Assembly: GCA_030745655.1 (NCBI GenBank)
Contig: JASLOE010000005.1
Coordinates: 1-40,183 of the forward strand
Direction of reading: 5' to 3'
DNA from: Nitrososphaerales archaeon
GTDB lineage: Archaea; Thermoproteota; Nitrososphaeria; Nitrososphaerales; JACPRH01
DNA length: 40,183 bases
The stretch's first letter is position 1, and each line of letters starts with the position of its first letter. Position numbers and translations under genes: made by a program. A model generated the notes under the pieces. That model did no database searches. It was not told the origin of the DNA and saw only the letters and a list, made by a program, of their open reading frames with translations. Below are positions 1 through 40,183 of this stretch, one piece after another.

Positions 1-55
1 ACACAAGGGCCGCAGAAATTAATATGAAAGCTGTATCTGCTGTATCGATTGCCAT
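1..55 (-). CDS. amt: Ammonium transporter Amt, N-terminal fragment (cut by window edge)
   Basis: An ATG on the minus strand at 55 opens a frame that runs off the left edge after 18 codons. The visible peptide, MAIDTADTAFILISAALV, matches the usual start of Amt/MEP ammonium channels, where an Asp-Thr segment leads into the first membrane helix with the pattern LISAALVLxMTPGLAFFYGG. The rest of the protein lies outside the window. Amt proteins are trimeric membrane channels for ammonium. The identification rests on a very short stretch, so it is only moderately sure. Bases 56-348 upstream hold its presumed promoter and no other feature I can support. Confidence 0.6.
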   Translation of the reverse strand, partial: MAIDTADTAFILISAALV

Positions 56-348
56 AACACACACATAATGAGTCACAAGTATTTATTAGTTGCCATATTC
101 ATGACTTAATCATCTTAGATAGGCCATTAAAATAATCAAAGAAACACATATGAGACTAATCACAGATATAAATGATAGATCAATTTAGCAACCGCATAAC
201 TATCATTAATCAAGCAGCCTTAATTTATTGATCTATGTTTTTCACTTGATTTCGCTCTTTTTCAGCGATAGTTACAAACATGAACCATTTACTAAATAGA
301 TATAATTAGTCGTATTTAGACCGACTAAACATTAACGTTATACCGTAA

Positions 349-462
349 TGGGCCGACCAGGATTTGAACCTGAGCTACTACCGTGTGAGGGTAGTGTCCT
401 AACCAGGCTATCCCGACGAAAGCAGTATTCTTAAAATCTTTCATCGACTAGACCATCGGCCC
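349..462 (-). tRNA. tRNA-Val (CAC) with a 40-nt D-loop intron
   Basis: The acceptor arms GGGCCGA and TCGGCCC pair, the anticodon loop CTCACAC gives anticodon CAC, and the T arm is CAGG-TTCAAAT-CCTG. The D loop is interrupted by an insert at 408-447. Removing it restores GTCTAG+CCTGGTTAGGAC and a 74-nt tRNA with discriminator A and no encoded CCA. The junctions form a bulge-helix-bulge: GTCT pairs with GGAT as the 4-bp central helix (with G-T pairs), the three-base bulges are AGT and AGC, and the inner 9-bp helix is CGATGAAAG/CTTTCGTCG. This is the substrate of the archaeal splicing endonuclease. The intron lies between tRNA positions 15 and 16, not at 37/38. Confidence 0.93.
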
Positions 463-585
463 GCCTAAGATTCATCACATATATTAGGAATAAGGATAAC
501 GATTTGCCCAATGTTTGTGCCGCCGATTTTGTTTGATCCAGCATTATCGCTATAATAATTTAAGAGTTGTAAACCAATAAAAATG

Positions 586-753
586 CTATTTCTTTACACC
601 CAGAGATGTATTCTTTTTTCTGAGTGAAGAGCTTTTACAACCCCTACATCTAGATGCCGATATTGGGTTCCTTCGACCACATTTCATGCAAATCTTAAAG
701 TAAAGTCTTCTTTTCTGTGCAATCTGTTTTTTTATAACATCTGTAATCGGCAT
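586..753 (-). CDS. rpl40e: Ribosomal protein L40e
   Basis: This 55-residue basic protein is the archaeal L40e, a small zinc-ribbon protein of the large ribosomal subunit. After the conserved start MPITD comes KKQIAQKRRLYFKICMKCG, then a four-cysteine zinc site (C22, C25, C36, C39) and a Lys-rich tail ending in GVKK. The ORF track extends it by 21 residues to a start at 816. I place the start at the ATG at 753, because archaeal L40e proteins begin MPI(T/S)D and are about 48-56 residues long, and the extension has no family character. It stands alone on the minus strand between tRNA-Val and the divergent TRAM gene. Confidence 0.93.
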   Translation of the reverse strand: MPITDVIKKQIAQKRRLYFKICMKCGRRNPISASRCRGCKSSSLRKKNTSLGVKK

Positions 754-887
754 AGCACACTCGACGCTCACACCCCCATTATTATCTTTTAACCCAAAAA
801 TAATTATCTGATACAAGAATAGGCAAGTATATATTTAGGTTTTTTTATCCCGTATTCCAACGTATCGAAACGTTAGGAGTTGAAAGA

Positions 888-1175
888 ATGAGTTACGGAC
901 AAGGACGTGATCGTGGTGGATTTGGCGGATTTAGGTCTTCAAAACCTGCACCCGTTGAAACTGGCAAAGAATACGATGTATCAATAACAGAGATAAGCCG
1001 CCGCGGTGACGGAATAGCTAAAATCGAAGGTTTCATAATTTTCGTAAGTGGAGCAAAGGTTGGTCAACAAGCGAAGATTAAGATCATAGATGTCGCGCCT
1101 AGATTTGCAAAAGCAGAAATAGTCGATGGATCATCAAGTGAAGAAACATCGAGCGAAGAAACAGCAAGTGAATAA
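888..1175 (+). CDS. TRAM-domain RNA-binding protein
   Basis: This 95-residue protein has a Gly/Arg-rich N-terminus (residues 1-20), a single TRAM domain (about 25-80; VSITEISRRGDGIAKIEGF and VSGAKVGQQAKIKI are typical) and an acidic tail with repeated SSEET/ASE units. TRAM is an OB-like RNA-binding fold. Stand-alone archaeal TRAM proteins are abundant and in some species act as cold-responsive RNA chaperones. The domain is clear from sequence; the role here is inferred. The gene is monocistronic: a purine-rich GTTAGGAG element lies just before the ATG and a hairpin terminator follows. The acidic tail is made of near-repeated codons, which may be a small slippage-prone repeat. Confidence 0.9.
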   Translation: MSYGQGRDRGGFGGFRSSKPAPVETGKEYDVSITEISRRGDGIAKIEGFIIFVSGAKVGQQAKIKIIDVAPRFAKAEIVDGSSSEETSSEETASE

Positions 1176-1220
1176 TAAGCGTCTATAGAAAGAATGCTTT
1201 TTCATAACCGACAATAACAT

Positions 1221-1252
1221 AGCGGACGTAATTTTTTTATCCGCTTTTTTTT
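1221..1252 (+). terminator. Hairpin with U-tract after the TRAM gene
   Basis: AGCGGA and TCCGCT form a perfect 6-bp inverted repeat with a 13-nt T-rich loop, followed at once by seven T residues. It sits about 45 bases beyond the TRAM stop codon. Archaeal termination usually relies on U-tracts alone, so the stem may add efficiency or protect the 3' end. Confidence 0.55.
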
Positions 1253-1427
1253 CTACAATTTTATCTTAGTCATAGAGTTAATCTAAGCAAAAAAAATCAT
1301 TTAGAACATCAATATAGTCAAATCTTGTAAAAAAACAATTAGAAAACTAAAATTAAGAACATAATTAGATACGGAATATATTTAAGCCACTTTAATCAGC
1401 ATACAGGATACAAAGTGATCTAAGAAA

Positions 1428-1700
1428 ATGGAAGGAAATACAGTACTAATAGGAAAAAAACCTGTTATGAACTATGTTCTGGCAGGATTAACCCTCATTC
1501 AAAATGGGGCAGATGTGATAAATATCAAGGCACGTGGAAGAGCCATCAGCAAAGCGGTTGATGTAGCCCAAATAATCACAAAACGATTCGCCACAGATGT
1601 AACAGTCAAAGGCATTGATATTAACACCGAACAAGTAAAGAGCGTAGAGACGGGAAATCTCAACAACGTAAGCTCAATGGAGATACATTTAACAAAATAG
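1428..1700 (+). CDS. albA: Alba-family DNA/RNA-binding protein
   Basis: This 90-residue protein covers the whole Alba fold. The N-terminal segment VLIGKKPVMNYVLAG holds the conserved basic pair that binds nucleic acid and is acetylated in Sulfolobus Alba. It is followed by INIKARGRAISKAVDVAQII, typical of the second strand and helix, and a C-terminal SMEIHLTK strand. Alba dimers coat chromosomal DNA and also bind RNA. Length and motifs match the family in full. The upstream region 1253-1427 is AT-rich and holds no gene; the sequence ACGGAATATATTTAAG near 1372-1387 could supply a TATA element for a short leader. Confidence 0.94.
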   Translation: MEGNTVLIGKKPVMNYVLAGLTLIQNGADVINIKARGRAISKAVDVAQIITKRFATDVTVKGIDINTEQVKSVETGNLNNVSSMEIHLTK

Positions 1701-1756
1701 CAAACGACAATTCTATTGTTTCAGCAACCTTTTATTAATCCTTTTTTTAACCCAGT

Positions 1757-2278
1757 TTGGACACTAACTTGCAGTTACCAATTTGCTCATTCGACGCAAA
1801 AACAGGAATACTTTGCCCAAAATGCGAAACAAAACTAAAAAATAATCATATCACCAAATCTGATGTAAATATTTCAAAGAAACTCTCAAAGCTAGTGGAT
1901 AAAATTCATGAATTAGACAAAACAACTCTTATTCATGGTATGGAAGTGGAAGGAGGCACTGTTCTAGTGATGAGTAATGGTAGTCATGACAAACTTCGAA
2001 AAAACCAATTATTGTTTAGGCAATTGGAAAATGAATTGAAAAGCAAGTTGTGGATTACAGATATTAAAACATCAAATCGACAGGTTCTTGAAAACATTTT
2101 TTTCCCTGCAAAAATTTTAACCATAAATGTAGTATGGTTGCCTGATGGAAGTAAACTCACAAAAGTAATTGTTCCTGGAAGAAAGACTAAACGTTTTCCA
2201 TTAAATCTAAAGCACGTGAAGAAAGTGGTAAAGGCAGTGATAGGAATAGAGTTACTCATCGAATTTGAAAGAACTTAA
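1757..2278 (+). CDS. Zinc-finger/KH protein, NusA-like, next to aspS
   Basis: This 173-residue protein has an N-terminal cysteine cluster (C10, C20, C23; PIC...GILCPKCE) that suggests a zinc-binding element, then a KH-like region with the ending LKHVKKVVKAVIGIELLIEFER. Proteins with this layout are found beside aspS in Thaumarchaeota and relatives and are often annotated as NusA-like or KH transcription factors. An RNA-binding role is likely, but no specific function is established from sequence. The frame opens with TTG at 1757; a second TTG at 1769 is possible. Its end is followed closely by aspS, which points to co-transcription. Confidence 0.65.
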   Translation: MDTNLQLPICSFDAKTGILCPKCETKLKNNHITKSDVNISKKLSKLVDKIHELDKTTLIHGMEVEGGTVLVMSNGSHDKLRKNQLLFRQLENELKSKLWITDIKTSNRQVLENIFFPAKILTINVVWLPDGSKLTKVIVPGRKTKRFPLNLKHVKKVVKAVIGIELLIEFERT

Positions 2279-2300
2279 ATCAAATGGCAGACTTGTGTTG

Positions 2301-3602
2301 ATGAGTCCTTTTTTGAGATCCCATTATTGTAAAGAGATATTATCAGAAAAGATAGGTGCTAATGTAACAATTGCAGGATGGATTGAAGATATAAGACCTA
2401 TGGGTTCACTTGTCTTCATGACAATTAGAGATAAAACAGGCGTATCACAAGTTGTATTCAATAAAAATAAAACATCAAATGAGATATTTGTTTTAGCAAA
2501 AAATGTTCCAAGACAGAGTATTGTCTCATTAAAAGGGATTTTAAGTAAAGGAAAGGGAAAAAACATTCCCAAGGAGATACAGGCTAAAGAAATGCATGTT
2601 TTAGGGGAAGCAATCCATCCATTGCTTCTAGACCCAACGGGTCGAGTTAATGCATCAATCGATACACGGCTCAATGCAAGAGCATTAGATCTTCGTAATG
2701 TAAAAACAATGGCAATATTCAAGATAAGACATATCGCATTACAATCTATTCATCGAACCCTCTCTGATGAAGGATTTTTAGAGGTTAATACAGCAAAGAT
2801 TATCGGTCAGGCTGCTGAAGGAGGTGCAACCCTATTTCCATTCGATTATTTTGGAAAAGATGCTTTCCTAGCTCAAAGTCCACAACTGTTTAAAGAGCAG
2901 TTAACAATGTCTCTTGACCGAGTTTTTGAGATTGCGAGTTACTATAGAGCGGAAAAATCTCATACAAGAAGACATCTTAATGAGTTCATAAGTGTAGATA
3001 TTGAGGCAGCATTTGCAGAAAAAGAGGATGTTATGGAATTGGCTGAAAAAATGGTGGAAAATGCCACAGCAGAAGTAATTGAAAAATGTTCTAATGAGTT
3101 ACGAACTCTTGAACACAAGATTGAGGCACCAAAGCGTCCCTTCCAAAAGTTAACATATACCCAAGCTATAAATGAGTTGAACCAAGAAGGAATCAAAATA
3201 AAAGACGGCGATGACTTGAAGGATCATGACTTACAAGTATTAGGAAAAATTCATTCTGAATACTTCTGGATAATAGATTGGCCAGCAAAATTGAAACCAT
3301 TTTATATCGCTAGAACAACTGATGGTAAAAAGGCACTTTCATTTGATCTTCAGTTTGGTTATTTAGAACTTTCTTCAGGTGGAAAACGTGTTTCAGATGG
3401 CAAAGAATTAGAAGAAAGACTAAAAGAATCAGGATTGTCTCCTAAGAACTTTGAAGACCACTTGAAAACTTTTAGGTGGGGTATGCCACCTCACTCAGGA
3501 TGGGGTTTCGGGTTAGATAGATTTTTAATGATTCTAACGGGTATGGAGAATATTCGTGAAGTAGTTTTATATCCTAGAGACCAAGATAGATTATTACCAT
3601 AG
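2301..3602 (+). CDS. aspS: Aspartyl-tRNA synthetase (archaeal type, class II)
   Basis: The enzyme charges tRNA with aspartate. The N-terminal OB fold carries NVTIAGWIEDIRPMGSLVF, and the class II core has motif 2 (YYRAEKSHTRRHLNEF) and motif 3 (GWGFGLDRFLM). At 433 residues from ATG 2301 it matches archaeal AspRS length. The track start (TTG 2265) would overlap the upstream gene and add 12 residues before SPFLRSHY, where the family normally begins, so I prefer 2301. In archaeal AspRS a Trp or His four residues into the GW.. segment separates discriminating from non-discriminating enzymes; here the position is Glu (GWIED), so tRNA-Asn charging cannot be predicted. Confidence 0.95.
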   Translation: MSPFLRSHYCKEILSEKIGANVTIAGWIEDIRPMGSLVFMTIRDKTGVSQVVFNKNKTSNEIFVLAKNVPRQSIVSLKGILSKGKGKNIPKEIQAKEMHVLGEAIHPLLLDPTGRVNASIDTRLNARALDLRNVKTMAIFKIRHIALQSIHRTLSDEGFLEVNTAKIIGQAAEGGATLFPFDYFGKDAFLAQSPQLFKEQLTMSLDRVFEIASYYRAEKSHTRRHLNEFISVDIEAAFAEKEDVMELAEKMVENATAEVIEKCSNELRTLEHKIEAPKRPFQKLTYTQAINELNQEGIKIKDGDDLKDHDLQVLGKIHSEYFWIIDWPAKLKPFYIARTTDGKKALSFDLQFGYLELSSGGKRVSDGKELEERLKESGLSPKNFEDHLKTFRWGMPPHSGWGFGLDRFLMILTGMENIREVVLYPRDQDRLLP

Positions 3603-3652
3603 AGCATCGAAAAAATATTACAATTTGGCACACATAATTATCGTGAACTGAT

Positions 3653-4627
3653 TTGAAAGAAGTAAGATTATCCATTCCAGCTCATTTACATGCTGGTAAT
3701 CCCGATCTAACAGGGGATTTAGGTAGAATCTATGGAACTCTTGGTTTCACTATTGATTCTCCACGGACGTTGATTACGGTAAGAAAATCCAACGGAATAG
3801 AAATCAAAGGTGAAGACCAAGAAAACGCCAAAAAATATGCACGAAGTTTTTTTGAGAAATTCAATATCAATGGAGGAGCTGAAATAATTATTGAAAACTC
3901 CATACCGAAACATCTTGGTATGGGTTCTCAAACAGCACTCGCGTTAGGGATTGGTACAGCATTATCGAAGATTTATGGAATTGATAATGTAAGTTTAGAG
4001 GAAATGGCTTTAAAGCTGGGTAGAGGAACAGTAACAGCTTTAGGGACATATGGATTTAAGTTAGGTGGATTGATTCTTGATGGTGGTTTTAGAACAGATA
4101 TGAAAGGAAAAATGATTCCTCCATTAATTTTTAGGAAAGATATTCCTGAGAATTGGTTTTTTGTAGTGTGTATCCCCAAATCTCCGATACCCAAAATCTT
4201 AGATATAAAATACAATGAAGACGAAGTTTTAAACAATTTGAAACCAATGAAGAAAGAAATTTCAGCAGAACTTTCGAGACTGGTCTTAATGCAAATATTG
4301 CCAAGTTTCTTAGAAGGTGATTTAATTACTTTCGGAAAAGCACTAACAAAGTTCAATAGTAGACTTGGAGGATTCTGGAGTGATTTTCAAGAAGACGCGA
4401 TATATTGTGATCCAATAGTGGAAAATGGAATAAAACTGATGCTTGAAAAAGGTGCTCCAAGTGCTTGTCAAACTTGTTGGGGACCAACATTTTATTCGAT
4501 TGTGGATGGAGAAAAAAAGGCAAATATGATTCAAGATGAATTAAGACAATATATGTTAAATGTTGGAGGTGGAGACGTGTTTTACACAAAATCAAATAAT
4601 AGAGGAGCTAGTGCATCATATTCATAG
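3653..4627 (+). CDS. GHMP-superfamily protein, beta-RFAP synthase family (copy 1)
   Basis: This 324-residue protein has the GHMP layout. The N-terminus RLSIPAHLHAGNPDLTGDLG resembles beta-ribofuranosylaminobenzene 5'-phosphate synthase, and PKHLGMGSQTALALG (from about residue 85) is the phosphate-binding loop. The C-terminal SACQTCWGPTFYSIVDG also matches. Beta-RFAP synthase joins PRPP and an aminobenzoate in tetrahydromethanopterin synthesis. A second copy at 23245-24210 sits with mfnA and DUF447 and has the more standard sequence, so this copy may have another substrate. The start is TTG at 3653. It lies 26 bases before the DUF1464 gene and probably forms an operon with it. Confidence 0.8.
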   Translation: MKEVRLSIPAHLHAGNPDLTGDLGRIYGTLGFTIDSPRTLITVRKSNGIEIKGEDQENAKKYARSFFEKFNINGGAEIIIENSIPKHLGMGSQTALALGIGTALSKIYGIDNVSLEEMALKLGRGTVTALGTYGFKLGGLILDGGFRTDMKGKMIPPLIFRKDIPENWFFVVCIPKSPIPKILDIKYNEDEVLNNLKPMKKEISAELSRLVLMQILPSFLEGDLITFGKALTKFNSRLGGFWSDFQEDAIYCDPIVENGIKLMLEKGAPSACQTCWGPTFYSIVDGEKKANMIQDELRQYMLNVGGGDVFYTKSNNRGASASYS

Positions 4628-4653
4628 TATTGGAATTTCAGTGATGAAAAAAG

Positions 4654-5823
4654 ATGGTTAAAGCCATCGGAATAGACCCCGGGACTAAGAGTATTGATAT
4701 ATTTGGATTCGATGATGAAACAAAAAAAATATTAATTGACAAAACAATTCTTCGAGATGAATTCACTAAAAATCCAAAAATTGTTCTAGATGTTCTGAGG
4801 AATCTCACCAAATCCACAGGAAAGTTGGATGTAATTGTAGGTCCAAGTGGTTACGGTATTACCCCAAAAAGAGCATCTGAAACCGAGGATTCTGAAATTC
4901 TTATGGCGACATTCGTTTCTGAGAGTGATATAAAAAGACGATTAAGAATATTGGGAATAAGGGAACTTATGTTTCTTATGAAAAAAGCTAGTGACCTAAA
5001 TATCTGGTTTACCCCTGGGGTAATACATCTCCCAACAGTACCTAGATTTAGAAAAGCTGGGAAAATTGATATGGGGACAGCAGACAAATTATTCAGTGTT
5101 ATAATAGCTATGAAGGACCAAGCTGAAACCCTTAAAATTAAGTACTCTGAAACTTCATTTATTTTAATTGAGATTGGATTTGCATATACATCTGCGATGG
5201 CAGTTGAAAAAGGTGCATTAGTGGATGGAATTGGTGGAACAACAGGAAACATGGGATATCTAGGGATGGGAACCATGGATGGTGAACTTGCGTATGCTAT
5301 CTCTAACTCACTTCAGGATTATTCAAGATTGCTGTTATTCTCTGGTGGCGTATCTTCATTAGCTGGAATTGACCCATTTTCGATTGACATTAAGGATTTT
5401 ATAAGAAAAACAAAGGTAAATAAAAAGACTGAATCAGCATATGAAGCTTTTCAGGAAGGAATTATAAAAAATGTTTTCTCTTTAATTGTCTCCATGAAAG
5501 AATTGCCTAAGGAGATATTATTAAGTGGTAGATTCTTAGGGATAAGCACCTTTAGAAAAGACATTATTTCTATGCTAAATAAAAGAACAAAACCGCTTAG
5601 TATCAATGAAATAAGAACAGTGAAAAAACAATCCGCAAACGTGAAAGAAGCTGCACAAGGTTCAGCAATACTTGCGAACGGAATTGCTGGAGGAAAATAC
5701 AAGCCTATAGTAGAAAATTTAAAGATTTTTGAATCTGAAGGCACTATATTTGATCATATTTATTTGGATAAATCAATTGTTGAAAAGATAAAAGAAACAT
5801 TCACCAAAAATAATCAATTATAA
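4654..5823 (+). CDS. DUF1464 protein (ASKHA-type kinase-like)
   Basis: This 389-residue protein opens with AIGIDPGTKSIDIFGFDD, a phosphate-1 motif of the actin/sugar-kinase (ASKHA) superfamily. It also has a Gly-rich GIGGTTGNMGYLGMG stretch and LLFSGGVSS. It belongs to the archaeal DUF1464 family, sometimes labelled a predicted butyrate kinase, whose substrate is unknown. It follows the GHMP protein closely on the same strand, so the two may share a pathway. The 3' end converges on cdvC with a 47-base gap. The family call is good; the reaction is not established. Confidence 0.82.
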   Translation: MVKAIGIDPGTKSIDIFGFDDETKKILIDKTILRDEFTKNPKIVLDVLRNLTKSTGKLDVIVGPSGYGITPKRASETEDSEILMATFVSESDIKRRLRILGIRELMFLMKKASDLNIWFTPGVIHLPTVPRFRKAGKIDMGTADKLFSVIIAMKDQAETLKIKYSETSFILIEIGFAYTSAMAVEKGALVDGIGGTTGNMGYLGMGTMDGELAYAISNSLQDYSRLLLFSGGVSSLAGIDPFSIDIKDFIRKTKVNKKTESAYEAFQEGIIKNVFSLIVSMKELPKEILLSGRFLGISTFRKDIISMLNKRTKPLSINEIRTVKKQSANVKEAAQGSAILANGIAGGKYKPIVENLKIFESEGTIFDHIYLDKSIVEKIKETFTKNNQL

Positions 5824-5870
5824 TTTAGTGATTAAGATAATCTGAATATTATTCGAAATCACAACATATC

Positions 5871-7064
5871 TTAGAGAGCTTTGTAGTTTTCAGACCATTG
5901 GACATATGCTCGAAGCATCTCACCCGAAACACTAGGCCTTCGATTATTTAGAATTCCTTTAAAGTCATCTAAAGTTATTTCCCTTGGTTTTGAATCTTTA
6001 TCTTCAGCTTCACCTTTAGCAAAGAGTTCTGACACAACACTTATCTGAACTGATTGACAAACATCCTTAATGTCGCTTCCAGAGTACCCATCAGTGAGAG
6101 CAGCAAGATCTTCCAGACTAACGTTATCTAATTTGATAGATGCAGTATAATCTCGAAACATCTCTATTCTAGCCTCTTTGTCAGGTAATTGAACATAAAC
6201 TCTCCTTTGGAAACGCCGCAGAAAGGGCCAATCTAAAGCCCAAGGTTTATTTGTAGCACCAATAATATACAAATGAAGAACTTTACCTTTATCAATAATC
6301 CCATCCATTTCTTTGAGGAATTGGTTCCTGACACGAATTTCACCACCTACCTCTTGATTTCTAGATCCAAGTAGAGAATCGAGTTCATCAATAAAAATTA
6401 TAACAGATTGTGCTCCGTTATTTAGCATATCTCGGGCAGAGTTGAATAGTTTGGCTACATTTTTTTCTGCCTCTCCCAACCACTTAGACATTATTGTTGC
6501 TGCATCAACTGTTAAGAAATAGCCGTCTATTTCTGTCGCTGTTGCAGCTGCAAGCATAGTTTTTCCGCACCCAGGAGGACCATACATCAGAATACCCCGA
6601 GGCCATCCAAGTGGAAATAGATCAGGACGTTGCACCGGAAAAATAATTGATTCTCTGAGAGCTTTTTTAGATGCATTCAATCCTATAACATCATTCCAAT
6701 GAACATTAGGTTTTTCTTTCAGGATAAGCTCGTCATAAGATGCCTTAAGCGACTGAACAACCTGAGGAGACTGAGACTCATTACTTGGTTGAACATTTTG
6801 CATTGGTTCATCTGATTGTGAATCAATTATTGAATCTCCATGAATTGAAGAAAGAGCTTTAATTCGCTCTTGATAGGTAGTTGCGCGATCCAAGTAGAGT
6901 TTATTCAGATTATAGTCCGGGTAAATCTTTGCCAATTTTATAAGAGTGGATATAGCTTGTTGGTAACTTTGCACAGCCATACCTCTGGCACCTTGAGAAT
7001 CAAATCGAATAGCCTCAGATGCATATTTACCCGCTGCGTCCTCTAATTCTTTTGCTGCTGACAA
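5871..7064 (-). CDS. cdvC: CdvC, Vps4-like AAA ATPase
   Basis: This 397-residue protein combines an N-terminal MIT domain (about residues 1-75, three helices), a polar linker (80-115) and one AAA+ module. Walker A is GPPGCGKT (162-169), Walker B is IIFIDELDS (222-230) with catalytic E227, sensor 1 is GATN (269-272), and arginine fingers lie in RRFQRR (283-288). A C-terminal Vps4-type helix follows. Vps4/CdvC binds ESCRT-III tails through MIT and remodels filaments during cell division. It lies 7 bases after the ESCRT-III gene stop and starts with TTG, so translation may be coupled. No CdvA gene is in the window. Confidence 0.96.
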   Translation of the reverse strand: MSAAKELEDAAGKYASEAIRFDSQGARGMAVQSYQQAISTLIKLAKIYPDYNLNKLYLDRATTYQERIKALSSIHGDSIIDSQSDEPMQNVQPSNESQSPQVVQSLKASYDELILKEKPNVHWNDVIGLNASKKALRESIIFPVQRPDLFPLGWPRGILMYGPPGCGKTMLAAATATEIDGYFLTVDAATIMSKWLGEAEKNVAKLFNSARDMLNNGAQSVIIFIDELDSLLGSRNQEVGGEIRVRNQFLKEMDGIIDKGKVLHLYIIGATNKPWALDWPFLRRFQRRVYVQLPDKEARIEMFRDYTASIKLDNVSLEDLAALTDGYSGSDIKDVCQSVQISVVSELFAKGEAEDKDSKPREITLDDFKGILNNRRPSVSGEMLRAYVQWSENYKAL

Positions 7065-7071
7065 ACTTTTT

Positions 7072-7920
7072 TCACTTTTCTGTATGAGCTGCTTTTAATT
7101 TACCCTCTGATACCAGTTTGAAGACAGATTTCTCCACTTCTTCTGCAGGTAGATCAAGTGTTGCTGCTGCATTGACAACATTCAAACGCTGGTTATTATT
7201 CATTATATATTCGTATACCTTTTCATCTATTGGTTTCTTTCCATTTGGTTTGGACAACATGGTTAGTTGAAAATCATCTTCATCTGATACTTCTCCAGTA
7301 GTTAACACAGCAACCCTTCTTGCTTTATCAAGTAAAGAATCTCCACTTGCAGAAAGAACAGATGATGGAATTCCTTCATTCATTTCGAGAACTTTTTCCT
7401 CAGCAAATAATTTCGCTTTTTCTAATAATTCTTGTCCATTCTCATGTTTAACATCTAATGATACAGATGAAGAGAGATTTCCAAGATTTGTAAGTGTTTC
7501 AGATAAGGTAGCGTTCACTTCTTCAGTAGCATTTTCAAGGGTCGGAACAACTCCTGAAACGGAACTATTTACACCTTTCATAATCTTGAATGCTTCATTC
7601 ATATTTGAATAAACATCACCTACATCACGAATACTTTCTATGCGTACAATTATCTGCGTTAAAGCTAACTCACTTACTTTTACAACCTTCAAAACTTTTG
7701 CCAACTCAGTATGTTCAACCGAAAAGACTTTGGCACTATCTTCATCTTTATTTTCAATAGAACGTACAACTTTCTCAAAAAGAGATTGTCTTCTATGTTC
7801 AAGTCTAAGACGGAGCGATGTAACCTCACGTTTATGAACTTCAATACGCTTCGCAGCTGAAATGAGTTTCTTTTTTAATCCATCCCCACCTCCAAAAATA
7901 CGAATACGATCTAAGTTCAA
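7072..7920 (-). CDS. cdvB: CdvB, ESCRT-III protein with C-terminal winged helix
   Basis: This 282-residue protein has a helical Snf7/ESCRT-III core (about 1-200, basic N-terminus, alternating charged helices) and a C-terminal winged-helix-like domain (about 225-282; KVYEYIMNNNQRLNVVNAAATLDLP). In Sulfolobus CdvB the winged helix binds CdvA and recruits the division filament. The start is TTG at 7920, with GGTGAT upstream at good Shine-Dalgarno spacing (CCTAGTGGTGATTATTC). It is followed within 7 bases by cdvC. The second ESCRT-III gene lies 190 bases upstream, and that gap probably holds a separate promoter. It forms filaments with the short paralogue and CdvC; this role is inferred from family. 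Confidence 0.92.
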   Translation of the reverse strand: MNLDRIRIFGGGDGLKKKLISAAKRIEVHKREVTSLRLRLEHRRQSLFEKVVRSIENKDEDSAKVFSVEHTELAKVLKVVKVSELALTQIIVRIESIRDVGDVYSNMNEAFKIMKGVNSSVSGVVPTLENATEEVNATLSETLTNLGNLSSSVSLDVKHENGQELLEKAKLFAEEKVLEMNEGIPSSVLSASGDSLLDKARRVAVLTTGEVSDEDDFQLTMLSKPNGKKPIDEKVYEYIMNNNQRLNVVNAAATLDLPAEEVEKSVFKLVSEGKLKAAHTEK

Positions 7921-8110
7921 GAATAATCACCACTAGGATTTAGATATAGATTTCGATGAATCTTCTCTTTTCCAAAATCAAACTAAACACTACTTTTTTT
8001 CACGTGTAAAAAATATGTAATGTGGACAGCAACGCCAATCTCGGAGGTAGTTTTTATAAACCGATACCGAAATGGTGCAACTGCCACATTTTCCTCTTCC
8101 GTTTTTTGGG

Positions 8111-8758
8111 CTAACCGAAGCTTACAGTTCCAGCTTGCGATGTCTCAGCAGTAGCTGGAAGATCTGGGAACTTGTCTTTCATTCTTTGTTCTGCAACGGC
8201 TGATGCTTCAGCCATGATATTCTCTGCCTCTTCGTTTGCTGCTTCGAAGTTCAATGTTGATCCTCCTAATTGTCCAGCATCCACTAAGATACCGCTAAGT
8301 AATCCACTTATCTCGCCTATCTCGTTTTCTGCTTCAGGCAACACACTTGTTAGTCCACCTTTTACTCCTCGAATGACAGACATTGCAGGTGTGAGAGTGA
8401 CGACTATGTCGCCTAGCTCTTGCACAGTGTTAAGCCTCATGGTTATTTGTTCCAAAGCTAGTTGAGCTGAGGTAACCATCTGATTCATCTTTCGAACTTC
8501 CGAAAGTTCATTAGCAAAAACTGATGCATGCGGCATATCGTGTTTTTGAATTGCACTTACTACTTTAGCGAAAATTTTCTTGTCTCTATCTTTTAGTTTT
8601 GTCGATGCTGTATCAAGCTTTGAGATCTGGATTTGAATCCTTCTCGTAGCTTGCTCAAGTCGTGGTTTCAGGGGTCCTGATGACCTCACTGCACCCTTTA
8701 CTTTATCTCCGAATCCTCCGCTTGGTGATTTTGCCCAATTTTTTGTGAAACTTGACAT
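8111..8758 (-). CDS. cdvB: ESCRT-III protein, short CdvB paralogue
   Basis: This 215-residue Snf7-type protein starts SSFTKNWAKSP and continues with a basic segment, SGPLKPRLEQATRRIQIQISKLD, that closely resembles thaumarchaeal CdvB. The helical core runs to about residue 195. There is no winged helix; the tail holds KFPDLPAT, a Pro-containing patch in the place where a MIM motif would contact the MIT domain of CdvC. It is likely a filament-forming partner of the longer CdvB. The start is ATG at 8758. The region to 8939 separates it from a divergent phosphoesterase gene and should hold both promoters. Confidence 0.92.
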   Translation of the reverse strand: MSSFTKNWAKSPSGGFGDKVKGAVRSSGPLKPRLEQATRRIQIQISKLDTASTKLKDRDKKIFAKVVSAIQKHDMPHASVFANELSEVRKMNQMVTSAQLALEQITMRLNTVQELGDIVVTLTPAMSVIRGVKGGLTSVLPEAENEIGEISGLLSGILVDAGQLGGSTLNFEAANEEAENIMAEASAVAEQRMKDKFPDLPATAETSQAGTVSFG

Positions 8759-8939
8759 AGATATTTACACTATTCAAATTAGATAAGATGTTTGAGCGAT
8801 AAGAGACTAGGTATAACATATTCAACTAAAAACAAAAAAAAGTTAACGTGATTACAGATACTGTCTCATTTGGGAACACTCCCCTTTTAATTAAATAGAT
8901 TTATTTATTTACAGATTTTAGAATCTAAGGACATAATCA

Positions 8940-9626
8940 ATGGATATTATTCTCATTTCAGATATTCATTCAAATCTTGAAGCACTTGATGCAATATCAG
9001 AGGCGATACCTAATTTACCAATATACTGCGTTGGTGATTTTGTAGGTTATGGAGCTAATCCAAAAGAAATTATTCAATGGGCTAAAGAAAAAAAAGTAAA
9101 AGCCGTTCTTGGAAACCATGATTACGCAACTTTAACTGGTGATGTAAAATGGTTTAATGATATAGCCACGTCAGCTATTAATTGGACTTCAAAACAAATA
9201 AATTCAGCTGAAAAAAAATTTTTGAGCAGTTTTCCCAAGATAAATATCGTGAAATTGAAGGATTTTAAAATGTTAATGGTTCATGGAAGCCCAACAAACA
9301 ATCTCTTTGAATATGTTCATCCTGCCACTCATGAACACCTATTCAATGGATATTTGAAAAAGAATAAAGTTGATATCATCGTTTTAGGTCATACACATAT
9401 CCCTTTTACATGGAAAGGGAAAAACGGCATAGTGATTAACCCAGGTTCTGTTGGCCAACCCAGATCAAAAAATTCTAAAGCACAATACGTAATATTGAAA
9501 GAAAAGAATGGAAACATAGAAGCAATACACAAAACAATACCTTACGATATTGAAACTACAGCAAAGAAGATCAAAACTGCCGGATTACCAAGATTCTTAG
9601 CAGACAGACTTTTCAAAGGAATTTAG
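8940..9626 (+). CDS. YfcE/MJ0936-type metallophosphoesterase
   Basis: This 228-residue calcineurin-like phosphoesterase shows all metal-site motifs in order: DIHSN (from residue 8), CVGDFVGYG, GNHDYA, VHGSPTN and GHTHIPF, with INPGSVGQPR near the end. The family hydrolyses phosphodiesters such as bis(p-nitrophenyl) phosphate in vitro, but physiological substrates vary and are not evident here. The ATG at 8940 follows a TTAATTAAATAG element near 8888 and an AT-rich leader. It is divergent from the ESCRT-III gene, with no obvious functional link to its neighbours. Confidence 0.92.
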   Translation: MDIILISDIHSNLEALDAISEAIPNLPIYCVGDFVGYGANPKEIIQWAKEKKVKAVLGNHDYATLTGDVKWFNDIATSAINWTSKQINSAEKKFLSSFPKINIVKLKDFKMLMVHGSPTNNLFEYVHPATHEHLFNGYLKKNKVDIIVLGHTHIPFTWKGKNGIVINPGSVGQPRSKNSKAQYVILKEKNGNIEAIHKTIPYDIETTAKKIKTAGLPRFLADRLFKGI

Positions 9627-9680
9627 TTTTCCAATATCTATTTTTTATAAGATTATGATTTTAAAAGATATCTTGGATAG

Positions 9681-9689
9681 GTTTTTATT
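9681..9689 (+). promoter_or_regulatory. TATA-like element for the ileS transcript
   Basis: GTTTTTATT lies about 25-30 bases before ATGTGG at 9712. Archaeal TATA spacing would put the transcript start at or just before the small ORF that overlaps ileS, so the small ORF could be translated leaderless. Confidence 0.4.
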
Positions 9690-9713
9690 GTTCATTGGAT
9701 TCACGCGAAGAAT

Positions 9714-9794
9714 GTGGAAATTGAAATTGAGCGTATTTTAAAAGTGAAATACAGTTTGGTTGAAAAAAATGAAAATGGAGATTATCTTATTTGA
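9714..9794 (+). CDS. Possible 26-codon upstream ORF overlapping the ileS start
   Basis: A GTG frame (VEIEIERILKVKYSL..., ending in DYLI) runs into the TTG start of ileS and shares its bases, with the stop TGA inside TTGA. The peptide has four Ile residues (all ATT codons), three of them among its first eight residues. It lies where a transcript from the TATA-like element would begin. It could couple translation to ileS, act as a leader peptide or be chance. It is too short for a family call, and AT-rich DNA makes Ile codons common. Confidence 0.3.
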   Translation: MEIEIERILKVKYSLVEKNENGDYLI

Positions 9795-12700
9795 AAGATA
9801 ATAAAACGGATAGAACACTAAATCCGAATTTTAACCCAAAAGAAATCGAGGATGATGTACGTAAATTATGGGAAGATATTGATGTACGACATATTGTCTC
9901 CGAGAAAATTACAAATAATTCTCCTGTCGGCTATGTGGAAGGCCCTCCAACTATGAATGGTGAACCACATATTGGACATATGCGTGGACGTATTCTGAAA
10001 GATCTTTGGTACCGTTTTTCCATATTAAAAGGTATGAATCTTGTCTTTAGAGCTGGTTGGGATACGCAAGGATTACCAGTGGAATTACAAGCAGAGAAAG
10101 AATTAGGATTGACAGGAAGTAAGGCAGAGAATCTAAAAGTTGTAGGTGAAGAAAAGATAGTTGAATCCTGCAAGAAATTGATAAAAAAATTTAATTTAAA
10201 ATGGAGGGAAGCAGATGCTCTTTTAGGTATGTCTATGGATTATGATAAGGCATACTGGACGTATCGAGATGAATACATAGAGAGAGAGTGGAAATACCTT
10301 GAGAAAGCTTGGAAAAATGGGCTTCTTGGAGAGGGTTTCAGGGTAGTGCCTTATTGTCCAAGTTGTCAATGTTCTCTAAGCCATGCTGAGGTAAGTCAAG
10401 GATATGAAAAAGTTTCAGACCCATCGTTATATTATAAGGTGAAAATTGAAGGAGATGATAGATACCTGGTTCTTTGGACAACTATGCCATTTACAGTTGT
10501 GACAGATGAAATGGTTGGTGTTAAACCAGATGAAGAATATGTTGTTGTGAGTGTAAGTTCTGAAAAATGGATAGTGGCGACCATTCGGTTAGAGGAAATC
10601 ATGAATGAGTTGGGTGTTAATGATTACATGGTGCAGGATAGAATTAAGGGTTCAGATCTAGCTGGATTAAGGTATGAATATCCTCTTGCAAAGCAAGTAC
10701 CTATGCAAGTAGAGAATCATAAAAATGAGAAAGTACACAGTGTTGTAGTTGAGGATTTTGTAGATGTAACCACAGGTTCGGGAATGGTTCATTTATCTCC
10801 TGCTAATGGGGAAGAAGATTTTGAGGTAGCGAAACGTAGGGGTATTCCAGTTTTTAATCCCATAAATGATCAAGCGAGATTCAATGCTGAAGCAGGGGAT
10901 TTTGAGGGGCTCCCTGTTAGAGATGCAGATGAAAAGGTTGTGGAAATTCTAAGGAAAGAGAGAAGTTTAGTGAAGATTGGAAAGATAACTCATGAATATC
11001 CTACTTGCTGGAGATCACATCATAAACTTATCTGGATGGCTAGACGAGAATATTTTTACTGGGTTGAAAAATTAGGAGATAAAGCAATAGAAGCAGCTAA
11101 GAAAGTAAATTACTTCTTCGTTCCACCAATGAATCGTTTTATTGAGATGATCAAAGAGAAAGTTCCTTGGTGTGTATCTCGAGATCGTGTTTGGGGTACT
11201 CCTTTACCAATATGGGCATGTTCTAAATGTAATGAAAAGATAGGACTTTTCAGTAGAAAGGAGATAATTGAAAATGCAATAGTTATTCCAGATGGTCCAG
11301 ATTTTGAGTTGCATAGGCCATGGATTGATCGAGTGAAAGTTAAGTGTCACAAATGTGGTAATGCTGCAAATAGAGAACCGTATGTTCTTGATACATGGCA
11401 TAATAGTGGTGCAGCTCCATATGCAGCATTTACTAACAATGAGTATAAAGAATTAGTTCCAGTGAAATTTCTGACAGAAGGAATAGATCAGACAAGGGGT
11501 TGGGCATATACTCTTTTAATTGAACATGTGATATTCACAGAAAAATCTGAAGCCCCGTACAAAGCTTTTCTCTTTCAGGGCCATATTTTAGATGAAAAAG
11601 GGAATAAGATGAGCAAGAGTCTTGGAAATATGGTTGAAGGAATTGAATCATTGAAGTCGAATCCTGTAGATATTATGCGATTTTATATGGTGTGGAAGGC
11701 GAGTCCAATAGATAGTCTAAACTTTAGTTTTAAAGAAATGAACACTAGATCATATCAAGTACTTAGTACACTCTACCATCTACATCTATATTTGTTGCAG
11801 AACAGTAAATATGATAAATTTAACATAAATCTGCACTCAATAAATTGGGCTTCAGACAAATCGCTTCTAAAAGATCAAGAGGATTGGCTTCTCTCTAAAC
11901 TTCAACAAATTATAAAGTCAGTTACTCAAGACAATGAAAACTGTAGATTTCAATCTTCAGTAAGAACAATAGAGAGATTTCTCATAGATGATTTAAGTCA
12001 AACTTATGTCCCAATGACCAGAAAAGAGATATGGGACGATAGTCCAAAAACATTGAATAGGAGATTAGCAATATATGCAATTTTAGCTTACATTCTTAAG
12101 ATTTTAGACATTTTATTGCACCCAATTTCACCGTATATTACAGAACATCTATATCAGAAATCATTTTTAGAAAAGAAAAGCATACTAATGGAAAAATGGC
12201 CAATTGTGGAAGAGAGATTCCTTCTTCCAGAACTTGAAGAAGAAGTTCAGCAGGTTTTACATCTCATATCATTAATGAATTCTGCACGAATGAAGGCAAA
12301 GCTGAAAAGGCGGTGGCCTCTCAAATCAGCTCAAGTTGTTCTTAAGGATAAAGAAAAAATGGAAAAGTACTTGGGCTTAATTAAAGACCAAGGAAACATT
12401 AAGGATGTTTTATTCACCACAGAACTAAAAGGCACGCCTATAGGAGTTAAGATTACTCCACGATATGATCTTCTGGGAAGTAAACTTAAAGCCAAAATGC
12501 AATCTTTTATGAAATATCTTGCAACAGCGGATTCTCTGAAAATCTACTCAGAATTGAAGGATAAAGGTGGAATATCTGTTGAATTAGAAGGGGATGAAAT
12601 AAAGATATTGAAAGATGAATTGATTTTAGAGTATACATCAATTAATAATAATCATGTAGTTGCAGTGAAAGAAGGCATGATTATAGCACTCCAAAAAGAA

Positions 12701-12979
12701 CGTGATGCAGATCTTATTTCTGATGGAAATGTTAGAGATTTAGCTAGAAGACTTCAAGCATTACGGAAAGAAAGAGGATATAATCCTACTGAAATTTTGG
12801 ATACCGCATATGTATCTGGTCTTGATTCTATTTGGAAAGCGAGTATTGATACAAAACTTGATGAATTGACATTTTTAGTTCGCGTAAAAAAGATTAAGAT
12901 AATGGACCAACCTATTCGGGGAGTAAATTGGATGACTACAGATATTGATGGAAATTCAATAAAAATATCTGTTGAATAG
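9791..12979 (+). CDS. ileS: Isoleucyl-tRNA synthetase
   Basis: This 1062-residue class I synthetase charges tRNA-Ile. It has the HIGH motif (60-63, in PTMNGEPHIGHMR), a zinc-binding CPSCQCSLSHAE segment, the editing domain (TTMPFTVVTDEMVGV; TGSGMVHLSPANGEEDFEVA), a second zinc pair of CxxC motifs (CSKCNE and CHKCGN), and KMSKS (606-610). A helical anticodon-binding domain and C-terminal region follow. Length fits archaeal/eukaryotic-type IleRS. The start is TTG at 9791, inside the overlap with the upstream small ORF. The gene faces the flippase gene tail to tail. Confidence 0.97.
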   Translation: MKDNKTDRTLNPNFNPKEIEDDVRKLWEDIDVRHIVSEKITNNSPVGYVEGPPTMNGEPHIGHMRGRILKDLWYRFSILKGMNLVFRAGWDTQGLPVELQAEKELGLTGSKAENLKVVGEEKIVESCKKLIKKFNLKWREADALLGMSMDYDKAYWTYRDEYIEREWKYLEKAWKNGLLGEGFRVVPYCPSCQCSLSHAEVSQGYEKVSDPSLYYKVKIEGDDRYLVLWTTMPFTVVTDEMVGVKPDEEYVVVSVSSEKWIVATIRLEEIMNELGVNDYMVQDRIKGSDLAGLRYEYPLAKQVPMQVENHKNEKVHSVVVEDFVDVTTGSGMVHLSPANGEEDFEVAKRRGIPVFNPINDQARFNAEAGDFEGLPVRDADEKVVEILRKERSLVKIGKITHEYPTCWRSHHKLIWMARREYFYWVEKLGDKAIEAAKKVNYFFVPPMNRFIEMIKEKVPWCVSRDRVWGTPLPIWACSKCNEKIGLFSRKEIIENAIVIPDGPDFELHRPWIDRVKVKCHKCGNAANREPYVLDTWHNSGAAPYAAFTNNEYKELVPVKFLTEGIDQTRGWAYTLLIEHVIFTEKSEAPYKAFLFQGHILDEKGNKMSKSLGNMVEGIESLKSNPVDIMRFYMVWKASPIDSLNFSFKEMNTRSYQVLSTLYHLHLYLLQNSKYDKFNINLHSINWASDKSLLKDQEDWLLSKLQQIIKSVTQDNENCRFQSSVRTIERFLIDDLSQTYVPMTRKEIWDDSPKTLNRRLAIYAILAYILKILDILLHPISPYITEHLYQKSFLEKKSILMEKWPIVEERFLLPELEEEVQQVLHLISLMNSARMKAKLKRRWPLKSAQVVLKDKEKMEKYLGLIKDQGNIKDVLFTTELKGTPIGVKITPRYDLLGSKLKAKMQSFMKYLATADSLKIYSELKDKGGISVELEGDEIKILKDELILEYTSINNNHVVAVKEGMIIALQKERDADLISDGNVRDLARRLQALRKERGYNPTEILDTAYVSGLDSIWKASIDTKLDELTFLVRVKKIKIMDQPIRGVNWMTTDIDGNSIKISVE

Positions 12980-12995
12980 AAGAATATGTGCTTAG

Positions 12996-14558
12996 TTAGC
13001 TTATCCCAACAATCTTGGATATAATTTGGACTAACCCCTCTGCACGTTTGGGAAGGAATTTTCTAATAAATTCAATATCTGCAGGTTGGAATGTTTTCAA
13101 AATACGGAGAATTACTAGATATATGACCATCCCTACAGGAATCAGAAATACTAGTGAGATGATTTGACTTCTGTACCCACTAATAAAATTCAATATCAAA
13201 AAGAGAATAATACCCATAACTGACGCTGCAAAGACAGAGTCTCGATAAGCTTTACCATCGATAACGAAGAGGTCTCGTTTATGTGTAACATACGCCAACA
13301 ATATCGCTATTGAAACTATCATTATGGATCTACTCAATGCAACACCCACAAAATCCAACAATGGTGTAAGAATTGCTAAACCTATGCCTAAAATGACAAG
13401 ACCTGCCAAGTTTACAAGCATAATACTTTTTGTACGACTAGTTGCTAAAAGTTCACTATTGTAGACTGCTGAAATGGCAGTCAGGCCTATTGCAACAGAC
13501 AGAATTGTTGCAGGTAAAGCTCCAGGTAAATATTGCTGTCCAAAGAGCTGAACAAAACCTGAGGCTAGAGCCGCTATTCCAAATGACATTGGAGTAGCAA
13601 TTAAGGTGACATAACGGGTGTAAGTTTTTGCCAATTCCTTAAATTCATCAATCTTTTTAGTTGCATCCAAAGTAGATAAGCTTGGCACTAAAGCGGTAGT
13701 AATAGCATTAGGTGCAAATGCACCTATTGTAGCAGCTGTTACAGCAATATTGTATATTCCTAGATCACTTAACTCTAGTTGCATGAAGGCGAATATCTTA
13801 TCAAGCTGAGTGACTCCGAAAATGATTAGTGATGTTACTAACAATGGAAGTGAATAGTTCATTATGAATTTCGGAGATACTTGTTCATGGTTAACCCAAA
13901 GAGGTTTTAGACACGAGATACTGGTTAGCATAAGAAAGATAATGTCTCCGATTACAAATGCTATCATTATGCCTAGAAGACCTTGTCCTGCAATTGCTAG
14001 GCTTGCTCCTAGAATGTATTTTACTGCAAATGAAATTATTAAAAATAAACTAGCTCTTGGGATACGCTTCAGCCCAACTAATCCACCATAGAAGACTTGG
14101 CTCATCGAAAAAATCCATGTATCCAAGGCGAGAAGTTGAATCCATAATATTTTCGCTTCACCTTTAAATAATGTTTGTGTAATTGGTTCTGCTAGAAAGT
14201 AAAGAAGAAGAGAAAGAATAGTGGCTATTGTTAGTGCGATGAGTATAATAATAAAGAAACTTCGAGTAGCTTTTCCTTTTTCATTTCGGCCTAGAAATTC
14301 AGGGATAAGTTTAGTAACTGCCTGTGGAATCATAATATTGGTTGGAATTATTTGTGGAAGTGAGAAATTAGTAAGAGTCGAAAAACCAAAGATGATAAGC
14401 TGGATTCCAGCGTAAATACCTATTTCGACTGTTGAAAAGAGGTTAGCTATTATTATGAAATAAATGGTGTTCATACCAAGGATAACAATGTTTGAGAAAT
14501 AGATTGATGTAGCACCTTTTGCAACAGTTGTATCATCACCTTCCAATTTGAAATTCAC
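12996..14558 (-). CDS. Polysaccharide/lipid flippase (MOP/Wzx-like)
   Basis: This 520-residue integral membrane protein has about 14 hydrophobic segments. The N-terminal region (SIYFSNIVILGMNTIYFIII) and the internal LIPEFLGRNEKGKATRSFF loop are typical of the polysaccharide-synthase/oligosaccharide flippase branch of the MOP superfamily. Such proteins move lipid-linked sugars across the membrane, for example for N-glycans of the S-layer. Substrate cannot be told from sequence. It is last in a minus-strand run of stomatin, NfeD, AK6-type kinase and flippase. The start is GTG at 14558. A UDP-sugar dehydrogenase gene about 5 kb away may belong to the same surface-glycan theme. Confidence 0.85.
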   Translation of the reverse strand: MNFKLEGDDTTVAKGATSIYFSNIVILGMNTIYFIIIANLFSTVEIGIYAGIQLIIFGFSTLTNFSLPQIIPTNIMIPQAVTKLIPEFLGRNEKGKATRSFFIIILIALTIATILSLLLYFLAEPITQTLFKGEAKILWIQLLALDTWIFSMSQVFYGGLVGLKRIPRASLFLIISFAVKYILGASLAIAGQGLLGIMIAFVIGDIIFLMLTSISCLKPLWVNHEQVSPKFIMNYSLPLLVTSLIIFGVTQLDKIFAFMQLELSDLGIYNIAVTAATIGAFAPNAITTALVPSLSTLDATKKIDEFKELAKTYTRYVTLIATPMSFGIAALASGFVQLFGQQYLPGALPATILSVAIGLTAISAVYNSELLATSRTKSIMLVNLAGLVILGIGLAILTPLLDFVGVALSRSIMIVSIAILLAYVTHKRDLFVIDGKAYRDSVFAASVMGIILFLILNFISGYRSQIISLVFLIPVGMVIYLVILRILKTFQPADIEFIRKFLPKRAEGLVQIISKIVGIS

Positions 14559-14606
14559 CAGATTATATTTTAAGGCGTAAATAAATGACTCCTTATTCTT
14601 TTCCTT

Positions 14607-15200
14607 TTAATCCAAATATTTCTTAATAAGATCTTCTGTAAATATCTCAGATAACCAATTAATCTTCCCAAATGACCTTTTTGCATCACCACTCCAAACA
14701 AGCCTAATGTCTTTAGCAATATCATTAGGCTGTCTTTCAGTTGTATCAAATTCAGCAATGGTACTTGGTCCGAAACTACGCAATGCACTCGCGAAGCATA
14801 TATCAAGTATCTCTGATGAAATATTATCCTTAATTTTCTTATTCGAGTAAGCACGTTTGGAATATCTCGCTTCCAGCTCCTTTGGGGAACATCTCAGGAC
14901 TGCTACAAACTCGATTTCATCTTGTGAAAGAATGAATGGAAGAAGATGTCCAACCAACACTACTTTTCTTCCCTTAATTTTTCGCAAAACTTGTTTCCTT
15001 AATTTATCAGTATCCACCTCAAAATCTTCACCATCAGAAAGAACACCACCTGATTCTAATGCAATCTTATTCAAATCCAGAAATTTGTATTTAAGACTAT
15101 CCGCCACTATTTTACCTATGGATTTCTTTCCGGTTGCAGGTGATCCAGTTATTCCAATAATATTTAGTGATTGATTACCCAAATGATTCACATAGTTCAT
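14607..15200 (-). CDS. AK6/Fap7-type adenylate kinase-ATPase
   Basis: This 197-residue P-loop protein has Walker A GSPATGKKS near residue 19, VVLVGHLLPFIL for the central strand, and LRCSPKELEARYSKRAYSNKKIKDN, typical of the lid of archaeal putative adenylate kinases related to eukaryotic AK6/Fap7. In eukaryotes and Pyrococcus this family acts in late 40S/30S maturation with ribosomal protein S11/S14. The archaeal homologue probably does the same. It starts at ATG 15200, 20 bases after the NfeD gene, in the same minus-strand run. The family is clear; the role is inferred. Confidence 0.88.
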   Translation of the reverse strand: MNYVNHLGNQSLNIIGITGSPATGKKSIGKIVADSLKYKFLDLNKIALESGGVLSDGEDFEVDTDKLRKQVLRKIKGRKVVLVGHLLPFILSQDEIEFVAVLRCSPKELEARYSKRAYSNKKIKDNISSEILDICFASALRSFGPSTIAEFDTTERQPNDIAKDIRLVWSGDAKRSFGKINWLSEIFTEDLIKKYLD

Positions 15201-15220
15201 GATGTCAGAGGATGTAAGAT

Positions 15221-16534
15221 TTACTCCACCGTTTCTTCAATAGGCTCAACAGTCAGAAGCATTCCATCTCTTTTTAGAATTTTGACTTTTGCACCTCGTT
15301 TGATAGAAAATCTTGTTTTTACCTTCCAATATTCACCTTGATAGAGAACAAATCCTAATTGATTTGGAGAAAGGTTATCAACAGATTCGCCTACACCACC
15401 AACCACTCCTTTGATAAAGGGCTGCAACTGCCTAGCTTTGAGGATTTTATAGGCAGCAAAGATGAAAAAAGATCCCACAATTGGTGGGACAAATAAGATT
15501 GTCATTCTCAGAGTATTCAACCACTCCTGAGACACTACCCAAGGGCCAGCTGGGATCATTAACATGCCACCAACTAACATAGAGAATAATCCACCTCCTC
15601 CCAAAATACCGAATCCTGGTGTAAATAATTCAGCCAATAATAAAATAGTGCCTATCCCCAGCAATATGATTGCACCAAAATTTACTCCTGTTATACCTAG
15701 ACCAATTATACCCAAAATAACAAGGATTGCTCCTAGAACTTCCCCTCCATAACCAGGAGAAGTCACGCCAAAGATAAGCGCATAAATTCCGATAATGAAT
15801 AATAGGTAGCTTAACACTGGTTCAGATAGAAATTGAAGAACAGTTACCCTTAAACTAGGAGACCACTGAACAATTTCAGCATCTAATGTTTTGAGAGTTA
15901 AAGGTCCTTCAGCAGTATCAATTTCAGTACCATCAAGCATTTCAATTAACTCATCAATTGAAGAAGCTATGATTTCTATCACACCACTCTCAATTGCTTC
16001 CTCAGCTGAAAGATTCAAATTTTCCAGTATGAAAAGACGAGAAGCTGTTTCATTCCTACCATGCATATGTGCTTTCTCAACCAAAAACGCTTCCAGAGCA
16101 TTCAAGACTTTTGGGTCTTCCACAGGTACTGCACCACCTAATGGATCCATCAAAACTGGCTGAGCAGATCCAAGAATAGTGTGTGGTGCCATTGCTGCAA
16201 CGTTTGTAGAAAGAAGAATATAGGTTCCTGCTGACCAAGCTTTAGATCCAGTAGGAAAGACATAACCAATAACTGGGACATCAGATCGTTCTATTGCTTC
16301 AATTATATTGAAAGTTGCATCCAAGTTACCACCTGGTGTATTGATTATGAGAATTATTAGACTCCCAGATACAGAAGCACTATCCAATGCTTCATTTACA
16401 AGCTCATATGACATAGGAGATATTGAGCCTTCAAGAGTTACAATCATTAAGTTAGGCGTTTCCGCAACAGCAAACCCGGGTATAAACAAAAATAGGGATA
16501 TGAAACAGATTAACAATCTTCTGCAGTGCAACAT
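15221..16534 (-). CDS. NfeD-family membrane serine protease (ClpP-like)
   Basis: This 437-residue protein has a signal peptide (about 1-25), a ClpP-class protease domain (28-210), four or five membrane segments (230-370) and a C-terminal OB-like NfeD domain (KVKTRFSIKRGAKVKIL). The nucleophile is likely S101 in AWSAGTYILL, near NTPGGN. A lysine at 154 (VEKAHMHGRN) is a candidate for the general base, though its spacing to GRN differs slightly from the archaeal 1510-N protease as I recall it. The family cleaves hydrophobic segments of stomatin, and the stomatin gene lies directly upstream. GGTGA precedes the ATG at good spacing. Confidence 0.92.
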   Translation of the reverse strand: MLHCRRLLICFISLFLFIPGFAVAETPNLMIVTLEGSISPMSYELVNEALDSASVSGSLIILIINTPGGNLDATFNIIEAIERSDVPVIGYVFPTGSKAWSAGTYILLSTNVAAMAPHTILGSAQPVLMDPLGGAVPVEDPKVLNALEAFLVEKAHMHGRNETASRLFILENLNLSAEEAIESGVIEIIASSIDELIEMLDGTEIDTAEGPLTLKTLDAEIVQWSPSLRVTVLQFLSEPVLSYLLFIIGIYALIFGVTSPGYGGEVLGAILVILGIIGLGITGVNFGAIILLGIGTILLLAELFTPGFGILGGGGLFSMLVGGMLMIPAGPWVVSQEWLNTLRMTILFVPPIVGSFFIFAAYKILKARQLQPFIKGVVGGVGESVDNLSPNQLGFVLYQGEYWKVKTRFSIKRGAKVKILKRDGMLLTVEPIEETVE

Positions 16535-16555
16535 AAATTCACCTTGAAGATGGAA

Positions 16556-17335
16556 TTATTTTTTCTTTTCAGCTTTCACAAGACCAAGTATTGTTGCAAG
16601 ATCCTGAGGAGCCCCAGCTGTAGTTACAACCACCATGTTCTTTTCGCGTGCAATTTCAGTCATTGTTTGAAGTTCTCGCAACCGTATGGCACTTGGATTC
16701 TTTGTGTATTGCACCGCAGCTAGTGCCATCTTTTCGGATGCTTGGTGTTCACCCTCCGCAATAATAACTCGAGCTCGTCTTTCACGCTCTGCTTCAGCTT
16801 GTTTTGCAATTGCTCTCTGCATAACATCCGGTAGTTCAACGTCTTTGATCGCAAGTGCTGTTACTTTTACACCCCAAGGATCGGTTGAACTGTCAATAAT
16901 GTCCGTTATCTGTTTTCCTAACTTATCCCGCTCAGTGAGAAGCTCATCAAGGTCAACTTGACCCAAAACATCCCTTAATGTTGATTGAGCCAATAGATCT
17001 GTAGCTAAGTTGAAATTTTCAACTGAAACAATTGCCTTTTCAGGTTCAAATACTCGATAATATACTACAGCATTAACTTCCACAGTTACATTATCTCTAG
17101 TTATGACACTTTGCTGAGGCACGTCAAAGGTAATGACTCTAAGGTCAACCACATTAAATATATCTATTATGGGAATTCTTAGAAACATCCCTGGTCCTTT
17201 TGTCCCTATCAATCGACCCAATCTGAAGATTACTGCCCGCTCATATTCCTTCACTATCTTTATTGAGGCTGCAAATAATATTAAGGAGGCAATGATTACG
17301 AAACCTATAAGAGAAGAATAATCTGCAGAAGCCAT
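16556..17335 (-). CDS. Stomatin/prohibitin-like SPFH membrane protein
   Basis: One N-terminal membrane helix (LIGFVIIASLILFAASI) is followed by an SPFH domain with EYERAVIFRLGRLIGTKGPG, DVPQQSVITRDNVTVEVNAVVYYRV and DVLGQVDLDELLTERDKLG. A charged coiled coil (QAEAERERRARVIIAEGEHQA) and a short C-terminal tail complete it. Stomatins form ring-like oligomers in membranes. The next gene encodes the matching NfeD protease, the classic stomatin-operon pair. The track starts at TTG 17356; I prefer ATG 17335 (259 residues), as an AATATTTCG element about 40 bases upstream would allow a short leader. Either start keeps all domains. Confidence 0.93.
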   Translation of the reverse strand: MASADYSSLIGFVIIASLILFAASIKIVKEYERAVIFRLGRLIGTKGPGMFLRIPIIDIFNVVDLRVITFDVPQQSVITRDNVTVEVNAVVYYRVFEPEKAIVSVENFNLATDLLAQSTLRDVLGQVDLDELLTERDKLGKQITDIIDSSTDPWGVKVTALAIKDVELPDVMQRAIAKQAEAERERRARVIIAEGEHQASEKMALAAVQYTKNPSAIRLRELQTMTEIAREKNMVVVTTAGAPQDLATILGLVKAEKKK

Positions 17336-17486
17336 ATTATTATTAGAAACAGGCAAGTCCTTAAAGATTGCGAAATATTCTTTTTTTCATAAATTATTAA
17401 TGCAAAAGTTAATCATAATATTGACAAATAAATGAAATAAGAGTAGATAATGCTTATATGCGGCCTAAAGAAATTAATTTAACAAT

Positions 17487-17780
17487 TTGTCTGTTCCACC
17501 AGAATATGCATGGCTATTTCCCATAATTATGCCTCTTGTGATTGGGTTACTTCTAGGAGCTATAATCAGACGAACTATAAAGCTGGTAATAGCTATAAGT
17601 TCACTAATAACAATTCTTGCTGCAACAGGATATGTTAGTTTAACAGTACAGGATATTTACGATACATCTATGGAGGTACTACCTAGGTTATTTGATTCAG
17701 GCCAAGGAATAATTGATGTAATACCCTACGCCTCAGCATCCTTATTAATTGGCTTAGGAATAGGATTATGGAAAGGATAG
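17487..17780 (+). CDS. Small membrane protein, possibly FUN14-like
   Basis: This 97-residue protein has two hydrophobic segments at about 10-27 and 32-52, a polar stretch, and a Gly-rich last segment (ASASLLIGLGIGLWKG). The GAIIRRTIKLVIAISSL turn and the ending LGxGLxKG recall archaeal FUN14-family proteins, but the match is by eye and weak. The start is TTG at 17487, which follows CTTATATG at 17453-17460 by the right distance for a near-leaderless transcript. Function is unknown. Confidence 0.55.
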   Translation: MSVPPEYAWLFPIIMPLVIGLLLGAIIRRTIKLVIAISSLITILAATGYVSLTVQDIYDTSMEVLPRLFDSGQGIIDVIPYASASLLIGLGIGLWKG

Positions 17781-17909
17781 AATTAATCGATTCAGTTGTT
17801 GTAATGTGTTCTGTAACGATTCAAAATATTCGATAATTCCATTATTTTATAAAGAAACCAATCTGTAATTATCGAGATTTTTAAAAATGAAATCATAAGA
17901 CGAAAAAAG

Positions 17910-17984
17910 TGCTCCGGGCGGGATTCGAACCCACGTCGTCGACGTGAGAGGCCGACATGCTTGACCGGACTACACTACCGGAGC
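17910..17984 (-). tRNA. tRNA-Glu (CTC), no intron
   Basis: The acceptor arms GCTCCGG/CCGGAGC pair. The anticodon stem TCGGC/GTCGA closes loop CTCTCAC with anticodon CTC. The T arm is GTGGG-TTCGAAT-CCCGC, the discriminator is A, and CCA is not encoded. The 75-nt gene is uninterrupted, unlike the other three tRNA genes here. A run of T residues follows on its own strand and can serve as terminator. Confidence 0.96.
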
Positions 17985-18193
17985 TTGGCACATCTTCAAA
18001 TATCTTCTACTTTAAAGGATTAGCTTGAATGTTATAGTTATCATTACTAGAAAGAAAGAATTGAGATATTTGTTGAAAAAAATAGTCATATTATCTGGAT
18101 TTTGTCAAACCTCTTAATTCACTTGTAAAATACTATTGAGTGTTTCCAATTTAAACAAAAGTAGTGATGTTTTGAAGTACTAAGGCGGTATGA

Positions 18194-19438
18194 ATGAATA
18201 TAGGGAGAACATTTATTGTTTTAGGATTAATTCTTATTCTATCAAGTCCAATCGTATTGGCAGCCTCAATTACAGTGGTGGCAAGTAAGACGGAATATAA
18301 TCCAGGTGATACATTAGTTATTTTGGGAACAGCAACACCGGGGTCAGCGGTTGCAATTCAAATCTATAATCCAGCCGGGAATCTTGTAGGAGTTGATCAA
18401 TCGAATACTCGTGGTGATGGGCAGTATGTCGTTGAAGTATTCAATTTTCCTGAAATTCCTACTGTGATGATGCCATATGGAACATATCTTGCAAGGGCAG
18501 TAGATGCAGCTACAGGTGAATCTGCAGAAATATATATTGAATATACTGTATCCACATCACCACCTGTTATTCCAAAGGATGATACTCCAGACCAACCTTT
18601 GGTTTTACAGATAATTGTAAGAACTGGATCTTCATATCAGTTAGGTGATGAAGTTAGAGTAGTGATTTTATTCAATTATAATGGAACAGCCGTAGATCCT
18701 TTTGTGAAAACGGCAAATGTTCATCTTCCAAGTGTTGGGCAGGTTGCACCTGAAACAATTAGTTTAGTAGCCATCGATACGGGTCTGTTTTATTTTGATT
18801 ATACACCAAATGAGCTGGGAACATATGTTGTTCAAGTTGAGGGAACAGCTAACGGAACAAGTAATATTAGGGTTGAAACATTTCATATTACTGAGCGTTT
18901 TGCTACTGAGGTAAACTTGAATGATGTAGAGAACACTATAGTGGATAGAATCGCTTTGGCCCAAAGTGATATTGTTGAGAATGTAAATGATGCTATTTCT
19001 TCAGTCCAGAATAATGTTAATAACCTTGAGGAAAAAATCAATTCACTTCAAACAATAATTGAGGAGACAGTATTATCTTCAAGAAATATCCTTCAGGGAG
19101 CAATATCCTCAGCAGTAACCGAAATAGATGGTCAAATTTCTTCAGCCCAATCAGATATAGAATCCAATATTGGATCTCAGATTGAATTGTCTGAAGAGAC
19201 AATTATTTTAGCAATTGATGGAGTACAAACAACAGTTGTGACATCAGTTGTGGAATCAGGTCAAACAATTTCAAGTGGTCTCAGCCAATCTATTGATTCT
19301 GTGGATACAATGAAAACTAACTTAGATTCAGTTAGTGCAGGAGTATCATCAGCTTCAGTCTGGATTACTGTTGTTGGGATAATTGCAGCAATTACACTTG
19401 CACTAGAACTAGTCATGTTTGTAAGAAAGATATCATAA
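18194..19438 (+). CDS. Secreted, membrane-anchored protein with Ig-like domains and coiled coil
   Basis: This 414-residue protein has a signal peptide (about 1-24, ending PIVLAAS), a beta-rich Ig/MG2-like domain (25-120; DTLVILGTATPGSAVAIQIY), a Pro-rich joint, and a second beta domain (about 135-235). A long heptad region (240-385) with repeated IxSAxSxI units follows. A C-terminal membrane helix (390-409) ends in VRKIS. It resembles archaeal surface-layer or stalk proteins that display beta domains outside the cell on a coiled-coil stalk. No enzyme motif is seen. SD-like GGCGGT lies a few bases before the ATG. Function is unassigned. Confidence 0.8.
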   Translation: MNIGRTFIVLGLILILSSPIVLAASITVVASKTEYNPGDTLVILGTATPGSAVAIQIYNPAGNLVGVDQSNTRGDGQYVVEVFNFPEIPTVMMPYGTYLARAVDAATGESAEIYIEYTVSTSPPVIPKDDTPDQPLVLQIIVRTGSSYQLGDEVRVVILFNYNGTAVDPFVKTANVHLPSVGQVAPETISLVAIDTGLFYFDYTPNELGTYVVQVEGTANGTSNIRVETFHITERFATEVNLNDVENTIVDRIALAQSDIVENVNDAISSVQNNVNNLEEKINSLQTIIEETVLSSRNILQGAISSAVTEIDGQISSAQSDIESNIGSQIELSEETIILAIDGVQTTVVTSVVESGQTISSGLSQSIDSVDTMKTNLDSVSAGVSSASVWITVVGIIAAITLALELVMFVRKIS

Positions 19439-19455
19439 ATAGAGAACAACTTAAC

Positions 19456-19725
19456 TTATTTCTTTTTTTTAAATCTGCGGTCTATATCTAATGCAAAATA
19501 AGCCCCTCCTAGTGCGGATATTGGAAACCAGAGTAACCAAACTCCGATTAGTAAAAACAAAATGTAGAGATATATATGTAGAGCAATTGCAAAAACTTCT
19601 ATTCGGCCTCTTTTCAATAGAAGCCCACCTGAGCCCCATAAAATAAAGTTCAAAAAAACTGCCCACATTAACCTAGATCTTTTAATCTCGATTTGAGTCA
19701 ACCTAAAATAACCTACGTACAGCAC
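19456..19725 (-). CDS. Small two-helix membrane protein
   Basis: This frame of up to 89 residues has hydrophobic segments at about 20-36 and 44-68 and a Lys-rich end (RRFKKKK). The layout FLNFILWGSGGLLLKRG...IYLYILFLLIGVWLLWF resembles small archaeal membrane proteins with a conserved WG.G..Y/L turn, but I do not recognise a named family. The start is uncertain: GTG 19725, TTG 19701 or ATG 19668 are possible. It converges on the surface-protein gene with a 17-base gap and is divergent from the dehydrogenase gene. Confidence 0.6.
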   Translation of the reverse strand: MLYVGYFRLTQIEIKRSRLMWAVFLNFILWGSGGLLLKRGRIEVFAIALHIYLYILFLLIGVWLLWFPISALGGAYFALDIDRRFKKKK

Positions 19726-19779
19726 CTTTATTCTTATGGATTAATCTATTGGCCTTTTATTAATGGAAAAATGAAGTAC

Positions 19780-19787
19780 TTATAAAG
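19780..19787 (+). promoter_or_regulatory. TATA-like element of the UDP-sugar dehydrogenase gene
   Basis: TTATAAAG is close to the archaeal TATA consensus. It would start a transcript near 19808, leaving a leader of about 15 bases that includes GGTGAAG before the ATG at 19826. Confidence 0.5.
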
Positions 19788-19825
19788 AGATTTACTTCTC
19801 GCAGAAATAGTTAGAATTGGTGAAG

Positions 19826-21004
19826 ATGAAAGTTTCAGTTATAGGTCTCGGGAAGGCAGGTCTGCCTCTTGCGACAGTTATCGCTGATAGCGGTATTAAC
19901 GTAACTGGTATTGATATTGATTCTAAAAGGTGTGAATTGATCAATAGTGGAACAAATCCAATTAAAGAAGAACCAGGACTTCAAGAATTAATAAAGAAAC
20001 ATGGAGGGAAAAATCTGTTTGCCACATCTGAATATAATAATGCGGAAGATTGTGGAATTTTCATTGTTATTGTTCCGTTATTTTTAGATGAGAATAATAA
20101 TACAGATTTTTCTTCGTTAAAGAGTGTATTTACCAATATTGGGCATATTCTTAAGAAAGGAGACATTATAGTTTTAGAGACTTCAGTACCTCCAATGACT
20201 ACAGAAACCTTGGTGAAAAATTGGCTTGAAGAAGGGAGTAATTTGAAGCTTGGTGATTTTTATCTTGCAAATTCTCCTGAGCGAATTATGACAGGTTCAA
20301 GCATATCTAGATTACGGGAATTTCCGAAAGTGATAGGTGGTGTTGATAAGGAAAGTGGACAAAAAGCGTATGATGTCTATAAACTATTTATTCCTAATCT
20401 GCATCTTGTTTCGTCTGCTAAGGTAGCTGAATTTATCAAAATTATTGAAGGATGTTATAGAGATAACAATATTGCTTTAGCTAATGAATTGTATAAGATT
20501 TCAAATGAATTGGGGCTAGACTTTTTTGAGGCAAGAGAGTGGGCTAACCATGATTATTGTGATATTCATTTACCTTCCACAGGTGCAGGAGGACATTGTA
20601 TTCCTCTTTATCCGTGGTTTTTGATAAAAGAAATGGAGAAGAAAGGTAAAAATCTTGATGTTAAGTTACTTAGAACTTCTCGTGAAATAAATGATGAAAT
20701 GATAGAATTTTGGGCTAAGAAGATTATTCAAGAAGGAGACAAGTTGAAAAAACCAAATTCTAAAGTAAAAGTGTGTATTAATGGGATATCATATAGAAAA
20801 GGAGTTAAAGAAGTTTATCATAGTCGTAATTTGGCTTTGACCAAACTTTTGGCGGATAAAGGAGTGGATGTTTTTGTTTATGACGAGTTATTCACAAAAG
20901 ATGAAGTGTTGAAATTGGGTTTAAAATGGGGAAATCCGGAAGAAGCCGATTTATTATTCGAACCATTTAAGTTAGTCTTGAGGGTTTCCAATCATGATTC
21001 ATAA
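19826..21004 (+). CDS. UDP-glucose/UDP-N-acetylmannosamine dehydrogenase family
   Basis: The NAD-binding fold starts with KVSVIGLGKAGLPLATVIADSG. Further family motifs are SVPPMTTETLV, NSPERIMTGSSI, FIKIIEGCYRDNNIALANEL and the catalytic-cysteine loop STGAGGHCIPLYPWF. The enzyme oxidises the 6-hydroxyl of a nucleotide sugar to a uronate. The FIKIIEGCYRD segment and overall sequence lean to the WecC-like branch, but the exact substrate is open. The track starts at TTG 19817; I prefer ATG 19826, because GGTGAAG, which would otherwise be coding, makes a ribosome-binding site. Product probably feeds surface glycans. Confidence 0.9.
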   Translation: MKVSVIGLGKAGLPLATVIADSGINVTGIDIDSKRCELINSGTNPIKEEPGLQELIKKHGGKNLFATSEYNNAEDCGIFIVIVPLFLDENNNTDFSSLKSVFTNIGHILKKGDIIVLETSVPPMTTETLVKNWLEEGSNLKLGDFYLANSPERIMTGSSISRLREFPKVIGGVDKESGQKAYDVYKLFIPNLHLVSSAKVAEFIKIIEGCYRDNNIALANELYKISNELGLDFFEAREWANHDYCDIHLPSTGAGGHCIPLYPWFLIKEMEKKGKNLDVKLLRTSREINDEMIEFWAKKIIQEGDKLKKPNSKVKVCINGISYRKGVKEVYHSRNLALTKLLADKGVDVFVYDELFTKDEVLKLGLKWGNPEEADLLFEPFKLVLRVSNHDS

Positions 21005-21114
21005 GCCTGATGTTTAATGAATATCATTCAAGAAAATATTTTATAGCTTGCAGTCATTACACAATATTATTTTTTTGTCTAAAAAAAGGGAGCAATGATA
21101 ATACATAGAAGTGG

Positions 21115-21257
21115 CGCCCTGGCCGGGATATTCCGATGGCTTGAAATTTCCACCATCTTTTGAACCCGGGTCACAAGAGTGACAGTCTCGCATACTGGAC
21201 CGAATTATACACGGCAATTATCTACGTTGGATCTTTGCCGCTCTATACTACCAGGGC
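21115..21257 (-). tRNA. tRNA-Asp (GTC) with two introns, D-loop and T-loop
   Basis: The acceptor arms GCCCTGG/CCAGGGC pair and anticodon loop CTGTCAC gives GTC. Intron 1 (21205-21242, 38 nt) interrupts the D loop. It has central helix GTAT/GTAT, bulges AGA and AAT, and inner helix GCGGCAA/TTGCCGT. Intron 2 (21129-21158, 30 nt) interrupts the T loop between TTCAAA and T. Its inner helix is GATGG/CCATC, and the central helix is imperfect (TTC/GAA plus one mismatch). Removal of both gives a 75-nt tRNA with T arm CCGGG-TTCAAAT-CCCGG and discriminator G. CCA is encoded next to it (21112-21114), unlike the other tRNAs here. Confidence 0.93.
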
Positions 21258-21384
21258 GACGGCATCACTTTCTAATATATTCAATTAAATACTTTGGGTT
21301 TAAATAATTCAAATATTGAGTTTATAATTAGCTTATCAAAAAGTAAGATATATACACAGGATATTTACGGGTATAATACATCTT

Positions 21385-21483
21385 GGGCCCGTAGCTCAGC
21401 CAGGGAGAGCACCGGTGGGAAGAGAAATCTTCTCGGTGAAGCTTTTAACCCGGGTGTCCTGGGTTCAAATCCCGGCGGGCTCG
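21385..21483 (+). tRNA. tRNA-Lys (TTT) with a 25-nt intron in the anticodon stem
   Basis: The acceptor arms GGGCCCG/CGGGCTC pair, and loop CTTTTAA gives anticodon TTT. A 25-nt insert at 21416-21440 splits the 5' strand of the anticodon stem between positions 30 and 31. Removal restores CCGGG/CCCGG and a 74-nt tRNA. The bulge-helix-bulge is complete: central helix CACC/GGTG, bulges GGT and AAG, and inner helix GGGAAGA/TCTTCTC capped by a GAAA tetraloop. The 72-aa frame at 21294-21512 in the ORF track only reads through this gene. Confidence 0.94.
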
Positions 21484-21713
21484 CATCTTTCAAGTTCCAT
21501 TTATTAAATTAAAGGGCTCAAATCTATTATTCATCAACATTAGGCCACAGTTTCCATGGTTTCTTTGATTTCTAAAAAGCAGAATTAAAAAATCCGATTA
21601 CCAATTAACCAACTTCCAAATAAATCATACTTGAAAAGACACCGAAAGGATCATAATTTTCCATAATTTCAATATCTTTTAAGCCTGATTATCAGGTGAT
21701 TACGGGGATAGCT

Positions 21714-21989
21714 ATGGTAAACAAAATACAATGTGCACACATTTTAGTGGAAAAACAGAATCAAGCCCTTAAAATTATGGATAGAATTAGGAAAGGAGAA
21801 AAATTCGGAAAACTTGCGCGTGAACTATCGTTATGTCCTAGTGCAAAAAGAGAAGGAAATCTGGGTTATTTCGGGAGAGGCCAGATGGTAAATGAATTTG
21901 AGAGTACAGCGTTTAAGCTTCAAGTTGCAGAGATATCAGACCCTGTAAAAACAAAATTCGGATACCACATCATCAAAAGATTATCGTAA
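21714..21989 (+). CDS. Parvulin-type peptidyl-prolyl isomerase
   Basis: This 91-residue single-domain rotamase carries the parvulin signatures CAHILVE, GNLGYFGRGQMVNEFE and KTKFGYHIIKRL. It catalyses cis-trans isomerisation of X-Pro bonds and helps folding, probably in the cytoplasm as there is no signal peptide. The track start (GTG 21696) adds six residues; I place the start at ATG 21714, where the family begins and which has GGGGAT upstream. A CTTTTAAG element near 21675 could drive it. Confidence 0.93.
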   Translation: MVNKIQCAHILVEKQNQALKIMDRIRKGEKFGKLARELSLCPSAKREGNLGYFGRGQMVNEFESTAFKLQVAEISDPVKTKFGYHIIKRLS

Positions 21990-22048
21990 ATAAAAGAAAC
22001 TCAAATTCAATAAAAGCTAATTAAAAAACTGAAAAATGATTAAAAAGA

Positions 22049-23209
22049 TTATTTAATTGATAATAAAACATCATTTAGATCAGAAACAAATTCTTTAAGA
22101 TGTTTCGCTTTAGTATGAGGCATCACTAGAATTCTAATACAAGTTTGGCAAAGAGACAATATCCATCCTTTCTTTAAGAGCTTGTCAACTACCAATTTAT
22201 CATCTACACCTGAGCAAGTAAACCCAATGATGTTCATTGTGGGCTTGATTATTACTTGAGTTCTATCCAACTTTCTTAATTCTTCGTAAAGCATTGCAGT
22301 ATTCTCAATGCATTTCTTCACTATTGATCTGTACCCGCTTCTTCCAAGACTTTTCATAGCTGTCCAGACAGCAATTGATGGAGCAGCAGGCCTTGTGCCT
22401 TGAAGAGTTGTTAGATTCACTTTACCTAAACCTATGTAATCAACTGATCTATTTATTATAGAAAGAAATGACGTATCTCTAAACAGAATACCTCCTGCTG
22501 GAATGGGACACAACCCCATCTTATGAGGATCAATAGTTATTGATTTAACACCAGGAGCCTCAAAATCAAAAACTCCTTCATAAAGTCCTAGATCTTTTAG
22601 AAATGGAATTACAAACCCTCCAAATGCAGCATCAACATGCAAGAATACATCATTTTCAAGAGATATATCTGAGAGTTTAGGTATATCATCCACAGTTCCC
22701 AAAAGTGTAGAGCCTGCAATCCCGATTATGGCAAGTGTTTGTCGATTAATTTCATTTTCAACTTCAGATGTATCTATTTTGAATTCGTTCGTTAAAGGTA
22801 CTTCAACGAGTTTTAATCCAAGAATATCAGCCGCTCGTTCAAATGAATAATGTGCCGAAATAGGGAGGATAACTTCATTTTTTCCGTTATTGCATTGCTT
22901 TTTGGCAACCCAGAGTGCTGTGATGTTCGCTTCAGTTCCACCTGAAACAATGTGGCCTGCTGCATGAGAATTTGAAAGAAGAACCCCCAGCATGGAAATG
23001 ACTTCTTTCTCGAGATTTGATGAACCTGGAAAAAGGAATTCATCCCCAAGATTCTTTTCCAATGCAATAGAATAGGTCTTCTTAGATATTTCAAGAGGAT
23101 TAGTGCACATAGAGGCTAAAATTTTACCTGAACTGTATTTTTGGTCCTCGTATAATCTCTTTTGTAAGATTTTAAGAATTTTTTCTTCACTAAATCCTTT
23201 TTCTTGCAT
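22049..23209 (-). CDS. mfnA: MfnA-type L-tyrosine/L-aspartate decarboxylase (PLP)
   Basis: This 386-residue group II PLP decarboxylase has GTEANITALW, HVDAAFGGF (H191, D193) and the PLP-lysine motif TIDPHKMG (K230). In methanogens MfnA makes tyramine for methanofuran, while related archaeal enzymes make beta-alanine from aspartate for coenzyme A. Both remain possible, but the neighbouring beta-RFAP synthase and DUF447 genes favour a C1-carrier role. It is last of a three-gene minus-strand unit; the gap to the GHMP gene is 35 bases. It ends tail to tail with the parvulin gene. Confidence 0.88.
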   Translation of the reverse strand: MQEKGFSEEKILKILQKRLYEDQKYSSGKILASMCTNPLEISKKTYSIALEKNLGDEFLFPGSSNLEKEVISMLGVLLSNSHAAGHIVSGGTEANITALWVAKKQCNNGKNEVILPISAHYSFERAADILGLKLVEVPLTNEFKIDTSEVENEINRQTLAIIGIAGSTLLGTVDDIPKLSDISLENDVFLHVDAAFGGFVIPFLKDLGLYEGVFDFEAPGVKSITIDPHKMGLCPIPAGGILFRDTSFLSIINRSVDYIGLGKVNLTTLQGTRPAAPSIAVWTAMKSLGRSGYRSIVKKCIENTAMLYEELRKLDRTQVIIKPTMNIIGFTCSGVDDKLVVDKLLKKGWILSLCQTCIRILVMPHTKAKHLKEFVSDLNDVLLSIK

Positions 23210-23244
23210 TGAATCTTAACATCCTATTCTTAAGTTAGGAATAA

Positions 23245-24210
23245 TTAACTTTTTTCCACCAAAACTTCTGCACCACTATTATCTGCTTGAGTGTAAAATG
23301 CGTAACCGCCAAAATTAGAATCTAAAAAGTTCTGAACCTTTTCAAATAGCTTTTTTGCTTCGGCTCTTCCTTCCACCAATCCATAAACTGTTGGTCCCCA
23401 AGAACTCTGTCCAGCACCATATGCCCCTTCATCAAGTAAGAATTTCACTGTCTCTGATACTGGTCCTCCTGCAAACTTACCTCCTTGCACACTGCTGAAA
23501 TTTTCTCCGGTCATAATTTGAAAATCAGTAAATGCGGATCCAAATCTAGAAATATCATGTTCTAGAAGTGCAGGAATCATCTTCATTAATAGAAGTCTAC
23601 ACATTTTTCCCACGAGTTCAGTCGGAGCCGAAGGTAGTTTTTCAAATGCACGGCATTCATCTTTTCCACTTATCCCTTTTTTTATCCTAGGAAGTCCCAC
23701 TACCATAAACCAATCTTCAGGGAATTCATGTCTGACTATAATTGGCGGAGCATTATTCTTTCTTTTTTCGTCAGTAGATTTTCCTCCATCAACTATGAAG
23801 CCTCCCATTTCAAAAGCTGCAGTTCCTATTCCAGATACACTTCCCCGACCTAAGATTTCAGATAAATGATTGATAGGAGCTTTAAAATTAAAGAGCTCAG
23901 ATAGACCTAAAGCTATAGCAAGTTCGAGTTGAGTTCCAGAACCAAGTCCTACATGGGATGGGATAGTCTGCAACACTTTGATTTGGCAGAGTTCATCAAT
24001 TCTGAAGTGATCTAATATTCTTTCAGCAGTGTTCTTAACACGTTCCTGATATTCTCCTTCAATAACCATGTTTGTTGATTCAGAGAATTCTACTATTGCA
24101 TTTGGTTGTTTAATAGACAATCCAATTGAACCAAACATCCTGCCTAATTCTCCATTTACATCAATAATTCCCAAATGAAGTCTCGAAGGAGTCTTGACTT
24201 TGACTTTCAT
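23245..24210 (-). CDS. mptG: Beta-ribofuranosylaminobenzene 5'-phosphate synthase (copy 2)
   Basis: This 321-residue GHMP-family enzyme has the family N-terminus KVKTPSRLHLGIIDVNGELG and the loop PSHVGLGSGTQLELA (from residue 84). It also has LGRGSVSGIGTAAFEMGGFIVDGG and GAGQSSWGPTVYGLVEG. It condenses PRPP with an aromatic acid at the first committed step of tetrahydromethanopterin synthesis. Its start overlaps the DUF447 stop by four bases (ATGA), a sign of coupled translation. It is more canonical than copy 1 at 3653-4627, so this is the better candidate for the cofactor enzyme. Confidence 0.92.
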   Translation of the reverse strand: MKVKVKTPSRLHLGIIDVNGELGRMFGSIGLSIKQPNAIVEFSESTNMVIEGEYQERVKNTAERILDHFRIDELCQIKVLQTIPSHVGLGSGTQLELAIALGLSELFNFKAPINHLSEILGRGSVSGIGTAAFEMGGFIVDGGKSTDEKRKNNAPPIIVRHEFPEDWFMVVGLPRIKKGISGKDECRAFEKLPSAPTELVGKMCRLLLMKMIPALLEHDISRFGSAFTDFQIMTGENFSSVQGGKFAGGPVSETVKFLLDEGAYGAGQSSWGPTVYGLVEGRAEAKKLFEKVQNFLDSNFGGYAFYTQADNSGAEVLVEKS

Positions 24211-24863
24211 CTTTTTTTAGTCCACTTTTTTATTCGGGTTTGTATATCGGACATAATTTCTGAATAGATTGAATTTGGAGCAACTCTATTTACAATTTTG
24301 GCGTAATGATTCACTAAATCTACAAGTTCTTTTGCTTTTTTCTCTTCACCAGACACTATGAAAACCTCTATTCTGGTTGCATGAATTATACTTTCAATTA
24401 CCGCTGATTTGGCTCTATGATAAACTTGAAGTGAATTCTTTTTAGATTCAGTAATCTTCTGTACTCTACATAAAATCTCTGCTTTTTCACCAGACCCTGT
24501 TAGATTAGTGACCTTGAATTCAATAAATGCATCAGTGTTCCGTAAATATGGTGCATCAATTTTGGATGCGTGTGTAAACCAGTCTTTTGGTAATTTATTT
24601 CCAGGATTTACATCTTTGAACACTGTTCTATGAAACAAAATTGGATCTGATGTAATGTTTACAACACCACATTTCTTTTCTTTAAGGTTCATGTATGTTT
24701 TCGTTGTTTTGTATATAGATAATGTAAAATGTTTTTCATCTTCAGAAGATACTCCCATTGGGGCTGCTATAGGATTCTGATGTTTATCAAAAGTTGAAAC
24801 TATCGTTTCAACTATTCCATTTCTTACGAACCCTATCTTAGCAAGCTCATCTGAGGGAAGCAA
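24207..24863 (-). CDS. DUF447 flavin-reductase-like protein
   Basis: This 218-residue protein belongs to DUF447, a split-barrel FMN-binding-like family found next to beta-RFAP synthase in many methanogens and relatives. Characteristic parts are GIVETIVSTFDKHQNPIAAPMGV, TYMNLKEKKCGVVNIT and YHRAKSAVIESIIHATRI. The biochemical role is not settled; gene neighbourhood ties it to C1-carrier cofactor synthesis. The start is TTG at 24863. A TATATAAG-like element on the minus strand (about 24887-24895) sits at the right distance for a leaderless transcript. It heads the DUF447, beta-RFAP synthase, mfnA unit. Confidence 0.85.
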   Translation of the reverse strand: MLPSDELAKIGFVRNGIVETIVSTFDKHQNPIAAPMGVSSEDEKHFTLSIYKTTKTYMNLKEKKCGVVNITSDPILFHRTVFKDVNPGNKLPKDWFTHASKIDAPYLRNTDAFIEFKVTNLTGSGEKAEILCRVQKITESKKNSLQVYHRAKSAVIESIIHATRIEVFIVSGEEKKAKELVDLVNHYAKIVNRVAPNSIYSEIMSDIQTRIKKWTKKR

Positions 24864-24944
24864 TACGGCGGTAACTATCTATAATGATATATAAGGAAAG
24901 ATATTTGCATGATAAATAACATCTAACATCAAAAAGTGATTTTA

Positions 24945-25835
24945 ATGACTCAGCTAAAAGTTTGGCTCCAGATTGTTAGACTCAAATTTCTATCAGCTTC
25001 TATTATAGCCGTCACATCTGGTCTCACAATATCTTATGGACGATTCGGTCTAATTAACCCGTTTCTAGCTGCTTTAACATATCTAGGGGTTATCTCTCTC
25101 CACATCAGTGTAGATTTACTAAATGACTATTTTGACTATAAAAGTGGAATAGATCTAATCACTACACGAACCCCTTTCAGTGGAGGAACGGGTGTTCTTC
25201 CTGCTGGTCTTCTTGCTCCTTTAAGTGTGTATAAAGCTGGAATCTTCTTTCTAGTTGGAGGTATAATCATAGGTCTTTATCTCACGTTAACCCAGAGCTT
25301 CTTAATCTTGCCAATATTAGCTTTCGCTGCTATTTCAACCTACTTCTATTCTACGCGGCTCATAGCATGGGGTGTAGGTGAACTCCTCTTAGTTTTTAAA
25401 GGTGCATTCATCGTATTGGGAACATATCTAGTTCAGACTATCAGATTGGATTTTGAACCATTCTATGTAGGACTTATATTCGGAACTCTATCCACTTCTG
25501 TTCTATTTATCAACGAGTTTCCAGACTATGATGCAGACAAAGCCAAGGGACGAAAGAACATTGTAGTACGTCTTGGAAAGCAGAGAGCAGCTGCCTTTCA
25601 CAAATTCTTTCATATTGTTTCTTATTCTATGATAATACTAGGTGTAGCTCTAAAAATAATTCCTGTTTTAGCGTTGCTATCACTTCTAATTCTTCCTTTA
25701 ATTGTAAGAGTGGCAAAAGGGTTGAAAGAAAATTATGGGAATTCTAATAAACTGATTCCGCATATGGCTATAACTTCTCACATAGCACGTCTAATCGGGA
25801 TTATTATTATGATAAGCTACCTTTTCCCGATCTAA
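24945..25835 (+). CDS. UbiA-family prenyltransferase, candidate MqnP/MenA
   Basis: This is an intramembrane aromatic prenyltransferase of about 296 residues. Both Asp-rich motifs are present: NDYFDYKSGID and NEFPDYDADKAKGRKN. Eight or nine hydrophobic segments follow each other. The MenA-like branch attaches the isoprenoid tail to naphthoate; next to a UbiD-like gene and the mqn genes it is the best candidate for MqnP. The track starts at GTG 24936, but GTGAT reads as a ribosome-binding site 4 bases before ATG 24945, which I choose. The 3' end overlaps the UbiD-family gene tail to tail by four bases (CTAA carries both stops). Confidence 0.9.
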   Translation: MTQLKVWLQIVRLKFLSASIIAVTSGLTISYGRFGLINPFLAALTYLGVISLHISVDLLNDYFDYKSGIDLITTRTPFSGGTGVLPAGLLAPLSVYKAGIFFLVGGIIIGLYLTLTQSFLILPILAFAAISTYFYSTRLIAWGVGELLLVFKGAFIVLGTYLVQTIRLDFEPFYVGLIFGTLSTSVLFINEFPDYDADKAKGRKNIVVRLGKQRAAAFHKFFHIVSYSMIILGVALKIIPVLALLSLLILPLIVRVAKGLKENYGNSNKLIPHMAITSHIARLIGIIIMISYLFPI

Positions 25836-27295
25836 TCCGTAGAATCTTCTGTTATTCCATATTCTTTCCACTTAGAGTCAACAAGTTTCTCTGTCTCTTG
25901 GTCTGGTTTCACGACCTCTTGCCATGCCCTAGCGAACCCTTCCTCTTTCCACTTCACTGTAGCATCTATTCCAAGTTTAGACCCTAAATTTACCAAATGA
26001 GATGCTGGGTCTAGTGTATCGGTGGGAACATTATCCAGAATCAAAGTATCGCGCTTTGGATCAGTCCTTGTGGTTACTGCCCAAATAACTTCATTAATAT
26101 CATGAACGTTAATGTTATTGTCCACCACTACTATCATTTTTGTTAACATAAATTGGCCAAGACCCCATAGTCCCATCATAACTTTCCTTGCTTGACCAGG
26201 GTATCTCTTCTTTATTGCGACTATAGCTAATCCATGGAACCATCCGGCGGCAGGCATATTGACGTCCACAACTTCAGGCTGGAAGACTTGAATAAGAGGA
26301 AGAAACGATCTTTCAATTACTTTTCCTATATATGCGTCCTCAAGTATTGGTTTACCCACAACTGTAGTCAAATAAACTGGTTTTTCCCTTCGCATAACTC
26401 CTGTTAAGTGAAATAAAGGATAGAGGTCGGGAGCAGTATAGTAACCTGTATGGTCTCCGAATGGACCTTCAACTCTCATATTTTCAGGATCAACATAACC
26501 TTCCAAAACAATCTCGGCATTGGCTGGAACTTCAAGATCAATTGTTTTACATTTGGTTAACATAACTCCTTTCTTTCTCATGATTCCTGCGAAAAGGAAC
26601 TTATCCAAACCTTCAGGAACTGGAGCAACAGCTGAATAGATGGTGGCTGGGTCAGCACCAATAATCACCGCTACCTCTATCTTCCGATTTTCTTCTTGAG
26701 CCATCTTGAAGTGTTGTGCACCTCGTTTGTGTATCTGCCAATGCATACCTGCTGTTTTATCATCATAAATCTGCATCCTGTAGACACCAATATTTCGAAT
26801 TTCAGTTTCAGGATTCTTTGTCAATACAAGTCCAAATGTAATGAAACGACTGGCATCTTTGGGCCAAGTTTTAAGGGCTGGAAGGAAGGACAAGGTAGGA
26901 GAATCAGTTTCAATAATCTGATTTACTGGACCTTTTTTAACAATCTTAGGAGCAAATCCTGCCATTTCAGCCAATCGTGGGAGTGCACTGACCTTTCCCA
27001 AGATGCCGGATGGCATTTTCTGCGTAAGAATATCGGTAAGTCTTGATCCTATCTTCTCGAAGTTATCTGTATCAAGAGATATCTTCATTCTATTCATAGT
27101 ACCGAAGGCGTTTCCAAGTACGGGCATATCGAAACCTTTGACATTTTCAAATAAAATTGCTGGGCCTTTATTGTACATTACTCTCCTTAGAATTTCAGCC
27201 ATCTCTAGATCGACATTAACCTCAGTTGAAATTCTTCGAAGATTGTCTTTTTTCTCAAGTACATTGATAAAGTCACATAAGTTGTCAAAGACCAT
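25832..27295 (-). CDS. UbiD-family decarboxylase, candidate MqnL
   Basis: This 487-residue protein of the UbiD family has the markers ATIYSAVAPVPEG, EGPFGDHTGYYT and PAAGWFHGLAIVAIKKRYPGQ. The family uses prenylated FMN made by a UbiX partner, not seen in this window. In the futalosine pathway a UbiD-type enzyme (MqnL) decarboxylates 1,4-dihydroxy-6-naphthoate or its prenylated form. Position between a UbiA-type gene and menG/mqnD supports that role, but UbiD proteins have many substrates. The start is ATG 27295; the gene is divergent from the methyltransferase. Confidence 0.9.
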   Translation of the reverse strand: MVFDNLCDFINVLEKKDNLRRISTEVNVDLEMAEILRRVMYNKGPAILFENVKGFDMPVLGNAFGTMNRMKISLDTDNFEKIGSRLTDILTQKMPSGILGKVSALPRLAEMAGFAPKIVKKGPVNQIIETDSPTLSFLPALKTWPKDASRFITFGLVLTKNPETEIRNIGVYRMQIYDDKTAGMHWQIHKRGAQHFKMAQEENRKIEVAVIIGADPATIYSAVAPVPEGLDKFLFAGIMRKKGVMLTKCKTIDLEVPANAEIVLEGYVDPENMRVEGPFGDHTGYYTAPDLYPLFHLTGVMRREKPVYLTTVVGKPILEDAYIGKVIERSFLPLIQVFQPEVVDVNMPAAGWFHGLAIVAIKKRYPGQARKVMMGLWGLGQFMLTKMIVVVDNNINVHDINEVIWAVTTRTDPKRDTLILDNVPTDTLDPASHLVNLGSKLGIDATVKWKEEGFARAWQEVVKPDQETEKLVDSKWKEYGITEDSTD

Positions 27296-27401
27296 GTTTT
27301 TTCACTTAAATCGATATGATAGATATGGTTAATATAAGGGTTCACTGAATTGGCATAAGAGGAAGTGTAAATTCTTTAGGTATATACGGGGGTGCTGATG
27401 T

Positions 27402-28133
27402 ATGGATCAGAAAACAGGTGGACTTAATGAAGAATGGGATAAAGTTATAGATGTATTATCTCAGATAATCCCTGTCTATGATCGGGTCAACCACTTCATA
27501 TCATTTGGTAAAGACTTAGTTTATAGAAGAGAGGGAATTTTGAAGACCGTTAAATCAAATGACATAGTCTTGGATGCAGGTGCTGGTCCTGGAGTTATGA
27601 GTCAGATACTCTTGCAATCCGTACAGGATACAGGGAATTTGGTGATGCTTGACCCACTGAAGGTTATGCTTTCTCAGGCACGAAGGCGTATTGTAGACAA
27701 AAGTATTCATTTTTCTCTCGGGATATTTGAGAATCTTCCCTTTAGAGATAAGAGTTTTGATGTTGTGATGACAGGTTTTTCCTTAAGAGATGCTGGGAAT
27801 CTCCATTTTGCTGTGACAGAAATACATAGAGTTTTGAAGGACGGAGGCAGTTTTCTTATTGTTGATCTTGGGAAACCGAATAATCGATTTTTTCGGTGGA
27901 TAACCGGTATACATTGGAGATATCTCGTTGGGCTACTAGGGTTTATTGCAGCTGGGAGAAAAGGTTTACTTTTCACTACTCTTTATACAACTTACAAGAA
28001 GCTTCTCACCAACGAAGAGCAGAAGAACCTTCTTGAAGAAATTTTTTCTGAAGTATCCTTTCAGACCAGAATGTTAGGTGGAGTAGTAATCGTGAAATGT
28101 AAGAAGACTGAATCAAATACAATAAATCTTTAA
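27402..28133 (+). CDS. menG: UbiE/MenG-type SAM methyltransferase
   Basis: This 243-residue class I methyltransferase has VLDAGAGPGVMSQIL as the SAM-binding loop (about 56-70), ENLPFRDKSFDVVMTGFSLRD as the conserved second region, and a C-terminal substrate region with few conserved residues. UbiE/MenG methylates demethylmenaquinone, the last step of menaquinone synthesis. The start, ATG 27402, follows the G-rich GGGGGTG. It lies 25 bases before mqnD on the same strand, so both likely share a transcript. Confidence 0.88.
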   Translation: MDQKTGGLNEEWDKVIDVLSQIIPVYDRVNHFISFGKDLVYRREGILKTVKSNDIVLDAGAGPGVMSQILLQSVQDTGNLVMLDPLKVMLSQARRRIVDKSIHFSLGIFENLPFRDKSFDVVMTGFSLRDAGNLHFAVTEIHRVLKDGGSFLIVDLGKPNNRFFRWITGIHWRYLVGLLGFIAAGRKGLLFTTLYTTYKKLLTNEEQKNLLEEIFSEVSFQTRMLGGVVIVKCKKTESNTINL

Positions 28134-28158
28134 AGACATTTGGTTTTCAAGTCCATAT

Positions 28159-28983
28159 ATGAAAGTGCGAATTGGCCGTAGTCCTGATGCTGATGATGCC
28201 TTCATGTATTATGCTCTAGTGAAGGATAAAGTAAATATGAAAAATGTGGAATTAACTCACATAGTTGAGGATATTGAAAGTTTGAATCAACGATCCCGCG
28301 CTGCAGAATTGGAGGTTACAGCTATATCTGCGAATGCTTACGGATATGTAAGCGACAAGTATTATATTCTTAGTGTAGGTAGCAGTCAAGGAATAGGGTA
28401 TGGTCCAATTCTAGTTGCACGTAACGATATTCCTCTAGACGAAATTCCAAATAAAACGATAGCTATACCTGGAAAATTAACTACTGCCAATCTCGTACTC
28501 AAGATGGCTCTTGGTGACGTTAATGTCGTGGAGATGAGCTTCGATAAAATAATTGGAGCTGTTGTTAGGGGTGATATTGACGTAGGTTTAGTTATCCATG
28601 AAGGTCAGATCACTCATAAACAGCATAATTTGACCAATATTTTAGATTTAGGAAAGTGGTGGGATAAAGAGACAGGGGGTCAACCTCTTCCGCTTGGATT
28701 AGATGTATCCAGAAAGGATTTAGGGATAGAGTTTGCTCGTGACTTTAGGGACGTTCTTAGAAATTCCATTCGTTATGCCTTTGATCATAAAGAAGATGCA
28801 CTTGACTACGCTATGCAATACGCTAGAGACATACCGCGCGATATAGTTGAACGCTTTGTCTATATGTATGTAAATGATTTGACCTTAAATATGGGTGAAA
28901 CGGGAGAGCAAGCTCTTAAGACATTATTTGATCGTGCTTCTAAGCAAGGGCTTTTACCATCTATTTCGCTAGAATTTATATGA
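28159..28983 (+). CDS. mqnD: MqnD, 1,4-dihydroxy-6-naphthoate synthase
   Basis: This 274-residue protein with a periplasmic-binding-protein fold starts VRIGRSPDADDAFMYYAL. Further MqnD motifs are EVTAISANAYGYVSDKYYIL, GSSQGIGYGPILVAR and VGLVIHEGQITHKQHNL, with DLGKWWDKETGGQPLPLGL. MqnD turns cyclic dehypoxanthine futalosine into 1,4-dihydroxy-6-naphthoate. Length fits the family. It is cotranscribed with menG and converges on mqnA, with 33 bases between stops. Confidence 0.93.
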   Translation: MKVRIGRSPDADDAFMYYALVKDKVNMKNVELTHIVEDIESLNQRSRAAELEVTAISANAYGYVSDKYYILSVGSSQGIGYGPILVARNDIPLDEIPNKTIAIPGKLTTANLVLKMALGDVNVVEMSFDKIIGAVVRGDIDVGLVIHEGQITHKQHNLTNILDLGKWWDKETGGQPLPLGLDVSRKDLGIEFARDFRDVLRNSIRYAFDHKEDALDYAMQYARDIPRDIVERFVYMYVNDLTLNMGETGEQALKTLFDRASKQGLLPSISLEFI

Positions 28984-29016
28984 TATTTTCCTATGAAGTT
29001 TTCACGTCTAGTAGAT

Positions 29017-29784
29017 TTATTTTTTTATTTCGTTTAGGAATCGTTTCAAGCCTTTCTCAACATCATTATTGAAATCTAGTTTAATCATCTGAAAATATTG
29101 TAGAAGAAGTTTGACTGGAAGATTCAGTCTGATTGATGCATGACGAGCTATTTCGTCAAGACTTTCTTCTCTATACTTAACGGCTTTGGAGAGCAGTTCA
29201 ACTGCTTTTCTTATCCTTTCCGGTTCTTTTTGAGTGATATTTGAGTTGGCTACTGTTACTGCAAATACAGCTGGAGTATGCGTTAGATTCCACCATTCTT
29301 CACCTATGTCATAGATAGTTCTATAACCATTAATCGTTGACATTAAAGCATCATCCCCTATTGTTAGAGCGAAGGGAGCTTCACTTAGGAGGTCTTTAGC
29401 ATCTGCCCCTATATTAGTAACAAAATTTACATTGATGCCTTTTCTTTCAAGAATGATCTTAAGCATCATGATTGATGTTTCTGTATGGTTTGTTACCGCG
29501 ATTGTGTCACCGTTTTGTATGGAAGTTTCACCATCAGAGACTACGATAGAACTTAGTGATGGACCGACACTATGTACAGATAGGGCTGGCACCACCTTCA
29601 ACTCTCGTTCATGAGCGATTAGACTGGCAGACGCCACAGGAGCAATATCTAGTTCTCCAGAAATTACCTTCAGCATCAACTCTTTCGGTGTCGCTGAAAT
29701 TATCTTCACATCCTCAAACTTGTTCTTCTCAAAGTAGTAGAATGCAGAGTCGCTATGGCTGAAAGATATTCTACCTATTCGAAT
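29017..29784 (-). CDS. mqnA: MqnA, chorismate dehydratase, with non-canonical start
   Basis: MqnA removes water from chorismate to give 3-enolpyruvylbenzoate. The track protein (230 residues from GTG 29709) lacks the family N-terminus. The frame continues upstream with IRIGRISFSHSDSAFYYF, which matches the start of MqnA, but no ATG, GTG or TTG exists in that extension before an in-frame stop. ATT at 29784 (or ACG 29787) is the likely start, 6-9 bases after GGTGAT. Alternatively, an ATG at 29795 in another frame would join if one A were missing from the AAAA run. The gene begins 14 bases after the mqnE stop. Confidence 0.85.
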   Translation of the reverse strand: MRIGRISFSHSDSAFYYFEKNKFEDVKIISATPKELMLKVISGELDIAPVASASLIAHERELKVVPALSVHSVGPSLSSIVVSDGETSIQNGDTIAVTNHTETSIMMLKIILERKGINVNFVTNIGADAKDLLSEAPFALTIGDDALMSTINGYRTIYDIGEEWWNLTHTPAVFAVTVANSNITQKEPERIRKAVELLSKAVKYREESLDEIARHASIRLNLPVKLLLQYFQMIKLDFNNDVEKGLKRFLNEIKK

Positions 29785-29798
29785 CGTTTTAGCATCAC

Positions 29799-30926
29799 CT
29801 ACAGATAATTTAGAACATTATACAATGTATCCCTTTCCGCGGGAATCCTGCCTATCTCTTTTGCAATATGAACAATAGATTCTTTAGTAGCTATCTCATT
29901 TCTACCTGTAGATCTGTAAACTTTTTCATTTAGGGCTGTCCCTACAAGATCATTTCCTCCATAGGTTAAAACAATCTGAGCTACTTTTTTACCCAGTGCA
30001 ACCCAATATATTGCAATATTGTTGATACTACCTGCTAGAAGAAGTCTCGAAGTTGCATAAACTCTTAGATCATCAAATACTGAAGAAGGACCATTAACTC
30101 TTCCCGAAATTAAAAGTTCAGTATTTTCTGGACTATATTTTAATGGAATAAAGGATAAAAACCCTGACGTTCGTTTCTGCAATTCTCTAATCTTCAAAAT
30201 ATGATCTACTCTATGCTCAGTCTTTTCAACATGACCATAAAGCATTGTGGAGTTGCCTCGAATTCCTTGTTTGTGGGCTATTTCCGCTGCATTAAGCCAT
30301 TCTTCACCACTACACTTAGAGGCAGCTGCAACAATCTTTCTTATTTCAGGGTTAAAGATTTCTGCGCCTCCACCTGCATTAGCATCTATCCCTGCATCCT
30401 TAAACCGTGAGAAAACTTCAGTAATTGAGTTATTAGTTAACTTAGATATGAAGATAATTTCAATCATTGTTAACGCCTTTACAGTTACATTAGGCCACTT
30501 AGTTTTGATACCTCTGAAGATATTCTCGTAGAACTCGATCTGAAGGTCAGGATTAAGTCCACCGACTATATGAATCTCGGTGGCTCCATTATTGACTGCT
30601 TTCTTTACGCGCTCCAATACTTGAGGAACTGAGAGAGTATACCCTCCGCTTACTTTCTTTCCTTTCTTGTAAGGTCTATAAAATGCGCATATGGAACATT
30701 TCGCCACACATATATTCGAGTAATTCAGATTATAGCTTGATACAAAAGTAACTTTGTCACCAACAAGTTTCTTCCTGACATTATCAGCCACTAATCCCAG
30801 TAGGTGAATGTCATCAATATTCATTAAAGAGACCCCATCGTTGAAATCAAGTTCTTCACCATGAATTGCTTTTTCAAGTGCCTTGGAAGCAGATGAATCA
30901 GCTATAATGGTCTCTAAAGTTCGCAA
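29799..30926 (-). CDS. mqnE: MqnE, aminofutalosine synthase (radical SAM)
   Basis: This 375-residue radical SAM enzyme has the iron-sulfur motif CVAKCSIC (C73, C77, C80). It also has GGLNPDLQIEFYENIF, DANAGGGAEIF and STMLYGHVEKTEHRVDHILKIRELQ, which place it in the MqnE branch. MqnE couples 3-enolpyruvylbenzoate and SAM to aminodeoxyfutalosine. It is a paralogue of mqnC, which lies head to head 59 bases away, and mqnA follows on the same strand. The start is TTG 30926, consistent with a leaderless transcript from the shared TATA element. Confidence 0.93.
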   Translation of the reverse strand: MRTLETIIADSSASKALEKAIHGEELDFNDGVSLMNIDDIHLLGLVADNVRKKLVGDKVTFVSSYNLNYSNICVAKCSICAFYRPYKKGKKVSGGYTLSVPQVLERVKKAVNNGATEIHIVGGLNPDLQIEFYENIFRGIKTKWPNVTVKALTMIEIIFISKLTNNSITEVFSRFKDAGIDANAGGGAEIFNPEIRKIVAAASKCSGEEWLNAAEIAHKQGIRGNSTMLYGHVEKTEHRVDHILKIRELQKRTSGFLSFIPLKYSPENTELLISGRVNGPSSVFDDLRVYATSRLLLAGSINNIAIYWVALGKKVAQIVLTYGGNDLVGTALNEKVYRSTGRNEIATKESIVHIAKEIGRIPAERDTLYNVLNYL

Positions 30927-30950
30927 TCTCTTAAATACAAAAATAGTGCA

Positions 30951-30958
30951 TTATATTT
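30951..30958. promoter_or_regulatory. Shared TATA-like element between divergent mqnE and mqnC
   Basis: TTATATTT reads AAATATAA on the other strand. It is about 32 bases from the mqnC ATG and about 28 bases from the mqnE TTG, so one element could place both starts near the first codons. No second strong TATA-like element at suitable spacing is seen in the 59-base gap. Confidence 0.45.
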
Positions 30959-30985
30959 CCTTTACTCCCAAGAGATTGAGGATCT

Positions 30986-32116
30986 ATGGTTATTGACACA
31001 AAAATGCTTGGTCTATTACTCCGTGACTCTGACATTTACAGTATTCTTGAAAAGGCTCTTCACGGTGACAGACTCGGATTTAAAGACATAAATTATCTAA
31101 TGAAATCTCAGGATACTCATCTCATCGGCTTAGTTGCTGATAGAATCAGAAAGGAAATAGTAGGAGATACAGTCACATTTATTCCAAACCAGATTCTGAA
31201 CTACACGAATATCTGTACTGTACGATGTGATTTCTGCGCATTTTATAGGAATAGTGGTGATAAAGATAGTTATACGTTGAATCCTAGTCAAGTGATTGAT
31301 AGAGCTGTTAAGGCCTGGTCCCAATATAATACTAAACAGGTTTTAATTCAGGGTGGAGTGAATCCTGAGATTTCTATTGAATATTACGAAGAGATTTTTC
31401 ATGGCATCAAAGAGAAGACTAAAAATTTAGCTATTCATGGATTAAGCACTTCAGAGATAGAGTTTATCTCAAAGAAAGAAAGGATAAGTATTAAGGAGGT
31501 ACTTCAACGCTTGCAAAATTCTGGGCTAGATTCTATCCCAGGTGCAGGTGGAGAAATTCTTGTAGATAGAATTAGGAAGAAGATTGGGCGGCGCCTTTCA
31601 TCTGTTAATGGATGGTTGCGAGTTATGGAAGAGGCACACAAGCTAAACATCCCTACTTCAGCCACTATGATGTATGGACATATCGAAAGCGAGACTGATA
31701 GGGCTAAACACCTTCTCACGATAAGGGAGTTACAGAAGAAGACTGGAGGATTTATGGCATTTATAGGCTGGAATTTTGAGTCTGGGTCCACTAAGCTAGA
31801 GCAAGACGGATTAGTCACCCATTCTTTGGGAGGAATGGAGCTTCTTAGAATAGTTGCAGCTGCTAGAATAGTGTTCAGAGAACTTATCCGGAATATCCAG
31901 TCATCATGGCTGACTAACAGCATTTCGATGGCACAGGTAGCATTAATTAATGGTGCCAATGACTGGGGAGGTACACTTTATGATGAAGAAGTGATACCGG
32001 CTACTGGGAAACAAGTTAGAGATATAAAGGCTCAGGAAATAGTACATTCAGTCAAAAATATGAATAGACCGATTGCTGAAAGAGATAATTTTTACAAGAT
32101 ATTACGGTACCTATAA
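30986..32116 (+). CDS. mqnC: MqnC, cyclic dehypoxanthine futalosine synthase (radical SAM)
   Basis: This 376-residue radical SAM enzyme has CTVRCDFC (C77, C81, C84). It also has GLDSIPGAGGEIL, MMYGHIESETDRAKHL and GANDWGGTLYDEEV, which fit MqnC rather than MqnE. It cyclises dehypoxanthine futalosine. It is transcribed away from mqnE. With mqnA, mqnE and mqnD nearby, the aromatic part of the futalosine route is covered except the N-ribosyl cleavage step (MqnB/MTAN). Confidence 0.92.
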   Translation: MVIDTKMLGLLLRDSDIYSILEKALHGDRLGFKDINYLMKSQDTHLIGLVADRIRKEIVGDTVTFIPNQILNYTNICTVRCDFCAFYRNSGDKDSYTLNPSQVIDRAVKAWSQYNTKQVLIQGGVNPEISIEYYEEIFHGIKEKTKNLAIHGLSTSEIEFISKKERISIKEVLQRLQNSGLDSIPGAGGEILVDRIRKKIGRRLSSVNGWLRVMEEAHKLNIPTSATMMYGHIESETDRAKHLLTIRELQKKTGGFMAFIGWNFESGSTKLEQDGLVTHSLGGMELLRIVAAARIVFRELIRNIQSSWLTNSISMAQVALINGANDWGGTLYDEEVIPATGKQVRDIKAQEIVHSVKNMNRPIAERDNFYKILRYL

Positions 32117-32531
32117 CTCTAAAATAAGATAATACTACTTCTGCATAACAGATTACATGTGAATGAATACACTACAACCACTCGATTATATCCCAACAGA
32201 GTAAGAAATGATTACGATCGACTATTTCCTTCCATGGTTAGTACAAAAAGAATCGTTTGGCTGTTTTTTTTATTCATAATATTGGCAATATATTGAGACA
32301 AATGGGCATAACATCTGAGATGTTTGGAATTAAAGATGAGATATGATGACATAATTTTATGAATTTAGTTAATTTTTCATCTGGTGATAAAGTTATGTAT
32401 AAAGGTATGACTGGTGTTTATTGATTCAGTAGAATATGAACACATAAAAATCAAACTAGGAGATAATTTGTATATAGTTGTTAATACAGAGGACGTAGAA
32501 TTAATTGAATAAATTTTGAGCTTTATCCGAA
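32117..32531. other. Gene-poor gap of about 415 bases
   Basis: Between mqnC and the next unknown gene the sequence is AT-rich. I see T-tracts such as GGCTGTTTTTTTTATT near 32260-32275 that could end transcripts, and a broken small ORF (listed separately) at 32359-32512. No tRNA, repeat array or mobile-element end is visible. Confidence 0.5.
32359..32512 (+). pseudogene. Small frameshifted ORF, SH3/KOW-like remnant
   Basis: An ATG frame at 32359 encodes MNLVNFSSGDKVMYKGMTGV and stops. The +1 frame then gives IDSVEYEHIKIKLGDNLYI and ends in EDVELIE with a stop at 32512. The two halves make one sensible protein of about 50 residues of beta-barrel type, with SGDKVMYKGMTGV resembling a KOW-like strand-turn. 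The break falls in GGTGTTTATTGATT. This may be a real mutation, a sequencing indel or programmed shifting; the family is not named. Confidence 0.4.
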
Positions 32532-33095
32532 TTATTGAATAACGTTTAATTTTGTTTTTGAATGACCGGGTAGGTCATTTTCAACAAAATTCTCCCCGCT
32601 TATTGTAATCTTTGCAGTCTGTGGTAAATCACCTGATTCAAGCCATCCTGTGAAGATTTTTATTTCTTGGAAAAGCCGTTCAATTTGTAAGGGTTTTTTT
32701 GCGTTGACTTCGTCGTAGCAAGAAACAATATGTCCCATGTGTACATTTTGAATCCCCAAATATTTGGTTACGTAATATAAGAAGAAGGTCACTGCCTCTT
32801 GGTGAGTTTGTGGTGATTTCTTAGCATAGAGCTCACTAAGAGAAGGGCTATGTTCATCACCCTCTAGGTTAATGGGGATTGGTTTTTGGTCAACGTGTTT
32901 TTTCATCATGGTTTCCTGCCTAACATTTTTTGAATCTTTTTGAAGAAACTTTTTCTTAGAAGCTTTTACTGTAACTGATTCATTTACGAATTTCTTTCCA
33001 TACTTATCAAGAAGCTTTATGATAAAATCTTCGCTTCCTTCTACTTCAATAATTCCTTCATTCATATTGATTTTTGCTTTTGCGGCTTCAACCAT
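32532..33095 (-). CDS. Conserved archaeal hypothetical protein, two-domain
   Basis: The N-terminal region (EAAKAKINMNEGIIEVEGSE...) looks like a short beta domain. A charged linker follows. The C-terminal part, LSELYAKKSPQTHQEAVTFF followed by YYVTKYLGIQNVHMGHI, looks like a helical, winged-helix-like domain. Proteins of this layout occur in Thaumarchaeota and relatives, but I know no function. The track starts at 33176; I place the start at ATG 33095 (187 residues), because a GTATATATGG element on the minus strand (33118-33128) sits about 25-30 bases upstream. The extra 27 residues are Lys/Ile-rich and not family-like. Confidence 0.65.
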   Translation of the reverse strand: MVEAAKAKINMNEGIIEVEGSEDFIIKLLDKYGKKFVNESVTVKASKKKFLQKDSKNVRQETMMKKHVDQKPIPINLEGDEHSPSLSELYAKKSPQTHQEAVTFFLYYVTKYLGIQNVHMGHIVSCYDEVNAKKPLQIERLFQEIKIFTGWLESGDLPQTAKITISGENFVENDLPGHSKTKLNVIQ

Positions 33096-33233
33096 TTCAT
33101 TTAGTTTTTGTGTAATTGAGTATATATGGATTTTTGAATTTAAAAATAATTGTTTTTTTATTATTTTCTTATTCACACCTAAGAATAAGAGAACTTATTA
33201 GTTTCTAGGGGCCAATCTTGAATTTGTTGTAAT

Positions 33234-33356
33234 ATGGTCGTTGGTTATTGTCGTGATTGTAAGAGATTTGTGCCTGATGCAGATTGTGATGGAGGATTGT
33301 GTCCATATTGTGAAGGAGAAAATGTTTCATGCAATCTCCAGAAGAATGATGAATAA
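33234..33356 (+). CDS. 40-residue zinc-knuckle-like protein
   Basis: The ATG frame (too short for the ORF track) encodes 40 residues with five regularly placed cysteines: CRDCKRF..., DC, CPYCEGENV and SC. Two CxxC pairs 20 residues apart suggest a zinc ribbon. Small acidic zinc-finger proteins like this are common in archaea, but the partner is unknown. The stop is 2 bases from the end of the convergent VIT1-family gene. Codon use looks coding. Function is unassigned. Confidence 0.6.
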   Translation: MVVGYCRDCKRFVPDADCDGGLCPYCEGENVSCNLQKNDE

Positions 33357-33358
33357 GA

Positions 33359-34111
33359 CTAGGTGAATGTGCCGGTTAATACCAAAGATAAGAGTACTTC
33401 GCCTATCAGGTAAGGTATGACTGCAGCTACTATTCCTATCCCGACCATTTCAAGGCCGGATACAATCCAATGTCTGTCTGTAAATGTGGTCTTCCAGCAT
33501 CCAATAATAAATAGGGACAAATATGTTAAGATGGCAGAGATTATCAGACTGTTTAGTGGTGTCGGTATTAGAAAGAATGGAAGTATGGGGATCATACCTC
33601 CAGCTAAGAATGCAGTTAACATAATCAAACCTATTTTGAATGGTGGTTCAAACCTTTTTTCAATAAGCCCCAATTCTTCTTTCATCATTACGTCAAGCCA
33701 AACTTCCTCATCACTAGTAATTCGATTCACAATCATGTTAATTTCTTCATCATTAAAAGATGCTTTATTCCGATACATAATTCTGATCTCTTCTTTTTCC
33801 ACCTCTGGTACTTGCTCAATTTCTATTTTCTCTCTACTGATCTCACTCCTATGATGCTCTATCTCAGATTTGGATGAGATGTATGCCCCTATACCCATAG
33901 ATATAGCGCCAGCGATAACTCCTGAAATCCCTACTGCAATGATGTGGTTTTGTGCAAAAGATCCGCCGGTTACTCCAGCGAGAAGAGCAAGTAATGAAAT
34001 TGAACCATCATTAAAACCAAACACTATTTCACGTACATTGGTTCGTTTATGCCACTGTTCAGCTTCTTCAATATTCTTCCTTGCATTTTCAAGAATTTTT
34101 TTGTGGTCCAC
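33359..34111 (-). CDS. VIT1/CCC1-family metal transporter
   Basis: This 250-residue membrane protein has the VIT1 signature REIVFGFNDGSISLLALLAGVTGG in its first helix, followed by IGAYISSKSEIEHHRSE. A charged cytoplasmic region follows (EKEEIRIMYRNKASFNDEEIN..., DVMMKEELGL), then three further helices. CCC1/VIT1 proteins move Fe2+ or Mn2+ across membranes; the Glu/Met-rich cytoplasmic part is the metal-binding region in plant VIT1. Direction and metal here are inferred. The gene stands alone on the minus strand. Confidence 0.9.
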   Translation of the reverse strand: MDHKKILENARKNIEEAEQWHKRTNVREIVFGFNDGSISLLALLAGVTGGSFAQNHIIAVGISGVIAGAISMGIGAYISSKSEIEHHRSEISREKIEIEQVPEVEKEEIRIMYRNKASFNDEEINMIVNRITSDEEVWLDVMMKEELGLIEKRFEPPFKIGLIMLTAFLAGGMIPILPFFLIPTPLNSLIISAILTYLSLFIIGCWKTTFTDRHWIVSGLEMVGIGIVAAVIPYLIGEVLLSLVLTGTFT

Positions 34112-34261
34112 TTTGATTATTTCACTGGTGATTACTATTTGGGGGGATACTAAGTTTTGATAAATCTTTCCAGTAGATGCTTGACGTCTTGTTAGATTCT
34201 ATTCTAAATAGAAATGGTTTTATTGTACTTGAATTTAGCTCAGGAATAGGAAAGAGCAATA

Positions 34262-34333
34262 ATGGACAGAGACATCTTTACAACCTGCACATATTTTGCT
34301 TGTTGTCTATGCTGTAGTCTGGTCCAGCCTTAA
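34262..34333 (+). CDS. Cysteine-rich 23-codon leader peptide before cysteine synthase
   Basis: The ATG frame encodes 23 residues with five cysteines, four of them close together (TCTYFACCLCCS). It is preceded by GGAAAGAG and a TTTTATT element at 34218-34224. The stop TAA (34331-34333) lies inside the 5' arm of a hairpin that covers the start region of the cysteine synthase gene 33 bases further on. Cys is a rare residue, so five in 23 beside a Cys-making enzyme suggests a leader peptide that senses Cys-tRNA supply. There is no proof of translation. Confidence 0.5.
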   Translation: MDRDIFTTCTYFACCLCCSLVQP

Positions 34334-34373
34334 CCTGTTTAAGAAACTCTTTCTTCGGTGGTTATCTTGGCTG
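34325..34373 (+). promoter_or_regulatory. Nested hairpin covering the cysteine synthase start
   Basis: Three helices nest perfectly: CAGCC (34325-34329) with GGCTG (34369-34373), AACC (34332-34335) with GGTT (34360-34363), and AAGAAA (34341-34346) with TTTCTT (34350-34355) around a CTC loop. Inside lie the leader-peptide stop codon, the SD-like GGTGGT (34357-34362) and the candidate TTG start 34367. Folding would hide the ribosome-binding site; a ribosome on the leader would open it. This is inferred from base complementarity only. Confidence 0.5.
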
Positions 34374-35395
34374 TGCAAACTAATCCATTCCATAGAATAT
34401 TCGACAAAATAGGGCATACACCCCTAATTCCCCTAAAAAAAGTGGGTTCCCGAGGGATGAAACTGTATGCTAAACTTGAATGGGCCAACCCATTTGGTTC
34501 GGTTAAGGATAGGCCAGCTTGGTGGATGATTCAAGAAGGCGAACGACAAGGTATTCTCAAGAAAGGTGAAAGCATCATTATTGAACCGACATCAGGAAAT
34601 ACTGGAGTAGCCTTGGCAGGGATGTGTCAAGCTCTCGGATACAAAGCTGAAATGGTAGTCCCAAAAAGAGTAAGTTCAGAAACTAAAGGCATTATGAAAG
34701 CAATGGGTGTGAAGATGCTTGAAACAGATGATGATTTATGTCCCAGAGTAGGTCCAGGAACTGACCAAGCAATAGCGTTAGCTGAAGCGATAGTGAAAGG
34801 TAATCCTAAGAAATATTGTATGCCAAATCAATATAAGAATGAAGCTAATTTTCAAGCTCATTACGAGACTACCGGCCCAGAATTATGGGAAGAAACAGAA
34901 GGTAAGATAACACATTTCATAACAGGCATAGGAACCGGTGGAACTATAACCGGAGTTTCATCCTACCTAAAAGAGAAGAATCCAGCGATTAAGGTTACTG
35001 CGGTACAACCACAAAAAGACCATCATTTACAAGGATTGAGAAATATTGAGGAGTCACAGATGCCTGATGTACTTAAACGACGCGTAGAAGTTATTGATGA
35101 TTGGAGGACTATCTCTGATGAAGATGCATTCAACACATTGGCAGAAGCTGGAAGAATGGAGAACCTGTTTTTGGGTCCTTCATCAGGAGCTACTCTCCGT
35201 GCTGCTCTAGATCTTAGCGATAATGTGAAGGATGGTGTTGGAATAGTAATTTTCGGTGATAGTGGTCATAAATATTGGAGTGTATATAATCAGTTTAACG
35301 TGTTTACAAAAGATGAATTTGATAAGCTCAAAGTTGGAGCAAGATATAATGCTGAACCTTTATTCCTAGAGAATAAGATACCTCCAAATAAATAA
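34367..35395 (+). CDS. cysK: Cysteine synthase family PLP enzyme
   Basis: This protein of about 342 residues belongs to the fold-type II PLP cysteine synthase/CBS family. The PLP lysine is in NPFGSVKDRPAWWMI, the phosphate/substrate loop is EPTSGNTGVALAG, and FITGIGTGGTITGVSSYLK is the PLP-phosphate site. It makes cysteine from sulfide and an activated serine; whether O-acetylserine or O-phosphoserine is used cannot be told. The track starts at GTG 34358. I prefer TTG 34367, 4 bases after GGTGGT, with GTG 34373 also possible. The leader ORF and hairpin upstream suggest cysteine-responsive control. Confidence 0.92.
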   Translation: MAVQTNPFHRIFDKIGHTPLIPLKKVGSRGMKLYAKLEWANPFGSVKDRPAWWMIQEGERQGILKKGESIIIEPTSGNTGVALAGMCQALGYKAEMVVPKRVSSETKGIMKAMGVKMLETDDDLCPRVGPGTDQAIALAEAIVKGNPKKYCMPNQYKNEANFQAHYETTGPELWEETEGKITHFITGIGTGGTITGVSSYLKEKNPAIKVTAVQPQKDHHLQGLRNIEESQMPDVLKRRVEVIDDWRTISDEDAFNTLAEAGRMENLFLGPSSGATLRAALDLSDNVKDGVGIVIFGDSGHKYWSVYNQFNVFTKDEFDKLKVGARYNAEPLFLENKIPPNK

Positions 35396-35463
35396 TTTAG
35401 ACCCATTTTTTTATACAACGATTAATGTTCTATCTGTTGAATATTATTTGATTTATAAACAAT

Positions 35464-35490
35464 ACAGCCAGATTTATAACGCTGTTTTTT
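35464..35490 (+). terminator. Hairpin with T-run between cysteine synthase and mrp
   Basis: ACAGC and GCTGT pair around a 12-base loop and are followed by a run of T residues. It lies about 70 bases after the cysteine synthase stop and 40 bases before mrp, so it may separate the two transcripts. Confidence 0.4.
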
Positions 35491-35529
35491 GTCAAAATAA
35501 ATATTGAGTATTAGAGATTGTGAGATGAG

Positions 35530-36669
35530 ATGGCACTAGATAAGAAAGCAGTATTGGAAGCTTTGAAACCAGTTATGGACCCGGAGCTTAAAATGAGTAT
35601 AATGGATCTTGGCATGGTTAAGGAGGTAAGAGTAGAAAATGATGATGTTTATGTGAAAATTGCTCTTACAGCTGAGGGTTGTCCACTTGTAGATAAGATA
35701 AGAACAGATGTATCTGCTGCTTTGAGGAATGCTTCTTCTGTAAAGATTGAATTTGAAACTATGAGTAAGGAAGAACTAGAAGTAGTGAGAGCGAAAATTC
35801 AAAAAAAATCTTCAGTTGAAAATAAAGTACCTGTAAGTAATCAACAACCTGTAACAGGTATAACTAAAATGTCAAAGGCGGGTATTCGAAACATTATAGC
35901 GATAGCTTCTGGGAAAGGGGGTGTAGGAAAGTCATTTGCTACAGCTATCCTTGCTACCGAAATTGTAAAACGTGGTTATCATGTAGGGATTCTTGACGCG
36001 GATATTACTGGTCCAAGCATGGCCAAAGTGTTTGGGTTAACTGAACGAGTTACTGGAAGTCCGACAGGTATTCTTCCAGCTCAAACCAAGCTAGGAATAA
36101 AGGTAATTTCTATGAACCTTGTACTGGAAAAACCAGATGATGCTGTTGTTTGGAGAGGACCAATCTTGAATCAGGTGATAAGACAGATGTATTCTGATGT
36201 AGATTGGGGAGACCTCCATTTCTTACTTGTAGATTTACCACCTGGAACTAGTGATTCACCTCTAACAGTTTATCAATCTATGCCTGTGAATGGTTCAGTG
36301 ATAATAACAACTCCCCAAGATTTAGCTTTAATGATAGTCAAGAAAGCTATTCGTATGGCCACAACTATGAAAATTCCAATACTTGGGCTTGTTGAGAATA
36401 TGAGTTATTTTAATTGTCCAAGTTGTAATGAACATTTATCAATATTTGGACGATCTAAAGGTGAAGAAAACTCAAAAGAAATCGGGATACCATTCTTGGG
36501 AGTAATACCTCTTGATCCAGAGATACCGAAACTTTCAGATCTTGGGCATATAGAAGATTACAGCAATCCAGATATTGTTTCGTTAGTTGATAAGATACTA
36601 GAAAATCTCAAGAATCCGCCAAAGGAACAGACAAAAACAGTGGCATCGAAAAAGAAGATTGAAAAATAG
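35530..36669 (+). CDS. mrp: Mrp/NBP35-type Fe-S carrier ATPase with MIP18 domain
   Basis: This 379-residue protein has an N-terminal MIP18/DUF59 domain (about 1-90; MDPELKMSIMDLGMV, with a Cys at AEGCPLV) and a P-loop domain. The deviant Walker A is IASGKGGVGKS. Also present are DADITGPSMAKVFG, LVDLPPGTSDSPLT and the metal-binding FNCPSCNE. Mrp/Nbp35 proteins bind and transfer Fe-S clusters. Supply of Fe-S to the radical SAM enzymes of the window (MqnC, MqnE) would fit. The neighbouring cysteine synthase makes the sulfur donor, so the pair has a possible common theme. Confidence 0.94.
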   Translation: MALDKKAVLEALKPVMDPELKMSIMDLGMVKEVRVENDDVYVKIALTAEGCPLVDKIRTDVSAALRNASSVKIEFETMSKEELEVVRAKIQKKSSVENKVPVSNQQPVTGITKMSKAGIRNIIAIASGKGGVGKSFATAILATEIVKRGYHVGILDADITGPSMAKVFGLTERVTGSPTGILPAQTKLGIKVISMNLVLEKPDDAVVWRGPILNQVIRQMYSDVDWGDLHFLLVDLPPGTSDSPLTVYQSMPVNGSVIITTPQDLALMIVKKAIRMATTMKIPILGLVENMSYFNCPSCNEHLSIFGRSKGEENSKEIGIPFLGVIPLDPEIPKLSDLGHIEDYSNPDIVSLVDKILENLKNPPKEQTKTVASKKKIEK

Positions 36670-36686
36670 AGAAGATTTTCGATAGA

Positions 36687-37547
36687 TTACTCGAACTTCA
36701 TCATTATGCTTGGGATCTCATCAATTACGTCAGAAGCGAGTAGGTGGAATCCCTTTGTTTCCGCTACTTTTTCACCAGCTAGCCCATTGAAGAATGCCCC
36801 TAAAGTTGCTGCTTCGAATGCGTCTAACCCTTTTGCGAGCAAACCAGCTACTATGCCTGAAAGGATATCACCTGTACCCCCAGCAGTCATTGCGGGAGAT
36901 CCAGTTTTATTCAAAATCACTTTAGTTCCATCAGAGATTATATCAACTCTACTTTTAAGAAGTATCGTTATGTCGTTCTTCGCAGCCATTTTTTTGACTG
37001 CATCAATTCTTTCATCTAAAGATATATTTAAGTCAATTTCAAATAGACGTTTAAATTCACCGATATGCGGAGTAATTACAGCATTTTTACCCTGAATTTT
37101 ATTTACAATATCGGTTCTTAATGCATCTGCATCGAGTACTACTTTTACTCTGTTAGAAGATAGTTCTTGAACAAGTTTACACGACCCATCAGTTCTTTGA
37201 ATTCCGAGTCCAGGTCCTAAAACAATGGAATCAACTTTAGGAAGCCACCTCAAAAGTTTGTTTACTGAACCTGGTGTGAGTTTAACATCAGGCCTTGGGA
37301 TCACTATAATGTTGGGTGAAAGTGCTCTAACTGCTGTTGTTATTGTCTGTGGAACACATAGGTATAGAAGATCTACTCCACATCGTAAAGCTGAAGATGC
37401 AGTAAGAAAAGGTGCTCCATGGTATAGCCTTCCACCTCCAATAACTGCTACTGATCCATTTTCACCTTTTCTTGAATCGGGGTTACGAGGTTTTAGGATA
37501 GATTTCACATATTTCTCTGAGACTTCGGAGATTTCGCCCATTTGCAC
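36687..37547 (-). CDS. nnrD: ADP/ATP-dependent NAD(P)HX dehydratase
   Basis: This 286-residue YjeF C-terminal (ribokinase-like) enzyme repairs hydrated NAD(P)H. Key parts are GSVAVIGGGRLYHGAPFLTA, LGPGLGIQRTDGS, VLDADALRT, AVITPHIGEFKRLF and the nucleotide site MTAGGTGDILSGIVAGLL. No N-terminal epimerase domain is fused here, so the partner activity must be encoded elsewhere. The start is GTG 37547 with ATG 37541 as an alternative. It follows apt on the same strand by about 40 bases. Confidence 0.93.
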   Translation of the reverse strand: MQMGEISEVSEKYVKSILKPRNPDSRKGENGSVAVIGGGRLYHGAPFLTASSALRCGVDLLYLCVPQTITTAVRALSPNIIVIPRPDVKLTPGSVNKLLRWLPKVDSIVLGPGLGIQRTDGSCKLVQELSSNRVKVVLDADALRTDIVNKIQGKNAVITPHIGEFKRLFEIDLNISLDERIDAVKKMAAKNDITILLKSRVDIISDGTKVILNKTGSPAMTAGGTGDILSGIVAGLLAKGLDAFEAATLGAFFNGLAGEKVAETKGFHLLASDVIDEIPSIMMKFE

Positions 37548-37587
37548 TACATGTTTACCAAGTATATGTTATAAATAAATGTGCGAA

Positions 37588-38109
37588 TTAAGCTTCATCG
37601 TAGCTTAACATTGAGAATATATTGTAACCTTCAAGTTTCTTTCTGCCATTAAGAGGAGTAAGTTCCACTATGAATTCGATATCAGCTACTTTTCCATTGA
37701 TCTTCTCTACAAGTTCAACTGCTGCTTTTGCTGTTCCTCCTGTTGCTAAAAGGTCATCGATAATAGCTACTTTTTGACCGGAAACTATTGCGTCATTGTG
37801 CATTTCCATAGTTTCAGAACCGTATTCGAGATCATATGATGTGGATATTGTTTTACTCGGAAGTTTTGATTTCTTTCTAATAGGCACAAATGAGGCACCC
37901 ATGTTGTAAGCAACTGGTGCACCTATTATGAATCCACGGGCTTCTATACCGACAATTACATCTATTCCAAGGGTTCTACATCTTTCTGTTAGTGTATCTA
38001 TTACGTACTTGAATGCCTCATGGTCTTGAAGTAATGTTGTAATATCTCTGAATAGAATACCGGGTTTTGGAAAATCGGGTATGTTTCTAATTTTTTTCTT
38101 AAGATCTAT
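37588..38109 (-). CDS. apt: Adenine phosphoribosyltransferase, with apparent ATA start
   Basis: The enzyme makes AMP from adenine and PRPP. The track shows only the last 104 residues from an internal Met; the frame is open far upstream and gives the full family N-terminus DLKKKIRNIPDFPKPGILFRD. The core has VGIEARGFIIGAPVAY and the PRPP loop VAIIDDLLATGGTAKAA. The codon at the expected Met is ATA (38107-38109), last of four ATA codons after an in-frame TGA, and no ATG, GTG or TTG is available. This gives 173 residues, the usual APRT length. It lies 25 bases after the mtnP stop. Confidence 0.88.
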   Translation of the reverse strand: MDLKKKIRNIPDFPKPGILFRDITTLLQDHEAFKYVIDTLTERCRTLGIDVIVGIEARGFIIGAPVAYNMGASFVPIRKKSKLPSKTISTSYDLEYGSETMEMHNDAIVSGQKVAIIDDLLATGGTAKAAVELVEKINGKVADIEFIVELTPLNGRKKLEGYNIFSMLSYDEA

Positions 38110-38134
38110 TATTATTATTCAACTCAATATTTTG

Positions 38135-38956
38135 TTAAGCTTGGATTACTGCATCATCAAGGGCTTTACTGCAACTACAACTTCTTGATTCCGGTATTTT
38201 AAGTATCATGTTTAAAATCAGATTCTTTACTCTGTCATTATTATCCCTGAAAACTTTAACGACCTCTGCAAATTCTACAGGTTTTAGCCCTGGTTTTCCT
38301 TCAAGCCCAACATCGTAGTCGGTTACAAGAGATATATTCGCGTAACATATGCCTAATTCTCGAGCTAAGGTGCATTCTGGGTATTGAGTCATACCGATAA
38401 CTTCCCAGCCGTTGCTTGTGAAAAACTTGGATTCTGCTCGAGTGGAGAATCTTGGGCCTTCAATAACTACTATCGTACCTGTATTATGAACCGAAATGCC
38501 TAGTTTTTTTGTTGTGTTTACTGCTACTTCGCGAAGCTCTTGACAATAGGGGTCAGCTACGCTTATGTGTGTAGTGATTGGGCCATCATAAAAGGTGTGG
38601 GTTCGTCCATCTGTAAAATTGATGAATTGATCTGAGATTACGAAATCACCAGGTTTGATATGTGGTTGAAGACTTCCTGCAGCGCATGGTCCAATTATTC
38701 GTTCTACACCAAGTCTGTGTAATGCCCAAATGTTGGCTTTATACGGTATTTTGTGTGGAGGATATTCGTGTTTTTTTCCATGTCTTGGTAGAAAAGCTAC
38801 TTTTACACCATCTATCTCACCTAAAGCTATTTTTCCGCTCGGTTTCCCATACGGTGTATCAATCTCAATTTCTTGGGCATTATCAATCATTGAATAGAAT
38901 CCGGAACCACCCAAAACACCTACTTTTGCTTTCTCATTTAGGTGAAAATCATTCAT
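38135..38956 (-). CDS. mtnP: S-methyl-5'-thioadenosine phosphorylase family
   Basis: This 273-residue trimeric-type purine phosphorylase has GVLGGSGFYSM, PRHGKKHEYPPHKIPYKANI, GPCAAGSLQPHIKPGDFVI and IEGPRFSTRAESKFF, with MTQYPECTLARELGICYANI. It cleaves MTA (and related nucleosides) to adenine and methylthioribose 1-phosphate. The adenine can be used by APRT, encoded next. A Cys-rich SCSCS near the end resembles the C-terminal CxC disulfide of hyperthermophilic MTAPs. The start is ATG 38956. Confidence 0.93.
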   Translation of the reverse strand: MNDFHLNEKAKVGVLGGSGFYSMIDNAQEIEIDTPYGKPSGKIALGEIDGVKVAFLPRHGKKHEYPPHKIPYKANIWALHRLGVERIIGPCAAGSLQPHIKPGDFVISDQFINFTDGRTHTFYDGPITTHISVADPYCQELREVAVNTTKKLGISVHNTGTIVVIEGPRFSTRAESKFFTSNGWEVIGMTQYPECTLARELGICYANISLVTDYDVGLEGKPGLKPVEFAEVVKVFRDNNDRVKNLILNMILKIPESRSCSCSKALDDAVIQA

Positions 38957-39051
38957 TCTTCATTTCACTGCATAAGAAGAAATGAAAAAAGCCTTTTTTA
39001 ATGTTTATTCAAAATTCCCTATAATGGTGTGATTAAAAGTCCCTATCTTTT

Positions 39052-40056
39052 TTAATCAGATAGATTCCCAGTAAGTTCTCGTAAATTAGCTTCTGGTCTT
39101 GCGCCGACGTGACTAATGATTTCTGCCGCTGCTATTGATCCTATTTTACCACAAGTCTCAAGATCATGCCCGTTTGCTAAACCATAGAGGGCACCTGCTG
39201 CATAAAGATCTCCTGCTCCTGTTGCATCCACAACCTCATGCACTGGTTCAGGGTGGATGATGTAATTTTTTTCTCCAGAAACGATTATTGAACCCCTCTC
39301 ACTGCGCGTAATTAATGCCAGGTTATCTTCATTTTTCATCTTACTGAGAGCTGATTCGAAATCTTCGGCTTCATATAGGGCAATGATTTCCGATTCGTTT
39401 GCAAAAAAGATGTCAACATATTTGTCTAAAAAATCATGAAATGATTCTCGGTGGCGGTCAACACATAATGAGTCAGATAGAGTTAAAGCAACTTTTTGAC
39501 CTGCTTCATGAGCTATCTGTGCTGCCTTAATTGAAGCATCCTTCGAGCATGGTGAGTCCCATAAGTAACCTTCAAGAAAAGTTATTTTATGCCTACGGAT
39601 GGTCTCTTCAACAATATCTTCAGGACACAACTTTACTGAGGCGCCCAAATAGGTCAACATAGAACGTTGACTGTCTGGCGTAATAATAACCAAGCAATGA
39701 GCTGTGGTTGGTCCCGATGATGCAGGTGATGTTTCGAATTTTACACCCATAGCTTTGAGATCCTGAATGAAGATATTCCCAAGCTTATCATCACGTACCT
39801 TGCCTATGTAAGATCCCTTACTACCTAAAGCCGCCAAGCCAGCTATCGTGTTGCCAACAGATCCTCCAGACATCTCTACAGTGGAGTTTGTTGCCCTGTA
39901 AAGGTTTGCCGCGTAATTCTCATCCACTAAAGTCATACCGCCTTTGATTATCCCATGATCGTTCAGGAATGCATCACTTTCATGAATTAGAACATCGACT
40001 ATTGCATTACCTAGACCCACTACATCCATAAGTCCATGGTTATCTTCATCTTTCAT
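39052..40056 (-). CDS. PfkB-family kinase, adenosine/ribokinase type
   Basis: This 334-residue kinase of the ribokinase/PfkB superfamily has the N-terminal GLGNAIVDVLIHESDAFL, the GG motif in MSGGSVGNTIAGLAALGSKG, and the catalytic C-terminal VDATGAGDLYAAGALYGLANG. Sequence is closest to adenosine kinase-like proteins (KGGMTLVDE, then YLWDSP). It probably phosphorylates adenosine or another nucleoside. It heads the minus-strand run with mtnP, apt and nnrD, which supports purine salvage. The start is ATG 40056. The last 127 bases of the window hold only AT-rich upstream sequence. Confidence 0.9.
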   Translation of the reverse strand: MKDEDNHGLMDVVGLGNAIVDVLIHESDAFLNDHGIIKGGMTLVDENYAANLYRATNSTVEMSGGSVGNTIAGLAALGSKGSYIGKVRDDKLGNIFIQDLKAMGVKFETSPASSGPTTAHCLVIITPDSQRSMLTYLGASVKLCPEDIVEETIRRHKITFLEGYLWDSPCSKDASIKAAQIAHEAGQKVALTLSDSLCVDRHRESFHDFLDKYVDIFFANESEIIALYEAEDFESALSKMKNEDNLALITRSERGSIIVSGEKNYIIHPEPVHEVVDATGAGDLYAAGALYGLANGHDLETCGKIGSIAAAEIISHVGARPEANLRELTGNLSD

Positions 40057-40183
40057 ATCGTCACATCTTCCGCGTTAGCTATATATTTTTCTACCTACCT
40101 ACAGTATTTTGACTTCGTCTTTCACTAAAAAAATCATTATAAAACTATGAAATGTAAGAAAATATTTTTCTTATTTCTTTAAA

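Follow-up and report, generated by a model that had tools for sequence, protein, structure and literature searches.

The window analyzed here, a whole stretch of 40,183 nucleotides, harbors a tRNA-Asp(GTC) gene interrupted once in the D loop and once in the T loop, which together make up the tRNA elbow. This raises the question of whether the locus is a functional gene, the two inserts of which are removed from its transcript by splicing proteins, or a tRNA gene in decay.

Gene layout, predicted spliced product, and conservation

The interval assigned to this gene in the initial annotation, 21112–21257, is correct; the strand, which that annotation did not give, is minus, with the gene reading 21257..21112 (Table 1), and a plus-strand reading of the locus yields no tRNA. 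On the minus strand, the 5' part runs GCCCTGG TA GTAT AG, the 38-nt insert, TTCGGTCCA GTAT G CGAGA CTGTCAC TCTTG TGAC, and the 3' part runs CCGGG TTCAAA, the 30-nt insert, T CCCGG CCAGGGC G CCA. The proposal that excision of these two inserts (38 and 30 nt) leaves a 75-nt tRNA-Asp(GTC) is borne out by the coordinates and by ARAGORN, which calls the spliced sequence, 78 nt long with the encoded CCA, as tRNA-Asp(gtc) with a full cloverleaf. Removal of the inserts thus restores a canonical cloverleaf, as for archaeal bulge–helix–bulge (BHB) introns, and the product has the GTC anticodon, G73, intact stems, and conservation in relatives that characterize a functional tRNA-Asp(GTC).

Table 1 Features of the interrupted tRNA-Asp(GTC) locus in window coordinates; ↓ marks a predicted cut site
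Feature	Positions	Strand	Basis
tRNA-Asp(GTC) gene, two introns and encoded CCA	21112..21257	−	sequence; ARAGORN on spliced form; congener orthologue
Exon 1: acceptor 5' strand GCCCTGG, TA, D stem GTAT, A14 G15	21243..21257	−	
D-loop intron (15/16, 38 nt): GCGGCAA/TTGCCGT as intron helix; bulges at AG↓A and AA↓T	21205..21242	−	same position in many relatives
Intron GTAT pairing with D-stem nt 10–13 (central helix); copies D-stem 3' strand GTAT (22–25)	21207..21210	−	
Exon 2: remaining D arm, anticodon arm, variable region, T stem 5' strand, T54–A59	21159..21204	−	
Anticodon GTC, loop CTGTCAC	21181..21183	−	
T-loop intron (59/60, 30 nt): T stem CCGGG/CCCGG as outer helix; TTCA/GGAA, with a single mismatch, as central helix; GATGG/CCATC as intron helix; bulges at AA↓A and TA↓T	21129..21158	−	
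Exon 3: U60, T stem and acceptor 3' strands, discriminator G73, CCA	21112..21128	−	
T7 run downstream of the gene, likely transcription terminator	21081..21087	−	sequence only

The unspliced gene gives no ARAGORN call and scores only 19.2 bits against the Rfam tRNA model, shifted out of register; a covariance model of the T-arm intron matches it at 21123–21169. Because the only tRNA-Asp gene found is missed by the finders run, tallies of genes and estimates of completeness may be skewed for archaea of this kind. The initial annotation also held that this gene alone encodes CCA, which is true of the tRNA genes seen in the window and false genome-wide, where at least seven other tRNA genes have CCA directly 3'.

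Several other tRNA genes of the source genome are interrupted. A tRNA-Val(CAC) gene (349–462, minus strand) has a D-loop insert of ≈40 nt of the same design, with D-stem GTCT paired to the intron's GGAT that immediately precedes AG↓C, and the Rfam match to this gene covers its 3' part only (349–414). A tRNA-Lys(TTT) gene (21385–21483, plus strand), ≈130 bases from tRNA-Asp in divergent orientation, is interrupted near 30/31, in the 5' half of its anticodon stem, by an insert of ≈25 nt. Elsewhere in the genome, tRNA-His (L096, G000:C64:21903-21978, minus strand) contains a 21-nt T-loop intron with a central helix TTCG/AGAA, the fourth pair of which is mismatched as in tRNA-Asp. At least seven further tRNA genes (L097, L098, L100–L104), 99 to 142 nt in length, have inserts in the D loop and elsewhere; several are probably two-intron genes, and they are missed by ARAGORN and fall below the Rfam cut-off.

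The source genome comprises 902,772 bases and is 88.75% complete; a search of it found no second tRNA-Asp(GTC) gene, in a tRNA list that derives from searches and may be incomplete. Such an intact second copy was what the initial annotation had named as the observation that would point to a pseudogene. The congeneric genome G001, the contig of which matches JASMAB010000013.1 (Nitrososphaerales archaeon ETNP2_MAG_84), has a tRNA-Asp gene 97% identical to this one with the same flanks; exons and D intron are identical, and the T intron, 32 nt long in G001, differs in sequence and keeps its helix. The spliced tRNA is identical at 69 of 75 positions to that of an intronless relative (G018).

Splice motifs and their distribution

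The precursor folds with z = −4.56, and none of 200 shuffled sequences is as stable. Both introns conform to the BHB motif, defined as two 3-nt bulges on opposite strands with a 4-bp central helix between them and a helix on each flank in strict forms, one flanking helix being absent from relaxed forms. The T intron has all three helices (outer, central, and intron), and the single central-helix mismatch noted previously is confirmed as A57·G within TTCA/GGAA. In the D intron, D-stem GTAT (10–13) pairs with intron GTAT through two Watson–Crick and two G·T pairs; the central and intron helices are present, and there is no convincing outer helix, which corresponds to the relaxed HBh' form described previously (PMC6379350, PMC4090602). 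With two G·T pairs in the central helix and no proper outer helix, the D intron is therefore the more relaxed of the two. The BHB-like structure earlier ascribed to the flanks of both noncanonical inserts is thus recovered, in three-helix form for the T intron and in HBh' form for the D intron. The exact cut sites are predicted from the motif together with the 11-nt D loop of intronless relatives.

To place the gene in the context of its order, we read the tRNA-Asp genes in 74 Nitrososphaerales genomes. The D intron alone is found in 28, the T intron alone in 4, both in 16, and neither in 18, with the remaining eight (all family f8) harboring longer inserts between acceptor and anticodon. The D+T pair is spread over six families (f1, f3, f7, f10, f12, and f14). 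Within the source family, members of another genus (G002 and G004) have the T intron and lack the D intron. Most clades have GTAT/GTA[A,C,T] as the central helix of the D intron; in f14 it is GTGT/GCAC, so that the change on one strand is compensated on the other. The D insert of two f12 genomes does not fit this pairing. In 26 of 49 distinct T introns, the bulges are bordered by an intron helix of ≥4 bp, as compared with 1.0 expected (maximum 7 in 500 shuffles). This shuffle test gives the unbiased figure for the intron helix, as the separate helix counts drew on rows selected for having that helix paired. Across the same 49 sequences, base 57 and the intron base opposite it covary (G with C in 13, A with T in 19). 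Homologous introns with covarying helices are found in other families.

A pattern scan of named genomes (42 stretches) places tRNA-Asp T-loop introns at the same site in Lokiarchaeota, Woesearchaeota, Aenigmatarchaeota, a Heimdallarchaeote, and many Nitrososphaeria. The rarity implied by the initial annotation, which associated such pairs mainly with some Thermoproteales and a few other TACK archaea, does not survive these data, given D+T pairs in 16 of 74 Nitrososphaerales genomes from six families and T-loop introns in the tRNA-Asp of several phyla. A host from the Thermoproteales or Sulfolobales, which the intron load might have suggested, is rejected, as the named congener is a Nitrososphaerales (Thaumarchaeota) record. 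The idea that tRNA-Asp is a special host of T-loop introns is refuted by matches of the T-arm covariance model to Glu, Leu, Lys, Ser, and His tRNA genes in relatives. Other insert positions were also seen in tRNA-Asp: two genes (L044 in G007 and L120 in G045; families f4 and f13) have an apparent intron inside the 3' strand of the acceptor stem, at ≈68/69, and another (L048 in G014) combines a D-loop insert with one at ≈53/54, the border of T stem and T loop.

Splicing endonuclease and known systems

Nitrososphaerales genomes typically encode two EndA paralogues, α and β. The α paralogue retains the catalytic Tyr, His, and Lys and has a loop, YFGKPLGIFKPKDFEFEAPL in the source genome, that is absent from β. 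K41-P42-K43 of the source α aligns without gaps to residues 44 to 46 (K44-P45-R46) of Aeropyrum pernix α (3p1z_B), the loop positions to which PMC12397907 ascribes importance in relaxed cleavage; α thus shows the Tyr/His/Lys triad and K-P-K/R loop expected of the catalytic subunit of an (αβ)2 splicing endonuclease with a Crenarchaea-specific loop. Thaumarchaeota are listed with α2β2 enzymes (PMC4090602). The source genome encodes α twice (L092, G000:C21, and L093, G000:C7), as near-duplicates with about 88% amino acid identity and the same upstream neighbor gene. A search of the same 88.75%-complete genome did not find β, which is present in most genomes of the order, including three members of the source family, and genome incompleteness is the simplest reason for its absence. 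Three PF01974 matches in the source genome might have suggested a three-subunit enzyme, which we reject: two are the near-duplicate α genes, which apparently stem from a mixture of strains, and the third (C1), a diverged paralogue, resembles β no more closely than α. This EndA-like gene (L094/L211, first 660 bases of G000:C1) lies beside a masked stretch, possibly on a contaminant contig.

The α/β paralogues and the Crenarchaea-type loop support a broad-specificity heteromeric endonuclease for the clade, as the initial annotation had implied; for the source organism, where the genomic check that it proposed recovers α and not the β seen in three family members, we infer such an enzyme. In the mechanism that we propose, the T stem with TTCR/NGAA would form one BHB-like substrate in the precursor, and the 5' strand of the D stem with the intron copy of its 3' strand would form a second; an (αβ)2 splicing endonuclease with the Crenarchaea-type loop would cut each at its bulges, and the exons would then be joined by the archaeal ligase. 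Transcription, cleavage, ligation, and the subunit make-up of the endonuclease in the source organism are likewise what we infer.

Related systems are known. PMC8450103, on tRNAscan-SE 2.0, describes Thaumarchaeota with multiple noncanonical introns, of which it counts 107 in its genome set, and a dedicated model for them; the phylum and the kind of intron are the same, and multiple-intron genes are already reported there, whereas the gene described here comes from a marine genus of Nitrososphaerales that is uncultured. The multiple-intron tRNA genes of Thermoproteales, as relayed in PMC4090602 and PMC4033280 (Sugahara 2007/2008), likewise contain several short BHB introns per tRNA, including in the T arm, with Pyrobaculum islandicum tRNA-Pro having introns at 25/26 and 56/57 plus the canonical one; they differ from the source gene in phylum, positions, and host. 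Aeropyrum-type (αβ)2 enzymes and their relaxed HBh'/hBH introns share with this system the relaxed motif, an α subunit with a loop of the Crenarchaea-specific type, and the conserved Lys; they differ in that β was not recovered in the source genome and activity here is a prediction. Position 59/60 is a listed noncanonical intron site (PMC4090602). Our search found no description of the 15/16 and 59/60 pair in tRNA-Asp; most subscription papers and the GtRNAdb tables lie outside that search, so the missing description is not evidence of novelty.

Weighing the readings

We assign a probability of roughly 0.94 to the reading that the locus functions as a tRNA-Asp(GTC) gene in its host, a marine Nitrososphaerales archaeon, and carries two putatively protein-spliced BHB introns, at 15/16 and 59/60, on the basis of gene anatomy, conservation, covariation, and the α/β genes of the order. 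Were the gene instead a disrupted pseudogene, its inserts would be products of decay and tRNA-Asp would be supplied by an intact copy elsewhere, which a genome ≈89% complete might have missed. We consider this very unlikely, given that no second Asp(GTC) gene was found, that the congener copy is intact with unchanged exons, and that the match to intronless G018 is 69/75; all stems are intact as well, and many families have inserts at these very positions, with helices that covary. A sequence or assembly artefact of the metagenome-assembled genome is the least credible explanation, extremely improbable even though two EndA α genes at ≈88% identity and duplicated Thr and Ala tRNA genes suggest a mixture of two related strains in the bin, since the gene and its flanks recur in the separate bin G001.

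A further possibility accepts splicing and gives it a regulatory role: retention of the introns, or the order of their removal, would be controlled and would gate tRNA maturation. As long as the introns are present, the D stem and T loop would be paired with intron bases, so that the elbow and modifications such as archaeosine at G15 and those at 54–56 would be blocked. Both central helices do use elbow nucleotides (10–13 and 54–57), and both positions recur together in six families; 18 genomes with neither intron nevertheless speak against gating, and each intron also occurs alone (28 D-only and 4 T-only genomes), which argues against obligatory pairing. We regard such gating as unlikely. The same low odds attach to the proposal that the 15/16 and 59/60 pair is a recurrent Nitrososphaerales design in which splicing would serve as a checkpoint for elbow folding and core modification, each intron capturing half of the elbow, by mimicking the 3' strand of the D stem or by pairing with T-loop TTC. 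The anatomy would allow the two introns jointly to keep the elbow open until they are removed.

The functional reading stands, and the twice-interrupted tRNA-Asp is genuine and common in the order, a fresh example of a known phenomenon. Across the order, genomes that have both introns, only one, or none, at fixed positions, form a natural comparative set, useful for the study of tRNA intron gain and loss and of endonuclease specificity outside the hyperthermophilic Thermoproteales.
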